64,000 nucleotides of DNA from an uncultured Lachnospiraceae bacterium (lineage in GTDB: Bacteria; Bacillota; Clostridia; Lachnospirales; Lachnospiraceae). The stretch is taken from the NCBI GenBank assembly GCA_902780405.1, contig CACZFI010000003.1:248001-312000 (forward strand). Direction: 5' to 3'. Positions 1 to 64,000 of the stretch are shown here, piece by piece (the stretch's first letter is position 1; each line of letters opens with the position of its first letter). The position numbers and the translations under genes were made by a program. The notes under the pieces are model-generated. The model had not been told where the DNA came from, searched no databases, and saw only the letters and a list, made by a program, of their open reading frames with translations.

Positions 1-211
1 TGAAGTAGCGATCACCCGTCTCCGTGTAGCCGAAGATGCCGTGCGCCACACGATCGGTCAGATCCTTTAAGATCTCATCCGCCGTGGGAAAGTCCATATC
101 CGCCACCCAGAGGGGAAGCACATCCTTCGGGAGCCCTCTCTGAAGCGCAAAGTCAAATTTCAGACAGTCTGTATTCTTTCTGTTTATGATTGTGTCAAAG
201 TCGTATGCCAT
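1..211 (-). CDS. MalY/PatB-type cystathionine beta-lyase (PLP aminotransferase fold), 5' part only
   Basis: This is the first 70 codons of a gene that runs off the left edge of the window. It starts at the ATG at 209-211. The protein begins MAYDFDTIINRKNTDCLKF and continues through PLWVADMDFPTADEI and FGYTETGDRYF. The W-V-A-D-M-D-F stretch is the N-terminal hallmark of the MalY/PatB family of PLP-dependent C-S lyases, which split cystathionine or cysteine in the cytoplasm. It follows the metC-like gene by 14 bases on the same strand, so the two are probably co-transcribed and both serve sulfur amino acid metabolism. The catalytic lysine lies outside the window, so activity cannot be judged. 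Confidence 0.85.
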   Translation of the reverse strand, partial: MAYDFDTIINRKNTDCLKFDFALQRGLPKDVLPLWVADMDFPTADEILKDLTDRVAHGIFGYTETGDRYF

Positions 212-225
212 AGAAGCACCTGCCT

Positions 226-1374
226 TTATGAAAATGAGTCGATTGCCTGTTTCAAATCGTTGATCAAATCTTCGGCGTCCTCGATTCCCGCCGAGAGACG
301 AAGCACACAGTCCGTGATACCGTTGGCCAGTCTCGTTTCCTCCGGCACGTCGGCATGTGTCTGCGTCACCGGATACGTAAGTAATGTTTCCGCTCCTCCC
401 AGGCTTTCCGCGAAGGGGATCAGCTTTGTATTCTTTAAGATATGCAGCGCAAGCTCACGGCTCTCTACCTCAAAGGTGAGCATGGATCCAAACCCTCTTG
501 CCTGGCTGCTACAGACCCGGTAGCTTTCCGTGCCTTCGATACCCGGATAATAGATCTTCTTCACACGGGGCTCTTTTGAGAGATACTTGGCGATGGCCTG
601 CGCATTCGCCTGTGCCTTCTCCATCCGAAGGGGAAGCGTCTTGATCCCCCGCAGGATGAGCCAGCTGTCGATGGGCGCAAGACCCGATCCCACCGTCTTG
701 ATGATGAAGTACATCTTCTCCGCGATCTCCGGATTCGCCGTGACCACGAAACCGGCCAGCGTATCATTGTGTCCACCGAGGAACTTGGTTCCGCTGTGGA
801 TCACGATGTCCGCGCCGAGATCAATGGGGTTCTGGAAGTAAGGCGAAAGGAAGGTGTTATCCACGATCAGCAGGATTCCGTGTTCCCTCGCGATGGCCGC
901 CATCTTTCGGATATCAACGATTCCCATCATAGGGTTGGTCGGCGTCTCTATGAAGATGGCCTTCGTATTCGGCCGGAGAAATGTCTCCACATCCTCCTTG
1001 CTGCAGTCGATATGCGAAAATTCGATACCGTTCTTCTTGCTGATATTGTCAAAGAGTCGGATGCTTCCGCCGTAGAGATCCGCACTGGTGATCAGGTGAT
1101 CCCCCGGTGCGAAGATTTCCATCATCGCCGTGATGGCCGCCATACCGCTTGAGAAGGCAAATGCATCGGTCGCGTTTTCAAGCACCGCCACCACCTTCTC
1201 CAGCTGCTGCCGGGTGGGATTCTGAAGCCTTGAATAATCAAAGCCCGTACTCTCTCCCACTGCGGGATGTGCGAAGGTTGCCGTCTGATAAATGGGAAAG
1301 CTGATTGCTCCCGTCGGCTCCTTTAAGGCATCCTTGTTTCCGTATACACATTTTGTCGCAAAAGAAAAGCTCAT
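226..1374 (-). CDS. Cys/Met metabolism PLP-dependent transsulfuration enzyme (MetB/MetC/MGL family)
   Basis: A 382-residue protein, the normal length for this fold type I family. Visible family features are Y47-S-R49 (phosphate contact from the neighbouring subunit), the SSGMAAI cofactor loop near 75-81, Y101-G-G (stacks on PLP), the DNTF motif near 172-175 and the SGTKFLGGHND motif with the Schiff-base lysine at about K197. The family interconverts cysteine, cystathionine, homocysteine and methionine in the cytosol. Sequence alone does not separate cystathionine beta-lyase, gamma-synthase and methionine gamma-lyase. Pairing with a MalY-like gene 14 bases downstream favours a cystathionine lyase role. 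The ATG follows a good AAAGGGG ribosome site. A LysR-type box lies upstream. Confidence 0.9.
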   Translation of the reverse strand: MSFSFATKCVYGNKDALKEPTGAISFPIYQTATFAHPAVGESTGFDYSRLQNPTRQQLEKVVAVLENATDAFAFSSGMAAITAMMEIFAPGDHLITSADLYGGSIRLFDNISKKNGIEFSHIDCSKEDVETFLRPNTKAIFIETPTNPMMGIVDIRKMAAIAREHGILLIVDNTFLSPYFQNPIDLGADIVIHSGTKFLGGHNDTLAGFVVTANPEIAEKMYFIIKTVGSGLAPIDSWLILRGIKTLPLRMEKAQANAQAIAKYLSKEPRVKKIYYPGIEGTESYRVCSSQARGFGSMLTFEVESRELALHILKNTKLIPFAESLGGAETLLTYPVTQTHADVPEETRLANGITDCVLRLSAGIEDAEDLINDLKQAIDSFS

Positions 1375-1416
1375 GGTTTTATCCCCTTTTCAAAAACCTA
1401 TCTATTTCATAGGTGT

Positions 1417-1422
1417 ATCATA
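1417..1422 (-). promoter_or_regulatory. Probable -10 box of the metC-like promoter
   Basis: On the minus strand the hexamer is TATGAT, about 43 bases before the start codon. A 17-base spacer leads back to only a weak -35 (TTTTCG), as is common for activator-dependent promoters. An inverted repeat ACCTAT-N7-ATAGGT lies just downstream in the leader (about 1397-1415). Confidence 0.45.
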
Positions 1423-1466
1423 TCACCGAAGGCCTTTTACGAAAAACACATATTAACTTGAGCGGA

Positions 1467-1485
1467 TTATAGTCTCAGGCTATAA
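1467..1485 (-). promoter_or_regulatory. Candidate LysR-type regulator box (19-bp palindrome) upstream of the metC-like gene
   Basis: The arms TTATAG and CTATAA are perfect inverted repeats separated by 7 bases. They contain the T-N11-A spacing of LysR-type sites. The centre lies at about -66 relative to the predicted transcription start, the usual place for a LysR recognition site. The site resembles the streptococcal methionine MET-box (TATAGTTTNAAACTATA, from memory). A LysR gene lies 1.6 kb away at 3062-3973. The regulatory link is inferred. Confidence 0.45.
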
Positions 1486-1519
1486 CAAAAAAGGACCGGA
1501 ACCTTTCGGTTCCGATCCT
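1486..1519 (-). terminator. Rho-independent terminator of the pyk-lysR-GGDEF transcript
   Basis: On the minus strand an 11-bp stem (GGATCGGAACC / GGTTCCGGTCC, one G-T pair) with a GAAA loop is followed by TTTTTT. It lies 20 bases after the stop codon of the diguanylate cyclase gene. Confidence 0.85.
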
Positions 1520-1537
1520 GATGTCGGGTTTGTTTCC

Positions 1538-3040
1538 TTATGATCTTCTGCGTTCGATCCCGCGTTCCTTGTAGAACTGATTCTTGTCGATGTACATTTC
1601 CGAATCGGCAATACGCTCAAGCTCATCTACTGTAGCATCCGGGTGCGCTGCGTGCGTAGCAAATCCGATGGACATCGTCACTTCATCGCTGTAGACACCG
1701 TGCCACTCCGCCGCCTTCTTTTTGATGGTCGCGCGAATCTCCTCCGGACGATCCGTATGAACGATAGCCATAAACTCATCACCGCCGGTTCGGTATACCT
1801 TGCCCTTCTTTCCGACGGAAAGCGCAAGGCAGTCTGCCGCACCCTTTATGAGCTCGTCTCCGGCCGCATGTCCCAGAGTATCGTTCACCTTCTTCAGTCC
1901 GTTCACATCGATGGAGAAAATGGCGAAATCATCAGAGAGCGTGCTCTCTCTGATCTCCTTTAAGTCTTCGTCAAAGCATCTTCTGTTGTACAGTCTGGTC
2001 ATCTCATCCGTCATGGAGATACGAATCAGGTGTTCCTCACGACGCTTCTCCTCGTCTACGTTTCGGGTGGTATAGATGACCACGTTCGGGATCCCGTCGG
2101 GTGTGGTATCCACCGTAATATATTGGGCCCGAAACCATCCGGATACCACATCGATAAAGTCGGCACTGATCAGCTTCTTGTTGGAAAGCCTGCCTCTTAA
2201 GGTCTTGATGTTGGTAAAATTCAGGAATTCATCCACCTGATCCGGCATGACCTGGTTTTTCAATTTCTGATTCATCAGCGTGTGCGTCTGCGCATTTAAG
2301 TCAACGCCGTGCTTCTTCTGCTCTGCGTCGCGCAGCGACATCTCGATGTTCTGTGTAAAATCAATCAGATTGACGTTGTCATAGATTTCAGCCATGGAGT
2401 CGAGGATGTCCATCTTCTCCTCCATACTCCGCTCCTGATCCCTGATCAGTTTGTACTGGTCAAAAAGTCTGCGGAAGTATTCAAGCGTCAGCTTGCCGAT
2501 GATAAAGCCGGACGCGAACATGATGACGGACTCGATCGTGAATCCGCCGATCAAATCCCTGAAATAGGCTATCCTTCCGTCAAATTCCGTCTGGTGTGCC
2601 GCCACATAAGGCGCAGTCACCCACGCCGTGATCACCATCAGGACGTAGTTCATGATCGCCGCATAAAAATAGATAAATTTGTCGCAGAAAAGAAGGCTTA
2701 GGAGCGGAACCAAAAACCACGTTAAGTAAATGCTTACGTGGGAAACGGACATATAGACCAGCAGCACATTTAACGCGGAAAGCGCAAAGAGACAGGTCAT
2801 TGTTTTAGCCGGAAACTTTATAAGAAGCAGCCGGTGGATGGCGGAAAGCGCAACCACAACCGCGGATATACTAAAGCAGGTCAAATATGTGATATCCGGA
2901 AAGATACCCGCCTTAACACCCGATGCGATCGCCGGTCCCGTAATCACAAAGAACCACAGCACACGGTTCAGGTACTTATTTACTTTGATTCGATTGTCGT
3001 GCAGAAACTCGTTGTATTCCGTGATTGAATTTGTCTCCAT
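1538..3040 (-). CDS. Membrane-bound diguanylate cyclase (GGDEF protein)
   Basis: About 500 residues. The first 190 residues hold five to six hydrophobic segments. A linker and a PAS-like region (about 215-330) follow, then a GGDEF domain (about 340-495) with the entry motif MTDEMTRLYNRR and an intact GGDEF at about 420-424. The domain should make c-di-GMP from two GTP molecules at the inner face of the membrane. I see no RxxD inhibitory site at the expected position just upstream of GGDEF, so product inhibition may be weak. Two ATGs sit side by side at 3043 and 3040; the second has the better distance to GGGAGG. The gene is the last of three after pyk and the LysR gene, 18-21 bases from the LysR stop. 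What the membrane part senses is unknown. Confidence 0.9.
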   Translation of the reverse strand: METNSITEYNEFLHDNRIKVNKYLNRVLWFFVITGPAIASGVKAGIFPDITYLTCFSISAVVVALSAIHRLLLIKFPAKTMTCLFALSALNVLLVYMSVSHVSIYLTWFLVPLLSLLFCDKFIYFYAAIMNYVLMVITAWVTAPYVAAHQTEFDGRIAYFRDLIGGFTIESVIMFASGFIIGKLTLEYFRRLFDQYKLIRDQERSMEEKMDILDSMAEIYDNVNLIDFTQNIEMSLRDAEQKKHGVDLNAQTHTLMNQKLKNQVMPDQVDEFLNFTNIKTLRGRLSNKKLISADFIDVVSGWFRAQYITVDTTPDGIPNVVIYTTRNVDEEKRREEHLIRISMTDEMTRLYNRRCFDEDLKEIRESTLSDDFAIFSIDVNGLKKVNDTLGHAAGDELIKGAADCLALSVGKKGKVYRTGGDEFMAIVHTDRPEEIRATIKKKAAEWHGVYSDEVTMSIGFATHAAHPDATVDELERIADSEMYIDKNQFYKERGIERRRS

Positions 3041-3061
3041 CATACCCTCCCGAAATCTTTT

Positions 3062-3973
3062 TTATTTCAGTCCTTTGTCCTGATACTTAAGAATCTCGTC
3101 GATGTAGTGTCTGCCGAGCTTGCTTATGGTGACACCCTTTCTGATGATATAGCCGATGGTCATCTCCTCATTGGAATCAAGGCGCACGGCGCAGTAGTCA
3201 TCCCCGTTTAAGTCCTCGCAGATAATACCGGAGCACAGGGTGAATCCGTTTAGTCCCTTCATCATGTTGAGAAGCGTCGCGCGATCGCTTGCCTTGATCA
3301 CGCGCTTGTACTGGTAAGTGCTTAAGACCTCCTCCGCAAAATAGAAGGAGTTGTGTGTCCCCTGGTCAAAGGAAAGACACGGATAGTCGTCGAGCTCCTC
3401 GATGGAGATCTCCTTCTTCGTTGCGAGCGGGTGCGTCTTGGCCATATATACGTAAATACCGCAGTTTAAGAGTTCATGGAACTCCAGTCCGTACTCATCG
3501 AAGAGCTTGGTCAGCACCTGGCGGTTGAAGTCGTTCAAGTACAGGATGCCGATCTCACTGCGGAAGTTTTTGACATCATCGATCACGTCGTACGTTCTGG
3601 TCTCATGCACCGCAAATTCGTAGCGATCCATACCGAACTGCTTCACCATCTCCATAAATGCATTCACGGCGAAGGTATAGTGCTGCATGGAAACACTGAA
3701 CTTCTTTCTGGAGGTTACCTGATTGATGTACTTATCCTCCATCAGCCGGTACTGCTCCAAAACCTGCTTGGCATAACCGATGAATTCCTCGCCCTCCGGC
3801 GTTAAAGAGATACCGCGGTTGGATCTTCGAAAGATCTCGATGCCGAGTTCCTCCTCAAGATCGCGGATCGACGCAGAGAGACTCGGCTGGGAGATGAAAA
3901 GCTCCTTCGCCGCCTCGTTCATGGACTTGGAATTGGTTACAGTCACCGCATATTGTAACTGGTTTAAGGTCAT
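3062..3973 (-). CDS. LysR-family transcriptional regulator
   Basis: A 303-residue protein of typical LysR length. The N-terminal winged helix-turn-helix is clear (MTLNQLQYAV, then MNEAAKELFISQPSLSASIR at about 18-37, then LEEELGIEIF). A periplasmic-binding-like effector domain follows from about residue 90. Its ATG overlaps the TGA of pyruvate kinase in an ATGA junction, and a strong GGAGG lies seven bases upstream, so the two are translationally coupled. The N-terminus resembles LysR proteins that control cysteine and methionine genes, and a LysR-type palindrome lies before the metC-like gene. That target is inferred only. Regulation of sugar use through coupling to pyk is the alternative. 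Confidence 0.9.
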   Translation of the reverse strand: MTLNQLQYAVTVTNSKSMNEAAKELFISQPSLSASIRDLEEELGIEIFRRSNRGISLTPEGEEFIGYAKQVLEQYRLMEDKYINQVTSRKKFSVSMQHYTFAVNAFMEMVKQFGMDRYEFAVHETRTYDVIDDVKNFRSEIGILYLNDFNRQVLTKLFDEYGLEFHELLNCGIYVYMAKTHPLATKKEISIEELDDYPCLSFDQGTHNSFYFAEEVLSTYQYKRVIKASDRATLLNMMKGLNGFTLCSGIICEDLNGDDYCAVRLDSNEEMTIGYIIRKGVTISKLGRHYIDEILKYQDKGLK

Positions 3974-5394
3974 GAGGCGCCTCCTACAGTGGCAATTTTG
4001 ATCAGATTGGTGTTGCCCGAGGTTCCGTTGATCATACCGCCTGTGATCACTACATTGTCTCCCTTGGTAAGAGACATCTTTTCGACTGCCGTCTTCTCCG
4101 CAAAGTAGAAGAGCACGTCCGTAGACTCAAATTTCTCCGCGAGCACAGGAGTCACGCCCCAGGAAAGTGCAAGTCTTCTGTAACTCTTTTCGCTGGTCGT
4201 GATACCGATGATATCTACCGGGCAGCGAAAACGCGACACCATGCGCACCGTGATGCCCGACATGGAGCACACCGCAATGGCCTTCGCATCGACGTCGATA
4301 GCCATACCGCACACCGCATGGGAAATGCAGTCCACATTGTTGCGCATCTCAAAGGAATTGTTGTGGAAACGCTTGTCGTAGTGAATCTCCGACTCGGTAG
4401 CCTCGGCGATGGACGCCATCATGGATACCGCCTGCTCGGGATACTTGCCCGCAGCGGTCTCTCCCGAAAGCATCACGGCCGAAGTGCCGTCATATACCGC
4501 ATTCGCCACATCGGACACCTCCGCTCTGGTAGGTCTCGGTGAGGAGATCATGGACTCAAGCATCTCCGTTGCCGTGATCACACGCTTGCCGAGAAGTCGG
4601 CACTTGGTGATCAGACTCTTTTGTACGGCGGGCAGTTTCTCGGGTGCGATCTCCACACCCATATCGCCTCTGCCGATCATAATGCCGGAGCACAGCTCAC
4701 AGATTTCTTCTATATTATCAATACCGGGCTGGTTTTCGATCTTCGCTATAAGTTCGATATCCGGAGAACCGTTCTCGTCCAGGAAGGCCTGCACCGCCTC
4801 AAGGTCCGCCGCACGTGATACGAAGGAGCAGGCGATGAAATCAACCTCCTCACGGATACCGAAGAGGATATCATCCTTATCCTGTTCGCTTAAGAAGTCC
4901 GTGCTCATGATCTTGCCCGGGAAATTCATGCTCTTTCTGTCGGAGAGCACGCCGTCGTTTTGCGCCTCGCAGACCACATCGTCTCCGGCGATCTCCTTCA
5001 CGACGAAGTCCATCAGACCGTTCGCAACCAGGATGTGGTCTCCTTCTTCCACGTCCTTCGCAAGTCCCTTAAAGCTTACGCAGACGCCCGTCTCATCGCC
5101 CGGTGCATCGCCCGAACGAAAGGTAAATGTATCGCCTTCCTTGATGGATACTTTGCCGTCCTTAAAGGTTTTGATACGAAACTCCGGTCCCTTGGTATCA
5201 AGCAGGATGGCGATGGGAAGTCCCAGCCGGCTGCTCACCTCGCGAATATTCTCGATTCTTTTTTTATGTTCCTCGTGTGTACCGTGAGAAAAGTTGAGTC
5301 TTGCCACGTTCATGCCCGCAAGCATCAGCTTCTCGATCATCTCCGGGCTCTCACTGGCCGGCCCTATGGTACATACGATCTTCGTTTTTCTCAT
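3970..5394 (-). CDS. pyk: Pyruvate kinase
   Basis: A 474-residue protein that converts phosphoenolpyruvate and ADP to pyruvate and ATP in the last step of glycolysis. It begins MRKTKIVCTIGPASES, has the NFSHG nucleotide-binding motif, the active-site signature ELIAKIENQPGI, the GRGDMGVE substrate loop and the ATEMLESM segment. It has the short form without the extra C-terminal PEP-utiliser-like domain of Bacillus enzymes. An upstream in-frame start at 5418 exists, but the start at 5394 is preceded by AGAAAGGA at good distance and begins exactly where the family begins. A strong promoter lies just upstream. The stop overlaps the start of the LysR gene. Confidence 0.96.
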   Translation of the reverse strand: MRKTKIVCTIGPASESPEMIEKLMLAGMNVARLNFSHGTHEEHKKRIENIREVSSRLGLPIAILLDTKGPEFRIKTFKDGKVSIKEGDTFTFRSGDAPGDETGVCVSFKGLAKDVEEGDHILVANGLMDFVVKEIAGDDVVCEAQNDGVLSDRKSMNFPGKIMSTDFLSEQDKDDILFGIREEVDFIACSFVSRAADLEAVQAFLDENGSPDIELIAKIENQPGIDNIEEICELCSGIMIGRGDMGVEIAPEKLPAVQKSLITKCRLLGKRVITATEMLESMISSPRPTRAEVSDVANAVYDGTSAVMLSGETAAGKYPEQAVSMMASIAEATESEIHYDKRFHNNSFEMRNNVDCISHAVCGMAIDVDAKAIAVCSMSGITVRMVSRFRCPVDIIGITTSEKSYRRLALSWGVTPVLAEKFESTDVLFYFAEKTAVEKMSLTKGDNVVITGGMINGTSGNTNLIKIATVGGAS

Positions 5395-5427
5395 GTCCTT
5401 TGTGTCCTTTCTCAGCAAACCATTTCT

Positions 5428-5456
5428 ATCATATCACAAGCGAAAAAAAGGCTCAA
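5428..5456 (-). promoter_or_regulatory. Sigma-A promoter of pyk
   Basis: On the minus strand: -35 TTGAGC (5451-5456), 17-base spacer, -10 TATGAT (5428-5433). The -35 overlaps the tail of the terminator of the upstream feo operon, so one transcription unit ends where the next begins. Confidence 0.75.
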
Positions 5457-5487
5457 CAAAAAAAGCCGGACTTTCGTCCGGACATTT
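5455..5487 (-). terminator. Rho-independent terminator of the feo operon
   Basis: On the minus strand GTCCGGAC-GAAA-GTCCGGC is followed by a run of seven T. It comes directly after the stop codon of the ZIP remnant. Confidence 0.88.
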
Positions 5488-5735
5488 TTAGCCGAGTGCC
5501 ACGTCCAAAGCCATCATCAACGAAAAACCGATGGCGAAGGAGATGACGCCGATATTGGAATGCTCTCCCGCCGACATCTCGGGGATCAGTTCTTCCACTA
5601 CCACATAGAGCATCGCTCCTGCCGCAAAAGAAAGCAGATATGGCATTGCCGGGACCACAAGTCCCGCAATGAGCACGGTGATGCCTCCGCAGTTCCGGCA
5701 AAGGGGATCAGCAGTCCTGTTACTACTGCGTTCAA
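5488..5735 (-). pseudogene. ZIP-family metal transporter, internally deleted and frameshifted remnant
   Basis: Both ends of a ZIP transporter are recognisable in two different frames. From the TTG at 5735 one frame reads LNAVVTGLLIPFAGTA, matching the start of clostridial ZIP proteins. After a junction near 5685-5690 the next frame reads GLVVPAMPYLLSFAAGAM followed by YVVVEELIPE and ends IGFSLMMALDVALG, which is the C-terminal helix pair of the family. The middle, about 160-170 codons in a normal protein of about 260 residues, is missing. The remnant starts six bases after the HMA-protein stop with an AAGGA site upstream, so the intact gene was the last member of the feo operon. Family assignment rests on motif recognition. 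Confidence 0.75.
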
Positions 5736-5740
5736 TCAAA

Positions 5741-6121
5741 TCATCCTTCCGATCGGATACCGGAAACCGTATAACCGAGATCGGTGATCGTCTGACGAAG
5801 CACTTCGTCATCGATGTCCCTCCCGAGCTGTACGATCGCCAGTCCTCTGTTTCTCTTCACCTTCGCGCATACGCCGTCTAAGGCGTTCAATGCGTTCTGG
5901 ATTCTGGCAGCACAGTGATCACAGGTCATACCTTCTATAAGGATCTTCTTTGTCGCTATCACACGCGCCGGTTTCTTCGGCTTGATAAGCGCCGGCTTTC
6001 CGCCACCGCCGCAGCATGCGCCCTCGCCTTTGAAATGCTTGACGGAACTTTTCACGGCAAAGAACATCATGACCGCTATCACTGCTATGACAATGGTATC
6101 AGTTATCGTTCCGTTTGTCAC
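5741..6121 (-). CDS. Membrane-anchored heavy-metal-associated (HMA) domain protein in the feo operon
   Basis: About 126 residues if translation starts at the GTG at 6121, whose GTGA overlaps the stop of the small Cys-rich protein before it. An upstream ATG at 6145 in the same frame (134 residues) is possible. One N-terminal membrane helix is followed by a glycine/cysteine patch (GEGACCGGGG) and a basic linker. A C-terminal HMA domain contains the metal-binding motif GMTCDHC. HMA domains bind soft metals through the CxxC pair and pass them between proteins. The position after feoB and the FeoB-associated protein points to handling of metal at the inner membrane. The metal and the partner are not known from sequence. 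Confidence 0.82.
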   Translation of the reverse strand: MTNGTITDTIVIAVIAVMMFFAVKSSVKHFKGEGACCGGGGKPALIKPKKPARVIATKKILIEGMTCDHCAARIQNALNALDGVCAKVKRNRGLAIVQLGRDIDDEVLRQTITDLGYTVSGIRSEG

Positions 6122-6279
6122 CTCTCGTGTACGCTCCCTCCGCATTTGCAGGCCTTGCCGCAGCTTTTAGCCATAGGGCAGCCGATACAGTGGCTGCCCT
6201 TCTTTTTTTCTTTGTAAATGTAGCCGCCCGCTCCGAAAACGAGCAGGACAACTACGATCAGTGCGATCAGATTGGCCAT
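6118..6279 (-). CDS. FeoB-associated Cys-rich membrane protein, 53 residues
   Basis: A short gene reading MANLIALIVVVLLVFGAGGY, then a basic patch and a cysteine cluster CIGCPMAKSCGKACKCGG. This is the layout of the FeoB-associated Cys-rich family: one N-terminal membrane helix and a small cytoplasmic knuckle with five cysteines. It lies 15 bases after feoB and overlaps the next gene by four bases, so it is a true operon member. Its role in ferrous iron uptake is not established; binding iron or assisting FeoB is a guess from context. It is easily missed because of its size. Confidence 0.9.
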   Translation of the reverse strand: MANLIALIVVVLLVFGAGGYIYKEKKKGSHCIGCPMAKSCGKACKCGGSVHER

Positions 6280-6294
6280 GATTAAAACCTCATC

Positions 6295-8292
6295 TTAGTT
6301 TGCCTTCAAACGATACTCCACAACCATCTTTCTTCGATTGGAAAGGATGATGCCGGTGATCACTGCCGCAAAAGAAAGCACTGCGATCAGTCCGCCGACG
6401 AATCCTGCGCCGAGGCTGCCTGTGGTGATCAGTGTTCCGATCTGGAATACCAGGAAGCCCACGGTAAATCCTGTTGCAAGCTGAAGTCCGATTGCACCCC
6501 AGAGCCACTTTGCAGACTTCATCTCGGAATTCATAGCACCGAGTGCCGCAAAGCAGGGCGGTGTATAAAGGTTGAACATCAGGTAAGCAAGTGCCGCAAC
6601 CTTGGTGATTCCGATCACTGCTGCCACGGAGGTTCCCTCTCCGACAAGTTCAAGTTCGTCGGGATCAACCAGGTTGGTAATAGCATAAACGGTCGCGATG
6701 GTTCCTACTACATTTTCCTTTGCGATAAATCCGGTGATGGCTGCAGCCGCAAGCTGCCATGCTGCCACACCGACAATAGGTACAAGCAGTACGGAGAAGG
6801 GTCCTGCGATGGATGCGAGGATGGATGTATCCTCCATGCCTTCCTCCACTGCCTCGAAGCTCCAGTTGAATGCCTGCATGATCTGTACGACAGTGTTGCA
6901 GACAAGGATAACGGTACCGGCCTTGATGATGTATGCCTTACCACGCTCAAGCATGGACTTTAATGCGAAGAGCAGGCTGGGTACCTTGTACTCGGGAAGC
7001 TCAATGATGAAGAAGCTCTTTCTGTATTTCATACCGGTGATCGCCTTGATCAAAAGCGCACCGAGAAGGATCAGCACGATACCGACCATGTAGCATACGA
7101 AGCTTACCCACTTTGCATCCGGAAAGAAAGCGCCTGCGAAGAGTGCGATTACGGGAAGCTTGGCACCGCAAGGCATAAAGGTCGTAAGCATGGCGGTTGC
7201 GCGTCTTTCTCTTTCGTTACGAATGGTACGGCATGCCATGATGGCGGGGATACCGCAACCGGTTCCGATGATCATGGGGATCACGGACTTTCCGGAGAGT
7301 CCCACACGCTTGAAGATGGGATCGAGTACGACGGTCGCTCTTGACATGTAACCACAATCCTCAAGAAGTGCGATCAGGAAGTACATCACCATAACGAGGG
7401 GCAGGAAGCCTACAACCGCGCCGACGCCGCCGATGATACCGTCAACCAAAAGCGCATAGAGCAGCGGATTGGCGTCTGCCATCTTGTCTCCGACCCAGCC
7501 CTGGAAGGTCTCGATCCAGCCTACCAGTGCATCTGCCATCCAGGTTCCGACCGTAGTCTGGGAAATATAGAACACCAGGAACATGATACCCGCGAAGATG
7601 GGGATACCGATGATGGGGTGTGTGATCACCTTGTCGATGGCATCTCCCTTGGTCTTATCCTTGGTGAGGGTCTTTCGAACCTCAACATCCTTTACGATCT
7701 TGTTTACGAAGTCATAACGTCTGCGGTCTGCAGCCTCTACCGACTTCTTGTCGGTGAGATCCACTTCACCCTCGTCAAAGGGTGCGGTCTGCTTTGCGCC
7801 CGCAAGCATCTCTGCTGTTTTCACCACCTCGGCAAGTCCCTTTCCGTCTGTGGAAACGGTTTCAAGCACGGGGCATCCGAGCTTCTCGCTAAGCTTCTTT
7901 ACATCGATGGTGTTTCCTTTTTTACTGTTGACATCGCTCTTATTCAGGGCAACCACTACGGGGATTCCGAGCTCGAGCAACTGTGTCGTAAAGAACAGGC
8001 TTCGGCTCAAATTGCTTGCGTCCACGATGTTGATGATGGCATCGGGATGCTCGTTCTTCACGTAAGCACTGGTGATGCTTTCCTCCGACGTGAAGGGTGA
8101 CATGGAATAAGCGCCCGGCAGATCGACTGCGATCAGGTCTTTTCCACTGCTGTTAAAGTTCTTCTTGATCGGGCTTTCTTTCCGGTCTACCGTAACGCCG
8201 GCCCAGTTACCGATCTTTTCGTTTCTTCCCGTCAGCGCGTTGTACATTGTTGTCTTTCCGCTGTTGGGGTTGCCTGTTAATGCGATTCTCAT
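6295..8292 (-). CDS. feoB: Ferrous iron transporter FeoB
   Basis: A 665-residue inner-membrane Fe(II) permease. The N-terminal GTPase domain has G1 GNPNSGKT (7-14), G3 DLPG and G4 NKSD. A helical spacer follows to about residue 210, then the membrane part with two Gate domains (for example MIIGTGCGIPAIMACRTIR and the ITGFIAKENVVGT region). Length is at the short end for FeoB because the C-terminal cytoplasmic tail is brief. It starts 16 bases after feoA and is followed by the Cys-rich and HMA proteins. The promoter before feoA carries two operator repeats, so transcription is probably repressed by the divergently encoded DtxR-family protein when metal is plentiful. Confidence 0.97.
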   Translation of the reverse strand: MRIALTGNPNSGKTTMYNALTGRNEKIGNWAGVTVDRKESPIKKNFNSSGKDLIAVDLPGAYSMSPFTSEESITSAYVKNEHPDAIINIVDASNLSRSLFFTTQLLELGIPVVVALNKSDVNSKKGNTIDVKKLSEKLGCPVLETVSTDGKGLAEVVKTAEMLAGAKQTAPFDEGEVDLTDKKSVEAADRRRYDFVNKIVKDVEVRKTLTKDKTKGDAIDKVITHPIIGIPIFAGIMFLVFYISQTTVGTWMADALVGWIETFQGWVGDKMADANPLLYALLVDGIIGGVGAVVGFLPLVMVMYFLIALLEDCGYMSRATVVLDPIFKRVGLSGKSVIPMIIGTGCGIPAIMACRTIRNERERRATAMLTTFMPCGAKLPVIALFAGAFFPDAKWVSFVCYMVGIVLILLGALLIKAITGMKYRKSFFIIELPEYKVPSLLFALKSMLERGKAYIIKAGTVILVCNTVVQIMQAFNWSFEAVEEGMEDTSILASIAGPFSVLLVPIVGVAAWQLAAAAITGFIAKENVVGTIATVYAITNLVDPDELELVGEGTSVAAVIGITKVAALAYLMFNLYTPPCFAALGAMNSEMKSAKWLWGAIGLQLATGFTVGFLVFQIGTLITTGSLGAGFVGGLIAVLSFAAVITGIILSNRRKMVVEYRLKAN

Positions 8293-8308
8293 TTCTTAAA
8301 TCCTCCCT

Positions 8309-8527
8309 TTATACCATGATCGCCGAACCAAGTTCGGGATCGATGTTGTATCTCGCATCCTTGATTGAAACCACCAGGTTTCTTCTTTTGTCTACCACGG
8401 TGATCTTCTCACCGCTGTAGCATCCGAGAGAGAACAGAAAGCTCTCCATCTCTTCGTCTCCATCGGTGTCCACACCTGTTATGGTGTACTCTTTTCCGAT
8501 ATCCGCTTCATTCAGATTCAACTTCAT
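8309..8527 (-). CDS. feoA: FeoA family protein
   Basis: A 72-residue SH3-like protein that works with FeoB in ferrous iron uptake on the cytoplasmic side. It begins MKLNLNEADIGKEYTITGVD and contains the LFSLGCYSGEKITVVDKRRN core typical of FeoA. An in-frame start nine codons upstream exists, but the ATG at 8527 has AAGGAGAGG just before it and matches the family start. It is the first gene of the operon feoA-feoB-Cys-rich-HMA-ZIP remnant. Confidence 0.93.
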   Translation of the reverse strand: MKLNLNEADIGKEYTITGVDTDGDEEMESFLFSLGCYSGEKITVVDKRRNLVVSIKDARYNIDPELGSAIMV

Positions 8528-8547
8528 CACCGCCTCTCCTTCCTTGA

Positions 8548-8598
8548 TTAGCACCCGCTAACCATCCACATTATAATTAGCAAGGGCTAACTCGTCAA
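8548..8598 (-). promoter_or_regulatory. feoA promoter with two inverted-repeat operators
   Basis: On the minus strand: -35 TTGACG (8593-8598), 17-base spacer, -10 TATAAT (8570-8575). Two copies of the 14-base repeat TTAGC-N4-GCTAA are present. One (8577-8590) fills the spacer between -35 and -10. The other (8548-8561) covers about +2 to +15. A protein bound at either would block RNA polymerase. The centres are 29 bases apart. The adjacent divergent DtxR-family gene is the natural candidate repressor. Confidence 0.82.
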
Positions 8599-8686
8599 GT
8601 CTTTTTTTATGACTTCCCAACATCTTGATAGATCGTTACGTTTGTGTTAATCTACTTGTATCACAATGTCGGAAAGGAATGTTGTT

Positions 8687-9061
8687 ATGGCATTATTGGA
8701 ATCCGGGGAAATGTACCTCGAAACCATCTATGTGCTTTCCCAGAAATCAAACGCCGTCCGCGCGATCGATATCGGCGAGGAGATGGGCTATTCCAAGCCC
8801 TCTGTCAGCCGTGCACTCGGACTGCTTAAAGACGACGGTCTCATCAAGAAAGACGAAGACGGTTTTATCAAGCTGACCAAGGCCGGAGAGATCCACGCCA
8901 AGCAGATCTATGAGCGCCACACCGTACTCTCCGATCTGTTTATCAGTCTCGGTGTCGACGAGAAGACAGCGACCGAAGATGCCTGCCGGATCGAACACTA
9001 CATCAGCGACAAAACATTTCAGGCACTCAAAGCACATATCGAAGCTTTCCAATCCAAATGA
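8687..9061 (+). CDS. DtxR/MntR-family metal-dependent repressor
   Basis: A 124-residue protein. The N-terminal winged helix-turn-helix reads MYLETIYVLSQKSNAVRAID then GYSKPSVSRALGLLKDDGLI; the dimerisation and metal-binding helices follow (ERHTVLSDLF, ATEDACRIEHYIS). It lacks the C-terminal SH3-like domain of full DtxR, as MntR-like members do. I start it at the ATG at 8687, seven codons after an earlier in-frame start, because AAAGGA lies nine bases upstream and the family starts there. It is divergent from feoA and faces the two operator repeats. The metal sensed (Fe2+ or Mn2+) cannot be decided; the feo context favours iron. Confidence 0.92.
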   Translation: MALLESGEMYLETIYVLSQKSNAVRAIDIGEEMGYSKPSVSRALGLLKDDGLIKKDEDGFIKLTKAGEIHAKQIYERHTVLSDLFISLGVDEKTATEDACRIEHYISDKTFQALKAHIEAFQSK

Positions 9062-9069
9062 TCAAAATC

Positions 9070-9108
9070 GGCAGCACCGGAACTTATCATCCGGCGCTGC
9101 CTTTTTTT
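9070..9108 (+). terminator. Rho-independent terminator of the DtxR-family gene
   Basis: GGCAGCACCGG and CCGGCGCTGCC pair over 11 bases with one mismatch around a 10-base loop, followed by seven T. The T run overlaps the stop codon of the convergent permease gene. Confidence 0.88.
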
Positions 9109-11797
9109 ATTCTACATTCTTTAATGCCACATCCATAGGGATATGCTTGATCCTGATAAAGTCGATCACTGATACAAAAGCGTAACCGATCAGGAGGTAG
9201 AGTACCGCAAGCACCATGGAGCCCGGCTTCATATAGAAAGAGAAATAACCGTCCATCTGCATCATGAAGACATGGAAGATCCATATCATCAGATAGTAAC
9301 CGATCACAAAGCTGATCAGCGCAAAGAGGACTACGACAATCGCCGTCGGCACGATGTAGAGCGCACCGATCTCACTGTTCTTAAAACCGAGGATCTTCAC
9401 CATGGAGATGGAATGCTCGTTTCTCTCAATGATGATCTTGGCAAGCAGGTAGATCAGCGCCGCCGTCATCACGATCAAAGCGTACTTGAATACGTCCATC
9501 ATACCGCCCATCGAATGCATGAGCTGATTGGTAACCTTTAAGATATCCTTCGATGTGATCACCGTCGCGATGCTTTCTTCATCGATATCCGTGATCTCAT
9601 TTCTTGAAAAGAATCCGGAGAAGTCATCCTTATCCCTATCAAAGGTCTCGTTGAAATCCTCGTGTCGCATGAACACTGCGATACCTCCGTCATAATCCAC
9701 GATTCCGGCAACCGTAAACTCATAGGACTTGTTCTCGTATTCCTCGTGAAGCTCCACCTTGTCGCCTTTTTTGATTCCGAACTTGCTTGCAAATGCGCTC
9801 GAGATACCAACTTCATTTCCCTGCACAACACTGCCGAGGCTGACATAGGCGCTGTCATCTTCAACACCGTAAACTGTCACGCCTTCGTCTCCGCCGCTTC
9901 CCATACCTGTGCGGAAGGATGACTTTCCTTTGTGATACATCAGGCTTGTCATACCGAAGCGCTCTGCGGTCTCCTCTGAGGTCTCGATGGTATTTCCGTC
10001 CTCATCCTCCGGTCCCATCAGCATGTACTGGTACTCGGCAAACATCATATCCGGCGCCTTATCCGAGTAATGTGTAAGCGAATCCGGAAGTCCGAACGCA
10101 AAGCACAGCATCAGCTGAATGAAGATGACGCCGAAGATCAAAACCAGGTAATTCGGCATGTTCTGGAAAAGGATCCTCAGTCTGAATCTGCGCATAAAGG
10201 ACCAGGAAGGAAGTCTTCTCGCCTTCGTTCTCTTGGTCTTTACAAGGTCATGACGCAGGAACTTCAGAGGGCTTAACTGCAGTTTCTTCACGATAACGAT
10301 CAGGTTGACTACAAACATCAAAACAAGCGGGATCACCGTGGTCTTTACCAGCGCCATATTGCTCCAGACTGTGCGGCACGCAGGCAGACTGTAACTGTTG
10401 TAGTAAAGTCCTACCGCCACATCGCGGAAAAGCGTATAGCCGAGGATGTTTCCGATCAGCGCACCGAGTACCGTCACGATGATGGGCATCGTCATGTAGT
10501 GCACGATCAGCTCACTCCTGCTGTAACCGGACGCGCGCAGCGTACCGATCACGGAAGCCTCCTTGTCGATGGTGTTGCTTATCGTGATCGCGAAGATAAA
10601 TGCGATGACGCCGATCAGGATGTAGCACAGGATGCTTGCACCTGTGGTATCACCCTCGATGTCGGTGATCGCAAAGTTGCTCGCCTGTCTTAAATACTCC
10701 GGCAGGTAATCTTCTATTTCATTGTCATAAACAAGTGTCTGTGTAATAAGCGCCTTTAAGAATCGCTCGGAATACTTTTCCTGATCTTCCTTTTCTACGG
10801 GCTTTTTATCGTACATGAACCCGTAGCTGTAATGTGTTCTGGTTTTAACCTCAGCGAAAGCTTCCGGTGTCATCATGGCAACATCGAATCCGAAGGAGTC
10901 AAACATCAGGTCCGTGTTGTTCTCGTGAAGGGTCAGATAGTTTACATAGGAAAGAAGACCTACAACCTTGTACTGTTTTCCTCCAACCGTGATCGTATCG
11001 CCGAGTTTTACGCCCACGTTGTCCGCATGCATTCTGTCGATGGCGATCTCATCTGCCGCAGTCGGCGCATGTCCCTCATTGAAGGACGCAAGATCGATGG
11101 TCGCGTCGGTCTTGTAGATTCGGACATTTGCCTCTTCTTCTCCGTCGCCGTCCACATCCTCGGGCGCTTCCTTATAGAAGTTCTCATAAATGGTTGTGGT
11201 GACGGGCTTATGCTCCTCGTTCAGATTGTACTGATCCGCAATCTCGTCCCACTTTTCATCAACTTTTTCCTCAACCGTTTCATGCGCTTCCTCGTAGGCC
11301 TCCTTCTCTGCCTTCTTGAAGTCGTCCGATTCACGCGCTTCCTTCATCGCATCCTCAAAGGACGCGTCCATGGCTGCATCGATCTGCTGCCCAATCATCT
11401 CTTCGTCGGTGATGCCGTAGGATGCGCACTGCGCTCTGACGCCATCCTCGATGGCCTGCTTCACCTGCTTTTCGAGTTCCTCTTCGACGGCGTCGGCAAC
11501 TTCCTTATCCGCCTCCCGGATACCCTTGTCGATCAGGTACTGACGTACATCCGCCATCTCTCCCTTGGAAATATCATCGAGCAGTTCCTGCGATGCCTTG
11601 CGGGAAAGTTCAAAGCTTCCGTCCTCAAGCTTCAGCGTCTCTCTGCCGTCATAGGCCGACGCAAGCATACTGTCATGTCCGACATACATGCCGGAGATCA
11701 CGCCGATCATCAAGACCATGAAGATGATGATCACCGCATATTTGTGCCAGTCGGATCTTAATTCTTTCGGCACTCTCTTGATCAATGGATTCCTCAT
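9107..11797 (-). CDS. FtsX/MacB-like ABC transporter permease with large extracytoplasmic domains
   Basis: An 896-residue membrane protein. One helix lies near 18-40. A long, charged, Glu/Lys-rich and probably coiled-coil segment (about 55-190) belongs to a large external domain that ends near 390. Three membrane helices follow, then a second half with another external domain (about 580-760) and three C-terminal helices ending near 885. This doubled FtsX layout is found in Gram-positive exporters that move peptides, lipids or antibiotics, or that transmit force to external enzymes. It lies 12 bases after the ATPase gene. The substrate is unknown. A metal-type operator lies before the ATPase gene and a TetR gene upstream, so either may control it. 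Confidence 0.88.
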   Translation of the reverse strand: MRNPLIKRVPKELRSDWHKYAVIIIFMVLMIGVISGMYVGHDSMLASAYDGRETLKLEDGSFELSRKASQELLDDISKGEMADVRQYLIDKGIREADKEVADAVEEELEKQVKQAIEDGVRAQCASYGITDEEMIGQQIDAAMDASFEDAMKEARESDDFKKAEKEAYEEAHETVEEKVDEKWDEIADQYNLNEEHKPVTTTIYENFYKEAPEDVDGDGEEEANVRIYKTDATIDLASFNEGHAPTAADEIAIDRMHADNVGVKLGDTITVGGKQYKVVGLLSYVNYLTLHENNTDLMFDSFGFDVAMMTPEAFAEVKTRTHYSYGFMYDKKPVEKEDQEKYSERFLKALITQTLVYDNEIEDYLPEYLRQASNFAITDIEGDTTGASILCYILIGVIAFIFAITISNTIDKEASVIGTLRASGYSRSELIVHYMTMPIIVTVLGALIGNILGYTLFRDVAVGLYYNSYSLPACRTVWSNMALVKTTVIPLVLMFVVNLIVIVKKLQLSPLKFLRHDLVKTKRTKARRLPSWSFMRRFRLRILFQNMPNYLVLIFGVIFIQLMLCFAFGLPDSLTHYSDKAPDMMFAEYQYMLMGPEDEDGNTIETSEETAERFGMTSLMYHKGKSSFRTGMGSGGDEGVTVYGVEDDSAYVSLGSVVQGNEVGISSAFASKFGIKKGDKVELHEEYENKSYEFTVAGIVDYDGGIAVFMRHEDFNETFDRDKDDFSGFFSRNEITDIDEESIATVITSKDILKVTNQLMHSMGGMMDVFKYALIVMTAALIYLLAKIIIERNEHSISMVKILGFKNSEIGALYIVPTAIVVVLFALISFVIGYYLMIWIFHVFMMQMDGYFSFYMKPGSMVLAVLYLLIGYAFVSVIDFIRIKHIPMDVALKNVE

Positions 11798-11809
11798 GTC
11801 ATCTCCCCC

Positions 11810-12517
11810 TTACCACTCAAGCTCGGCAGCCGGAATCTTGTTCTCAATGATATTGTTGTGGCGAACAACGCCGTCGCGGAGTTTGATCACGTGATCCGCC
11901 ATATTCTTGATGGCCTCGTTGTGCGTTACCATAATGACAGTGCTTCCGTACTTGCTGTTGCAATCCTCGATCAAAGCGAGGATCTCCTTGGAGGTCTTAT
12001 AGTCAAGCGCTCCGGTCGGCTCATCGCAGAGCAGGATGTCGGGATTTTTCACCACGGCTCTTCCGATGGAAACTCTCTGCTGCTGGCCGCCGGACAGCTG
12101 ATTGGGATACTTATACTTATGATCCTGAAGTCCGAGCGTGGTAATTACCTCTTCCACGTCTAAGGGATTAGACGAAAGATACGCGCCTACCTCAATATTC
12201 TCTTTTACATTTAAGTTCGGAATCAGGTTGTACATCTGAAACACGTAGCCGAGGTGGGTGCGGCGATACTGCGTAAGCTGCTTCTCGCTCATCTCTTCGA
12301 GCTTATCCCCTGCGATGCTCACATATCCCTCATCCGGCGTATCGATTCCGCCGATGATATTTAAGAGCGTCGACTTTCCGGAACCGGAAGGTCCGAGCAG
12401 TACGCAAAACTCACCCTTCTTCACGGTGAAATCCATACCGCGCAAAACATCCTGCCTTGCCTCTCCCGTTCCGAAACTCTTTTTCAGATCCTTGATTTCA
12501 AGAAAACGTTCGTCCAT
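11810..12517 (-). CDS. ABC transporter ATP-binding protein (MacB/LolD type)
   Basis: A 235-residue ATPase. Walker A is GPSGSGKSTLLN (about 42-53), the signature is LSGGQQQRVSIGRA and Walker B is ILLCDEPTGALD, followed by the switch histidine in MVTHN. This is the subfamily that partners FtsX-type permeases, and its permease follows directly. The start is supported by GGAGGAGTAAT before the ATG. The leader holds one inverted repeat of the same type as the feoA operators. Confidence 0.95.
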   Translation of the reverse strand: MDERFLEIKDLKKSFGTGEARQDVLRGMDFTVKKGEFCVLLGPSGSGKSTLLNIIGGIDTPDEGYVSIAGDKLEEMSEKQLTQYRRTHLGYVFQMYNLIPNLNVKENIEVGAYLSSNPLDVEEVITTLGLQDHKYKYPNQLSGGQQQRVSIGRAVVKNPDILLCDEPTGALDYKTSKEILALIEDCNSKYGSTVIMVTHNEAIKNMADHVIKLRDGVVRHNNIIENKIPAAELEW

Positions 12518-12543
12518 ATTACTCCTCCTGTTTTATCGGAATA

Positions 12544-12559
12544 GTTAGTTTTTGCTAAC
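12544..12559 (-). promoter_or_regulatory. feo-type operator upstream of the ABC exporter operon
   Basis: The core on the plus strand is TTAGT-TTTT-GCTAA (12545-12558), one base off the TTAGC-N4-GCTAA repeats at feoA; with flanks it reads GTTAG...CTAAC. A poor promoter (TTGCAA, 18 bases, TAACTA on the minus strand) overlaps it. It lies between the TetR stop and the ATPase start, so the exporter may have its own metal-responsive promoter. Confidence 0.5.
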
Positions 12560-12595
12560 CTCCGTTTGCAAAAAACCGGCATTTCATCCGATTTT

Positions 12596-13213
12596 CTACT
12601 GTTCTTTCGTCATGACCAATTCGATCCAGCCCTTGACCAGATAATTCAGGATCGGTCTCATCCTTCGCTTCGCTTCTTCCGCGTCCTCCACATGTCTGAT
12701 CACATTTGTGAATGCATCGATCGTAAGATGTGCCATCCAGTGGGACATATACGCGTCTACGGTATAGCCCTTCATGCCGGATACCATCACGGGGATCGAC
12801 TGCTCGATCAGATCCACAAACTCATCCACACAGTTCTCATACACCGTGTTCTCTGCCGAGTTAAGGACGAGAATAAAGCTGTCACGATAGCGGTAAATGT
12901 ACTCAATGAACATATCGCTCTCGTCGGAATGATCCGGATCGATATCCTGTACCGAATCCATCCCTGACATATACTCGCGATCGTCTTTAAAATGTTTCGC
13001 AAGCAGCTCCTTCAGTCCCGCAAGCGGTCCGTCGACAATCTCGGCGAACAGTTCCTCCTTGTTTTTAAAGAAGAAATACAGGGCACCCGTGGTAACTCCC
13101 GCCTGGGAGCATATGTTTCGCAGGGATGCCTTGTTATACCCCTTCTCAAGGAATTCCTTCTTGGCCGCTTCGATCAGAAGCTCTCGTTTCTTATATTCCA
13201 TATCCTGCTTCAT
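12596..13213 (-). CDS. TetR-family transcriptional regulator
   Basis: A 205-residue protein. The N-terminal helix-turn-helix is clear: KKRELLIEAAKKEFLEKGYN, then ASLRNICSQAGVTTGALYFF, then KNKEELFAEIV. The C-terminal ligand domain is not recognisable beyond being helical. The gene precedes the ABC exporter genes by 78 bases on the same strand, and a perfect 32-bp palindrome covers its own promoter, so it is almost certainly autoregulated and probably controls the exporter. A weak hairpin followed by six T near 12572-12598 may end part of its transcripts before the ABC genes. The inducer is unknown. Confidence 0.93.
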   Translation of the reverse strand: MKQDMEYKKRELLIEAAKKEFLEKGYNKASLRNICSQAGVTTGALYFFFKNKEELFAEIVDGPLAGLKELLAKHFKDDREYMSGMDSVQDIDPDHSDESDMFIEYIYRYRDSFILVLNSAENTVYENCVDEFVDLIEQSIPVMVSGMKGYTVDAYMSHWMAHLTIDAFTNVIRHVEDAEEAKRRMRPILNYLVKGWIELVMTKEQ

Positions 13214-13230
13214 AATTAAACCCGCTCAAA

Positions 13231-13286
13231 AAGATAACAGCGTTACGTAACGCTGTTATCTTAATGCATCCTTCCGGGTTTGTCAA
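13231..13286 (-). promoter_or_regulatory. tetR promoter overlapped by a perfect 32-bp palindrome
   Basis: On the minus strand: -35 TTGACA (13281-13286), 17-base spacer, -10 TAAGAT (13258-13263). The palindrome spans 13231-13262 without a mismatch and is centred on GTTACGTAAC. It covers the end of the -10 and the transcription start, the position expected of a TetR-family repressor operator. Confidence 0.88.
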
Positions 13287-13293
13287 TACTTTT

Positions 13294-13512
13294 TTATTTG
13301 GATGTGCATTTTTCCTCCGGTAAAAGGTTCGTCATACTCCTTAGTCCGAGCGCCACAGTGGATCCGTTATGGAGCGTCGCGCTTGTCGCCGGGGGCAGAA
13401 CGCCGGCGATGCCGAGTCCGATCAATGCGGTGTTAAATCCCACGATCGTTCGGTAGTTGAACCGGATCCTCTTCATCAGAAGGGTGCTGATCTCCTTTCG
13501 CTTGTTGCTGTC
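13294..13512 (-). pseudogene. C-terminal remnant of a P1B-type heavy-metal ATPase
   Basis: The open frame encodes about 72 residues after an in-frame TGA. It contains LLMKRIRFNYRTIVGFNTAL followed by the helix and tail motif GVLPPATSATLHNGSTVALG and SMTNLLP. This is the last membrane helix and tail of P1B ATPases (usual length 600-800 residues). All catalytic parts (DKTGT, TGD, the metal-binding helix) are gone. An ATG at 13476 with AAAGGAG upstream could still give a 60-residue peptide. The fragment sits directly after an intact-looking promoter and operator, so an internal deletion probably joined the promoter region to the 3' end of the gene. It is most likely dead, but a small membrane peptide cannot be ruled out. 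Confidence 0.75.
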
Positions 13513-13534
13513 TCAGTCCCGATTTTGCATGACG

Positions 13535-13615
13535 AAACCGCAGTCGTAACAACTGCGGTTTGGTTAGCCACGTCTAACCAGATACCAATGTATCACAAGC
13601 ATTTATGAAAGTCAA
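13535..13615 (-). promoter_or_regulatory. Promoter and feo-type operator left from the P1B-ATPase gene
   Basis: On the minus strand: -35 TTGACT (13610-13615), 17-base spacer, -10 TACATT (13587-13592). The operator arms TGGTTAG and CTAACCA (13561-13580) fall at the transcription start and fit the TTAGC-N4-GCTAA pattern with one change. A 10-bp hairpin (13535-13561, arms AAACCGCAGT / ACTGCGGTTT) follows in the leader and could be a terminator-like or attenuator stem. Confidence 0.65.
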
Positions 13616-13776
13616 CGACAAAGAACAGGGGAATTCCCTTGCGTCTGCAATCTAACAAATCGTATTCCTTCTTCACACGAAACGGTCTGAAACACTCTGA
13701 AACGTACTTTTGTTCCGAAAACAAAAAGTGCCGCAAACCCTTATACAGAAAGGATTTCCGGCATCTTTTAATGTAG

Positions 13777-13847
13777 AGGCGCCAACCAGATTTGAACTGG
13801 TGATCAAGGTGTTGCAGACCCGTGCCTTACCACTTGGCTATGGCGCC
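13777..13847 (-). tRNA. tRNA-Cys (GCA)
   Basis: A 71-base cloverleaf on the minus strand. The acceptor stem GGCGCCA pairs with TGGCGCC, the anticodon loop is CTGCAAC and the T arm contains GTTCAAATC. CCA is not encoded. Confidence 0.95.
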
Positions 13848-13895
13848 ATATTACTTCGATCTACGATTCTTGCTATGCAAGAATCGTGATCTCAG

Positions 13896-13967
13896 CTCCC
13901 CGAGTAGGGCTCGAACCTACAACAACTCGGTTAACAGCCGAGTGCTCTACCATTGAGCTATCGAGGA
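13896..13967 (-). tRNA. tRNA-Asn (GTT)
   Basis: A 72-base cloverleaf on the minus strand. The acceptor stem TCCTCGA pairs with TCGGGGA, the anticodon loop is CTGTTAA and the T loop is GTTCGAGCC. Discriminator base G; CCA is not encoded. Confidence 0.95.
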
Positions 13968-14019
13968 CTGCTATGAGCACTTAGGTGGTGACGAGCCTCC
14001 GGCGAAGTCAGCACCTTAC

Positions 14020-14083
14020 GTGCGATGCGTGTCCGCGCCCTTAATGAGCACAAGCGAAGCGCTGTGCGAATTTAGTAGCGGAC
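14020..14083. repeat. Palindromic 64-bp repeat between tRNA genes, copy 1
   Basis: This copy is preceded by the short repeat CTGCTATGAGCAC (13969-13981). It folds into an imperfect hairpin: outer stem GTCCGC/GCGGAC, then CTTAAT/ATTTAG with one T-T mismatch, a tandem G-A/A-G step, and GCACA-(A)-GCG with loop AAG closing on CGC-TGTGC. It lies between tRNA-Asn and tRNA-Ser. Copy 2 lies 83 bases downstream. Confidence 0.9.
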
Positions 14084-14102
14084 CTGCTATGAGCACGCAT
14101 TC

Positions 14103-14166
14103 GTGCGATGCGTGTCCGCGCCCTTAGCGAACACAAGCGCAGCGCTGTGTGAGCTTAGTAGCGGAC
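14103..14166. repeat. Palindromic 64-bp repeat between tRNA genes, copy 2
   Basis: Identical to copy 1 at 57 of 64 positions and preceded by the same CTGCTATGAGCAC (14084-14096). Six of the seven differences form three compensatory base-pair exchanges in the hairpin (T-A to C-G, A-T to G-C, G-C to A-T). The seventh lies in the terminal loop. Confidence 0.9.
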
Positions 14167-14190
14167 CAGTGTGAGCACAACGTGCTCGAA

Positions 14191-14278
14191 CGGAGATGGA
14201 GGGATTTGAACCCTCGCGCCGCGTGAACGACCTACACCCTTAGCAGGGGCGCCTCTTCAGCCACTTGAGTACATCTCC
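14191..14278 (-). tRNA. tRNA-Ser (GCT)
   Basis: An 88-base class II tRNA with a long variable arm on the minus strand. The acceptor stem GGAGATG pairs with CATCTCC, the anticodon loop is CTGCTAA and the T loop is GTTCAAATC. CCA is not encoded. Confidence 0.95.
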
Positions 14279-14390
14279 AGTGCCATCGTTACGCTAAGTA
14301 TACCAATGGGCGTGCGTCAACACGCTTGACTATAATACCAAAGATATGCCGTCGTGTCAATGTTTTTCGACGCCATACAGCATTTTTTTC

Positions 14391-14984
14391 TTACTCCATA
14401 AATTCCTTGATCATCCGCAGTGCCTTTCCGCGGTGGCTGATCTCATTCTTCTGCTCGGGAGAAAGCTGTGCGGTGGTGCAATCGAACTCGGGTACGTAGA
14501 AAATCGGATCGTAACCGAAGCCGTTTTCGCCGACGGGATCGTAATTGATGCGGCCCTCGATGGTTCCGCGTACGCTCTTTACGTCACCGTTCGGGAAGGC
14601 TGCAGCGATGGCGCATACGAAACGCGCGGTACGCTTTTCGTCCGGAACACCTTCCAGTCTGTCGATCAGCTTACGGTTCTTGATCTCGTAGGGCGTATCC
14701 TCACCCTCATATCTTGCGCTGTAGATTCCGGGCTCTCCACCCAAAGCATCGATCTCAAGGCCACTGTCATCCGCGAGCACGACTGCGCCTGCTGCCTCAG
14801 GTGTGGCAGCGATAGCCTTCGCTTTGATCATCGCATTTTCCTCGAAGGTTTTTCCGTCCTCCACGATGTCGATATCGATCCCCGCTTCTTTCATGGAGAG
14901 GATCTCATATCCCGTTTCGGCCAGGATCATACGAACCTCACGCATCTTTCCTTCATTTCCCGTAGCAAATATAATCTTCTTCAT
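14391..14984 (-). CDS. rdgB: XTP/dITP pyrophosphatase (RdgB/HAM1 family)
   Basis: A 197-residue enzyme that removes non-canonical purine nucleotides (ITP, dITP, XTP) by hydrolysis to the monophosphate and pyrophosphate, protecting DNA and RNA. Family motifs present are the substrate loop IFATGNEGKMREV at the N-terminus, TFEENAMIKAKA near 65, the metal-binding ADDSGLEID near 90, GFGYDPIF near 155 and the C-terminal EISHRGKAL. It is the last gene of the rlmL-protease-rdgB unit, with only three bases between the protease stop and its start. Confidence 0.96.
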   Translation of the reverse strand: MKKIIFATGNEGKMREVRMILAETGYEILSMKEAGIDIDIVEDGKTFEENAMIKAKAIAATPEAAGAVVLADDSGLEIDALGGEPGIYSARYEGEDTPYEIKNRKLIDRLEGVPDEKRTARFVCAIAAAFPNGDVKSVRGTIEGRINYDPVGENGFGYDPIFYVPEFDCTTAQLSPEQKNEISHRGKALRMIKEFME

Positions 14985-14987
14985 CTT

Positions 14988-16727
14988 CTATTCCTCTGAC
15001 TTTTCCGCATCTGTCTGCGTAGCCTTTCGCCCGCGGTAATCCGTGAAGGCCTTCAGGCAGACATTACAATTCTCTGTTTCCTCGGCGCTGTGCCATACCT
15101 CTCCGTAAAGGCTGATATAGCCCTCGCCGTCGCTGATGTCGAACTTCTCGGTTCTGTCATCTGCGCTGTATTCGATGGCGATGGGGTGAACCGCATCCGG
15201 TGTGACCACGCGTACCACCACGGCAAAGCGCTCACCGTCGGCAAGTTCGATCTTGTCCGGAAGATCCACCGTATAGTACCCGGCGTACTGCATACTTCCT
15301 GCCACCAGAAACTCCCTGTTGTTCAAGGAATCCTGATCCTTAAAATCGCGCACCAGATACACTTCAAACCGCGTATCGGGACCCGTAGCATAAAATGATA
15401 CCGCCGAAAGGTCTTCCTTCTCTCCGGCTGTGTACACATTTGCAAAATAGGCTTCGTCGTGATTGTAGCCCATCAGGCCGACCCATCCGAGCAGATCTGT
15501 CTGGTAAATCTTATCGTAATTGTTCGGTTCCGCCACCTTTGTGTAGACGACGGACTTCTCACAGATATTCTTGTCCTCATAGGACACGTAGAAATAGCCG
15601 TCCTCTCCGAAGGCCGTTCCCCAGCTGTTCTTGCAGATCCACGCCCCGTCTCTTAAAGGCATGTGCGAGAAATTTTCCTTCGGATAGTGATCATCCCATC
15701 CGATCACAACCACGTCGTGATTCGGGATGTCCTCGCCATCATAGTAGTAGGAAGCATACTCCGGCTGATAGTACTCGGATTCCGAATCCGCATACTCCAG
15801 GGAAAGAAACAGTGATGTCTCCACGCCGCCGTAACGGAAGATGGCGCTCTTTAAAGCTTCCATATCCCGCTCCCCGATCACCAGTGCTTCCTCAAGATGC
15901 TTCACCGCCGCAAGGTTCGGATCGGAAAGACCGTCTCCGTACGGATCGTCCGCCTCGTATACCGGTCCCTGCCATGCGGCAAGGTAGGCGATACTCATCG
16001 TCCGCTCTCCGCCCCGGTTCAGATCCAGGCTGTAGCTGTTACACATCGTCATGTGGTCCGTGGAAAAGATCACCGTTTCCGCCGGAAGCAGCGTACTTTC
16101 CAGCGCGCCGAGCGAAGCAAATGCCCAACAGGTACCGTATCTTCCCTGGTCACGCACGGGCGTTACACGACCGAATTCCCGCATATCATACCTTTCCGGA
16201 AGTTTTTTCTCATCCGGAAGAAGCTCAAGATTGACCGCATTTAAAGACAGACGATACTCCACCTTATAGAACAGATAGGATGCAATGGCATCGATCGGTA
16301 CATACACCTTATCGTCTACCGGCTTCGTCACCTTACTTCCGAGCCGCAGCGTATTCACGTCATTGACGACCGCCGTATCCTCACCCTCGGTAAGCGCGAT
16401 CCGGGTATCACCCTTCATCACCAGGAATCCGCCGTTTCCGTCCTTCAGCACCGCACACTCCATGATATTCTTCATGAAGTCCACGTCGACCATCAGTCGC
16501 ATCTCGTCGCTCACGTAAAAGTCGTATCCGAACTCCGCAATGTCCGCACCGCAGACTGTCACGACCAGATCCTTGTTCAGTCCTTCGATCAGGTTCTTCT
16601 CAAAGGTCTTTCGGCAGGCCTCCACCTGCTTTCCCACCTCCACCTGTCTTGCCGTATTGCGACGAAGAACATATGGAATTGTAGCCAGGATCACGATCAG
16701 GACGATGACCCACAGCAGTTTTTTCAT
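14988..16727 (-). CDS. Membrane-anchored papain-family (C1A) cysteine protease with C-terminal lectin-like domain
   Basis: A 579-residue protein. An N-terminal hydrophobic segment (about 4-20) acts as signal anchor, so the rest should be outside the cell membrane. Residues about 50-170 resemble a stalk domain of the copper-amine-oxidase N-terminal type (YVPIDAIASYL). The C1A peptidase domain follows with the oxyanion Gln194, catalytic Cys200 in GTCWAFAS, His337 in NHDVVVIGWDD and Asn367 in CKNSWG; all are present. A beta-rich lectin-like region (about 415-560) follows. It sits one base after an rRNA methyltransferase gene and three before rdgB, an unexpected operon for a surface protease. Substrate unknown; remodelling of cell-surface or host proteins is possible. 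Confidence 0.87.
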   Translation of the reverse strand: MKKLLWVIVLIVILATIPYVLRRNTARQVEVGKQVEACRKTFEKNLIEGLNKDLVVTVCGADIAEFGYDFYVSDEMRLMVDVDFMKNIMECAVLKDGNGGFLVMKGDTRIALTEGEDTAVVNDVNTLRLGSKVTKPVDDKVYVPIDAIASYLFYKVEYRLSLNAVNLELLPDEKKLPERYDMREFGRVTPVRDQGRYGTCWAFASLGALESTLLPAETVIFSTDHMTMCNSYSLDLNRGGERTMSIAYLAAWQGPVYEADDPYGDGLSDPNLAAVKHLEEALVIGERDMEALKSAIFRYGGVETSLFLSLEYADSESEYYQPEYASYYYDGEDIPNHDVVVIGWDDHYPKENFSHMPLRDGAWICKNSWGTAFGEDGYFYVSYEDKNICEKSVVYTKVAEPNNYDKIYQTDLLGWVGLMGYNHDEAYFANVYTAGEKEDLSAVSFYATGPDTRFEVYLVRDFKDQDSLNNREFLVAGSMQYAGYYTVDLPDKIELADGERFAVVVRVVTPDAVHPIAIEYSADDRTEKFDISDGEGYISLYGEVWHSAEETENCNVCLKAFTDYRGRKATQTDAEKSEE

Positions 16728-16728
16728 A

Positions 16729-17895
16729 TCAGTCTTCCTTTTGTATCTTGTGTGCTTTCGGCGGTTTCGGTCCCATAAACTGATAGAAGTAGGACCGGAT
16801 CATACCGTTGTAGATCTTGCGGTTCTTGTCCGCCTTGCGACCGATGTACTTTTCCGCATCCTCGTAGGAAGTGATCAGATACATCGACCAGTCCGAGAGA
16901 TTCGCAAAGCTCTCTCCGATGGTTTTATAGAGCGCAGGCAATGCTTCCTTCTCCTCCAGACGCTCGCCGTACGGCGGGTTCGTCAGGATGAAGCCATAGT
17001 GCTTCGGGCTGCTTAAATCCTTCACATCACGCGCCTGAAAATGAATGTATTTATCCACGCCTGCAGCCTTGGCATTCGCCATGGCGCATTTGATGATCTC
17101 CGGATCGGCATCATACCCCTGGATGTGCATCTCCACATCCCTTTTCACGAGATCCTTCGCCTCTTCATACGCTCTGTCCCAGTCAGTCTTTCGAAGAAGC
17201 TTGGTCCAGTCGCATGCCGTAAAGCTCCGGTTCATACCGGGAGCGATTCCGGCGCCGAGCATGGCTGCTTCTATGGGAAATGTACCGCTGCCGCAGAACG
17301 GATCCACCAGAATACGATCCGCATGCCAGGGTGTCAGCATCAAAAGCGCGGAGGCAAGTGTCTCTGAAATAGGCGCCTTGCCCACAAGCTGCCTGTAGCC
17401 TCTCTTGTGAAGCGAAGTTCCGGAAGTGTCTAATCCGACCGTCACTTTGTCCTTCATGATAAAGATGCGGATGGGATACTCGTCACCGGTCTCTTCAAAG
17501 CGACCGGTCCTATAGGTTTCCTTCATGCGCTCAACGATGGCCTTCTTCACGATGGACTGAATGGAACGTCCGGAAAAAAGCGCGCTCTTATTCGTCGTGG
17601 CTTTCGTCACCCAGAATTTTGCATCTCTGGGCAGGTACTCCTCCCAGGGAAGCGCACGGATACCCTCGAAAAGCTCGTCAAAGGTGGTTGCGACAAAACT
17701 GCCTACGGAAAGCAGAATTCTCTCTGCCGTACGTATGCGGATATTACTTCTGCAGATTGCCGAAAGATCTCCGGTATAAGTTACCCTTCCGTCCTCGACC
17801 TGCACCGTCTCATAACCGAGTTCCTGTATTTCTCTTTTTAATACCGCCTCTAATCCGAAATGGCAGGGGGCAATCAATGTGATCTGCTGTCCCAT
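16729..17895 (-). CDS. THUMP-domain class I SAM RNA methyltransferase (RlmL N-terminal type / YpsC family)
   Basis: A 388-residue protein. The N-terminal ferredoxin-like and THUMP regions (about 1-155) bind RNA. The methyltransferase domain (about 165-375) has the SAM motif LVDPFCGSGTFPIEAA and the catalytic NPPYGERL motif typical of enzymes that methylate guanine N2 in 23S rRNA (position 2445 in E. coli RlmL). It corresponds in length to the Bacillus YpsC protein and lacks the RlmK half of the E. coli fusion. The next gene begins one base after its stop. Confidence 0.92.
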   Translation of the reverse strand: MGQQITLIAPCHFGLEAVLKREIQELGYETVQVEDGRVTYTGDLSAICRSNIRIRTAERILLSVGSFVATTFDELFEGIRALPWEEYLPRDAKFWVTKATTNKSALFSGRSIQSIVKKAIVERMKETYRTGRFEETGDEYPIRIFIMKDKVTVGLDTSGTSLHKRGYRQLVGKAPISETLASALLMLTPWHADRILVDPFCGSGTFPIEAAMLGAGIAPGMNRSFTACDWTKLLRKTDWDRAYEEAKDLVKRDVEMHIQGYDADPEIIKCAMANAKAAGVDKYIHFQARDVKDLSSPKHYGFILTNPPYGERLEEKEALPALYKTIGESFANLSDWSMYLITSYEDAEKYIGRKADKNRKIYNGMIRSYFYQFMGPKPPKAHKIQKED

Positions 17896-17924
17896 TGGTA
17901 CTACTCCGTTTCCTTAAAAGACAG

Positions 17925-17958
17925 TTGTGCCATGAGCGTATGAAACGTCATGGCACAA
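17925..17958 (-). terminator. Hairpin after pgi, probable terminator
   Basis: On the minus strand TTGTGCCATGA pairs with TCATGGCACAA around a 12-base loop. The T run after it is short and interrupted (CTGTCTTTT), so termination may be partial. Confidence 0.6.
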
Positions 17959-17977
17959 TCTGCGTACCTATCTGTAA

Positions 17978-19333
17978 TTACTTGGAAAGTCTTTCCTGAA
18001 GGGCCTTGGTCATCTCCTCAAAGCCGGGCTTTCCTAAAAGTGCGAACATGTTCTTCTTGTAGCTCTCCACACCGGGCTGGTTGAAGGGGTTTACACCGAG
18101 GGTGTAACCGCTTACGCCGCATGCGAACTCGAATACATAGAAGAGCTCGCCGAGAGTTGCCTCATCGATCTTCGGGATGGTAACCAAAATGTTCGGAACA
18201 CCGCCATCCACGTGTGCGAGAATGGTTCCGTTCATGGCACATTTGTTGACGAAATCCATCTCCTTGCCTGCCAGGTAGTTGAGGCCGTCCAAATCTACGG
18301 GCTCCTCACCGATGGTTACGGCAGATCTCGGAGACTCTACATTGATCACAGTCTCGAAGTGGTTCTTGGTACCCTCCTGGATGAACTGTCCGAGGGAGTG
18401 AAGATCTGTGGTAAGATCCACAGCAGTGGGGAAGATACCCTTGCCGTCCTTGCCCTCGCTCTCACCGTAGAGCTGCTTCCACCACTCGGATACGTAGTGA
18501 AGGCCGGGCTCGTAGTTTGCAAGGATCTCCATGCCGAGTCCCTTCTCGTGAAGTACATTTCGAACCGCTGCATACTGCATGGCGGGGTTCTTGTCGAAGT
18601 CTTCTGCCTTGCAGTACTCACGTGCATTGGCTGCACCCTGCATCAGCTTGTCGATATCGGCACCGGATACGGCGATGGGAAGAAGTCCTACAGCCGTGAG
18701 TACGGAGAAACGTCCTCCTACATCATCGGGTACGACGAAGGTCTCGTAGCCTTCCTCGGTAGCAAGTGTCTTTAAAGCTCCCTTTGCCTTATCGGTGGTC
18801 GCGTAAATTCTCTTCGCAGCCTCTGCCTTGCCGTACTTGTCCTCAAGCTTCTTCTTGAAGATGCGGAATGCGATGGCGGGCTCTGTGGTGGTTCCGGACT
18901 TGGAGATCACGTTCACGGAGAAATCCTTGTCTGCTACCGCATCCATCAGATCAGCCATGTAGCTGCTGGAGATGTTGTTTCCGCAGTAGTAGATCTCCGG
19001 TGTCTTTCTTACGGATTTATCAACTGCATTGTAGAAGGTATGGCGAAGCGCTTCGATCGCTGCTCTTGCGCCGAGATAGGATCCGCCGATACCGATCACG
19101 ATCAGTACATCGGAATCGCTCTTGATCTTCTCTGCTGCCTTCTTGATGCGATCGAACTCATCCTTGTCGTAATCTACGGGAAGGTCGATCCATCCGAGGA
19201 AATCATTTCCCTCGCCGGTCTTCTCAAGAAGTGTCTTCTTCGCTGCTACAACGCGATCCTTGATCGCTGCCACATCTGCGGGCGTCGCCATAAATTCGGT
19301 ATTGCCAAAGTCAAATTGAATTGTCTGTGCCAT
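17978..19333 (-). CDS. pgi: Glucose-6-phosphate isomerase
   Basis: A 451-residue cytoplasmic enzyme that interconverts glucose 6-phosphate and fructose 6-phosphate in glycolysis. Motifs include [18 protein letters not shown] (phosphate loop), [17 protein letters not shown] (sugar phosphate binding), [20 protein letters not shown] (a family signature with catalytic Arg) and the C-terminal signature [19 protein letters not shown] with the catalytic Lys. Length fits the short bacterial Pgi form. It has its own strong promoter and a hairpin after it, so it is probably a single-gene unit. Confidence 0.97.
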
Positions 19334-19374
19334 AATAAACTCTCCTCTTTATATTATGAAATCTCTAAACACAC

Positions 19375-19403
19375 ATTTTAGCAAATCCATTTTTCTATTA
19401 CAA
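19375..19403 (-). promoter_or_regulatory. Sigma-A promoter of pgi
   Basis: On the minus strand: -35 TTGTAA (19398-19403), 17-base spacer, -10 TAAAAT (19375-19380). AGAGGAGAG lies before the pgi ATG. Confidence 0.72.
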
Positions 19404-19663
19404 GCCTGAATCTTTATAATTTGTATTATTTATGTATACTCGCTTGCACTTTCAAACAAAAATAATTAGGTGTTTTTCTCATTCCGCGATTTCACAGAAT
19501 GTTCACTTTACATTTCGTTTTTCCGGTGATATCCTTTAATTGTTGTTCGAAACATGGTGAATCCATCATGTTTTTCCCGTATTAATTCATAAGAAAACTG
19601 GATTTGTGTCAACATTGTTGTCACAATTTGAAAAGCCGTATACTGAATGCTTAATAACTAATC
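19404..19663. other. AT-rich intergenic region with a terminator-like hairpin and a near-palindrome
   Basis: No protein gene was seen. A 10-bp stem AAACATGGTG / CATCATGTTT with a 4-base loop followed by five T lies at 19550-19575 (plus strand). A 23-base near-palindrome (arms TTGTGTCAAC / GTTGTCACAA, one mismatch) lies at 19604-19626, directly before a -10-like TATACT at 19639-19644. It is a plausible operator and promoter for the next gene. Base composition is clearly more AT-rich than the neighbours. Confidence 0.5.
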
Positions 19664-20155
19664 ATGGTGAATCAAAACAATATGGATAAACTAGATAAAA
19701 AGATTTTTGAGACAAATAAATATGTAAATATTGGAACAATTCGTGCCGAATTCGTTGATTTTTTCAACACGCATGGATTAAACAATACCTTAAAATATAA
19801 TACTCCAATTATATTCTGGAAAGATAGGGTGGCGCATACAGACGAGCATAAAAATGATTTCATGTCAGATATTATGTATCAGATATGCTTCGAAGAAATA
19901 CCAAAGATTATATATTGTCCAAACTATATCAGCGTACATCCAAAGGAAAAAAGTGTTTCTTTTATTCGTGATTACACATCAAGTCATATTAACGTAGCCA
20001 TAAGAGTAACCGTAAGTGGTGCTCTGGCTTACAGAACAATGTATCCGTTGCTGGACGCAACATTGACTCATTACATCGATAAAGGCCATGCATGGAAAGT
20101 TGAATATGATGATGACGGTACGCCAATAATAATTGACAAAACCAATAACAAATAG
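19664..20155 (+). CDS. AT-rich orphan gene, possible PBECR-type (BECR-fold) nuclease
   Basis: A 163-residue protein unlike its neighbours in base composition and codon use (many AAA, AAT, ATA codons). The stretch KDRVAHTDEHKNDF, then EEIPKIIYCPNYISVHP, then VSFIRDY, then NVAIRVTVSGALAYRTMYPL and a final LTHYIDKGHAWKVE, follows the order of motifs in PBECR domains (phage-barnase-EndoU-ColicinE5/D-RelE-like nucleases): a His-containing helix, a predicted strand, a hydrophobic strand with Arg, and an R-T-M-Y-P motif. Those domains are usually toxin or phage nucleases. I recognise this from motif pattern only. There is no clear ribosome site; the predicted leader is about 13 bases. No protein antitoxin is evident beside it. 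Probably horizontally acquired. Confidence 0.6.
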   Translation: MVNQNNMDKLDKKIFETNKYVNIGTIRAEFVDFFNTHGLNNTLKYNTPIIFWKDRVAHTDEHKNDFMSDIMYQICFEEIPKIIYCPNYISVHPKEKSVSFIRDYTSSHINVAIRVTVSGALAYRTMYPLLDATLTHYIDKGHAWKVEYDDDGTPIIIDKTNNK

Positions 20156-20171
20156 TATGATGACATATAAG

Positions 20172-20297
20172 AAAAGCGGAATCTGAGGACGGAACAGGCA
20201 GCCGTCACGCCCTTGCGGTCTTTAAAGAGATGTAGATTGTCACCTACCTATTCTGCTTTGCTTGATAACTATCCCGCCCAATACCGGGCGGGTTTTT
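20172..20297 (+). ncRNA. Candidate structured RNA with terminator, downstream of the PBECR-like gene
   Basis: An outer stem AAGCGGAAT (20174-20182) / ATTCTGCTT (20250-20258) encloses three small stems: GACGG/CCGTC, CGC-CCTT-GCG and GTAG/CTAC. About 15 bases later a strong terminator CCCGCCC-6-GGGCGGG with five T ends at 20297. It could be the 3' untranslated part of the preceding gene, an independent small RNA, or an RNA partner of the putative toxin. I do not recognise it as 6S, SRP, tmRNA or a known riboswitch. The downstream gene rsmA is on the other strand, so it is not a leader. Confidence 0.5.
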
Positions 20298-20415
20298 GTT
20301 TTACAAGCCTTAATTTGCGTAAATGTACTCCATCATCGTAAGGAAATATTCAGGGGTAATCTCAAAGGCCGACGTATTCTCTTTTTGAAAAAAGCAGTTG
20401 ATCCATAACACGAAA

Positions 20416-21282
20416 CTAAGAAAGTGCGTCTGCAAGCGCCGCAAACTGAGCCAAAGTCAGGGTTTCTCCCCGAACGGTTGCGGAAAGTCCGAGTCCTTCA
20501 AGGGCTTTTCCGACTTCTTCCTTCGTATAGGAAAGTCCCGCATAATTGGATATGCCGTTTACAAGGGTTTTTCTTCTCTGGTTGAAGGACGCGCGAATGA
20601 TCTCAAACATCTGCTTCTCATCACGAACCTCTACGGGCGGTTGCTCGTGGGTGGTCAGCCTGATCACCGCCGATCCCACATTGGGGCGCGGCATAAAGCA
20701 GTTCGGCGGCACATTTGCCGCAATATAAGCCTCCGCGTAATACTGCACAGCGAGGGACAGTGCCCCGTAATCCTTCGTGCCGGGCGCTGCCTGCATCCGC
20801 TCCGCCACTTCCTTTTGGACCATAACGGTGATGGATTTCACCGGGATATGATTCTCCAAAAGTCCCATAATGATCGGTGTGGTGATGTAATAGGGCAGAT
20901 TCGCCACCACCTTGATGGGTCCGGATGCCTTCGCCGCGATCGCCGCTATGTCCACCTTCAGGATGTCGTCATTGATCACACTTACGTTATCATAAGGCGC
21001 CAGTGTCTCTTCAAGGATCGGCAGAAGATTTCTGTCAATCTCCACTGCGTATACGCGTCCCGCAGCCTCGGCCAGATACTGGGTCAGGGTTCCGATACCC
21101 GGCCCAACCTCAAGAACCGTATCCTCCGATCCGATCTCGGCTGCCCGAAGGATCTTGTCCATCACGTGACCGTCGATCAGAAAGTTCTGTCCGAAGCGCT
21201 TCTGAAAGGAAAATCCGTGCTTCTTGATCGTGGCGATCGTCACCTGCGGGTTGCTCAGTTTTTCTTCGTCAGGAATTCTCAT
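20416..21282 (-). CDS. rsmA: 16S rRNA (adenine1518/1519-N6) dimethyltransferase
   Basis: About 288 residues. It dimethylates two adjacent adenines in the 3' hairpin of 16S rRNA during small-subunit maturation. Motifs are KKHGFSFQKRFGQNFLID at the N-terminus, the SAM loop VLEVGPGIGTLTQYLAE and the catalytic VVANLPYYITTPI (NLPY). A longer frame reaches 21339, but the ATG at 21282 overlaps the tatD stop as ATGA and gives the family N-terminus MRIPDEEKLSNP. It is therefore coupled to tatD, a common clostridial pair. Confidence 0.96.
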   Translation of the reverse strand: MRIPDEEKLSNPQVTIATIKKHGFSFQKRFGQNFLIDGHVMDKILRAAEIGSEDTVLEVGPGIGTLTQYLAEAAGRVYAVEIDRNLLPILEETLAPYDNVSVINDDILKVDIAAIAAKASGPIKVVANLPYYITTPIIMGLLENHIPVKSITVMVQKEVAERMQAAPGTKDYGALSLAVQYYAEAYIAANVPPNCFMPRPNVGSAVIRLTTHEQPPVEVRDEKQMFEIIRASFNQRRKTLVNGISNYAGLSYTKEEVGKALEGLGLSATVRGETLTLAQFAALADALS

Positions 21283-22070
21283 ATGCTTTCTTCCCTTATT
21301 TTGTACAGTCTGCATGCATTGTCCCAGGTTGCCGCGCATACCTCTTCTGCGGTGATCTCCTTGATCGACGCGATGGCTTCCGCTACGTAACTAAGGTAAG
21401 CCGAGGAGTTTCGCTTACCGCGGAAGGGTTCCGGCGTCAGATAGGGTGCGTCGGTTTCCAGGACGATATGTGAAAGCGGGATGTAGTCCACCGCTTCTTT
21501 TAACTTCTTTGCATTCTTGAATGTGACGACGCCGCCGATCCCGAAGAAGAAGTCGAGGTCTAAAACCTCTCTTGCAACCTCCTTCGTATAGCTGTAGCAG
21601 TGCATCACGCCGCCGATTTCTTCCGCATGTGCACTGCGCATGATATCAAGCGTATCCTTTGCGGCATCGCGGCTGTGGATCACGATGGGAACTTCCGCGC
21701 GGCGCGCTAAATCCATCTGCGCCTCAAAGTACTCCTTCTGAACGGATTTTTCCACATCATCATAGTGGTAATCGAGTCCGATCTCCCCCACGGCCACCAG
21801 CTTATCGTTCGACGCAAGCAGTCGTTCAAGGGTGTCCATGGCACCCGGTTCCGAAAGGCAGTCCACCTCTGTGGGAAATGCACCGACGGTTCCGTACATA
21901 AAGTCATACTTTCTTGTGTATAGATCATTCTCCAGAGAAGTCACGACATTGGTCGCTATATTCGTAACCCGGGAAACCCCGGATGTGACAAGGTCCGCAA
22001 GAAAGCTCTCCCGGTCCTCGTCGTAGCACGCCTCATTGTAATGTACATGTGTATCAAAAATCCTGTTCAT
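21279..22070 (-). CDS. tatD: TatD-family metal-dependent DNase/hydrolase
   Basis: About 263 residues. TIM-barrel metallohydrolase with the metal ligands FDTHVHYN (HxH), GEIGLDYHYDD (Glu), VIHSRDA (His), MHCYSYT (His) and ETDAPYLTPEP (Asp). Members show 3'-5' exonuclease activity on DNA and have roles in DNA repair or tRNA quality control. Translation probably starts at the ATG at 22070; a TTG three codons upstream is also possible. It is coupled to rsmA by a four-base overlap. Confidence 0.94.
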   Translation of the reverse strand: MNRIFDTHVHYNEACYDEDRESFLADLVTSGVSRVTNIATNVVTSLENDLYTRKYDFMYGTVGAFPTEVDCLSEPGAMDTLERLLASNDKLVAVGEIGLDYHYDDVEKSVQKEYFEAQMDLARRAEVPIVIHSRDAAKDTLDIMRSAHAEEIGGVMHCYSYTKEVAREVLDLDFFFGIGGVVTFKNAKKLKEAVDYIPLSHIVLETDAPYLTPEPFRGKRNSSAYLSYVAEAIASIKEITAEEVCAATWDNACRLYKIREESI

Positions 22071-22112
22071 GGTCTCCAAACATCCTGCCTGTCATCGTCA
22101 TATTCTAAAAAA

Positions 22113-22165
22113 AAATAGTTGGCCTCGGGGCTTTCTACCGGTTGGGATATAAGCCCCGGGCCAAC
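22113..22165 (-). terminator. Strong rho-independent terminator after the four-helix membrane protein
   Basis: On the minus strand AGTTGGCC-CGGGGCTT pairs with AAGCCCCG-AGGCCAACT around a loop of about 20 bases, followed by nine T. Confidence 0.85.
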
Positions 22166-22180
22166 TGATGTTTTAATCTA

Positions 22181-22582
22181 TTACTCTGCGTCTTCCTTAA
22201 GGATGAAGCCAAGCACACCTGCAAGAATCATGATGATTCCGGAGATAAGTGCAAGCCAGTATCCAAGGCCCTTGTTGATAAGATCAGCAAGCTCGCCGAG
22301 ATCCTTGAGATCCTTAGCGTTGCTGAAGAAGGAAAGAAGCATACCTGCACCTGCAAGGATTGCAAGGATGTTGGCGATCATTTCCTTTCCAAGTAAACCT
22401 ACTACTACAGAAGCGATTGCGAATACAAGCCAAAGGATCGCAATACCGATACCATCGGGCTTGAATAAGTTTACAGTCTCCTTCATGCCGAAGAACTCTA
22501 CGCTGTAGAACGGCATGATGCCGGCGATAAGAACCAGAATTGTTCCGACAATTCTGCAAATTCCAGCTTTTGTTAATTTCAT
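22181..22582 (-). CDS. Small four-helix membrane protein of unknown function
   Basis: A 133-residue, very hydrophobic protein. Predicted membrane segments lie near residues 8-26, 45-66, 68-86 and 106-126. A short charged stretch KDLKDLGELADLINKG lies between the third and fourth. It starts at an ATG preceded by AAGGAGGAG and is flanked by its own promoter and a strong terminator, so it is a single-gene unit. I do not recognise a characterised family. Confidence 0.8.
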   Translation of the reverse strand: MKLTKAGICRIVGTILVLIAGIMPFYSVEFFGMKETVNLFKPDGIGIAILWLVFAIASVVVGLLGKEMIANILAILAGAGMLLSFFSNAKDLKDLGELADLINKGLGYWLALISGIIMILAGVLGFILKEDAE

Positions 22583-22644
22583 AACTAAACTCCTCCTTAA
22601 ATGTGTGTAGGGTACCGTTGTCCCCCCAACCGGTGTTCCGTGCT

Positions 22645-22650
22645 ATTATA
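22645..22650 (-). promoter_or_regulatory. Extended -10 promoter of the four-helix membrane protein gene
   Basis: On the minus strand TGTTATAAT gives a TGn-extended -10 (TATAAT). The -35 is poor (TAGATT at 17 bases). The leader of about 60 bases ends in AAGGAGGAG before the ATG. Confidence 0.55.
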
Positions 22651-22694
22651 ACAGATTCATGATGCAAAATCTACTACCCAAACGGATAATTTAC

Positions 22695-23537
22695 TCATTT
22701 TTCTTTGCGAAAGACAAAGAAGATTCCGCCTGCGAGAACAAGCGCGGCTGCAACTCCGGTAAGAATCACAAAGGGCGTATCGAAGCGGGCGGGATCGGGC
22801 AGGAAGAGAAGGGATCCGTTAACGCAGATGTGAAAGAGTATCCCGGGAATCAGGCTTTCAAACCGAACCGCCAAAAAGCCGAGAAGGATACCGAAAACCG
22901 TTGCGTACACGCCCTGGATCAGATTGCCGTGATAGCATCCGAAGAGGAGCGCCGTAAGTAAAACCGCCGGTGTCTTCGGAAGCAGTCGCTTCGCATATCC
23001 GAGGATCACACCGCGGAAGAAAAACTCTTCTGCAAAGGGCGCAACCAGAAATGCCGCAAGAATGGACGGCCACGCCGAGGACACACCGATCAGACTCTCC
23101 AGCGCCTTGTCGTATGCGGCAAAGATTCCCGGAAGCATCGGCCGAAGCAAGGTAAGGACTGCATCCGTCATATACTGGGCCGCACATCCGGCGATCGTGA
23201 GTGCGATCGGTATCAGGATACCGAGCTTCTTTAAGTTCGACTTTATCAGGGTCGGAAGTGTCTCCTCTTTTATGAAGATATAACGATACCACAGTCCGAA
23301 TACCAGAAGGAACAGCAGATGCAGCGCCAGATTCGTGTAGGCGATGTTCATCGGCTGCGCCATCTCCGCGTTCATCAGGGATGAAACCGTGCTTCCCGCA
23401 GGTGTTGCGGACTTGGATGCTGCCATCCTCAAAAAGACGATGATCACGTCAATCAAATGAACCGCCGCCTGCAGGAGAAACCCTACAAGCAGCGGTACAA
23501 ATACCATACAGATTTGTTTAAATCTATTTGATACCAT
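22695..23537 (-). CDS. CPBP-family intramembrane glutamic endopeptidase (CAAX protease/bacteriocin-processing type)
   Basis: About 280 residues with roughly eight hydrophobic segments. Motif 1 is FAEEFFFRGVILGY (the EExxxR pair) and motif 2 is FGCYHGNLIQGVYATVFG (His), followed by the last conserved stretch LIPGILFHICVNG, so the catalytic set looks complete. Members cleave within the membrane and serve in prenyl-protein-like processing, bacteriocin immunity or stress. An upstream start at 23576 exists, but MVSNRFKQI at 23537 gives a better N-terminus and overlaps the preceding gene by 14 bases. Substrate unknown. Confidence 0.88.
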   Translation of the reverse strand: MVSNRFKQICMVFVPLLVGFLLQAAVHLIDVIIVFLRMAASKSATPAGSTVSSLMNAEMAQPMNIAYTNLALHLLFLLVFGLWYRYIFIKEETLPTLIKSNLKKLGILIPIALTIAGCAAQYMTDAVLTLLRPMLPGIFAAYDKALESLIGVSSAWPSILAAFLVAPFAEEFFFRGVILGYAKRLLPKTPAVLLTALLFGCYHGNLIQGVYATVFGILLGFLAVRFESLIPGILFHICVNGSLLFLPDPARFDTPFVILTGVAAALVLAGGIFFVFRKEK

Positions 23538-24144
23538 CGGTAATCTTCTTTGCTCTTTCTTTGCTCTTCTTATCAAGCTCTTTCTTCACGGGAGCAGAAG
23601 TCTTGGCAGAGGTCTTGGATGCGGACTTGGAACGCTTTGTAGCTTCCTTCGCACGGATCTCGTCATTTAACTGACGCTGATACTCAACCTGACGGGCACG
23701 CATCTTCGCACGCCAGCCCTTCTTCTTTTTCGTATCCTCTTCCACCTCGGCGTTTTTCTTCTTACCGCGGACACTCTTTACGCTGACAAGGTAGATACCG
23801 CTCACCATGGCTTTTACCTCGCCCTTGGTGGGAACGTCATCAAAGATCGCATCATCACAGATCAGGTTCATGATCTGCGGACCGATCTTCGCCTTGACGA
23901 TGGGAACCTTCGCCTTCTGATAGCGCTTGGGTGTCTGTTCCATCACCATCTTGGGAAGTCCGGCTTCCTTGAGCGGCAGCATCTTTTTGTCGATGATCAG
24001 CATGGTTGCGGGCTGTGCCGCGGATACCATCTGCTCTTTCTGTGCAAGCTGCTTGTCCTGCAGCTTCTTTCCGAAGCGGTATAAGAGAAACAGTCCCAAT
24101 GCGATGACTGCAAGTATAATCAGTAGAATGACCCACCAATGCAT
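23524..24144 (-). CDS. Single-pass membrane protein with basic C-terminal tail, unknown function
   Basis: A 206-residue protein. One N-terminal helix (MHWWVILLIILAVIALGLF) is followed by a folded region of about 110 residues (MLIIDKKMLPLKEAGLPKMV, then IVKAKIGPQIMNLICDDAIF). A lysine/serine/threonine-rich tail (about 140-206) has strong positive charge, suggesting contact with nucleic acid, ribosome or phospholipid head groups. It lies four bases after the acyltransferase gene and overlaps the CPBP protease gene, so the three form one unit. No family recognised. Confidence 0.75.
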   Translation of the reverse strand: MHWWVILLIILAVIALGLFLLYRFGKKLQDKQLAQKEQMVSAAQPATMLIIDKKMLPLKEAGLPKMVMEQTPKRYQKAKVPIVKAKIGPQIMNLICDDAIFDDVPTKGEVKAMVSGIYLVSVKSVRGKKKNAEVEEDTKKKKGWRAKMRARQVEYQRQLNDEIRAKEATKRSKSASKTSAKTSAPVKKELDKKSKERAKKITDGIK

Positions 24145-24148
24145 AAAA

Positions 24149-24877
24149 TTAATCCTCCGTTTTAACTGTATTGATCAGGTTTTGTATCATATTCGGCATC
24201 TCGGCATAGATTGCCTTACGCTCTTTCGGGGGCATGGATGCCGGATCGATGGGCTCACCGTATACCAGTGTGATATGCCCTTTCTTCACGCCCTTTTTGC
24301 CTGAGATCTCAAGCAGATCATCGGAACCGACGATGGCAACAGGCACGATGGGTACCTTCGCTTTCTCTGCCATCTTGTAGCCACCCTCTTTGAAGGGAAG
24401 CATGGTGTCCTCGTGGTTTCTGGTACCCTCGGGAAAGAGAACCATCGAATGTCCCTCCGAAAGGTATGCAGCTCCCTGCTTGATGGTTTCCATACCCTGT
24501 TTGATGTCCGTACGATTCAGGAACAGACATCCGATATCCCGCATATAGTGCGGAAGCAGCGGCCACTTTTCCATCTCGGACTTCGCGACAAAGCCCACAG
24601 GACGGTTCAGTGCCTGATGATGCGACAGAATATCCAGGTAACTTCTGTGGTTTCCGACGTAGAGCGCCGGTCCCTCGGGGATATGTTCCCGTCCGACAAT
24701 ATCGATTTTTATGCCGGCCGCCTTAAGCTCGGTTCCGAAAAACCACCGAACCAGCTTGTGCGCCTTGCGCCATCCCTTTTCATGATCCTTTCTTCGCACG
24801 GCCCACAGATAAATGTGGATGGGAAGACAGAAGATCGGAGCCAGGATCAATACGATGAAAACAAGTGCAGTACGCAT
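24149..24877 (-). CDS. plsC: 1-acyl-sn-glycerol-3-phosphate acyltransferase (PlsC family)
   Basis: A 242-residue membrane enzyme that adds the second acyl chain to lysophosphatidic acid in phospholipid synthesis. An N-terminal hydrophobic anchor is followed by the catalytic block I motif NHRSYLD (HX4D), block II near FLNRTDIK and block III FPEGTRN, all intact. The C-terminus VPIVPVAIVGSDDL completes the family pattern. The ATG has AAGGAG upstream. It begins 12 bases after the malQ stop and is followed by two membrane protein genes. It may be one of several PlsC-like proteins in the genome. Confidence 0.92.
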   Translation of the reverse strand: MRTALVFIVLILAPIFCLPIHIYLWAVRRKDHEKGWRKAHKLVRWFFGTELKAAGIKIDIVGREHIPEGPALYVGNHRSYLDILSHHQALNRPVGFVAKSEMEKWPLLPHYMRDIGCLFLNRTDIKQGMETIKQGAAYLSEGHSMVLFPEGTRNHEDTMLPFKEGGYKMAEKAKVPIVPVAIVGSDDLLEISGKKGVKKGHITLVYGEPIDPASMPPKERKAIYAEMPNMIQNLINTVKTED

Positions 24878-24889
24878 TTGCAGTTCTCC

Positions 24890-26401
24890 TTAGTATCTGC
24901 CAAACATCTTGCAGGTCTCATAGAGGCGCGCCTCAAGATTCCTGTCCAAAGACTCTTCCTTGTAACGCCAAGCCCAGTTGCCCTCGCCGACGCCCGGGGT
25001 GTTCATACGCGCCCAGGAATCCAGGCTTAAGACATCCTGCAGCGGCACGATGGCCATATTCGCAACGGATCCGAAACATGCACGGATCAGGATCCAGCAA
25101 ATGTCGTTGCCGTCGGTTGAATAATAGCGGCGAAGCTTGTCCTTCGACGCCTCGTAAGCATGGTTGTACCAGCCGAGTGTCGTATCATTGTCATGTGTAC
25201 CGGTGTAGCATACACAGTTTCTGTCATAGTTGTGCGGCAGGAAATCATTCTCGTTCGGATTCTCGAAGGCAAACTGCAGAACCTTCATACCCGGGAAGCC
25301 CATCTTCTCTCTGAGTTCCGTTACAGACTCATCGATCTCACCGAGATCCTCTGCGATGATGGGGAGATGATAACCGAGTGTCGCCTCAAGGTGTGTAAAG
25401 AAGTTCACGCCGGGTGCCTTCACCCACTTGCCGTTCACCGCCGTCTCCTCGCCGTAGGGTACGGCCCAGAAGGTGTCGAAACCACGGAAGTGGTCGATAC
25501 GAAGGAAGTCGGAGAGCTTGAGCTGATGCTTGATCCTCTCAAGCCACCACTCGTAGCCGGTCGCGGTATGCTTCTTCCAGTTGTATAAGGGGTTGCCCCA
25601 CAGCTGACCGGTTGCAGAGAAGTAATCGGGCGGCACACCTGCGATCACCTTGGGATAGCCCTTGGTATCGAGTAGGAAAAGATCCTGATGCGCCCACACA
25701 TCCACGCTGTCCCATGCCATAAAGATCGGGATGTCGCCGATGATGGAAATGCCCTTGTCATTCGCGTACTTCTTTAACGCAGTCCACTGTGTATAGAAGA
25801 GGAACTGAAGGAACTTATAGTATCCCACTTCGCGGGAAAGCTTCTTCATCCACTTTTCTTTCACTGTCTTGGAAGGCTTCTTTAAATCGTCCTCCCACAT
25901 ATACCAGGGCATACCCTGATGATAATCCTTACCCGCCATAAAGAGCGCATAATTATCAAGCCATACGGTGTTGTCACAGAAATCACGATACTGCTTCATC
26001 AGCTCGGCGTCCTTGGAAAGGCCGTCATCGTAATTCTTGTCCAGAAAACGGTCGTATGCCTTCTTGAAAAGTCCTGTTTTAAACTCGATCAGATCGCCGT
26101 AATTGATCTGCTCGGGATTCCATGCCGGCATCTCCGTAAAGTCGGAATCAAGCAGAAGTCTGTATTCCTTTAACTTGTCTACGCTGATGATCAGTGGCTG
26201 ACCGGCGAATGCGGAAAAGGGCTGGTAGGGCGAATCGCCAAAGCCCGTGTGGCCGAGGGGTAACACCTGCCAGCAGTTCATGCCGGAGCGCTCAAGAAAA
26301 TCCACAAATCTATATGCCTGATGACCCAGATCGCCGATACCGTAAGGTCCCGGAAACGATGTGGGGTGTAACAGTATGCCTGCATACTTTTTCGGTTTCA
26401 C
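24890..26401 (-). CDS. malQ: 4-alpha-glucanotransferase (amylomaltase)
   Basis: About 503 residues, glycoside hydrolase family 77. It transfers maltodextrin segments between glucans and releases glucose during starch or glycogen use. Motifs are GILLHPTSFPGPYGIGDLG at the N-terminus, RIDHFRGF with the nucleophile Asp, IAEDLG with the acid/base Glu, and GTHDNDT. The frame is open further upstream, but a GTG at 26401 has GGAGG exactly eight bases before it. An ATG five codons earlier overlaps that site and has no good one of its own, so I prefer the GTG. Confidence 0.95.
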   Translation of the reverse strand: MKPKKYAGILLHPTSFPGPYGIGDLGHQAYRFVDFLERSGMNCWQVLPLGHTGFGDSPYQPFSAFAGQPLIISVDKLKEYRLLLDSDFTEMPAWNPEQINYGDLIEFKTGLFKKAYDRFLDKNYDDGLSKDAELMKQYRDFCDNTVWLDNYALFMAGKDYHQGMPWYMWEDDLKKPSKTVKEKWMKKLSREVGYYKFLQFLFYTQWTALKKYANDKGISIIGDIPIFMAWDSVDVWAHQDLFLLDTKGYPKVIAGVPPDYFSATGQLWGNPLYNWKKHTATGYEWWLERIKHQLKLSDFLRIDHFRGFDTFWAVPYGEETAVNGKWVKAPGVNFFTHLEATLGYHLPIIAEDLGEIDESVTELREKMGFPGMKVLQFAFENPNENDFLPHNYDRNCVCYTGTHDNDTTLGWYNHAYEASKDKLRRYYSTDGNDICWILIRACFGSVANMAIVPLQDVLSLDSWARMNTPGVGEGNWAWRYKEESLDRNLEARLYETCKMFGRY

Positions 26402-26468
26402 GATTTCATCCTCCATGGGGTTTATTTTGCGGATCCGTCCGCTTAAAAACACAAATTTTATTATAGCT

Positions 26469-27656
26469 TTATTTGTACATTTTGTAAAGTTTTTCAAAGG
26501 CCGGAAGCGAGCGCTCCACCATATCCGTAGTGACGCAATAGGAGATTCTGAAGTGACCGGGGCAGAGGAAGCTGTCGCCGGGAACCAGGATCAGATTCAG
26601 CTCCTTCGCTGCGGTCCAGCAGAACTCATTGGCGTCGGGAATCGGGCTCTTCGGGAACATATAGAAGGTTCCGCCCGGCTTCACAATCGAGAATCCCATA
26701 TCGGTAAGTGCCTTGTAGAGGATCTCCTTGTTCTTTTCATATACGGAGATATCGCTGGTCATATCAAGCACCTTCTCCACCGCCAGCTGGATGATGGACG
26801 GAGGACAATTGTGTCCGGTGAATCTCGAGATCTGTCCGCTCATCAATACGATGGTCTTCGCATCCTTGCAGGCCGGGTTCACAGCCAGGTAGCCGATACG
26901 CTCACCCGGAAGGGACAGGGACTTGGAGAAGGAGTAGCAGCACAGCGAGTTCGCATAGAACTTGGACACGAAGGGCGCATCCGTTCCGGAGAATACGATC
27001 TCTCTGTAAGGCTCATCCGTGATCAGATAGATGTCGTGGCCGAACGCTTTCTGCTTTTCTTCAAGCATTGCCGCAAGCTTCTTCACGGTTTCCGTGGAGT
27101 ATACAATGCCGGACGGGTTGTTCGGTGTATTGATCAGCACTGCGGAAACATTGGGGTTGAGTGCCTTTTCAAACTCCTCAAAATTGATCTGAAATGTATC
27201 TGTATCCGCGGGAATCACTGTCAGCTTCGCACCGCATCCGGTCACGTAAGGCACGTACTCCGGGAAGTAGGGGGCAAATGTGATCACCTCGTCTCCTTCC
27301 TTCGTAACACAGCGAAGCGCATGCGCGATGGCACCTGCTGCCGCAGAAGTCATGAAGATCTCATCCTTGGTGTAGTTCATACCGAAACGGCGATTTAACG
27401 ACTCGGCCACGGCGCATCTTGTGGAGTCCAGTCCGAGAGAAGGGCTGTAACCGTGCAGTTTCACGGGATCCTCCTTCTGAAGCAGCTCCATCATATAGTC
27501 CGTAAAGGCCTGCGGTACGGGAACGGACGGATTGCCGATGGAATAGTTGAAGATATTCTCCGCACCGATCTCTGCTGCCTTCTTTGTAGCATAGGTGAAA
27601 AACTCACGGATCACGGAACCCTTGCCCGTCATCTCTTTATAAAACTCATTGATCAT
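26469..27656 (-). CDS. Class I/II PLP-dependent aminotransferase (aspartate aminotransferase-like)
   Basis: A 395-residue protein. The family features are NYSIGNPSVPVP near the N-terminus, the NTPNNPSGIVYS loop (Asn contact with PLP), DEPYREIVF, the Schiff-base lysine in SFSKSLSLPGERIGY and the C-terminal FRISY Arg that binds the alpha-carboxylate. It should move amino groups between an amino acid and 2-oxoglutarate in the cytosol. Substrate choice (aspartate, alanine, aromatic) cannot be read safely. GGAGG precedes the ATG. A TATAAT lies about 30 bases upstream of the start codon, so it has its own promoter. Confidence 0.92.
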   Translation of the reverse strand: MINEFYKEMTGKGSVIREFFTYATKKAAEIGAENIFNYSIGNPSVPVPQAFTDYMMELLQKEDPVKLHGYSPSLGLDSTRCAVAESLNRRFGMNYTKDEIFMTSAAAGAIAHALRCVTKEGDEVITFAPYFPEYVPYVTGCGAKLTVIPADTDTFQINFEEFEKALNPNVSAVLINTPNNPSGIVYSTETVKKLAAMLEEKQKAFGHDIYLITDEPYREIVFSGTDAPFVSKFYANSLCCYSFSKSLSLPGERIGYLAVNPACKDAKTIVLMSGQISRFTGHNCPPSIIQLAVEKVLDMTSDISVYEKNKEILYKALTDMGFSIVKPGGTFYMFPKSPIPDANEFCWTAAKELNLILVPGDSFLCPGHFRISYCVTTDMVERSLPAFEKLYKMYK

Positions 27657-27714
27657 GATCCTATACCTCCGAAAAAAATACTAAGGCTCATTATAACACG
27701 GAAATCCGTAATAT

Positions 27715-27755
27715 AAAAGAGCCGGGTCTGCTAGGCGGCAGATCCGACTCTTTTT
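27715..27755 (-). terminator. Terminator of the kinase/response-regulator operon
   Basis: A 17-bp stem (AAAAGAGTCGGATCTGC / GCAGACCCGGCTCTTTT, one mismatch or wobble) with a 6-base loop, ending in a T-rich tract on both strands. It separates the two-component operon from the aminotransferase gene. The span 27756-27864 holds nothing else that I recognise. Confidence 0.8.
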
Positions 27756-27864
27756 GAGGGGAGAGAGGATTCAAATATATGAAAAGCTCTTTACAGTACT
27801 TACTATAACAGGAAATTGTGTTCAAATTGTGTTTTCTTTGTGAATTCTTTCTTCACAGATCCGA

Positions 27865-28635
27865 CTACAGTTTGTTGTACTGTTCCTTCACGAAGTATTT
27901 GTCGATGGAAGAAAGGAGCTGTTCCTGTGAAATGTTCTTCAGCAGATATCCTGCAGGCTTTAAGGCCATTACGCGCATGATGGTCTCCTTGTCGCTCTTT
28001 CCGGTCAGGAACATAATGGGAATGTCCTTCGAAAACTGCTCGCTTTTCAGCATCTCATATACCTGAAGACCGTCCGTTACGGGCATTTCGTAGTCAAGCA
28101 GGATGAGATCAACATTGTTTCTGGCAAGCCAGGTGATCGCCTGCATACCCGACCTTGCCATCCCGATCCGATAGTCTTCCTTCAGCCACTCGCGCAAAAG
28201 CTGCAGGTAACTCGGATCATCGTCCACAAGCAGAATACTTTTCTTTCTGCTCTCGATCGTATCGTCGGACAGCTGATTGTTCAGCTTCTCGATGAAGCGG
28301 TTCATATCAAGCGGCCGCTCAAACACCTCCGCCGCAAGATGCGCCGGGATGTAATTCTCGACCATATCGAGTTCTTCCCTGCTTCCGATGATGATCAGGA
28401 GTCTGCCCTTCTCCAGGCAGAGATCCTTCAGATACACCAGTGTATCGACATGTTCATTCAGTTTTTCGTCCGCATACAGGATCATAATGTCCGCTTCCGC
28501 CTGGCGCGCGATCACATCCTTCACCGGAAAGCCGGACTCTACAACCGTGTATTCCTCGCTTTCAAGATTTGAGATCAGAGCATTCACCATAAATGTCTGC
28601 TCATCCCTTATCAGTAGTACTCTGATTCCTTCCAT
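27865..28635 (-). CDS. Response regulator with two receiver-like domains
   Basis: A 256-residue protein without a recognisable output domain. Residues 1-120 look like a degenerate receiver: beta strands are present (IRVLLIRDEQTF, ADIMILYADE), but a clear phospho-acceptor context is not. Residues about 132-250 form a standard CheY-like receiver with the acidic pair in LLVDDDPSY, the phospho-acceptor in LILLDYEMP, the Thr in MFLTGK and the Lys near PAGYLLKN. The gene starts three bases after the hybrid kinase gene and is likely its phosphorelay target. With no DNA-binding part it should act by protein contact. Confidence 0.88.
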   Translation of the reverse strand: MEGIRVLLIRDEQTFMVNALISNLESEEYTVVESGFPVKDVIARQAEADIMILYADEKLNEHVDTLVYLKDLCLEKGRLLIIIGSREELDMVENYIPAHLAAEVFERPLDMNRFIEKLNNQLSDDTIESRKKSILLVDDDPSYLQLLREWLKEDYRIGMARSGMQAITWLARNNVDLILLDYEMPVTDGLQVYEMLKSEQFSKDIPIMFLTGKSDKETIMRVMALKPAGYLLKNISQEQLLSSIDKYFVKEQYNKL

Positions 28636-28638
28636 CTG

Positions 28639-31600
28639 CTATTCCCCCTTCCCGGGCACCTGTTCATCCAGGTACGCGGCCATTTCCGTCCATTTCAGAC
28701 CGTAGACCATATCCGTAAGCGATGCCACCTGCTGTTCCATCGCCTCCGTCAGCTTGTATTTTTTAAGTGCATCAAGTACTGCGACTGCGCTATCATAATC
28801 CATTGCGTCCGCAAGCACCCGCAGCGTGTCCTTTGCATCCGCCCACTGCTTCTTTGTGATCGGTTCCTTACGCTCCGATGTCTGTTCATCGTTATCCGCA
28901 TCGGCCGTCTTTTCCGCATGCGCCGTATAAAGTGTCAAAAGCGTATCGGTATCCTTCTTCATCCGTTCGATATCGGAAGCGCCCGCCGCTGCTTCAAGCT
29001 CCTCCGCAAGCTTTCCGAGGGCTTCGTCGCCGATGATCCTGCCGGAGCTTTTGACCGCATGGACCTCCACGCGATAACGATCGATATCTCCGGAATCAAG
29101 TGATTCGCGGATCACCTTCGACCTTGCGGCAATCTCCTGCCGGAACGCCGCATATACATTTTGAAAGGCTTCCTCGGATCCGCAGTTCTTGACGCCCTTC
29201 GCCGGATCAAATCCTGTACTCTGCGGTTCCTCCTGCTCTGTATGCTCATCCGGTGCCGGCTCCGACTTATCCAAAACCACCTTATCTCTCGGTAGATAGC
29301 GGATCAGCATTTCCTCGAGCAGCGCGCCGTCGATGGGCTTGGTCAGATAATCATCGAAGCCCTTCTTGATGAATCGCTCCTTCGCTCCGGTGATGGCGTT
29401 GGCCGTAAGGCAGATCACCGGTGTGTCGACGTTGGCGCAATCTTCCATCTCCTGCAGGCGGTTCAGTGTTTCGATTCCGTCCATCACAGGCATTCTGTAA
29501 TCCAGGAAAATCAGGTCGTAAGGCGTATCCTTCATAAGTTTCAAAGCATCCTCTCCCGAGGTTGCCTCGTCTATGGTAATCTTCGTACGCTTTAATAGTT
29601 CTCTCACCACGATGAGATTCATGGGCGTATCATCGACCACCAGAATTCTGGCTTTGTCCGCCGTGAATCCGTTGTGTTTTGCGCTCTTGATCTCGCTGCC
29701 GCGCACCACGCGGTTTCTGAGCTTTCCGACCAGTTCGCTTCCCATGATCTTCTGGGGCAGGACCACGGTAAATGTGGATCCCTTGCCGTAGGTGCTGCTC
29801 ACCTTGATATCTCCGTGCATTCTGGCAACGAGCTGCTTCGTGATGGCAAGCCCGAGACCGCTGCCTTCGATTGTCCGGTTCTTCTCGATATCCAGTCTTG
29901 CAAATTTATCGAAGAGTTTTGAGAGATCTTCCTCCCTGATACCGATGCCGGTATCCATGACGGAAAACTCCAGGTCAAGATCTCTGTCCCCATGCTGGGT
30001 GAAGTTGACGGAGAGCGTAACGCTTCCCTCTTTGGTATACTTGACCGCATTGTTTAAAAGGTTGAGCAGGATCTGACGGATCCTTGCCTCGTCTCCGTAA
30101 AGTCTGTCCGGAAGTTTGGGTTCGATATTGTGATGGAAGGAAAGCCCCTTTTGGTCCGTCTTCACACGGATCATACCGATGACGTCCGTGACTAAGGTCG
30201 ACATCTGGTACTCCTCCTCCACAATCTCGATGCTTCCCGCCTCGATCTTGGAGAAATCCAGGATATCATTGATCAGCGAGAGCAGGGTTTTGCCCGCACC
30301 CTCAATGGTCTTCGCATACTCGATGATCCTGTCGTCATTGCTTTCCCTGAGGATCATCTCATCCATGCCGAGCACCGCATTGATGGGTGTTCGGATCTCA
30401 TGGGACATATTGGCGAGGAAGTTGCTCATGGCCTCGCTTGCGGCAAGCGCCTTCTGTTCCTCATACTTTGCCAGCTGTGTGGCTTTCAGAATGCTGATGA
30501 ATTCGTTCTGATTGATCGGGTTGGAGAAGTAGAATCCCTGCAGATAATCTACGCCGAACTCTGCGGCCAGATCAATCTGATGGCGATTCTCCACGCCCGA
30601 GATCAGGATCTTTCGATCCATCCGCTTGATCATATCCACAGTGCTCTCCATCACCACACGACCGTTCTTGGTGCGCTCAGCTTCCCAGAGAATGGATCTG
30701 TCGATCTTCACGCAGTCGATATCTAATGCAAATACGGAATGTACATTGGAATAGCCGATACCGTAATCATCCACCGAGAAGCGGAAGCCCTTGGTACGAA
30801 GAGTCTCCACGAAGATTCGCAGTGTCTCGAAATCGGTTGTCGCTGCCGACTCCGTGATCTCAAAGCTGATTTTGGAAGGAGAAATATCGTACTGGAACAC
30901 GATCTGCATGATGCGTTCCGCATAATTTGCCTGCATACACTGGATCACGGACAGGTTGACGTTTAAGGTTTCGATACCCAGCTCCACGGGAATACCGCTG
31001 TTTAAGAACTTGCAGACCTCCTCGAGTGCATAGTCACCCAAGGCAAAGATCAAACCGTTTCGTTCGACGATTTCCAAAAACTCCTCGGGATAGATATCTC
31101 CTAAGGTCGGGTCATGCAATCGAAGCAGTGCCTCGCCGGCACAGATGGAATTGTCCTTCGTCCTGTAGATCGGCTGGTAGTACACTTCAAAGAGATGGTT
31201 GTCAAGACCCTCGGTAACCGCGCGCTCCACCTGACTCCTTCGCATGATGAAGTTTAAGTTCTTGCCGAAATAGATGTCATCCTCCATCCGTCGATCCGCC
31301 GGAAGCGGACTGTTGATCAGCATCATGATGTCCTTCATGCCGTGGAGATCCGTCGGAATCTCCGCACAGAATACTGCGGCGTGGAACACGGCCTCACGAT
31401 CCTGAAAGGACCAACTGTAGTGGAAGCGGTTGTGGATCATGCGGGCGATTTTTAAGTTCTCCTCCTTGTCGTCGCTCTCGCTGATGATGACAAAGGTTCC
31501 CGTACCGATATAGTAAATGTTGTGCCGCTTCACAAGTGTCGAAAGATAGGCTGCCGTGATTTCCGTCAGTTTTTCGATATTCGCAGGGCCGACCATCTGC

Positions 31601-32409
31601 ATCATGCTTGAGGGATTCTGCATCTTCACACAGATCAGATGGAAGGACTGACGCACGCTCAAGTTTCTCTGAATATCCTGCGTCAGTGCCGCATGATTGT
31701 AAATTCCGGTTCTTGGATCTCTTCTTCCCTCTTCACTCTCGATGGTGATCATGATACCCGTCATGGCGATGGCTTCGGCGAAAAGCTCCGTGCGCATCAT
31801 ATAGATCAGCTGGATCACGGTACCCACGGAAACCACGGTAAAATAGTAAATCATAACCCGCTTCACCCTGCGTGTGATCGCTTTCCAGTAGAAGAGGACC
31901 ATCGAAACCGCAAAGAGGAAATAAATGAGGCTGACGACGTAGATCACATACTCTCCCCAGGTTCTCGTGAACTCCCTCGTGTCTGTGAAATAATATACAC
32001 AGTCCTTAAACGGAGTCATGAACACCAGAACAAGACAAATATACATGGGGAATTCATAGAGCAGTCTCCATTTTTTGCGAAGTCGGTAATGCGCACCTGT
32101 GACATTGGCCACATAGAAACAAAACAGCGGCGCTAAATGCGCGTGAAACAGAAAGTAGACAAACCTTGCTCCCTTTGCGAACATGAAAGCCGTATCCGAT
32201 TCCAGGAGAAAGGGTTTGGTCAGTGTGCTGACAAAATTGCAGACTGCCGCTATCAGAATGTTGGTTACGATCGCCAAAAATAACCGGTTCTGAAGCTTCT
32301 CCGGTTTCGATCGCATCATGGTATAAAAGATACAGGAAATGCAAACGAAGATGGTGCACACCTGAAAGCCTGCGCCATCGATCATCTGCGGGATGGAATA
32401 TTCTGCCAT
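28639..32409 (-). CDS. Giant multidomain signalling protein: membrane region, degenerate GGDEF, EAL, hybrid histidine kinase, receiver, HPt
   Basis: A 1256-residue protein. Order: about seven membrane helices (10-220); a GGDEF-like domain without the GGDEF motif (about 228-385, YIGTGTFVII at the site); an EAL domain (about 400-640) with E426-A-L, N485, E517, D547-D548, K568 and Q624, but Ser604 where the ExGVE glutamate is expected; HisKA with His670 in SHEIRTPINA; HATPase (about 765-885, NLLNNAVKY, DTGIGI, GSGLGLAI); a receiver with Asp970; an HPt domain with His1117 in HAVKSSGR. A helical tail follows. It can start and pass on a complete phosphorelay and may bind or cleave c-di-GMP. The loss of one EAL glutamate makes catalysis doubtful, so the EAL may sense c-di-GMP instead. 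The response regulator follows three bases later. Confidence 0.92.
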   Translation of the reverse strand: MAEYSIPQMIDGAGFQVCTIFVCISCIFYTMMRSKPEKLQNRLFLAIVTNILIAAVCNFVSTLTKPFLLESDTAFMFAKGARFVYFLFHAHLAPLFCFYVANVTGAHYRLRKKWRLLYEFPMYICLVLVFMTPFKDCVYYFTDTREFTRTWGEYVIYVVSLIYFLFAVSMVLFYWKAITRRVKRVMIYYFTVVSVGTVIQLIYMMRTELFAEAIAMTGIMITIESEEGRRDPRTGIYNHAALTQDIQRNLSVRQSFHLICVKMQNPSSMMQMVGPANIEKLTEITAAYLSTLVKRHNIYYIGTGTFVIISESDDKEENLKIARMIHNRFHYSWSFQDREAVFHAAVFCAEIPTDLHGMKDIMMLINSPLPADRRMEDDIYFGKNLNFIMRRSQVERAVTEGLDNHLFEVYYQPIYRTKDNSICAGEALLRLHDPTLGDIYPEEFLEIVERNGLIFALGDYALEEVCKFLNSGIPVELGIETLNVNLSVIQCMQANYAERIMQIVFQYDISPSKISFEITESAATTDFETLRIFVETLRTKGFRFSVDDYGIGYSNVHSVFALDIDCVKIDRSILWEAERTKNGRVVMESTVDMIKRMDRKILISGVENRHQIDLAAEFGVDYLQGFYFSNPINQNEFISILKATQLAKYEEQKALAASEAMSNFLANMSHEIRTPINAVLGMDEMILRESNDDRIIEYAKTIEGAGKTLLSLINDILDFSKIEAGSIEIVEEEYQMSTLVTDVIGMIRVKTDQKGLSFHHNIEPKLPDRLYGDEARIRQILLNLLNNAVKYTKEGSVTLSVNFTQHGDRDLDLEFSVMDTGIGIREEDLSKLFDKFARLDIEKNRTIEGSGLGLAITKQLVARMHGDIKVSSTYGKGSTFTVVLPQKIMGSELVGKLRNRVVRGSEIKSAKHNGFTADKARILVVDDTPMNLIVVRELLKRTKITIDEATSGEDALKLMKDTPYDLIFLDYRMPVMDGIETLNRLQEMEDCANVDTPVICLTANAITGAKERFIKKGFDDYLTKPIDGALLEEMLIRYLPRDKVVLDKSEPAPDEHTEQEEPQSTGFDPAKGVKNCGSEEAFQNVYAAFRQEIAARSKVIRESLDSGDIDRYRVEVHAVKSSGRIIGDEALGKLAEELEAAAGASDIERMKKDTDTLLTLYTAHAEKTADADNDEQTSERKEPITKKQWADAKDTLRVLADAMDYDSAVAVLDALKKYKLTEAMEQQVASLTDMVYGLKWTEMAAYLDEQVPGKGE

Positions 32410-32517
32410 AGTCCCCCCTTACCTTCTATGTCAACAGATATATATATTTTACAACATATTAATGGGAATTACCATATTTTCTTGCATCGTGAAGACGTGA
32501 ACGGGACGCATCCCTTA

Positions 32518-33096
32518 TTATTTACGTGATGCAAGATAATCCTTAACTGCGGTCTCGTAGAGATTGTTGCCGGCGGAGTCGATGACTACGACGGCGGGAA
32601 AGTCGCGGACTTCCATCTTGCGGATGGCCTCGGTTCCGAGGTCGTCATAGGCGATCACTTCCGAGGAGACGATACACTTGGAAAGAAGCGCACCTGCACC
32701 TCCGGTGGCTGCAAAATATACGCATCCGTTTCTCACAACCGCCTCGCGCACTTCCGGACTTCTCTTTCCCTTGCCGATCATGCCGGTAAGTCCCATATCC
32801 AGAAGCATCGGCGTGTATTTGTCCATACGGCTCGCTGTGGTGGGGCCTGCGGATCCGATCACATGGCCCTCGGGTGCGGGCGTCGGTCCGAGGTAGTAGA
32901 TGGCCTGGTTCCTGATATCAAAGGGAAGCGCGGCCCGCTTTGCCTCCTCGCTGTCTGCGGCTAGGACCGCCTCGTACATCCTCTTATGCGCAGCGTCTCT
33001 GGCGCTATACACCGTGCCGCTTAAGTACACGTAGTCCCCTGCGCGTAAATCTTTCAATTCTTCTTTGTCAAATGGGATCTGAATCTTTTTATTCAT
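32518..33096 (-). CDS. Class I fumarate hydratase, beta (C-terminal) subunit
   Basis: A 192-residue protein matching the swivelling beta domain of iron-sulfur fumarases and tartrate dehydratases: GDYVYLSGTVYSARDAAHKR, YYLGPTPAPEGHVIGSAGPT, RMDKYTPMLLDMGLTGMIGKG and VYFAATGGAGALLSK. With the alpha subunit it hydrates fumarate to malate. The alpha gene is not adjacent, as is usual, but lies on the other side of a DUF4153 gene; all three are closely spaced and on one strand. The 108 bases between this gene and the kinase gene downstream hold a loose inverted repeat (CTTGCATC / GATGCAAG). Confidence 0.92.
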   Translation of the reverse strand: MNKKIQIPFDKEELKDLRAGDYVYLSGTVYSARDAAHKRMYEAVLAADSEEAKRAALPFDIRNQAIYYLGPTPAPEGHVIGSAGPTTASRMDKYTPMLLDMGLTGMIGKGKRSPEVREAVVRNGCVYFAATGGAGALLSKCIVSSEVIAYDDLGTEAIRKMEVRDFPAVVVIDSAGNNLYETAVKDYLASRK

Positions 33097-33110
33097 GGTT
33101 TTTTCTCCGT

Positions 33111-34814
33111 TTAATATGTCAAGAGGTAGCCGCCTAAAGACAGGCTCTTCACTTGGTTTGTGTCTTTGCTAAAGGAAAATCGAATGTTTGTGACAACCAA
33201 TGTACCGCCGCTGGTCTTCACGTTGTAGGGCAGGATCCTCGGTTCGCTCTCCTTCATCATCTTGTTGACAAGGTCTCTTAAGTCCGCCGTGACGGTGCCG
33301 CCGGAATAGTCGATCGCGAAGGTGGATAGTCCGCTTTCCGTATACACCTCATCCGACTTGGAATATGCGTCAATCTCGTAGAGATACTTCGCGCCTTCAA
33401 TGGGAATGGCCTCCCCATCCGACTTACTGTATGCGCTGGCGTATGACCAGGTCTCCGTATACCCTGTATTGTCGTCAGACCACGGATCATCCACGGATAA
33501 CGTTTCTGCGAGGGTTTCATAGTCCGCGCGGTTTTCCAGATAAGGTCTTCCGTTGATATTGCGGCTTAAGATGCGGTAAGCCCCGCGGGCCTCGCTGTAT
33601 CGTTCCTCCGCAAGTGCCTCCTCAAACCGTGCCTTCTGTGACCGATAAACCGTCCATTCCACGTTTGTAACGGGGCACAGAACCGCAAAAAAGTAGACAA
33701 TGATCGCTGCAAAGATAAGACCTTCGTAGTCCTCGTGCAGCTTCGGTTTCTCCCCGCCGGTGCATTTTCTGATCACAAATACAATCGGTTCCCAGAAAAT
33801 GTAGATCAACTGCGCGATGATAAACCACACGCCGACCACGCGATCCTCCGTTGCGCCGTAATTTAAGATCCTGACACCGACACAGTAGATCTCAAGCAGA
33901 ATAAAGGGCGCATAAATGTATTTCATGTACTTGATGATCTTGTCGTACAGCCCCTCTTCCTTCTCCTTATCCCGGTAGGCATAAGCCGCAGTCCACACGC
34001 AAACCCCGAGGCAAAACAAGGTTGCACAGATCTCGAAGACCTCGTTGCTCGGGAAGTCGCTGATAAAAAGGATCTTCAGCATATAAAGGTAGATCATGGC
34101 CGTCGCCGCAAGGACGATGGGCATCATGGCGTAGCAGATCAATCCTCTGACAAACTTTGTCTTCTCCTGCTCGGACTCCGACAGGCAGATCAGCGCAAAA
34201 GGAAGATAAACAAATCCGCACAGAAGTACCTCGACATATCCGAATACACTCCAGTTGTTGATTCTAAGGATCAATGCGTCAAAGATCCAGACAAGAAGCA
34301 GTGCGCCGATATTCAGGATGAAGAAGATTGCAAAAAATTTGCAGACGGAGATCACCAGGCGTACCATGTACTCCGGAAAGCTTGCGTTGCTTTCCTTCAC
34401 CAGTTGAAAGAGTGCCGTTCCGGCAAGGATCATCAGATACAGACCCGCTCCGGTCGCAAGATAGTAGCCTGTCCGCATCTCACCGGAAGTATAATTGCTT
34501 GCATCGATATCCTTCACTGACAGGATGCTTATCAGCACATCCCACCCAATGGCGATAAAGAGACCGGCCACATAACCGATGAGGAGTTCCGAAAGACTCC
34601 GGTTTTTCGCTTTCCAAATCGTCTCGATATGGAAAGCCGCGACCATCGTCATTCCCAGGATGACAAAGATATCGCTGTCCGAACTTCCCGACTCGTTCCA
34701 GATAATATAGAATACGCTCAGGATCATGCCGATCGCGATGGTGACGGTATAGCGCTTTAGAATCGCCAGATAATCCCGCCGTTGTTCGTCAAAAAAATCT
34801 CTGATCTTGCCCAT
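33111..34814 (-). CDS. DUF4153 multi-pass membrane protein lying between the two fumarase subunit genes
   Basis: A 567-residue protein with about ten to eleven membrane helices spread over residues 20-390. A C-terminal, probably extracytoplasmic, domain of about 160 residues follows (Tyr- and Ser-rich, SYASAYSKSDGEAIPIEGA near 455-475). The layout matches DUF4153 proteins of Firmicutes, which have no established function. AGGAGG precedes the ATG. It is 12 bases after the fumarase alpha stop and 14 before the beta start, so it must be co-transcribed. There is no obvious functional tie to fumarate; insertion into an older fumA-fumB pair is the simplest reading. Confidence 0.82.
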   Translation of the reverse strand: MGKIRDFFDEQRRDYLAILKRYTVTIAIGMILSVFYIIWNESGSSDSDIFVILGMTMVAAFHIETIWKAKNRSLSELLIGYVAGLFIAIGWDVLISILSVKDIDASNYTSGEMRTGYYLATGAGLYLMILAGTALFQLVKESNASFPEYMVRLVISVCKFFAIFFILNIGALLLVWIFDALILRINNWSVFGYVEVLLCGFVYLPFALICLSESEQEKTKFVRGLICYAMMPIVLAATAMIYLYMLKILFISDFPSNEVFEICATLFCLGVCVWTAAYAYRDKEKEEGLYDKIIKYMKYIYAPFILLEIYCVGVRILNYGATEDRVVGVWFIIAQLIYIFWEPIVFVIRKCTGGEKPKLHEDYEGLIFAAIIVYFFAVLCPVTNVEWTVYRSQKARFEEALAEERYSEARGAYRILSRNINGRPYLENRADYETLAETLSVDDPWSDDNTGYTETWSYASAYSKSDGEAIPIEGAKYLYEIDAYSKSDEVYTESGLSTFAIDYSGGTVTADLRDLVNKMMKESEPRILPYNVKTSGGTLVVTNIRFSFSKDTNQVKSLSLGGYLLTY

Positions 34815-34826
34815 AGGTAATCCTCC

Positions 34827-35669
34827 TTAGAGTGTTACGCTCCTGTGTCTGTTCACATGACAGCACATATTGACAGCAAGTGGCATACCCGCAATATGCG
34901 TCGGATAGGTCTCGATCTTCACGGAAAGCGCGGTGGTCTTTCCGCCGAGTCCTCCCGGTCCGATCCCTGTTTGATTGATCAAGTCCAAAATCTCATCTTC
35001 AAGTTTTGCGATGTGCGCATCCGGGTGGCGGGAATCCGCATCTCTTGTGAGTGCCTTTTTCGCAAGTTTTGCCGCAAGTTCAAAGTCACCGCCCAAGCCG
35101 ACGCCGACAAAGAGGGGCGGACAGGCATTCGGGCCGGCATTCTTCACCGCATCGAGCACGGATGCGCGGATGCCTTCCTCTCCGTCCGCAGGCTTTAACA
35201 TGTAAACCTTGCTCATATTCTCGCTTCCGAAGCCCTTGGGTGCGATGGTGATCGTAAGCGCGTCCCCGGGCACGATATCATAGTGGATGATGGCAGGAGT
35301 ATTGTCTCCCGTATTGGTACGAAGCAGGGGATCCGCCACCACGGATTTTCTTAAGTATCCGTCTCTGTAGCCCTGGCGCACACCCTCGTTGATGGCTTCC
35401 GTAAGACCGGCTCCTTCGATGTGAAGATCCTGTCCCACTTCAACAAAGAAGACCGCCATACCCGTATCCTGACAGATGGGAATGCTTTCTTCCTTTGCGA
35501 TTTCCATATTCTCGATCAGCGAATCGAGGATCTTTTTTCCGAGTGCCCCGTCTTCTACCTCCGCAGCATGCCTGATACATGCCTCCATATCCGGCGCCAG
35601 TGCAAGATTCGCCTCTATGCACATCTTCTTCACTGCTTCCGTGATTACGTCTGTATGAATGTTTCTCAT
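34827..35669 (-). CDS. Class I fumarate hydratase, alpha (N-terminal, iron-sulfur) subunit
   Basis: A 280-residue protein. It shows the class I fumarase pattern: KEESIPICQDTGMAVFFVEV (first cluster Cys), LLRTNTGDNTPAIIHYDIVPGD, ITIAPKGFGSENMS, NACPPLFVGVGLGGDFE (second Cys), TGIGPGGLGGKTTALSVKIE and a C-terminal NMCCHVNRHR (third Cys). The cluster is an oxygen-sensitive 4Fe-4S centre, in keeping with an anaerobe. The fumarase reaction joins malate and fumarate in the reductive branch towards succinate. It begins just downstream of a terminator and no clear promoter was seen, so readthrough or a weak promoter inside the hairpin region must drive it. Confidence 0.94.
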   Translation of the reverse strand: MRNIHTDVITEAVKKMCIEANLALAPDMEACIRHAAEVEDGALGKKILDSLIENMEIAKEESIPICQDTGMAVFFVEVGQDLHIEGAGLTEAINEGVRQGYRDGYLRKSVVADPLLRTNTGDNTPAIIHYDIVPGDALTITIAPKGFGSENMSKVYMLKPADGEEGIRASVLDAVKNAGPNACPPLFVGVGLGGDFELAAKLAKKALTRDADSRHPDAHIAKLEDEILDLINQTGIGPGGLGGKTTALSVKIETYPTHIAGMPLAVNMCCHVNRHRSVTL

Positions 35670-35691
35670 GATTACTCCAATCTCTTTCGTG

Positions 35692-35730
35692 AAAAAACAT
35701 CAGGTGACTGCCAAAAGGCAGTCACCTGAT
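35692..35730 (-). terminator. Strong terminator at the end of the gyrBA operon
   Basis: On the minus strand ATCAGGTGACTGCC-TTTT-GGCAGTCACCTGAT, a perfect 14-bp stem, is followed by GTTTTTT. It follows the small membrane protein gene after gyrA. Confidence 0.9.
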
Positions 35731-35742
35731 CCGTCAGCTTCT

Positions 35743-35949
35743 TTAGGTGTCCAGAAAATCGTCCCGGTCTTGAGAGGAGATTCCCTTCTTCTTGTTGATG
35801 ATATAGGATCTGATGGATACCACAATATACGATACAAAAAGCAATACAAAGATGATTCCGATCCAGTATGCGGCTACCCACAGTACATGTGAAAAACTGT
35901 CAATCTTGGTAAGTCCTTCCAGACCCTGCTTTAAGTCTTCACCTGACAT
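35743..35949 (-). CDS. Small single-pass membrane protein after gyrA, unknown function
   Basis: A 68-residue protein. A short soluble N-terminus (MSGEDLKQGLEGLTKIDSFS) is followed by a helix (about 22-48, VLWVAAYWIGIIFVLLFVSY) and a charged tail KKKGISSQDRDDF. GGGAGG lies before the ATG and it starts 17 bases after the gyrA stop, so it is co-transcribed with gyrase. No family recognised. A convincing ribosome site and a terminator right after it argue that it is a real gene. Confidence 0.75.
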   Translation of the reverse strand: MSGEDLKQGLEGLTKIDSFSHVLWVAAYWIGIIFVLLFVSYIVVSIRSYIINKKKGISSQDRDDFLDT

Positions 35950-35966
35950 CCGTTTCGCCTCCCTTT

Positions 35967-38543
35967 TTAGGACTCACTTGAATCCTCTGTTCCTTCTTCT
36001 TCAGGGGCATCGGCCTCAACCTCGCCTCTGTCGTTATCTTCGTCGTTCATCTCTTTTTCCATCTGGATCAAAGACTCCGACTCATCTGCGGACTTGTTTC
36101 TCACTCTCGCAATGCTTGCAACGGTGATATCATGCTCGATATCCATATTGATCAGCTTCACGCCCGTGGTGATACGTCCGAGCATGGAGATATCCTTGCA
36201 AAGCAGTCTGATCACGATACCCTGGTTGGTGATCAACATGATCTCGTTGTCCTCGGTGACATTCTTGACACCGATAACCGGACCGGATTTCTCTGTGATC
36301 TTGTAGCACTTCACACCCTTACCGCCGCGGCGCTGAGGTGTAAATTCGTCGATGGATGTTCTCTTTCCGAGTCCGAGCTCCGATACGATGATCAGCGCCT
36401 CACCCTGGGTATCAAGCTGCATACCCACAACTTCGTCTCCGGGTGATACGTTCATACCGATGACGCCCATCGAGGTACGTCCGGTGCTTCTTACATCCTT
36501 CTCGTTGAATCGGATACACATACCGTGCTTGGTTACAAGCAGGATATCCTTCTTGTTGTTGGTCGCCTTGACCTCGATCAGCTCGTCGCCCTCCTTCAGG
36601 GTGATAGCAGCAAGTCCCGACTTTCTTACATTTGCATACTCCATGATCTTGGTCTTCTTGACCATACCCTTCTTGGTACACATGAAGATGTAACGGCCTT
36701 CGTGGTACTCTCTGATGGGAATCACGGCCGTGATCTGCTCATCCGGCTGCAGCTGTAAGAGGTTCACGATTGCGGTACCTCTCGCTGTTCTTCCGGACTC
36801 GGGGATCTCGTAGGCCTTCAGTCTGTAGCAGCGTCCCTGGTTGGTGAAGAACATGATATAGTGATGCGTCGTCGTCATGAAGATGTCCTCGATGAAGTCA
36901 TCCTCGATGGTCTGCATACCCTTGATGCCCTTACCGCCACGGTTCTGGCTCTTGAAGTTGTTGATGGTCATACGCTTCACATAACCGAGTTTGGTCATGG
37001 CGATCACGATGTTCTCCTTCGGGATCAGATCCTCCACGGTGATATCGTCGTCGATATCGATACCGATGGATGTTCTTCTCTCATCGCCGAACTTGGCTGC
37101 GATGATCATGATTTCTTCCTTGATCACGCCGAGAAGCTTCTTCTCGTCGGCAAGGATTGCACGCAGCTCTGCGATACGTGCCATCAACTCCTGATACTCG
37201 TTCTCGAGACGGTCTCTTTCCAAACCGGTGAGTGCACGGAGACGCATGTCGACGATGGCCTGCGCCTGTACATCCGTAAGACCGAACTCCTGCATGAGGC
37301 CGAGCTTGGCATCCGCTACGGACTTGGATCCTCTGATGATCTCGATCACGCGGTCAATATTGTCTAACGCGATCAACAATCCCTCTAAGATATGTGCTCG
37401 TTCCTCTGCTTTATTTAATTCAAACTTGGTTCTTCTTGTAACAACCTCTTCCTGATGCTTCAGGTAGTATCCGAGCATCTCGGCGAGATTTAAGATTCTC
37501 GGCTGCTGATCGACTAACGCAAGCATGATCACGCCGAAGGTATCCTGCATCTGGGTGTGCTTGTAGAGCTGGTTCATGATGATGTTGGCATTCACATCCT
37601 TACGCAGCTCGATGACTACGCGCATACCCTCTCTGGAGGACTCGTCACGAAGCGCCGTGATACCGTCGATCTTCTTCTCTTTTACGAGTTCTGCGATCTT
37701 GGCGATCAGATTTGCCTTGTTCACCATGTAGGGAAGCTCGGTCACAACGATACGCTGCTTGCCGCCCGACATAGGCTCGATCTCCGATACGGCACGAACC
37801 TTGATCTTGCCGCGTCCGGTTCTGTATGCTTCGTTGATGCCGGAAGTTCCGAGGATCTGTGCGCCCGTAGGGAAATCCGGTCCTTTTACGATCTCCATCA
37901 GTTCTTCGATGGAAGTCTCTCTGTCTTCATTCACACGATTGTCAATGATCTTCACAACCGCATCGATCACCTCGCGCAGATTGTGAGGCGGGATGTTGGT
38001 AGCCATACCAACCGCGATACCGGTGGTACCGTTTACGAGGAGGTTGGGGTAACGGCTGGGAAGAACCACAGGCTCGCTCTCCGTCTCATCGAAGTTCGGT
38101 ACAAAATCCACCGTATCCTTGTTCATGTCGGCAACCATCTCCATGGAAATCTTGGAGAGTCTTGCCTCTGTGTATCGCATAGCTGCCGCGGAGTCACCGT
38201 CCACGGAACCGAAGTTTCCGTGACCGTCCACCAGCGTATATCTTGTATTCCAATCCTGGGCCAGCTTTACTAAGGCCTCGTAAATGGAACTGTCACCGTG
38301 GGGATGGTACTTACCCATCGTATCACCGACGATACGGGCACATTTTCTGTGCGGCTTATCGGGTGTATTTGAAAGTTCTACCATGGAGTGGAGGATACGA
38401 CGCTGCACCGGCTTCAAACCGTCTCTGACATCCGGCAGTGCACGGGCGGCGATAACGCTCATGGCATAGTCTATATATGATTCCTCCATCGTCTTTTTAA
38501 GGTCGACTTCATGGATTTTGTCAAAGATATTACTATCGTCCAT
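35967..38543 (-). CDS. gyrA: DNA gyrase subunit A
   Basis: An 858-residue topoisomerase II subunit that cuts and rejoins DNA so that gyrase can add negative supercoils. The N-terminal breakage domain has the catalytic Tyr124 in [10 protein letters not shown] and the quinolone-determining stretch [16 protein letters not shown] with Ser85 and Glu89, the usual susceptible residues. The C-terminal half has repeated beta-pinwheel blades (for example [20 protein letters not shown] and [13 protein letters not shown], the GyrA box). An acidic tail of about 40 residues ends the protein. It lies 12 bases after gyrB in the classic origin order. Confidence 0.98.
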
Positions 38544-38555
38544 TTTCTACCTCCC

Positions 38556-40478
38556 TTAGATATCCAGGTTCTTAACGAATTTTGCGTTCTGCTCGATGAA
38601 CTCACGTCTCGGCTCGACTCTCTCGCCCATCAGAGTATCGAAGGTCATATCAAGCTCGGATTCGCTTTCCTCATCGATGGATACGCGAAGCAAAACTCTC
38701 TTCTCGGGATCCATGGTGGTATCCCACAACTGCTCGGCATCCATCTCTCCAAGACCCTTGTAACGCTGGATCTTGTTGTTCTGATCTCTGCCGACTTCCT
38801 CTATGATCTTGGCAAGCTCATCATCGCTGTAGGCATACCAGATCTTCTTGTTCTTCTCAAGCTTGTAAAGAGGGGGCTGTGCAAGGTACACATGTCCCTG
38901 ACGGATGAGCTCCGGCATAAAGCGGAAGAAGAAGGTGAGCATCAACGTTGCGATATGCGCACCGTCGACGTCGGCATCCGTCATGATAATGATCTTGTCA
39001 TAGCGAAGCTTCTCGATGTTGAAGTTATCCTTGATGCCGGTACCGAAAGCCGTGATCATCGCCTGGATCTCTTTGTTGCCTAAAATCTTGTCGATTCTGG
39101 CTTTCTCGACATTCAGGATCTTACCGCGGAGGGGCAGGATTGCCTGGGTTGCACGGGAGCGCGCCGTCTTGGCGGAACCACCCGCGGAATCACCCTCTAC
39201 GATATAGATCTCGCAGTTCTTCGGATCCGTATCCGAACAATCCGCAAGCTTACCGGGAAGTGCCATATTGCTCTCAAGGGTGGACTTTCTTGCCACATCC
39301 CTTGCTTTTCTCGCTGCCATTCTTGCACGCTGTGCCACTACCGCCTTGCCGACGATAGCCTTCGCTACCTGGGGATTCTGCTCCAGGAAGTAGGTGAGTT
39401 TCTCGGATACAAGGCTTTCCACTGCGGTTCTTGCCTCTGCATTTCCGAGTTTCTGCTTCGTCTGTCCCTCAAACTGCGGCTCGGGGATCTTGATGGAAAC
39501 GATTGCTGTAAGTCCCTCACGAAGATCGTCTCCGGAGAGATTCTCCTCCTTCTCGCGAAGCAGTTTGTTGGAACGCGCGTAGTCGTTGAAAATCTTGGTG
39601 ATGGCAGACTTAAATCCCGTCAAATGCATACCGCCTTCCGGGGTATTGATGTTGTTAACGAAGCTTAAGGTTGCCTCATTGTAGGAGTCGTTGTGCTGCA
39701 TAGCGACTTCCACATAAATATCATCCTTCATACCCTCACAATAGATGACCTTATCATACAGGACATTCTTGTGACGATTGATGTATTTTACAAATTCGTT
39801 GATACCGCCCTCGTAGTGGAATTCCTCTCTCTTTAATTCTTCGGATCTCTTATCCTCAAGGCAGATACGAAGTCCCTTGGTAAGAAATGCCATCTCACGG
39901 AGTCTTCTTCGGAGGACATCATAATCAAAAATGACGTCATCAAAGATCGTATCATCCGGCATAAATGTAACCTTGGTGCCGGTGTGTTCGGACTTGCCGA
40001 CCTCTTTTAACTTGTATACGACATGTCCTCTCTCGTAGCGCTGTCTGTATACCTTTCCGTCACGGGAGATTTCAACCTCCAGCCAGTTGGAAAGTGCGTT
40101 TACAACGGAGGCGCCTACGCCGTGAAGTCCGCCGGATACCTTATATCCTCCACCGCCGAACTTACCGCCGGCATGCAGAATCGTGAAGACAACCTCTACC
40201 GCAGGAATGCCTGCTTTTTCGTGTATTCCTGTGGGAATACCACGTCCGTTATCGATAACCGTTATGGAATTATCTCCGTTGATGTATACCTCGATGTGGT
40301 CGCAGAATCCGGCAAGTGCCTCATCCACGGCGTTGTCCACGATCTCGTAAACCAGGTGATGAAGGCCTCTTGTCGAAGTACTTCCGATGTACATACCGGG
40401 TCTCTTTCTGACAGCCTCCAAACCTTCCAAAATTTGGATCTGATCTGCTCCGTAATCCTGAACTGTGTTTTCGGACAT
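38556..40478 (-). CDS. gyrB: DNA gyrase subunit B
   Basis: A 640-residue ATPase subunit of gyrase. The GHKL ATP-binding domain has [22 protein letters not shown] and [15 protein letters not shown]. The transducer domain follows, and the TOPRIM domain has [16 protein letters not shown] and [16 protein letters not shown], which hold the magnesium needed for DNA cleavage. The C-terminus [17 protein letters not shown] is intact. It starts after AGGAGG, 12 bases downstream of recF. Confidence 0.98.
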
Positions 40479-40490
40479 ATTTCCTCCTAA

Positions 40491-41585
40491 CTAGAACAAT
40501 GCGTTTTCTATGTCTATTGTTCCGGAACGTACTCTGTAGATACGATCTACAGACAGACGCTCCTTGATAAAATCATCATACCCTGTACAGGTAATGATTG
40601 TCTGCGTATCTTTGATGGATGCAAGAAGTGCATCCCTTCTTCCCGCGTCAAGCTCGGACATCACATCGTCAAGCAGCAGTACCGGCTCCTCGTCGATGGT
40701 CCTTCTTACCAGCTCGATCTCGGCAAGTTTCAGGGATAAAGCCACGGTTCTTTGCTGTCCCTGTGATCCGTATTTTTTGACATCCATATCATCAATGACA
40801 AATTCCATATCGTCCCTATGCGGTCCGATCTGTGTAGTCTGATAACGGATATCCGAATCTCTTTTCTCATCAAGCTCTGTTTCGTAAGTGTCTGGATCCG
40901 CGCTTTTTACATAGCGTACTTTGAGATTTTCCTTACCTTCCGTGAGTTTTCCGTGAATATCCGGAAGGATTTCGTTGAGCAGCGAGATGAATTTTTCTCT
41001 TTCTTTGATCACCTTTTTGCCGTATTCCGTAAGCTGCATATCCCATACGGGCAGGGTGTCAAGCTGCTTGCTGTTATATGAAATCTGCTTCAGCAGATTG
41101 TTTCGCTGATATAAAACTTTGTTGTATCCCGAAAGATCACTGTAGTAGATCCTGCTTAACTGACACAGTTCCATATCCATGAATCTGCGTCGGTCCGAAG
41201 GACCGTTCTTGATGATGGAAAGATCCTCGGGTGAAAACAGGATAATGTGCATGAGTCCGAAGAGATCCGCACTTTTCCTAAGGGGTACCATATCCACGGC
41301 AATCCCCTTGCTCTTTTGTTTTCTAAGATGCATATCAATGCGATGGGAGATATCGTTTCGCACGATCTGTCCCCTGATATGACCTTCATCCTCACCGAAG
41401 GAGATGATCTCCTTATCGTGATTGCCCCTGTGAGACTTGGTTGTGGCAAGCATGTAAATTGCCTCTAAGACATTGGTCTTTCCCTGGGCATTGTCTCCGT
41501 AGAGGATGTTGATACCCTTTGAAAAACCGATCTCCGCCGTCTCATAATTTCTGAAGTGGTTGAGTGCCAGATTCTCTATGTACAT
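40491..41585 (-). CDS. recF: DNA replication and repair protein RecF
   Basis: A 364-residue SMC-like ATPase that loads RecA at single-strand gaps with RecO and RecR. Walker A is YGDNAQGKTNVLEAIYML near the N-terminus, the signature is YGSQGQQRTVALSLKLAE and Walker B is PVLLLDDVMSELDAGRR. It starts two bases after the S4-domain gene stop, in the conserved dnaN-yaaA-recF-gyrB series. Confidence 0.97.
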   Translation of the reverse strand: MYIENLALNHFRNYETAEIGFSKGINILYGDNAQGKTNVLEAIYMLATTKSHRGNHDKEIISFGEDEGHIRGQIVRNDISHRIDMHLRKQKSKGIAVDMVPLRKSADLFGLMHIILFSPEDLSIIKNGPSDRRRFMDMELCQLSRIYYSDLSGYNKVLYQRNNLLKQISYNSKQLDTLPVWDMQLTEYGKKVIKEREKFISLLNEILPDIHGKLTEGKENLKVRYVKSADPDTYETELDEKRDSDIRYQTTQIGPHRDDMEFVIDDMDVKKYGSQGQQRTVALSLKLAEIELVRRTIDEEPVLLLDDVMSELDAGRRDALLASIKDTQTIITCTGYDDFIKERLSVDRIYRVRSGTIDIENALF

Positions 41586-41587
41586 AC

Positions 41588-41803
41588 CTATCTCTGGATG
41601 CTGATTTTATCATCGTCGAATTCAACTTCGTCGCCGTCGTAGAGTTTTCTTCCTCTTCTGGTTTCAATCTCTCCGTTCACCACCACAAGTCCCTGTGTGA
41701 TGACATCCTTGGCATCGACGCCGCTGTCTACAAGACCTGTTGCCTTTAAGGCCTGGCCCAGCTTGATGAATTCTTCGCCTTCTCTGATCTTTAAAATATG
41801 CAT
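41588..41803 (-). CDS. yaaA: S4-domain RNA-binding protein YaaA/YlxQ-like, between dnaN and recF
   Basis: A 71-residue protein made of one S4 RNA-binding domain: FIKLGQALKATGLVDSGVDA, then QGLVVVNGEIETRRGRKLYD. In many Firmicutes this small gene lies between dnaN and recF. Its relatives bind structured RNA and have been linked to ribosome assembly; the exact role is uncertain. Gaps are nine bases to dnaN and two to recF. Confidence 0.93.
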   Translation of the reverse strand: MHILKIREGEEFIKLGQALKATGLVDSGVDAKDVITQGLVVVNGEIETRRGRKLYDGDEVEFDDDKISIQR

Positions 41804-41812
41804 AGACTTTTC

Positions 41813-42928
41813 CTAATATGCTCCCGCGTTGATATTCACCGGAGATACCACATATACATACTTTCCTTCGTCATCCTTGATGATACAGGGTGACTTGGAA
41901 TCCTTCATGTAAAGTTTGATCTCCTCATCTTCGATGACACGCATGATGTCCATTAAGAAATGAGGATTAAATCCGATAATGATCTCTTTGCCCTGCTTGG
42001 CAATCTCTAATTCTTCATTCATGGATCCCATCATGGTATCACACTTCAAGTACATGGTGTTGTCATCCTTGGCTGACATGATAATGGGCTTCTTGTCAGA
42101 CTCCTTGATCAGAAGAGACGCTCTGTCGATACAGTCAAGCAGCTCTTTGTTGCGGCAGGTGATCACTGTTTCGTGTGTGATGTTGAACATCTGCGCAATA
42201 TTGAAATAATCTCCTTCGATCAGTCTGCTGACTACCAGTGTATTCTCAAACTCGAAGAGAATGTGTCTGTCCGTGAAGTAGATCACTACCTGATCGTCCA
42301 CGCCTCCGCTGATGATCTTCGAAAGATCCGTCAGAGTCTTTCCGGGCACGATCGCCTTGATTTCCTCCGTGCTGTCGTTGATCTTGACATTGCGAAGGGA
42401 AATTCTGAATCCGTCCAATGATATGACAGTAAGCATGCCGTCCTTCACCTGGAAGAGTTCACCTGTCATCATACGGTTGTTTTCATTGTCCGAAATTGAG
42501 AAGATGGTCTCTCTGATAATCTCTCTTAAAGTAAACTGTGATACCGTGATGCTCTTTTCTTTTTCAATTTCGGGAAGCTCCGTGAAATCATCACCGGATC
42601 TGGAGGCGATGGTGAACTTCGACTTCTCGCAGCGAATGATGGTCTTGTAATCGGATGTGGTCTCGATGTAGATCTCGCTGTCCGGCATCTTTCTTACAAT
42701 ATCCATAAAGATCTTGGCTTCGATCGCGATACGACCCATCTCGATGACTTCACCCTCTAAGACGGTTTCAATACCGAGCTCTAAGTCGTTGGCAACAAGC
42801 TTGATGCTGTCTGCATAGACCTCTATCATGATACATTCCAAAATCGGCATGTTGGTTTTGGATGATACTGCTTTTGATGCAATGCTTAATGCTGACTGAA
42901 GATTGGATTTCAGACACTTGATCTTCAT
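41813..42928 (-). CDS. dnaN: DNA polymerase III sliding clamp, beta subunit
   Basis: A 371-residue protein that forms the dimeric ring clamp of the replicase. Three repeated clamp domains are apparent; the start MKIKCLKSNLQSALSIASKA and the end IKDDEGKYVYVVSPVNI fit the family. AAAGGAG precedes the ATG. The 159 bases between dnaA and dnaN carry a DnaA box, consistent with control by DnaA. Confidence 0.97.
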   Translation of the reverse strand: MKIKCLKSNLQSALSIASKAVSSKTNMPILECIMIEVYADSIKLVANDLELGIETVLEGEVIEMGRIAIEAKIFMDIVRKMPDSEIYIETTSDYKTIIRCEKSKFTIASRSGDDFTELPEIEKEKSITVSQFTLREIIRETIFSISDNENNRMMTGELFQVKDGMLTVISLDGFRISLRNVKINDSTEEIKAIVPGKTLTDLSKIISGGVDDQVVIYFTDRHILFEFENTLVVSRLIEGDYFNIAQMFNITHETVITCRNKELLDCIDRASLLIKESDKKPIIMSAKDDNTMYLKCDTMMGSMNEELEIAKQGKEIIIGFNPHFLMDIMRVIEDEEIKLYMKDSKSPCIIKDDEGKYVYVVSPVNINAGAY

Positions 42929-43002
42929 GGAGTTCTCCTTTCGCGCACAGAGCTTTTAAATAATAAATATATCAGTAGTTATAGTAGTAGGGGCTGTGGA
43001 TT

Positions 43003-43011
43003 TGTGAATAA
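43003..43011 (-). promoter_or_regulatory. DnaA box in the dnaA-dnaN gap
   Basis: TTATTCACA on the minus strand, a perfect TTATNCACA match, in a 159-base AT-rich spacer upstream of dnaN. TGTGGA sits just beside it as a partial second box. Confidence 0.75.
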
Positions 43012-43087
43012 GTGGTCCAAAGCCTTGATTTACCTGACATTCTAATTGGTTAAACTTTTGTGGTAAGTCCAAAAAGTTATGTTCAAA

Positions 43088-44464
43088 TTATGTGGAAGGT
43101 TTGAGTTTCTTCATCAGAGTATCGATGTAATTTGCAAAGGAAGGATCTTCCTTCATCATGGATTCAATCTTCTCGATACCGCTTATGACAGTTGCATGAT
43201 TTCTTCCGCCTAAGATATCTCCCGTCGCCTGAAGGCCGAGAGAGGTATTCTTTCGAATGGCGTACATGGCAATCTGTCTGGCTGTGGCAATTTCCTGGCT
43301 TCTCTTACTGGAACGAATATTGTCCGCAGAAATGTGTGTGTAATCGGAAACGATGTCCACAATATGATCCGGATTGTTGACAATCATGTTGTCCTTGTTG
43401 ACAACGTCTTTTAAGGCAGTGATCGCCATATCCAGTGTGATCTCATCTCCGGTAAGAGAAAAGACACGCAGTCTGTTTAAAGCTCCCTCAAGTTCACGGA
43501 CATTGTTGGTGACATTTTCCGCAATGTAGTTGAAGACTTCTTCGGGAATATTGGTCAGGTGATCAAGTTCCGCCTTATTGTGGAGAATCGCCATACGGGT
43601 TTCATAATCCGGCTCATGAATATCAATGGGAACGCCGCACTCAAATCTGGACTTGATACGCTCATCTAAGGATTTTAATTCCTTGGGAGGACGGTCCGAA
43701 GACAGGATGATCTGTTTGTTATTGTTGTAAAGATCATTGAACGTATTGAAGAATTCTGTCTGAGTACTTTCCTTATTAATAAGAGACTGCACATCATCAA
43801 TCAAAAGAACGTCAACTTTTCTGTATTTATCACGAAAAACGTTGGTTGTATGATTCTTGATGGCGTCGATGATCTCGATGATAAATGTTTCGGCAGGTAC
43901 GTAAAGCACATTGGTGTTCTCGTTCTTCTGAAGAATGTAATGTGCAATTGACTGCATGAGATGCGTCTTGCCGAGTCCGGAGTTACCGTAGAGAAACAGG
44001 GGATTGAAGTTGTCCTGTCCGGGAAGATCCGCAACCGCAAGGCAGGTAGCATGTGCATGACGGTTACTGTCACCGACGATAAATGTATCGAAGGTATATC
44101 TCGGATTCAGGTTACTTCTGCTGACTGCTTCCTTGTAGGCATCCGAAGATTCTTTCTTCTGAGAGGTAGAACTTTCGGTCATGCCGGCGTATGCTTTTTT
44201 TTCGTTGATCTCAATTTGGATGGTACTGTCATTCAAAGTCTCACGAATCGAGGACAGTAAAAAAAAGTCAAATTCTTTACGTTTAATGAATTTGACACCA
44301 TTTTCACCATATTGTTCGTCAACATAGAAGTAAACGGTGTTATCTCTGACCTCATAGATTTTGAGAGTTCTGATCCACGTATCGATTAAGATATTGGAGA
44401 TGTCGTATTCAGTTTCGAGAAGAGAGAGAATGTCGTCCCATTTGCTCTCAATCAGCTCTTTCAT
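43088..44464 (-). CDS. dnaA: Chromosomal replication initiator protein DnaA
   Basis: About 458 residues from the ATG at 44464 (MKELIESKWDDILSLLETEY), which has AAGGTGGAAATACAG before it; an open frame 12 codons further upstream is not needed. Domain I (1-85) oligomerises, a short domain II follows, and the AAA+ domain has Walker A GNSGLGKTHLMQSIAHYIL, Walker B VDVLLIDDVQSL and sensor motifs. Domain IV has the DNA-binding signature ILGGRNHATVISGIEKI. It opens the origin at DnaA boxes, several of which lie just upstream of it. Confidence 0.98.
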   Translation of the reverse strand: MKELIESKWDDILSLLETEYDISNILIDTWIRTLKIYEVRDNTVYFYVDEQYGENGVKFIKRKEFDFFLLSSIRETLNDSTIQIEINEKKAYAGMTESSTSQKKESSDAYKEAVSRSNLNPRYTFDTFIVGDSNRHAHATCLAVADLPGQDNFNPLFLYGNSGLGKTHLMQSIAHYILQKNENTNVLYVPAETFIIEIIDAIKNHTTNVFRDKYRKVDVLLIDDVQSLINKESTQTEFFNTFNDLYNNNKQIILSSDRPPKELKSLDERIKSRFECGVPIDIHEPDYETRMAILHNKAELDHLTNIPEEVFNYIAENVTNNVRELEGALNRLRVFSLTGDEITLDMAITALKDVVNKDNMIVNNPDHIVDIVSDYTHISADNIRSSKRSQEIATARQIAMYAIRKNTSLGLQATGDILGGRNHATVISGIEKIESMMKEDPSFANYIDTLMKKLKPST

Positions 44465-44505
44465 CTGTATTTCCACCTTAAAATACTTATAAACATACAT
44501 AAAAT

Positions 44506-44534
44506 AATATACTACAAATAAGCGTTTTTTTCAA
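44506..44534 (-). promoter_or_regulatory. dnaA promoter
   Basis: On the minus strand: -35 TTGAAA (44529-44534), 17-base spacer, -10 TATATT (44506-44511). It gives a leader of about 35-40 bases. Confidence 0.72.
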
Positions 44535-44539
44535 ACAAA

Positions 44540-44760
44540 AACCTGCCGTAAAACGAAATATAGAAATTATGTTAAGTAAAAAAACTTTTATTAACAAAAT
44601 AATGGGGCTAAAAAAACACCATTTTCCAACAATTTGTGAATAAATCAACAAAAATAGGGTAGTTATCGACAGGTTAATAACAATTTGTGGATAACATTAT
44701 GTAAAGTATTTACTGTAAACGCCTAAAAATGTTGATAACTATATAATAAGAAGAAAAGAA
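44540..44760. other. Likely chromosomal replication origin (dnaA-rpmH gap)
   Basis: A very AT-rich region between the divergent dnaA and rpmH genes. DnaA boxes: TTATTCACA on the minus strand (44635-44643), TTATCCACA on the minus strand (44686-44694), the near match TTATCGACA on the plus strand (44663-44671) and TTATCAACA on the minus strand (44730-44738). A/T-only stretches at 44570-44620 could be the unwinding element. The strand bias of genes switches here, as expected at the origin. Confidence 0.82.
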
Positions 44761-44764
44761 TTGC

Positions 44765-44793
44765 TTGACGGAAGCAGTGTTTTTCAATATAAT
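44765..44793 (+). promoter_or_regulatory. rpmH operon promoter
   Basis: -35 TTGACG (44765-44770), 17-base spacer, -10 TATAAT (44788-44793). The leader is about 68 bases and ends in GAAAGGAGG. Confidence 0.85.
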
Positions 44794-44867
44794 AACTAAT
44801 TGTCGTGGGTCTGCATGATTTAAGGATCCGCAGCGAAAAATGATTCGAAGAAAGGAGGACTTCCATT

Positions 44868-45002
44868 ATGAAGATGACATTTCAGCCCAAGAAGAGACAG
44901 CGTTCTAAGGTGCACGGTTTCAGAAAGAGAATGAGCACTGCAAACGGAAGAAAGGTTTTGGCCGCAAGACGTGCGAAGGGAAGAAAGAGCTTATCAGCGT
45001 AG
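44868..45002 (+). CDS. rpmH: 50S ribosomal protein L34
   Basis: A 44-residue, very basic ribosomal protein, [18 protein letters not shown] then [20 protein letters not shown] and RKSLSA. Full length for L34, which sits near the base of the 50S subunit. GAAAGGAGGACTTCCATT precedes the ATG. It is the first gene of the rpmH-rnpA-yidD-yidC-jag series. Confidence 0.98.
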
Positions 45003-45030
45003 GTCACAGGTTATGTGACCTTTTCTTTTT
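45002..45030 (+). terminator. Attenuating terminator between rpmH and rnpA
   Basis: GGTCACA / TGTGACC, a 7-bp stem with a 5-base loop, is followed by TTTTCTTTTT. As in other bacteria it would lower expression of rnpA relative to the abundant ribosomal protein. Confidence 0.7.
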
Positions 45031-45050
45031 CAACTTAAGTGGAGAGTCAT

Positions 45051-45395
45051 ATGCGACACATTCAAACACTTAAAAACGGCAGGGAGTTTGGCAGGGTTTA
45101 CACCCACAGAGAATCGTATGCCAATCATTACTTAGTGATGTACATAAGTGCCAACAACTTATCGTACAGTAGAATCGGAATCTCTGTCAGTAAAAAAGTT
45201 GGAAACAGTGTGGTCAGACACCGGGTTACACGACTGGTAAGAGAAAGCTACAGATTGCATAAGGATGAAGTAAAGGACGGTTACGATATTGTGATTGTTG
45301 GCCGTTCTGCTGCAAAAGATACGAAGTATCAGCAGATTGAAAAAGCATTTTTGGACCTTTTGAAACGGCACCATCTGAAGAAGGAAAAAGAGTGA
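45051..45395 (+). CDS. rnpA: Ribonuclease P protein component
   Basis: About 114 residues. The protein subunit of RNase P, which helps the catalytic RNA mature tRNA 5' ends. The RNR motif region is [20 protein letters not shown], with a preceding hydrophobic strand [14 protein letters not shown] at 45039 is in frame, but it overlaps the GGAGAG site that serves the ATG at 45051, so the ATG is preferred. Confidence 0.95.
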
Positions 45396-45607
45396 TGAAA
45401 AAAGTATGTATCAAGATGATCAGATTCTATCAAAAGTATCTGTCACCTCTTAAAAGACATCCCTCATGCAAATACGTACCGACCTGCTCCCAGTATGCCA
45501 TCGAAGCATACGAGAAGTACGGGTTCTTTAAGGGTACGGCTCTTTCCGTGTGGAGAATACTTCGGTGTAATCCTTTCTCAAAGGGAGGATATGACCCTGT
45601 ACCCTAA
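45395..45607 (+). CDS. yidD: Membrane protein insertion efficiency factor YidD
   Basis: A 70-residue protein, [18 protein letters not shown] then [20 protein letters not shown] and [18 protein letters not shown]. It has the three conserved cysteines and the terminal GGYDPV motif. It assists YidC-dependent membrane insertion at the inner membrane. Its ATG overlaps the rnpA stop (TGATG), showing translational coupling. Confidence 0.95.
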
Positions 45608-45619
45608 TGGAGGAGACGA

Positions 45620-46891
45620 ATGTTATTAACGAAACAAGGCGGAATTATAGTAAAGCCTCTTTCAACACTGTTCGGTTGGATCTTCGACTTTATTTATAAT
45701 CTGATGGATCGCGTCGGTGTCGTAAACATCGGTTTCACAATCATCCTGTTTACGATCCTCGTCCGTATAGCGATCTTTCCTCTCATGATCAAGCAGAACA
45801 AATCTACGAAGATCATGAATTACATCCAGCCGGAGATCACCAAGGTTACAAAGAAGTACAAAGGCAAGCGTGATCAGGAATCCCTGCTTGCGCAGCAAAG
45901 AGAGACAAAGGCGATACAGGATAAGTACGGCGTCAGCCTTTCATCGGGCTGTCTTACCGGACTCATTCAGTTGCCCATCTTCATGGCAACTTATCGTATC
46001 ATACAAAACATTCCCGCGTACGTAACCAAGATTTATAATCTGTATGACAGGGTTGCAACCGTGATCTATACAGATGACAGCGCAGGAAAAGCGTTCCAGA
46101 CATTTTACGACGCACACAAGGGTGAGTCGGTTTTCAGAGGTGTGGGCTTTGATCTTGCAAACAAGAACACCATCATCGATGTTCTCGCAAAATTCTCAAG
46201 CAGCACCTGGGACAGCTTCACGCAGGCAATCAGCGGAAATCAACAGCTGGTTCAGGCAGTAAATGAAACGGTTCCGAAGATCAACGACAGATACGATTTC
46301 TTCGGCATCAACCTGACAACCGTTCCCGGATTTGCACTTACGACGGCACTGCTGATACCGATCGCTTCTTTGATCTTCCAGTTCCTGAGTATGCATGCAA
46401 CACCTCAGCAGACGAACAACGCAGATCCCACACAGCAGGCAACCATGAAATCCATGAAGATGATGATGAACATCATGCCGCTGTTTTCCTTTTTTATCTG
46501 CGTGAGCGTACCTGCAGGTCTCGGTCTGTACTGGGCCGTAGGTTCCCTGGTAAGCTTCCTTTCATCTATTGCGATCAATGCTTACTTCAAGAAGGCCGAT
46601 ATGGACAAGATTCTTGAGAAGAGCAAGGAAAAAGCAGAAAAGAAGCGTGCAAAGAGAAAAAATCCGGAAAAGAAATCATTTATGGAACGCATGCAGGAAG
46701 CGGCATACGGACCCTCTGAGGAGGAGAATCCCAAGAAGGTACACAAGGATGCTGCGGTTGCAAGTTTGAAGAATTACACTTCCAATACCATGAAGAAGCA
46801 GGAAGAGGGCGTGACCTACAGAGCAGGCAGCCTTGCTGCAAGAGCCAATGCCCTTCAGAAGTTTAACGGAAGTGACGGAGGAGACAAGTAA
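45620..46891 (+). CDS. yidC: Membrane protein insertase YidC/Oxa1 family
   Basis: A 423-residue inner-membrane insertase. Helices lie near 30-55, 115-135, 235-260, 290-310 and 320-340, with the substrate-groove Arg in ILVRIAIFPLMIKQNKSTK. A charged C-terminal tail (about 345-423, rich in Lys and Glu) probably contacts the ribosome or SRP receptor. The large first external loop of Gram-negative YidC is absent, but a loop of about 90 residues (about 140-230) is longer than in Bacillus SpoIIIJ. The jag start overlaps its stop codon. Confidence 0.95.
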   Translation: MLLTKQGGIIVKPLSTLFGWIFDFIYNLMDRVGVVNIGFTIILFTILVRIAIFPLMIKQNKSTKIMNYIQPEITKVTKKYKGKRDQESLLAQQRETKAIQDKYGVSLSSGCLTGLIQLPIFMATYRIIQNIPAYVTKIYNLYDRVATVIYTDDSAGKAFQTFYDAHKGESVFRGVGFDLANKNTIIDVLAKFSSSTWDSFTQAISGNQQLVQAVNETVPKINDRYDFFGINLTTVPGFALTTALLIPIASLIFQFLSMHATPQQTNNADPTQQATMKSMKMMMNIMPLFSFFICVSVPAGLGLYWAVGSLVSFLSSIAINAYFKKADMDKILEKSKEKAEKKRAKRKNPEKKSFMERMQEAAYGPSEEENPKKVHKDAAVASLKNYTSNTMKKQEEGVTYRAGSLAARANALQKFNGSDGGDK

Positions 46892-47517
46892 TGGAATTTC
46901 AGGAGTATAAAGCGAAAACCGTAGAAGAAGCCATTACGGCTGCTGCTGTTGAACTTGGCGTAGCAAGCTCCGAGCTTGAATATGAGATCGTAGACAAGGG
47001 TGCATCCGGATTCCTCGGAATCGGTTCCAAGCCCGCAGTGATCAAGGCCAAGAAGAAGGACAGCTTCATCGACGATATTTATGAGTATCTGAACAACCTC
47101 TTTTCCGCTATGCACATCGAGGCAAAGTGTGAGATCGATTTTGACGAGGCAGAGTCTGTAATGAACATCGAAGTATCCGGACCGGAGATGTCCGTGATCA
47201 TCGGTAAGAGAGGACAGACCTTAGATGCACTTCAGTATCTGATCAGCCTCTATGTGAACAAGAAGAGTGAGTCTTACGTAAGAGTGAAGCTCGATACAGA
47301 GAACTACAGAGCAAGAAGAAAGGATACCCTTGAGAATCTTGCCAAGAACATCGCTTCCAAGGTAAAGAAGACCAGAAGATCCGTTACCTTAGAGCCGATG
47401 AATCCCTATGAGAGAAGAATCATCCACTCGGCACTTCAGAATGACCGCTATGTGGAGACCAGAAGTGAAGGCGAAGAGCCTTACAGAAAGGTCGTTGTCT
47501 TCTTAAAGAGAGGCTAA
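46891..47517 (+). CDS. jag: RNA-binding protein KhpB (Jag/EloR)
   Basis: A 208-residue protein with the three-part layout of the family: Jag_N domain (1-50, with FLGIGSKPAVIKAK), KH domain (about 75-150, with SVIIGKRGQTLDALQYL, the GxxG loop) and R3H domain (about 150-208, with MNPYERRIIHSAL). It binds RNA with KhpA and influences cell elongation and division in Gram-positive bacteria. It directly follows yidC, sharing one base of the stop/start junction. Confidence 0.95.
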   Translation: MEFQEYKAKTVEEAITAAAVELGVASSELEYEIVDKGASGFLGIGSKPAVIKAKKKDSFIDDIYEYLNNLFSAMHIEAKCEIDFDEAESVMNIEVSGPEMSVIIGKRGQTLDALQYLISLYVNKKSESYVRVKLDTENYRARRKDTLENLAKNIASKVKKTRRSVTLEPMNPYERRIIHSALQNDRYVETRSEGEEPYRKVVVFLKRG

Positions 47518-47525
47518 GTTCCAAT

Positions 47526-47559
47526 AAAAAAGCGAAGGTTTTGCACCTTCGCTTTTTTA
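47526..47559. terminator. Bidirectional terminator between jag and mnmE
   Basis: AAAAAAGCGAAGGT-TTTGC-ACCTTCGCTTTTTT. A-rich and T-rich flanks on both sides serve the two convergent genes; the mnmE stop codon overlaps it. Confidence 0.9.
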
Positions 47560-48927
47560 TTTGCCCATACAGAACTCTGAGAAAATCTTATCCACCAGAT
47601 CATCTTCAAGTTCTTCACCGAGGATTTTACCGAGGGAGGCATAGGCAGCCATCAGATCGATGGTATAGAAGTCCTCTCCCATTCCGGCGTTGATACTCTC
47701 CCGCACCCTGTCGAGGGAGGAAAGCGCTTCGGATAAAAGCGCCTTGTGTCTGGCGCTGGTGATCATCAGCTCGGAATTGCTTTTTACTTCGTTTGAGAAG
47801 AACATTTCACGAAGCAGGGAAGAAAATTCTTCGTATCCGCGGTGTTCCAAAGCAGATATTTCCAAAAAATGCGTATCAATCTTTTCACTTATCGACAATT
47901 TATCCACAACCAATTGTTGGTCGTTCTTGTTGAGAAGCGTGATGGATGGTTTGCCTTTGATCTTTGACATGATCTCTTCGTCATTTTCGTCAAGAGGTCT
48001 GGTTCCGTCAACGATGTAGAGGATTAAATCCGCTTCCTCAATGGAGGAAAGCGCTTTCTCGATACCAATCTTTTCTACGGTATTGTCTGTCTCGCGGATG
48101 CCTGCGGTGTCAACGACGGAGAGCGTGATGCCGTCCACGTTGATGGTCTCTTCCAGAGTATCTCTGGTCGTACCCTCGATATCCGTGACGATGGCGCGCT
48201 CCTCTCCCATCAGAAAATTGAGTACGGAGGACTTGCCGGCGTTCGGTTTTCCGACGATAACGGTGCGGATGCCCTCGGTGAGCAACCTGCCGTTGTCATA
48301 GGAATGAAGCAGGCTTTGGATGCTTATCGACAACTTATCCACAAGCTGTGTTAATTTCTCGTCAAATCCGTCCAGGGAATAATTTTCCGGATCATCCAAT
48401 GCGGACTCGATGTAGGCAATGTTGTATAAAAGTTTTTCGCGCAGGTGTCGGATGGTTTTACCGAGCGCACCGGAAAGCTGCTTCAGTGAGGAAGCAATCG
48501 CCATATCGTTTTTCGCATGGATCAGATCCATAACGGATTCCGCCTGCGCCAGATCAATTCGTCCGTTCAAAAAGGCGCGTTTGGTAAATTCTCCGGGCTC
48601 TGCGGGTCGTACACCCAAAGATATCAAAAGTTCCAAAACTTTTTTTAACACGGAGATGCCGCCGTGACAGTTTAATTCGACAACGTCCTCACGGGTGTAG
48701 GTCTTGGGAGCCCGCATCACAAGGGCGATGGCTTCATCGTAAACGGTGTCGTCGTAGATGATCCTGCCGAAACACGCGCGGTAGCCGGGAAGGTCCGCAA
48801 GTCGTGTGTCCCTGTTGGCAGGCGTAAAGATCCGATCTGCAATTGTGATCGCTTCGGGACCGCTTAAACGGATGATTCCGATGCCGGAATCCGTAAGACC
48901 GGTCGCGATGGCTGCGATGGTATCCAT
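47557..48927 (-). CDS. mnmE: tRNA modification GTPase MnmE
   Basis: A 456-residue protein that, with MnmG, installs the carboxymethylaminomethyl group on uridine 34 of certain tRNAs. An N-terminal tetrahydrofolate-binding domain (1-120) is followed by helices interrupted by a Ras-like GTPase domain with VGKPNAGKSSVLNFLMG, DTAGI and NKND. The C-terminal FCMGK motif holds the conserved Cys. It is convergent to jag and divergent from mnmG, whereas in many Firmicutes mnmE follows jag on the same strand; a local inversion is implied. Confidence 0.96.
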   Translation of the reverse strand: MDTIAAIATGLTDSGIGIIRLSGPEAITIADRIFTPANRDTRLADLPGYRACFGRIIYDDTVYDEAIALVMRAPKTYTREDVVELNCHGGISVLKKVLELLISLGVRPAEPGEFTKRAFLNGRIDLAQAESVMDLIHAKNDMAIASSLKQLSGALGKTIRHLREKLLYNIAYIESALDDPENYSLDGFDEKLTQLVDKLSISIQSLLHSYDNGRLLTEGIRTVIVGKPNAGKSSVLNFLMGEERAIVTDIEGTTRDTLEETINVDGITLSVVDTAGIRETDNTVEKIGIEKALSSIEEADLILYIVDGTRPLDENDEEIMSKIKGKPSITLLNKNDQQLVVDKLSISEKIDTHFLEISALEHRGYEEFSSLLREMFFSNEVKSNSELMITSARHKALLSEALSSLDRVRESINAGMGEDFYTIDLMAAYASLGKILGEELEDDLVDKIFSEFCMGK

Positions 48928-49023
48928 GGCATACTCCTTTTACATATCTACGGGCTATTTTATCGCAACCCTTGTGATTATTCAAGCCGTGACCCATAGA
49001 CTTTTTTGGGGGAAGAATGTATA

Positions 49024-50991
49024 ATGGTGGGCATGAGTGAAAAAGCATACATTACAGAAGAATACGACGTGGTGGTTGTCGGTGCCGGACATGCGGGCTG
49101 CGAAGCAGCGCTTGCCAGTGCACGACTCGGCTGTTCCACCATTCTTTTTACGGTCAGCATGGACAGTGTCGCAATGATGCCCTGCAACCCGAATATCGGC
49201 GGAAGTTCCAAGGGACACCTGGTGAAGGAAATTGATGCCTTGGGCGGTGAGATGGGCAAGAATATCGACAAGACCTTTATCCAGTCCAAGATGCTCAACG
49301 TATCCAAGGGTCCTGCGGTACATTCCCTTCGTGCACAGGCGGATAAGGTGGAGTATACGAAGCAGATGCGCATGACACTGCAGCGCACCGAGAATCTGAC
49401 GCTTCGTCAGGCAGAAGTATCCGAGCTTTTGTTTGAAGGAAATGTGATCCGCGGAGTGAAAACCTACTCCGGTGCAACCTACCTCGCGAAGGCGGTGGTG
49501 CTTTGCACGGGAACTTATTTAAAGGCCAGGTGTATCTATGGCGATGTGGTGAATCATACCGGTCCGAACGGACTCGCAGCCGCAAATCACCTCTCCGACT
49601 CCATGGCCGAGGCGGGGATTTACATTCGCCGCTTTAAGACGGGCACACCTGCGCGACTTGACAGAAAGACCATTGACTTTTCAAAGATGCAGGAGCAGAC
49701 GGGTGATGAAAGGATCGTACCTTTTTCCTTTACCAATACATCTGAGGAGATCGACCGTCCGCAGATTTCCTGCTGGCTTACCTATACAAACGAAACGACG
49801 CATGACATCATCCGCGAGAATATCGATCGCTCTCCGCTCTTTTCCGGATTTATCGAGGGCACGGGTCCCCGCTACTGTCCTTCCATCGAGGACAAGGTTA
49901 TGAAGTTCCCGGATAAGACGAGGCACCAGCTTTTTATCGAGCCCGAGGGAGAGTTTACGGACGAAATGTATATGGGTGGTATGAGTTCCTCCATGCCGGA
50001 GGATGTACAGTACCGGATGATCCGGACGGTGGCCGGTCTGGAACACGTTTCTATCGTCCGAAACGCATACGCCATCGAGTACGACTGTATCGATGCCACA
50101 AATTTGCAGGCAAGTCTTGAGTTTAAGAATTATGACGGGCTTTTTTCCGCAGGTCAGATCAACGGAAGCTCCGGCTATGAGGAAGCCGGTGCACAGGGCC
50201 TGATGGCAGGTATCAACGCCGCAAGAAAGGTGCTCGGCAAGGATCCTCTGATCTTGGATCGTTCCGATGCATATATCGGAGTACTGATCGACGACCTGGT
50301 TACAAAGGAGACGAAGGAACCCTATCGTATGATGACTTCACGCGCGGAGTACAGACTGCTTCTTCGTCAGGACAATGCGGATCTTCGACTTACGGAGATC
50401 GGACATGAGATCGGTCTGATCGATGAGGAGCGATATGCGCATTTTACGGAGAAGAGAAAGCTGATCGAGGATGAGGTGGCAAGACTTTCTTCCACCATGG
50501 TCGGCGGTGCGGCACATGTTCAGGCTTTTCTCGAGGAGCATGACAGCACGCCGCTTAAGACGGCAGTCTCCCTTGCGGAACTGATCCGGAGACCGGAGCT
50601 TTCCTACGAGGCAATCGCACCGCTTGATACGGAGCGTCCCGCAAGGATGTCTAATAATGTAGACAGTGATGATGCATCGTGGATCAAAAAGCACCTGTCC
50701 GAAGTTGTCGAGCAGATCAATATCACCATCAAGTATGAGGGATATATCGACAGACAGATGCAGCAGGTAGAACACTTCAAGAAACTTGAGAAGCGTAAGA
50801 TACCTGAGGATATCGATTACGAAGCAGTTTCAAATCTGCGCAAGGAAGCAAGACAAAAACTCTCACAGATTCGCCCGGTTTCCATCGGACAGGCATCGCG
50901 TATCAGTGGTGTATCACCGGCTGATATCTCCGTGCTGATGATTTACCTGACGACCTTATCTGCGGAGCAGCCTTCGGAGGATCAGACATGA
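49024..50991 (+). CDS. mnmG: tRNA uridine-34 carboxymethylaminomethylation enzyme MnmG
   Basis: About 655 residues. FAD protein and partner of MnmE. It has the dinucleotide-binding motif [20 protein letters not shown], the [20 protein letters not shown] block, [11 protein letters not shown] and the C-terminal helical domain with the KYEGYIDRQ motif. In-frame starts lie at 49006, 49024 (ATG), 49027 (GTG) and 49033 (ATG). GGGGGAAG is eight bases before 49024, but a TATAAT at 49020-49025 would start transcription near 49032, so the start is uncertain. Its stop overlaps rsmG by four bases. Confidence 0.95.
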
Positions 50992-51710
50992 AGGCCTTAA
51001 ACGATTATGTGAAAAACCTGAGCGGTCATGAACTGTCTGACCGGCAGATGAAACAGTACGAGCGCTACTATGAGATGCTGGTCGAAAAGAATAAAGTGAT
51101 GAACCTGACTGCGATCACCGAGCGGGACGAGGTGTGTCTGAAGCATTTTATCGACAGTATCGCAATCTGCGAGAAGATGCCGGACTTGCTTTCCAAGCCT
51201 CTCTCCGTGATCGATGTCGGATGCGGCGCAGGATTTCCCGGACTTCCGCTTAAGATCCTGGCTTCGAATATAGATCTTACTTTGTACGATGCGCTTCGAA
51301 AGAGGATCGATTTTTTACAGGAGGTCATCGATGAAATCCTTCCGACGGATGAGAAGATCCGGGCGGTGCACGGACGAGCGGAGGAAGGCGGCCGAAACCG
51401 AAGCATGAGGGATTCTTACGATCTTGCGGTTTCACGTGCGGTATCAAGGATGTCCGTACTTGCGGAGTACTGTCTGCCCTTCGTGAAGGTTGGCGGATAC
51501 TTCGTAGCATACAAGTCCGATGAGATCGATGAAGAAATCAAAGATGCGTCTAACGCGATAGACAAACTGGGCGGTACAGTGGAACGAATCGAGAGATTGA
51601 CACTCCCCGGCGGAGAGATCAAGCGCAGCTTTGTCTTTGTTAAGAAAAACAAACCCACGCCGAAGGCTTATCCGAGAAAACCGGGAACCGCGGCGAAAGA
51701 TCCTTTATAG
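50988..51710 (+). CDS. rsmG: 16S rRNA (guanine527-N7)-methyltransferase
   Basis: A 240-residue SAM-dependent enzyme that methylates G527 in the 530 loop of 16S rRNA. Motifs are [37 protein letters not shown] (SAM loop) and [24 protein letters not shown] overlap with mnmG gives translational coupling, the usual gid operon arrangement. Confidence 0.96.
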
Positions 51711-51717
51711 AAATAGC

Positions 51718-51744
51718 AAAAACCCGACGGAAGTCGGGTTTTTT
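51718..51744 (+). terminator. Terminator after rsmG
   Basis: AAAAACCCGAC-GGAA-GTCGGGTTTTTT. It abuts the stop of the convergent exonuclease gene and may serve both. Confidence 0.9.
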
Positions 51745-52738
51745 ATGTGTCTATTTCGAACTCCGAATCGGAATCGGATTTGGAATTGTTTTTGTTGCGG
51801 CGCTTGCATTGCCGCTTCAGGCGGAGTTCGTTCTGTCTTTGGCGCATGGCCTCGACACTTTTTTTGTCTGTGGGAACCACAGTCTTGATGACAAAGATTT
51901 TGTCGTCTCTGGACTGTTTAAACCTGAGCTTGCCGGTCATCAATCCGTGATGCCAGCACTTCCCGATGCACAGGTAGGAATTGGGGGTATTGGCGAACCA
52001 TTTGATCTTCTTGTTGGTCTTTCTGCCGCATCTGTAGCAAAACAGTGTGGTCAGATCCTTGTCCTCGACCGCCTCTGCCCTGTTCTCATACTCTCTGGAA
52101 ATGTGTTCCAAAAAGTTTTTGTGGTAGGAGATGATTTCATCCTTCTTCTCCTTGGGGCAGTTGTATGTATCATAACTGTACCGATCCTTCAGATCTTTCG
52201 GATGGAGACAAGCCAGCACCAGTGCGGTGTAGTAAGCGTCGTTCACTGCAGAGTGGAAGGGCTTGTCCTTCTCAATCTGAAGGTGATCCACTGCTTTCTC
52301 AAGTTTCACGGCTGCACTGCTCTTCTCCGTCATCTCGGAGTAGATGCTCTGAATGTTGTAATACTTCAGAGGCGTCGGCAGCTTCTTCATGTAGTAGTAG
52401 TCCATGTTGTTCTGAAGATAACTCAAGTCCATCGGACCCCACGAGCAAAACTCGTAGTCGTCATCCCCGCACCACTTCAGAAATTCTCTGCAGACCATAT
52501 CGAAAGGTCGGGCAGATCGAAGTTCTTTTTCGTCTATATTCAGAATCGTTCGAATGTGTGGCTGGATCTTTTTATAAAGTCTGGGTCTTACCAGGCTGGA
52601 AAATGAATCGATGATATGTAATTTTTCGTCAAGCTTCACGGCCCCGATTTCGATGATCTCAAACGGCATGCGTGGGTTTTCATTCTCACGACCGCCGTAG
52701 CTTTGATTCCACTCGAGGTCAAACACGATGTAATTCAT
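51743..52738 (-). CDS. DEDDh 3'-5' exonuclease (DnaQ/RNase T-like, KapD type) with zinc-ribbon-like tail
   Basis: A 331-residue protein. Exo I is IVFDLEWNQ, Exo II lies near the FCSWGPMDLSYLQNN stretch and Exo III is HSAVNDAYYTALV, so the DEDDh acidic set looks present. The fold degrades RNA or DNA from the 3' end with two metal ions. After residue 235 a CYRCGRKTNKK...YLCIGKC pattern has four cysteines as in a zinc ribbon. A basic tail of about 30 residues rich in Arg, Lys and Asn follows, then an acidic end. The tail suggests nucleic acid binding. The exact substrate is unknown. Confidence 0.85.
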   Translation of the reverse strand: MNYIVFDLEWNQSYGGRENENPRMPFEIIEIGAVKLDEKLHIIDSFSSLVRPRLYKKIQPHIRTILNIDEKELRSARPFDMVCREFLKWCGDDDYEFCSWGPMDLSYLQNNMDYYYMKKLPTPLKYYNIQSIYSEMTEKSSAAVKLEKAVDHLQIEKDKPFHSAVNDAYYTALVLACLHPKDLKDRYSYDTYNCPKEKKDEIISYHKNFLEHISREYENRAEAVEDKDLTTLFCYRCGRKTNKKIKWFANTPNSYLCIGKCWHHGLMTGKLRFKQSRDDKIFVIKTVVPTDKKSVEAMRQRQNELRLKRQCKRRNKNNSKSDSDSEFEIDT

Positions 52739-52749
52739 AGGTGTCCTTG

Positions 52750-53349
52750 TTACTCTGCTTTAGCCTGCATCACGCGTAAGTGCGCGTACTCATTCTCGGG
52801 CTCGCTGTCCATAGCGTTGCGCTCCTCGAGAGCCTTGCAGATGTCGTTCAGTATTTCAATGGCCTCGGTCTGTGACTTGGCATTGGCAGTAGCCATCTGC
52901 GCAAGTAAAACAGCGACACGCTCGTTGCTGTTCACAACCTTTGTGGTATTGTCTTCGGCCTTTTTGACATTCAGTTTGGCGAGAACCTTATCCTGGTCAA
53001 GGATTTCCTTGTACAGTTTGGAATTCTCTTCTTTTAATTCCATCAGAAGATCAAGAAGCGCGGTCATGCTCTGCGTGCGTGCCGTCTCCTCTCTCTTGGC
53101 AACGGAGTAAATTCCTTTTTCTACTTTAGTGAGTTCGTTTTGCTTATCGATGTTCGCGGATGCAATCTCATCCACCTTCGCAAGGATGGCATCTACCATG
53201 AAGTAGGTGTCAACGATCACGATCAGGGAGATGGCGATGATGATCTCGAGCCTTGCCGGGTACACCAGGATCATATAGAGATCCACCAAAAGAGCTGCAA
53301 CAAATGCAACCGCACTGACGGTCAGTGCCGAACCGGATTTATTCTTCAT
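52750..53349 (-). CDS. Two-helix membrane protein with long coiled coil, unknown function
   Basis: A 199-residue protein. Two membrane helices (about 8-30 and 35-55) are followed by a long helical, coiled-coil region (about 58-180). The first half of that region is Glu/Lys-rich (MELKEENSKLYKEILDQDKV) and the second alanine-rich (VAVLLAQMATANAKSQTEAI). Such a layout suits a membrane scaffold or signalling stalk. It ends 11 bases before the exonuclease gene on the same strand, so the two are probably co-transcribed. No family recognised. Confidence 0.75.
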   Translation of the reverse strand: MKNKSGSALTVSAVAFVAALLVDLYMILVYPARLEIIIAISLIVIVDTYFMVDAILAKVDEIASANIDKQNELTKVEKGIYSVAKREETARTQSMTALLDLLMELKEENSKLYKEILDQDKVLAKLNVKKAEDNTTKVVNSNERVAVLLAQMATANAKSQTEAIEILNDICKALEERNAMDSEPENEYAHLRVMQAKAE

Positions 53350-53430
53350 AGGGCAATCCCTCTTTTCATAATTGTTACTGCAATATTATAGCACCGCATG
53401 GGCGAATAGTAAACCTTGGAAAAAAGGTGC

Positions 53431-53459
53431 TTTACTTTTGCGGTGGAATCCGTTACAAT
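53431..53459 (+). promoter_or_regulatory. tRNA-Arg promoter
   Basis: -35 TTTACT (53431-53436), 17-base spacer, -10 TACAAT (53454-53459). The tRNA 5' end follows 10 bases after the -10. Confidence 0.75.
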
Positions 53460-53469
53460 GAGAAACGAT

Positions 53470-53543
53470 GTTTCCGTAGCTCAGCTGGATAGAGCGACCG
53501 CCTCCTAAGCGGTAGGTCGGGTGTTCGAATCACCTCGGGAACG
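53470..53543 (+). tRNA. tRNA-Arg (CCT)
   Basis: A 74-base cloverleaf. The acceptor stem GTTTCCG pairs with CGGGAAC, the anticodon loop is CTCCTAA and the T loop is GTTCGAATC. Discriminator G; CCA is not encoded. It has its own promoter and terminator. Confidence 0.96.
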
Positions 53544-53552
53544 CGAAATGCG

Positions 53553-53579
53553 CCGCGACTGCAAGGTCGCGGTTTTTTT
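53553..53579 (+). terminator. Terminator of tRNA-Arg
   Basis: CCGCGAC-TGCAAG-GTCGCGG followed by seven T. Confidence 0.92.
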
Positions 53580-53597
53580 GTGCGTGTTTATATATAC

Positions 53598-53728
53598 GTT
53601 TCCATACGGTCTGTGTTGCAGGACACGCTTGCGCTAACTTCCGCTCGCAACGGACGCTAAGCTCGTGAAAAACCTCGCTAAGCGCCGGCGGCTCCAGATT
53701 GTCCTTGCAACGCAGACCGTATGGAAAC
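53598..53728. repeat. Long hairpin element E1 (131 bp, about 28-bp terminal inverted repeats)
   Basis: The outer arms 53598-53625 and 53700-53728 pair over 28 bases with one G-T pair and one bulged base. The interior contains GGACACGCTTGCGCTAA and a core (53651-53715, GGACGCTAAGCTCG..., CTCGCTAAGCGCCGGCGG) also found at 59697-59760 on the other strand. No open frame. A fragment of the core (GCAGCGGACGCTA) recurs at about 53764-53776. Confidence 0.85.
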
Positions 53729-53797
53729 TTACTTTATAGAACAAGCAAAAACACGCGGACCTTGCAGCGGACGCTAGGGGTCTTAAATAATGCTGGG

Positions 53798-53879
53798 CGT
53801 GGGATGGGTGGTGGATGGGGTGATGTGTGATCGTCTCCTGGAGATTTCACGCGTCACCCCATCCACCATCCATCTCACG
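53798..53879. repeat. Long hairpin with 33-bp stem
   Basis: The arms 53798-53830 and 53847-53879 match over 33 bases with four differences. Each is a transition that still gives a G-T (G-U in RNA) pair. The 16-base loop contains CTCCTGGAG. There is no T run after it, so it is not an ordinary terminator. No coding frame. Confidence 0.85.
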
Positions 53880-54038
53880 TGAGCTTCTTTAATAGAATCG
53901 TCTATCTTGTTGTTCTTGACATGTTATGCACAATATGTTGATTTCTGCACGCGTATTCATGTTTATAATGTTGATAACTCTGTTGATAACCTGTTGGAGA
54001 GATGGATTTATCAACAAAATGTTGGAAAGATGTTGATA
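53880..54038. promoter_or_regulatory. AT-rich region with DnaA-box-like sites beside the parS cluster
   Basis: No gene seen. TTATGCACA (53924-53932) is a perfect TTATNCACA box. TTATCAACA occurs three times: minus strand at 53969-53977 and 53981-53989, plus strand at 54008-54016. It differs from the consensus at one position and is the same variant as seen in the dnaA-rpmH gap. Confidence 0.5.
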
Positions 54039-54054
54039 TGTTTCACGTGAAACA
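54039..54054. promoter_or_regulatory. parS site 1
   Basis: TGTTTCACGTGAAACA, a perfect 16-bp parS palindrome bound by ParB. Confidence 0.97.
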
Positions 54055-54288
54055 TCGATTGGACGATCGAATTGCTCGCGCCTGTTGAAAACTTGTGTCG
54101 AAGGATTTGGTTCTTGTCAGATGTTCCGAACCGAATGTTCTGAACCGAATGTTCTGAAAATTACAAGCAGACAATCACAGCCGATTCTTATCCAATTCTA
54201 CTCATCTCCACTTGATCTGCGTATCTCCTGCTTAAACGGTTGCCTTGCTCCGGATTAAAATTGCTTGCTCACATTTACATTCCTGCAA

Positions 54289-54304
54289 TGTTTCACGTGA
54301 AACA
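54289..54304. promoter_or_regulatory. parS site 2
   Basis: A perfect 16/16 parS match. The 234 bases before it (54055-54288) hold no gene that I can support, only a short direct repeat CCGAATGTTCTGAA near 54128-54157. Confidence 0.97.
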
Positions 54305-54517
54305 TTCTGTACACATTTCAACGTGAATTCTGCCAGGGAAGAACACCCGAAATACTCCTGTACAAACTTTGAGTTAATTCGACGCCACAAGCATCCATTC
54401 ACTTTGAACTGCTTCAACGTGTTTACATCCAGCCACAGAATTTCGGCTTCGAGTTTTGACAAAAGGAGCGAGTGATCTTTCCACCGGGAAATCATTTTTA
54501 GAAACAACGCTACGATA

Positions 54518-54533
54518 TGTTTCACGTGAAACA
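54518..54533. promoter_or_regulatory. parS site 3
   Basis: A perfect 16/16 parS match. The frames crossing this site on both strands are the repeated parS motif read as protein and are not credible genes. Confidence 0.97.
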
Positions 54534-54603
54534 TCCGGAAATCATTTTCTATACTTTCACAACCTGCTCATCATCAATTCGCACATCAATCGCTCCTATC
54601 CGA

Positions 54604-54619
54604 CGTTTCACGTGAAACA
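54604..54619. promoter_or_regulatory. parS site 4
   Basis: 15/16 match (first base C). It lies 27 bases before site 5. Confidence 0.92.
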
Positions 54620-54630
54620 TTTTATGAATT

Positions 54631-54646
54631 TGTTTCACGTGAAACA
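54631..54646. promoter_or_regulatory. parS site 5
   Basis: A perfect 16/16 parS match, 138 bases before the parA start codon. A TATAAT at 54753-54758 is a likely -10 for parA, with no good -35. Confidence 0.97.
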
Positions 54647-54783
54647 TGAAAAATCGCTGGTTTTTGTGAAAAACGTGGGCGGAAATCAATATATTGTAGC
54701 GAAGCTCGGATTGCAACCATATTTAGGTGTGGAATCAGATAACGAGTAGTGCTATAATGTTGTGGCAGTATGGAGGTTTGAAC

Positions 54784-55566
54784 ATGGGAAGAATTATTGC
54801 CATAGCCAACCAGAAGGGTGGCGTCGGTAAAACAACAACATCAATCAACCTGGCAGCTTGTCTTGCAGAGAAGGGTAAGCGAGTACTTGCGGTAGATATG
54901 GATCCGCAGGGAAACTTAACCAGTGGTCTCGGCATTGACAAGAATTCCCTGGATAAAACCATTTATCATGCCATGTGCGGGGAGATCAATATTGGGGAGT
55001 GCATGATCGTGCGTCCCTTTGAAAAGAAGATCGACCTTTCTATCGTTCCGGCGAATCGAGATCTGGCCGGAGCAGAAGTCGAGCTGATCAGCACAGACGA
55101 TCCACAGCATATTTTAAAGGGAATCCTGAAAAGTATCCGGAAGCAATTTGATTTCATTATTATAGATTGTCCTCCGGCCCTTGGTATGCTGACGATCAAT
55201 TCCATGACTGCGGCAGACACTGTACTGGTTCCGATCCAGTGTGAGTTCTTCGCTCTGGACGGATTATCACAGCTGATATATACCATCGATTTGATCAAGA
55301 AGAAACTGAACAGGAATCTTGAGATTGAGGGCGTGGTCTTCACGATGTATGATGCGCGTACGAATCTTTCTCAGGAAGTTGTGGACAACGTTAAGAACAA
55401 CCTGGACCAGTTTATTTATAAGACGGTGATCCCGAGAAATGTGCGACTTGCAGAAGCACCCAGCTTCGGATTACCTATCAACTTATATGACGGAAGATCC
55501 GCAGGCGCCGAAGGTTATCGAAAACTTGCGGATGAAGTGATAAAGAACAGATTGTTTGCAGATTGA
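54784..55566 (+). CDS. parA: Chromosome partitioning ATPase ParA (Soj)
   Basis: About 260 residues. Deviant Walker A protein IAIANQKGGVGKTTTSINLAA, with FDFIIIDCPPALGMLT as Walker B. It works with ParB and parS in origin segregation and also regulates DnaA in Gram-positive bacteria. A longer frame starts at 54727, but the ATG at 54784 follows GGAGG at seven bases and gives the family N-terminus MGRIIAIANQKGG. Five parS sites lie upstream. Confidence 0.96.
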   Translation: MGRIIAIANQKGGVGKTTTSINLAACLAEKGKRVLAVDMDPQGNLTSGLGIDKNSLDKTIYHAMCGEINIGECMIVRPFEKKIDLSIVPANRDLAGAEVELISTDDPQHILKGILKSIRKQFDFIIIDCPPALGMLTINSMTAADTVLVPIQCEFFALDGLSQLIYTIDLIKKKLNRNLEIEGVVFTMYDARTNLSQEVVDNVKNNLDQFIYKTVIPRNVRLAEAPSFGLPINLYDGRSAGAEGYRKLADEVIKNRLFAD

Positions 55567-55585
55567 GAGCCAAAAGGAGGAAGTT

Positions 55586-56491
55586 ATGGCACCCAAGAGA
55601 GGGCTTGGAAGAGGACTTGATAATCTGATTCCGACTGGAGAGAAGGATCAGCCCAAGACAGTTGCGAAGACCAAAACCGAGGTCAAGGAAGTTGTCAAAG
55701 AGGTTGAACAGACCATAGATATACAGAAGCTGGAACCGAACAAGAGTCAGCCGAGATCACATTTTGATCAGGATGCGTTGCAGGAACTGGCGGATAACAT
55801 CAAGCAGCATGGCGTCATCGAGCCGCTGGTGGTTGTTAAGCGCAAGGGGTATTATGAGATCATTGCCGGTGAGCGTCGTTGGAGAGCAGCGAAGCTGGCG
55901 GGACTGAAAAGAGTGCCGGTGGTTATTCGTGACTACACCGATAGACAGATTGTCGAAATTGCGCTCATCGAGAACATTCAAAGAGAAGACTTAAATCCCA
56001 TCGAAGAAGCGAAAGCTTATGAGAGGTTGATCAAAGAGTTTTCGTTAAAGCAGGATGAGGTGGCGGAGCGCGTATCCAAGAGCAGAACCACCATTACCAA
56101 TGCACTTCGTCTTTTAAAACTGTCGGATCGCGTACAGCAGATGGTGATTGACGATATGCTTTCCGCAGGTCATGTGCGTGCGCTGATCACGATCGAGGAT
56201 CCGGAGCTTCAGTACGAGACTGCGATGTACATTTTCGATAAGCAGCTTTCGGTACGTGAGACAGAGAGCTATGTCAAGAAGCTCTTTAATAGGAAGAAAC
56301 GAGTTGCACCTGTTGAGACGGAACGTGATCTTTCCTTCATTTATAAGGAGATCGAGGAGAAGCTGAAGAGCTCACTCGGTACCAAGGCGACCATCAAGGC
56401 AGCCAATAATCAAAAAGGAAAGATTGAGATCGAGTATTACTCGCAGGATGAGTTGGAGCGTCTGGCACAGATGCTGACCCATGTGAACTAG
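55586..56491 (+). CDS. parB: Chromosome partitioning protein ParB (Spo0J)
   Basis: About 301 residues. N-terminal MAPKRGLGRGLDNLIP is the ParA-contact motif; the CTPase/ParB box has GERRWRAAKLAG, VVIRDYTDRQIVEIALIENI and QREDLNPIEEA; the helix-turn-helix VAERVSKSRTTITNALRLLK binds parS; a C-terminal dimer domain ends the protein. AGGAGG lies five bases before the ATG at 55586. It spreads on DNA as a CTP-driven clamp from parS. Confidence 0.96.
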   Translation: MAPKRGLGRGLDNLIPTGEKDQPKTVAKTKTEVKEVVKEVEQTIDIQKLEPNKSQPRSHFDQDALQELADNIKQHGVIEPLVVVKRKGYYEIIAGERRWRAAKLAGLKRVPVVIRDYTDRQIVEIALIENIQREDLNPIEEAKAYERLIKEFSLKQDEVAERVSKSRTTITNALRLLKLSDRVQQMVIDDMLSAGHVRALITIEDPELQYETAMYIFDKQLSVRETESYVKKLFNRKKRVAPVETERDLSFIYKEIEEKLKSSLGTKATIKAANNQKGKIEIEYYSQDELERLAQMLTHVN

Positions 56492-56503
56492 AGAGGTGAT
56501 CAC

Positions 56504-57043
56504 ATGGAAGAGAAGATATTCGGAATGGAGCCGGCAACGGCCGTGAGACTCCTGATGATTCTCCTTGTGTTGCTGATCGCTTTCGTTCTGTTTCTGATCT
56601 ACAAGATCAATATCATGAGCCGCAAGTATGAAGCACTTACCAGCGGTAAGAAGGGTGCGGATCTTGAGAAGATCATACGTCACCGTTTCAAGGAGATGGA
56701 ACAGTTAAAGGCGAATGCCAAGAGGATCAATCGAGAACATCGCGTCGTGAAGGGGCACCTGTCCTCCTGCATCAACAAGTATGCGTTGGTGAAGTACGAT
56801 GCATTTGATCAGATGGCGGGCAAGTTGTCCTTTGTCATCACGCTGTTAAATGAAAACAACTCGGGAATCGTATTAAATTCCATGCATTCCAGAGAGGGTT
56901 GCTTCACCTATGCGAAAGAGATCGTGAACGGTGAGTCCTACATCCCACTCTCCGATGAAGAGAAGGAAGCACTGGAACGTGCGAAGACCGTAGAGGAAGA
57001 AATCAAGGATCTGACAACGACGGAGGAAGATCTTCCGGAGTAA
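56504..57043 (+). CDS. DUF4446 membrane protein downstream of parB
   Basis: A 179-residue protein. One N-terminal membrane helix (about 14-33) is followed by a helical linker and a compact domain containing KYALVKYDAFDQMAGKLSF then VITLLNENNSGIVLNSMHSR and EGCFTYAKEIVNGES. That pattern is the DUF4446 family, which commonly follows parB in Clostridia. Function unknown. It starts 12 bases after parB and is part of that operon. A parS-like site follows its stop. Confidence 0.9.
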   Translation: MEEKIFGMEPATAVRLLMILLVLLIAFVLFLIYKINIMSRKYEALTSGKKGADLEKIIRHRFKEMEQLKANAKRINREHRVVKGHLSSCINKYALVKYDAFDQMAGKLSFVITLLNENNSGIVLNSMHSREGCFTYAKEIVNGESYIPLSDEEKEALERAKTVEEEIKDLTTTEEDLPE

Positions 57044-57044
57044 A

Positions 57045-57060
57045 TGATTCACGTGAAACC
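57045..57060. promoter_or_regulatory. parS site 6 (degenerate)
   Basis: TGATTCACGTGAAACC, 14/16 to parS, in the gap between the DUF4446 gene and serS. Confidence 0.75.
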
Positions 57061-57099
57061 ATAGTAAGATAAAACCAGAGACGAAAAGAGGAAACAGAC

Positions 57100-58380
57100 A
57101 TGTTGGACATCAAATTTGTGCGAGAAAATCCGGACATTGTAAAGGAGAACATCAAGAAGAAGTTTCAGGATGAGAAGCTTCCGCTTGTAGATGAGTCTAT
57201 CGCATTAGACAAAGAAGCCAGAGAGCTACAGCAGGAGGCTGATGAGCTTCGTGCGAAGAAGAACCAGATCGCAAAGCAGATCGGTGCGCTGATGGCACAG
57301 GGCAAGAAGGAAGAAGCAGAGGAAGTGAAGAAGGAAGTAGCTAAAAATGCTGCACGCCTTGCGGAGCTTGAGGCAAAGGAGCCTGAGGTTCGTGAAAAGC
57401 TTCGTTCCATTATGATGACCATCCCGAACATCATCGATCCTACCGTTCCGGTCGGACGTGATGATTCCGAGAATGTTGAGCTTGAGCGTTTCGGTGAGCC
57501 TGTTGTACCCGACTTCGAGGTTCCCTATCACACAGAGATCATGGAGAAGCTCTCCGGTCTTGATCTGGACAGCGCAAGAAAAGTTGCCGGCAACGGTTTC
57601 TATTATCTGATGGGAGACATTGCGAGACTCCACTCCGCGATCATTTCCTATGCAAGAGATTTTATGATCGACAGAGGGTTCACCTATTGTGTTCCTCCTT
57701 TCATGATCCGCGGTAACGTAGTTGACGGCGTTATGAGTTTCGCCGAGATGGATGCCATGATGTACAAGATCGAGGGCGAGGACCTCTACCTGATCGGTAC
57801 AAGTGAGCACTCCATGATCGGTAAATTTATCGATACGATGGTTCCGGAGGAGTCACTTCCCCAGACACTGACGAGTTATTCACCCTGCTTCCGCAAGGAG
57901 AAGGGCGCGCACGGTATCGAGGAGCGCGGACTCTATCGTATCCATCAGTTCGAGAAGCAGGAGATGATCGTAGTCTGCAAGCCCGAGGATTCTATGGACT
58001 GGTTCCACAAGCTGTGGAGAAACACGGTAGATCTCTTCCGTTCCATGGACATCCCCGTTCGTACCATCGAGTGCTGCTCCGGTGATCTTGCAGATCTCAA
58101 GGTGAAGTCTTACGACGTTGAGGCATGGTCTCCCAGACAGCAGAAGTACTTCGAGGTCGGAAGCTGTTCCAACCTTGGAGATGCACAGGCAAGAAGACTG
58201 AAGATCCGCGTGAAGGGCAAGGACGGCAAGTACTTTGCACACACCTTAAACAACACGGTTGTGGCACCGCCCCGTATGCTCATCGCATTTCTGGAGAACA
58301 ACCTGCAGGCAGACGGCAGCGTCCGTATTCCTGAGGTATTAAGACCCTACATGGGTGGCAAGGATAAATTGGAAGCGTAA
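57100..58380 (+). CDS. serS: Seryl-tRNA synthetase
   Basis: A 426-residue class II synthetase that charges tRNA-Ser. The N-terminal coiled-coil arm (about 30-105) reads Glu/Lys-rich; motif 2 lies at TSYSPCFRKEKGAHGIEERG, YRIHQFEKQE, and motif 3 at NTVVAPPRMLIAFLEN. The leader (57061-57099) is too short for a T-box, so no tRNA-sensing control is evident. GAAAAGAGGAAA precedes the ATG. Confidence 0.97.
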   Translation: MLDIKFVRENPDIVKENIKKKFQDEKLPLVDESIALDKEARELQQEADELRAKKNQIAKQIGALMAQGKKEEAEEVKKEVAKNAARLAELEAKEPEVREKLRSIMMTIPNIIDPTVPVGRDDSENVELERFGEPVVPDFEVPYHTEIMEKLSGLDLDSARKVAGNGFYYLMGDIARLHSAIISYARDFMIDRGFTYCVPPFMIRGNVVDGVMSFAEMDAMMYKIEGEDLYLIGTSEHSMIGKFIDTMVPEESLPQTLTSYSPCFRKEKGAHGIEERGLYRIHQFEKQEMIVVCKPEDSMDWFHKLWRNTVDLFRSMDIPVRTIECCSGDLADLKVKSYDVEAWSPRQQKYFEVGSCSNLGDAQARRLKIRVKGKDGKYFAHTLNNTVVAPPRMLIAFLENNLQADGSVRIPEVLRPYMGGKDKLEA

Positions 58381-59253
58381 ATGCACAGCTATTTAAGAGC
58401 CATCGGTTTTTCAAAATATAAGAGCAGAAGACAGCTTGAGCCAGTATACAAGAGCTGCCTTCGTGAACCCAGTCGCAAAGAGGTAACCACCATCAGTGTG
58501 GATACCTCTATGCTTCAGTTTGAGAAAGATTTTGATAAGAATCTCGGAATCTCTTTGGTGGGAGAAGTGGATGCGGCAGGAGCCTGCTCCATCGAGCACT
58601 ACTTCCCTTACTACAAGGGTCGGTACTTTATGGAGTTCGAGGGTATCAGCATCGAGAAGCAGACGGACAAGGAGTCCTATGCCGGTGTCTGTGAGGATTT
58701 AAGACTCGGGATGACCATCATCTTCTATGTGGTCAATATCGCCGACTACGCAAAGTCCAAGTGGTTTAACTATTCCAACCGCGGGATGACGCGCGTGAAG
58801 CTTTCCGGTCTTTCCACAGAGGGTACCGTGCTGCTTGGCACCAAAAAGTCGAGCGGGCGAAACGCGGGGCCGGATCTTTCGGCACCTTTCTTCGCACCTC
58901 CCGGGATGGGGGATCTCGAGGATCCGCATGAGTACCACGACCCCATCAACCACGAGTACGGACGATATGAACTGCTTACCACCAGGGCCTGCAGGGAAGA
59001 TCTGCTGACGATCGTGGAAACCAGCTTTATGCCTTGCGGCGTGGAGTGTGATCACTATCTGGTGGTGGGAAACATTCTCGAAGTCCGTGAGATGAAGAAT
59101 TCTTTCACGGAAGAAAAGATATACAATCTCTTGATAGAAGCAAATTATCTGACGATCGATGTCGTCATCAATCAGGAGGATCTGATGGGCGAGCCCGAGG
59201 TCGGACGCCGCTTCCGCGGCGAGATCTGGCTGCAGGGTGTCGTGCAGATCTAA
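58381..59253 (+). CDS. DUF3881 family protein
   Basis: A 290-residue soluble protein, MHSYLRAIGFSKYKSRRQLE at the start, with GEVDAAGACSIEHYFPYYKG and a C-terminal VVINQEDLMGEPEVGRRFRG. Start, order and length fit DUF3881, a family seen mainly in Lachnospiraceae, with no known function. Its ATG follows the serS stop without a gap, so it is co-transcribed and possibly reinitiated. No catalytic motif was recognised. A strong terminator follows at 59354. Confidence 0.85.
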   Translation: MHSYLRAIGFSKYKSRRQLEPVYKSCLREPSRKEVTTISVDTSMLQFEKDFDKNLGISLVGEVDAAGACSIEHYFPYYKGRYFMEFEGISIEKQTDKESYAGVCEDLRLGMTIIFYVVNIADYAKSKWFNYSNRGMTRVKLSGLSTEGTVLLGTKKSSGRNAGPDLSAPFFAPPGMGDLEDPHEYHDPINHEYGRYELLTTRACREDLLTIVETSFMPCGVECDHYLVVGNILEVREMKNSFTEEKIYNLLIEANYLTIDVVINQEDLMGEPEVGRRFRGEIWLQGVVQI

Positions 59254-59280
59254 ACCAAATAAGAATTATGTATCGCTGAC

Positions 59281-59343
59281 GGAGACGCGCACACGGAAAG
59301 CCCTGTGTGAGAGCTCCGGAAGACAAAGTTACTAAGTATCCCG
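59281..59343. repeat. Inverted repeat R1 (left copy)
   Basis: A 63-base segment beginning GGAGACGCGCACACGG and ending GTATCCCG. It reappears inverted at 59575-59640 with about four-fifths identity. It contains a small hairpin CACACGG / CCCTGTGTG. Confidence 0.8.
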
Positions 59344-59353
59344 GTGACAAAGT

Positions 59354-59406
59354 CGAAAAGGGTGCCTGACTCCCCAATGGGGGTCCGGCACCCTTTTCGG
59401 CTTTTG
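59354..59406 (+). terminator. Strong terminator of the serS-DUF3881 unit
   Basis: CGAAAAGGGTGCC pairs perfectly with GGCACCCTTTTCG; an inner stem CCCC-AAT-GGGG lies within. Followed by GCTTTTG. It lies inside the R1/R1' repeat region. Confidence 0.8.
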
Positions 59407-59461
59407 TTGCATCCACCGTACGCAACCGGCGCAGGTTTGCCATCCATGGCATACTGAGAAA

Positions 59462-59529
59462 GAATCCTGACGGATTCCTTTGATGTCGCTCAAAGCCGCG
59501 ACGGGCTGTCTGCATCAAAGATGCAGACC
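59462..59529. repeat. Triple-hairpin module R2 (free copy)
   Basis: 68 bases with three short hairpins in a row: GAATCC-TGAC-GGATTC, GTCGC-N8-GCGAC and GTCTGCATC-AAA-GATGCAGAC. An inverted copy lies at 59776-59843. Confidence 0.85.
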
Positions 59530-59574
59530 AGATGCGCCTGCTTCGACATCCATGTCTCAGCTTGCTGAGTCTCA

Positions 59575-59640
59575 CGGGATACAAGTAACTTTAAGTCTTC
59601 CTCCGCAAATTCACACAGTGCTCCCCGTGTGCGCGTCTCC
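59575..59640. repeat. Inverted repeat R1' (right copy)
   Basis: Reverse complement of R1 with scattered differences. Its CACACGGGGAGC hairpin region and GTTACT...GTATCCCG end match R1. Confidence 0.8.
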
Positions 59641-59684
59641 TGTTTGTCGATAAAGTGTAAAGCTTTCAATCAGCCCAAAGAACA

Positions 59685-59892
59685 GGAAGGATGTGGCTGC
59701 GTTGCCAGGACAACGTGGAGCCGCCGGCGCTTAGCGAGGTTCTTTCGAGCTTAGCGTCCGCTGCGTGCGAAATCAGGTCTGCATCTGCGATGCAGACAGC
59801 CTGTCGCGGCTTTGAGCGACTTCATGGGAATCCGTCAGGATTCCTACCGACTTAGCGCAAGCGTGTCCAGGCAACACAGTCGGCATCCTTCC
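59685..59892. repeat. Long hairpin element E2 (208 bp) carrying a nested R2 module
   Basis: The terminal arms 59685-59712 and 59864-59892 pair imperfectly (GGAAGGATG, CTG, GTTGCC, GGACA paired blocks). In reverse complement it matches E1 in order: GGACACGCTTGCGCTAA, then TTTCGCACGCAGCGGACGC, then the core 59697-59760. An extra stretch of about 77 bases including R2' (59776-59843) is inserted between the first two blocks. No gene is supported between 59254 and 59934. Confidence 0.85.
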
Positions 59893-59934
59893 GTCTGTGT
59901 TTCTTGGTTGGGTTTTATCGGAGTGTCTAACGCT

Positions 59935-61353
59935 TTAGTCAGTCAGATCCTCTCCGTTGGTTGCGATCACCTTCTTATACCAGTAGAAGGAATCCTTGCG
60001 GTAGCGCTTCATATCCTTAAGTTCGAACTCGTCGCGGTTCACGTAGATGAAGCCGTATCGTTTCACGATGCCTTCGTGCGTGGATACGAGATCGATAGCA
60101 GACCAGGGGCAGTAGCCCATCATTTCACAGCCTTCTTCGGCTGCAATCTTCAGCTGCTCAATGTGTTTTCTCAGATATTCGATACGATAGTTATCGTGAA
60201 TCTTTCCGTCTTCGGTAAGCGTGTCGTATGCCCCGAGACCGTTCTCCGTGATGATCATCGGAAGGTGATAACGGCTGTAGATCTCGCGGATGGTCGCACG
60301 GAAACCGTCGGGATCGATCTCCCAGCCGAACTCCGTACGAAGGAGGTTGGGATTGGGGAAGGCCTTGTAGACACCCTTCTCGGTAGCACCGGACTGCTGA
60401 TCTACCTTACCGGATGCTGCGTCTTCGCTTCCATCGTCCCACTCCACGGTGGAGGTATTGTAATAGTTAAATCCGATGAAATCGGGTTTTGCGGCTTTCA
60501 TGATTTCCATATCGCCGTCTTCGATTTCGGGGATGGCGTCATGCTCTTCCAAATATTTCCAAACCAGATTGTTGTAGATTCCGTATACAGCCATATCCAG
60601 GTAAAGCCAGTTCCGGATGGCGTTGAAATTCTGTGCGGCCAGATTATCCTTGGGCTTGCAGCTTGCGGGATAGATCAGGGAGATGTTGGGTGCGGGACCG
60701 ATCTTGGCACCGGGGAGCATCTCGTGGCAGAGCTTCATGACCTTGGCCTGCGCCAAGAGCATGTGGTGATTGTCCTGATAGAGTTTCTTCACCTTGTTGG
60801 TGACGCCGGTGAAATCAGAGGTTCCGATGGCTTCACCGACCAGGGTGAGCATATTCTGCTCATTGATGGTGAGCCAGTATTTCACGCGGCTGCCGTAGTT
60901 TTCAAAGAGGATCCGCGCAAAGTTTACAAAGTCATCCACGATGTCGCGTCTGCTCCAGCCGCCCATCTTTTCAAGCGCGTCCGGGAGGTCAAAGTGAAAC
61001 ATGGTGACAAGCGGTTCGATGTTGTACTTGAGGCAGGTATCGATCACGTTGCTGTAGAAGTCGATGCCCTCCTGATTGATCTCGCCTCTGCCGGTGGGGA
61101 GGATTCTGGTCCACGCGATGGAGAAGCGGAAGGTTTTGAATCCCATCTCTGCCATCAAAGCGATGTCTTCTTCGTAGTGATTGTAGAAATCGGCGCAGAC
61201 TTCGAAGCCGCTGGTTCCGGCCGGGATTTCCTTGGTGTCCTGTACGCTCGGACCCTTGCCGTGGGAGAGGTTCTCGCCCTCAACCTGGTAAGCGCTTGTA
61301 GACGCGCCCCAGAGAAAGTCTTTCGGAAGCGGGGTGTGTTTTGTGATGATCAT
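59935..61353 (-). CDS. Glycoside hydrolase family 1, probable 6-phospho-beta-glucosidase
   Basis: A 472-residue TIM-barrel enzyme. The catalytic acid/base is Glu165 in LTINEQN and the nucleophile Glu370 in IITENG. Near the C-terminus S424...K431-R-Y433 in VSTHEGIVKRYGFIYV fits the phosphate-binding S-x6-K-x-Y pattern of 6-phospho-beta-glucosidases. It should split cellobiose 6-phosphate or aryl glucoside phosphates in the cytosol. The ROK kinase gene 25 bases upstream could supply the phosphorylated sugar. TTAGGAGG precedes the ATG. Plain beta-glucosidase remains possible. Confidence 0.92.
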   Translation of the reverse strand: MIITKHTPLPKDFLWGASTSAYQVEGENLSHGKGPSVQDTKEIPAGTSGFEVCADFYNHYEEDIALMAEMGFKTFRFSIAWTRILPTGRGEINQEGIDFYSNVIDTCLKYNIEPLVTMFHFDLPDALEKMGGWSRRDIVDDFVNFARILFENYGSRVKYWLTINEQNMLTLVGEAIGTSDFTGVTNKVKKLYQDNHHMLLAQAKVMKLCHEMLPGAKIGPAPNISLIYPASCKPKDNLAAQNFNAIRNWLYLDMAVYGIYNNLVWKYLEEHDAIPEIEDGDMEIMKAAKPDFIGFNYYNTSTVEWDDGSEDAASGKVDQQSGATEKGVYKAFPNPNLLRTEFGWEIDPDGFRATIREIYSRYHLPMIITENGLGAYDTLTEDGKIHDNYRIEYLRKHIEQLKIAAEEGCEMMGYCPWSAIDLVSTHEGIVKRYGFIYVNRDEFELKDMKRYRKDSFYWYKKVIATNGEDLTD

Positions 61354-61378
61354 GGAAACCTCCTAACTGACTAACTGA

Positions 61379-62350
61379 TTAGTCAAGCATGCCGTGTTGC
61401 TGTTTGAAGTTACAGAGCGCACCGAGCAGATTGGAATCATTTCGGAACTTGCAGGTATCGATTCGAATGTCTCCGTAGATCTGGGAGGAGATTCGAACCA
61501 GGCGTTTGATGTATCGATCGACACCCGCAAGGAAGGCCGGCTCGGCACTGATGCCGCCTCCGAAGAGGATGATGTCCGGATTGAGGATGGTGTACACGTT
61601 GATGGCAAATTTAGCGATCTCATAGTAGAAGTCCTCCAGGAGATCCTGCATCTCTTTGTCACCGTCTTTGGCCCACTTGTAGATCAGTTCGCCGTTCACG
61701 TCCTCGTAGGCAAGACCTTTTAGCTTGGCCGCGCGGAAACACAGAGAACTGGTGGCCATATAGGTTGAGGCGATGGGGGCTTTGTCCTCAAAGGCGGTCA
61801 GCACGGATTTGTGATCGCCGATGGGGATGTAATCGTCAATCCTGTCGCGATCCACGTGTGTCAGGACGAAGGAAAATTCTCCGGCGAGCATATCTTTTCC
61901 GTGGTGGACCTTGCCGTCAATGACAACGCCGCCGCCGACGCCGGTTCCCAACGCTACGATGACTGCGCATTTTGCGCCCTTGGCACTTCCCATCCAAACC
62001 TCGGCAAGTGCAGCTGCCTTTGCATCATTCTCGATGGAAACGGCTACACCGTCGCAGGCATCGGAGATGATGGAAGCAAGAGGAAGATCCCGCATATAGT
62101 AGATAGCACCGCCGATGATCACATGGCCTTTTTCGACATCGATCTGACCGGGGAGGTCCATGGCGATACCTTCTACTTCGCCTTTTGCTTTAAAGGTTTG
62201 GTAAACGGAGACAATGATGGACATAAATTCGTCCAGCGTGCTTTCCGGTCCGACGGGAGTCTTGTGCTTTCCTTTTTCAATGATCTCACCTTCGCCGGTC
62301 ATCCAGGCATATTTGATAAAAGTTCCGCCTACATCAAAAACAAGGAACAT
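61379..62350 (-). CDS. ROK-family sugar kinase, probable beta-glucoside kinase
   Basis: About 323 residues from the ATG at 62350, which has AAGGAGG seven bases upstream; the frame is open 13 codons further. The ATP loop is FLVFDVGGTFIKYAW, the catalytic base lies in IENDAKAAALAE, and ALGTGVGGGVVIDGKVHHG marks the sugar-binding segment. The CxCGxxGC zinc motif of ROK glucokinases is absent, as in beta-glucoside kinases. Together with the GH1 gene it suggests that a disaccharide enters unphosphorylated and is phosphorylated inside. No transporter gene is present in the window. Confidence 0.9.
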   Translation of the reverse strand: MFLVFDVGGTFIKYAWMTGEGEIIEKGKHKTPVGPESTLDEFMSIIVSVYQTFKAKGEVEGIAMDLPGQIDVEKGHVIIGGAIYYMRDLPLASIISDACDGVAVSIENDAKAAALAEVWMGSAKGAKCAVIVALGTGVGGGVVIDGKVHHGKDMLAGEFSFVLTHVDRDRIDDYIPIGDHKSVLTAFEDKAPIASTYMATSSLCFRAAKLKGLAYEDVNGELIYKWAKDGDKEMQDLLEDFYYEIAKFAINVYTILNPDIILFGGGISAEPAFLAGVDRYIKRLVRISSQIYGDIRIDTCKFRNDSNLLGALCNFKQQHGMLD

Positions 62351-62419
62351 AGATACACCTCCTTCATATGAAACGGACCGGCTGATCACGAAAGCCGACC
62401 GTTATGGTTCCGGGATGAA

Positions 62420-64000
62420 TTACATTTGATCGGGACATTCGATACCAAGTAATGCCATGGCATCGTTGATGGTCTTTCTTGTGATATGTACGAGGGTTGC
62501 ACGTGCATTTCGAACACTTTCATCCTCGACGTTGATGCGGTCCGCATCATAGAATTTGTTAAATGCCTGTGCCACATCGACAGCAAATCTTGCGACTACG
62601 AAGGGCTCGTAGCGCTCTGCCGCATCGGATACCACCTTCGGGAATCTGGAGATTTCCTTTAAGAGATCCACGGCTGCAGGCGTTGTGAGTACGGAGTAAT
62701 CGATATCCTCCGAGGGAGTAAAGCCTTCGAGTCCGCGAAGGATACTTGCGCAGCGGGCATGTGTGTACTGTACATAGGGACCTGTTTCGCCGGCGAAGTT
62801 TAAGAGCTTGTCCCACTTGAAGGAAACGTCCTTGATTCGCTGGTTATAAAGGTCGTTGAATAAGACGGCACCGACACCGACCTGACGCGCAACCTCATCC
62901 TTGTTCGGAAGATCCGGATTCTTCTCCTCGATGATCTCCTTGATCTTGGAGATGGCCTCAAGCAGGATGTCCTCCGCATAGATGATATTACCGCTTCTGG
63001 TGGAAAGCTTCTCACCGGAGAGACTTACCAAACCGTAGGGAATGTGTACCAAGGCCTCGGGCGCCCACTCGTTGCCGAGCAGCTCGATAACCTTGAACAC
63101 CTGAGCGAAGTGGAGCTTCTGCTCCTGGCCCGTGACATAGAGGCACTTTGTGAAGTTGTAGTTTTCCTTGCGGTAGAAGATGGCGGCAAGATCACGTGTT
63201 GCGTAGATGGAACTTCCGTCGTTCTTTACGATAAGGCAGGGAGCCATGTCGTAGGCGGACAGGTCTACGATCTTTGCGCCGTCGCTTTCGGTGAGCAGTC
63301 CCGCATCGGAGATGCGCTTGATCACATCGTCGGTCATGTTGCGGTAGAAGCTCTCGCCGGTAAAATGGTCGAACTCGATACCGAGCAACTTGTAGGTCTT
63401 CATGAACTCTTCGAGGCTGATATCCTTGAACCACTGCCAGATGGAAAGTGCTTCTTCATCGCCCTGCTCCATGCGGGCAAACCAGGAACGCGCCTCATCG
63501 TTTAAGGAGGGATCCTTCTCTGCCTCATCGTGGAACTTGACATAGAGGCGCATCAATTCCGCTACGCCCTCTTTCTTCACGGCTTCCTCGCTGCCCCAGT
63601 TCTTATAAGCTACGATCAGCTTGCCGAACTGTGTGCCCCAGTCGCCGATATGATTAATGCGTTCGACATGATAGCCGAGCTTCTCATGAATCTTGTAAAG
63701 AGAGTTTCCGATGATGGTGGTACGCAGGTGTCCCACATGGAAATTCTTGGCTACGTTCGGTGAGGAGTAGTCGATGCAGATGGTCTTGCCCTCGCCTTCT
63801 TTTGAGGAACCGTAATCGTCCGCAAGCATCTCCTTCACGAGACCTTCCACAAAGGTATCCTTCTTCACGAAGAAGTTCAGGTAAGCACCCTCGACTTTGA
63901 TCTCTGAGAGAAAATCTACATCACCGATGGCGGCAGCAACTTCGGATGCGATCACCTGCGGAGCCTTGCGCATGGTCTTGGCGAGGCGGAAGCAGGGAAA
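62420..64000 (-). CDS. argS: Arginyl-tRNA synthetase, 5' end outside the window
   Basis: Class I synthetase for arginine. The frame continues past the first internal ATG at 63973 to the window edge with FPCFRLAKTMRKAPQVIA, the normal N-terminal region, so only the first part of the gene is missing. The HIGH-type motif is SPNVAKNFHVGHLRTT and the KMSKS-type loop is LSGEKLSTRSGN. The C-terminal anticodon-binding domain ends ALLGIECPDQM. It is on the lagging strand relative to the origin. The ROK kinase gene follows after 69 bases with only a weak hairpin between, so readthrough is likely. Confidence 0.96.
   Translation of the reverse strand, partial: FPCFRLAKTMRKAPQVIASEVAAAIGDVDFLSEIKVEGAYLNFFVKKDTFVEGLVKEMLADDYGSSKEGEGKTICIDYSSPNVAKNFHVGHLRTTIIGNSLYKIHEKLGYHVERINHIGDWGTQFGKLIVAYKNWGSEEAVKKEGVAELMRLYVKFHDEAEKDPSLNDEARSWFARMEQGDEEALSIWQWFKDISLEEFMKTYKLLGIEFDHFTGESFYRNMTDDVIKRISDAGLLTESDGAKIVDLSAYDMAPCLIVKNDGSSIYATRDLAAIFYRKENYNFTKCLYVTGQEQKLHFAQVFKVIELLGNEWAPEALVHIPYGLVSLSGEKLSTRSGNIIYAEDILLEAISKIKEIIEEKNPDLPNKDEVARQVGVGAVLFNDLYNQRIKDVSFKWDKLLNFAGETGPYVQYTHARCASILRGLEGFTPSEDIDYSVLTTPAAVDLLKEISRFPKVVSDAAERYEPFVVARFAVDVAQAFNKFYDADRINVEDESVRNARATLVHITRKTINDAMALLGIECPDQM

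Follow-up and report, generated by a model that had tools for sequence, protein, structure and literature searches.

The two hairpins that lie between the genes for tRNA-Asn and tRNA-Ser in the window (the whole stretch of 64,000 nucleotides of an uncultured Lachnospiraceae bacterium that we analyzed) represent the short form, seen in tRNA spacers, of a large dispersed palindromic Lachnospiraceae repeat family that has no Rfam entry. Common to the family is a module of the form CTTARYGA-(variable stem-loop)-GARYTTAG, whose stem keeps two kinds of mismatch, a T·T and tandem G·A. The tie that we draw between the tRNA-spacer form and the long forms described below is through the sequence of this 8+8-nt core, because the tRNA-spacer form is without the GNRA loop and the long arms. 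No Rfam 15 family reached its gathering score on the elements (only tRNA, rRNA, GA-cis and skipping-rope did so in the searched DNA), and no description of the repeat was recognized in the titles and abstracts that the literature searches returned, although an earlier description is possible. The skipping-rope RNA match (RF02924) lies at 20178 to 20254 of the window, on the plus strand; the GA-cis RNA match (RF02987), at 462 to 550 on the minus strand of locus L002, lies downstream of the tRNA cluster of contig C6 and is not a repeat copy.

The two window copies occupy positions 14020 to 14083 (the unit of the preliminary description) and 14103 to 14166, on the plus strand, which carries the tandem G·A (sequence, self-comparison and fold); they are 89% identical over 66 nt, at a spacing of 83 bp. 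They had been presented as 64-bp palindromic repeats; both copies are real, but the pairing spans 53 nt of each, and the first 11 of the 64 nt are unpaired in single-copy folds. The folded hairpins extend from 14031 to 14083 (+; outer stem GTCCGC/GCGGAC, core CTTAAT(GA)..(GA)ATTTAG) and from 14114 to 14166 (+; core CTTAGC(GA)..(GA)GCTTAG), and they score 73.9 and 75.4 bits, respectively, with model R1, in which both copies are themselves included. In a pattern scan the core modules, each fitting CTTARYGA..GARYTTAG, lie at 14040 to 14075 and 14123 to 14158 (+), and the window holds four such matches versus none expected by chance. Alignment and predicted fold bear out what had been claimed of the differences between the copies: there are seven (14044, 14045, 14048, 14057, 14067, 14070 and 14071), six of which form three compensatory pair exchanges (A-T to G-C at 14044/14071, T-A to C-G at 14045/14070 and G-C to A-T at 14048/14067) and one of which (14057) is in the loop, while the tandem G·A step and the T·T mismatch are retained in both copies. 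The probability of at least three compensated pairs, given seven random substitutions on the hairpin, is 5e-6 if any base is allowed and 1e-4 if only transitions are. RNA folds of the single copies are moderately better than those of shuffled sequences (z of -1.9 to -2.5; -3.1 for the whole tRNA spacer), and it is therefore the comparative evidence, not the energy, that carries the case.

Both hairpins are flanked by tRNA-Asn (13895 to 13967) and tRNA-Ser (14190 to 14279), each on the minus strand. The 13-base word said to be the same for both copies, CTGCTATGAGCAC, was found at 13968 to 13980 (+), where it forms a boundary directly 5' of tRNA-Asn (GTGCTCATAGCAG in the tRNA sense), and again at 14084 to 14096 (+). 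A second hairpin of the tRNA-spacer unit (GCAC..GGTG..GCC/GGC..GTGC; 13977 to 14023, +), read from the sequence and partly present in the computed fold, recurs in tRNA leaders of relatives. A promoter scan placed a sigma-70-like site with 11 of 12 consensus bases upstream of tRNA-Ser (14332 to 14360, minus strand), which is probably the start of the tRNA transcript that contains both hairpins, and there were no terminator-like sites (a GC-rich hairpin followed by a T run) on either strand from 13700 to 14450; given this promoter-like site and the lack of terminator-like sites, both hairpins are probably transcribed with the tRNAs. The proposal that the hairpin is selected as RNA within the tRNA transcript is thus helped by the probable transcription of the spacer, but the G·A strand of the window copies is antisense to the tRNAs, as it is in all eight of the aligned tRNA-spacer sequences; because the transcript would carry C·U/U·C in place of the G·A, such an RNA is insufficient to explain why the tandem is kept. 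Three copies near tRNA-Asn elsewhere (L004, 271 to 306; L007, 90 to 125 and 191 to 226) carry the G·A on the sense strand of the tRNAs, unlike the window copies.

The family was searched for with a strict core pattern (CTTARYGAR-N4..34-YGARYTTAG) and the reversed pattern as control. The genome of the window (G000) has 41 strict matches versus none for the control, and about 50 copies in total; a looser pattern extracted 55 hairpins from it, mostly outside open reading frames (ORFs). Strict matches are present in all 37 genomes of the genus, and 47 other sampled Lachnospiraceae genomes gave about 185 matches versus about 15 for the control (a manual tally). When 295 genomes of the order were scanned, only Lachnospiraceae showed an excess, other families being near control, and the named loci likewise place the repeat in Lachnospiraceae. 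Copy number differs by genome, and the copies are mostly intergenic. Carriage by phages or plasmids was rejected: one core variant, searched for as an exact string in viral contigs, had no match there, the window spacer had no phage match, and the plasmid search returned a single plasmid-record match, from A. rectalis, inside a ribosomal-protein operon.

Three forms of the repeat can be told apart. The tRNA-spacer form occurs in the tRNA leaders of several species, with outer stems that are compensated among copies (GTCCGC/GCGGAC, GTCTGC/GCAGAC, GTCCGT/ACGGAC, GTCGGC/GCCGAC, GTCGTC/GACGAC and CAAGTC/GACTTG). In the tandem-pair form two copies lie about 55-60 bp apart after stop codons in operons, several of these loci starting 3-11 nt after the upstream ORF; pairs are found in the rpsH-rplF spacer of G000, G032 and a member of another genus, and after rpsL (the genes were named by inspecting the translated ends by eye rather than from annotation). 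A repeat copy also sits in the rpsN-rpsH spacer of Agathobacter rectalis. One tandem-pair unit between two genes (L016, approximately 1498 to 1640) has a 21-nt direct repeat, AAGTGAGACCTTAGCGAACAC, on either side. In the long forms, which measure about 130-200 bp, there are in addition paired outer arms that are peculiar to each copy, together with a GC-GNRA-GC hairpin. The window contains two long-form members, one at 53598 to 53728 on the minus strand (core 53657 to 53682; outer arms GTTTCCATACGGTCTG/CAGACCGTATGGAAAC) and one at 59685 to 59892 on the plus strand (core 59730 to 59754), which has an inserted three-hairpin module. A separate long inverted repeat with 33-nt arms that are 88% complementary (53798 to 53879) adjoins the 53.6-kb element. 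The three-hairpin module is present at 59452 to 59533 and, in opposite orientation, at 59773 to 59849; both sites are without the module in a 97% relative (G029), and relatives of the module sit inside other long-form elements.

Constraint on the hairpin fold, claimed from the window copies, extends to the relatives. Among tRNA-spacer copies of several species 93% of cells are paired and 23 cells show double changes, with a covariation of 0.481 versus at most 0.151 in slid controls. In 22 long forms of the complete genome G006 (47 pairs) 96% are paired and 33 of the 47 pairs have double changes, giving 163 double-change cells versus at most 25 in slid controls, with few one-sided changes. The preliminary description had set against a selected hairpin the prospect of many genomic copies whose differences fall at random with respect to pairing; many copies exist, and where they differ they do so in keeping with the pairing. 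The usual pattern itself demands CTTA, GA, GA and TTAG, and we therefore also retrieved copies by their flanking stems only, blind to the core: T·T is kept in 58 of 58 and both G·A in 50 of 58, and none of the eight departures from G·A is a Watson-Crick pair (all judged by eye; several copies are probably orthologs and so not independent). A symmetric double-stranded DNA site for a dimer was rejected, in that the half-sites differ at fixed positions and covary, whereas a dimer site would not be expected to require covariation. The ratio of G·T to A·C wobbles, at 6:4 in cores and 113:72 in outer arms, was not decisive and was dropped as a discriminator between RNA and DNA; the selected form may be RNA, single-stranded DNA or both.

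That the hairpins are copies of a palindromic dispersed repeat, as had been suggested, was confirmed, in that there are copies by the dozen and their presence differs between related genomes. Two elements of G006 (L257 and L258) are missing at the aligned sites of G035, where the flanks of the two genomes are 92-95% identical, and no consistent target-site duplication was found at these two empty sites. At another site L037 and G035:C1:400997 carry elements that are oppositely oriented and differ in their arms, and L253 and its ortholog have different arms, with 83% identity over the element. These sequence comparisons suggest movement, and the differences at L257 and L258 may be insertions or deletions. 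In five ortholog pairs the elements are 99.0% identical (823/831), versus 96% for the adjacent 100 bp (926/966) and 92-95% further out (L253 was set apart after its replaced arms were noticed; with it, the identity over six pairs is 96.5%, 957/992); this conservation above the flanks is more in keeping with a host function than with a parasite. Within a copy the two outer arms are in many cases fully complementary, yet they differ between copies. The idea that they are copied from the target site was rejected, for the arms of L258 are absent together with the element in G035, and those within G006 share a weak consensus.

Orientation relative to genes is also biased. Between codirectional genes the G·A strand of single copies is sense in 41 cases and antisense in 16 (p 0.001), tandem copies are sense 11:0, and inverted neighbors point apart in 14 of 15; these counts rely on a crude ORF caller (longest ORFs of at least 90-100 amino acids), and for both orientation and arm counts the loci were mostly fetched with the core pattern and the copies are not phylogenetically independent. 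In G006, where 18 copies are sense and 3 antisense, 23 of 27 lie along the leading strand by GC skew (read by eye from a table), and gene and replication direction are therefore largely confounded.

The explanation that we favor, with moderate confidence, is that the family is a non-autonomous mobile repeat whose fold is recognized by a protein, and whose copies in transcribed spacers are kept for their effect in cis on the transcript. The protein, encoded by the host or by the element itself, would recognize the folded single strand that carries the G·A, and this recognition is proposed as the reason that every form retains the fold and the mismatches. Copies in the spacers of ribosomal-protein, tRNA and other operons would be retained for the cis action of the hairpin, most likely on the processing or stability of the transcript and, in the window, between tRNA-Ser and tRNA-Asn within one transcript. 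A purely cis-acting RNA element, in which the transcribed hairpin is bound or cleaved by an RNase or RNA-binding protein, selection acts on RNA only and dispersal is incidental, is a possible but rather unlikely alternative: the sense bias in codirectional spacers (without exception for tandem copies), the short distance to the upstream ORF in several tandem-pair loci (rpsH-rplF, after rpsL), the A. rectalis spacer copy, the GNRA loop and the conservation of copies above their flanks all favor it, but it sits poorly with the antisense G·A of every aligned tRNA-spacer copy and with G·T wobbles that are rare and only mildly above A·C, and in G006 the sense bias is for the most part inseparable from replication direction. 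Compensation could also arise as a mutational artifact, without selection on the fold, if template switching copies one hairpin arm onto the other, a process that is described for RNA hairpins (PMC8794818) and would match the perfectly complementary, copy-specific outer arms and the scarcity of one-sided changes. Template switching should erase mismatches, however, whereas none has turned Watson-Crick, and the exchanged window pairs flank the G·A tandem, which is retained although a single copied tract would have removed it; the process could contribute in the long outer arms, but the kept mismatches argue against it as the only source of the compensated changes, and as an overall explanation we consider it highly improbable.

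Least probable of all, in our assessment, is a REP/RAYT system, in which the hairpins would be mobilized by a Y1 HUH transposase. The intergenic setting, the many copies and the imperfect stems speak for it, and a check for a RAYT-type transposase had been suggested, but PF01797 (Y1_Tnp, RAYT) has no match in G000 (100% complete, 41 copies) or G006 (27 copies) and was undetected in 29 of the 37 genus genomes; the other eight show no clear relation to repeat number (by eye), and 5 of 14 control genomes matched in the same search. No mobilizing enzyme for the repeat emerged from this PF01797 search. The boldest reading, which we put forward tentatively and think unlikely, is a new class of mobile element that is moved by an enzyme unrelated to RAYT and can be transmitted only by way of a folded single-stranded intermediate. 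A mismatch code (tandem G·A plus T·T) would serve for the recognition of this intermediate, and every round of copying would restore the outer arms as a duplex, by regeneration or correction.

The repeat resembles several known systems in part. Like REP/BIME elements with RAYT it consists of short imperfect palindromes that are intergenic, multi-copy and on both strands; it differs in that no PF01797 gene was detected in the genome of the window, in having no constant GTAG/GGAG at the 5' foot (the bases 5' of the core differ among copies: ..CGCC, ..CGGC, ..CGGT, ..TGGT), and in its conserved tandem G·A and T·T and the GNRA hairpin of its long forms. The nearest analogue in style, going by their description, are the pneumococcal BOX, RUP and SPRITE repeats, which are dispersed and modular, are predicted to form stem-loops if transcribed, and show a leading-strand bias (PMC3049150); they belong to another bacterial lineage, and here the arms are copy-specific rather than conserved terminal repeats. 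Miniature inverted-repeat elements (MITEs) are also non-coding, have inverted arms and can be present in one genome and absent from another, but the present arms pair within a copy with no shared terminal inverted repeat, and no consistent target-site duplication was seen at the two empty sites. Palindromic candidate structured RNAs of human microbiomes, as described in the main text of PMC8040213, are likewise structured elements of gut bacteria; the palindromic examples noted there are from Bacteroidetes, and the string 'Lachnospir' is absent from that main text. Hairpins maintained by template switching share the compensated changes and few intermediates (PMC8794818), but here mismatches are kept rather than corrected, and, unlike a kink-turn, the G·A tandem of the core is symmetric and without a three-nucleotide bulge.

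Lachnospiraceae are major gut bacteria, and in several of them, Agathobacter rectalis among these, the repeat is located within ribosomal-protein and tRNA operons. Because the family has no Rfam entry, annotation that relies on Rfam misses these elements. With dozens of diverged copies per genome and conserved mismatches, the family offers an unusually strong natural data set on the selected nucleic acid form of a dispersed palindrome.
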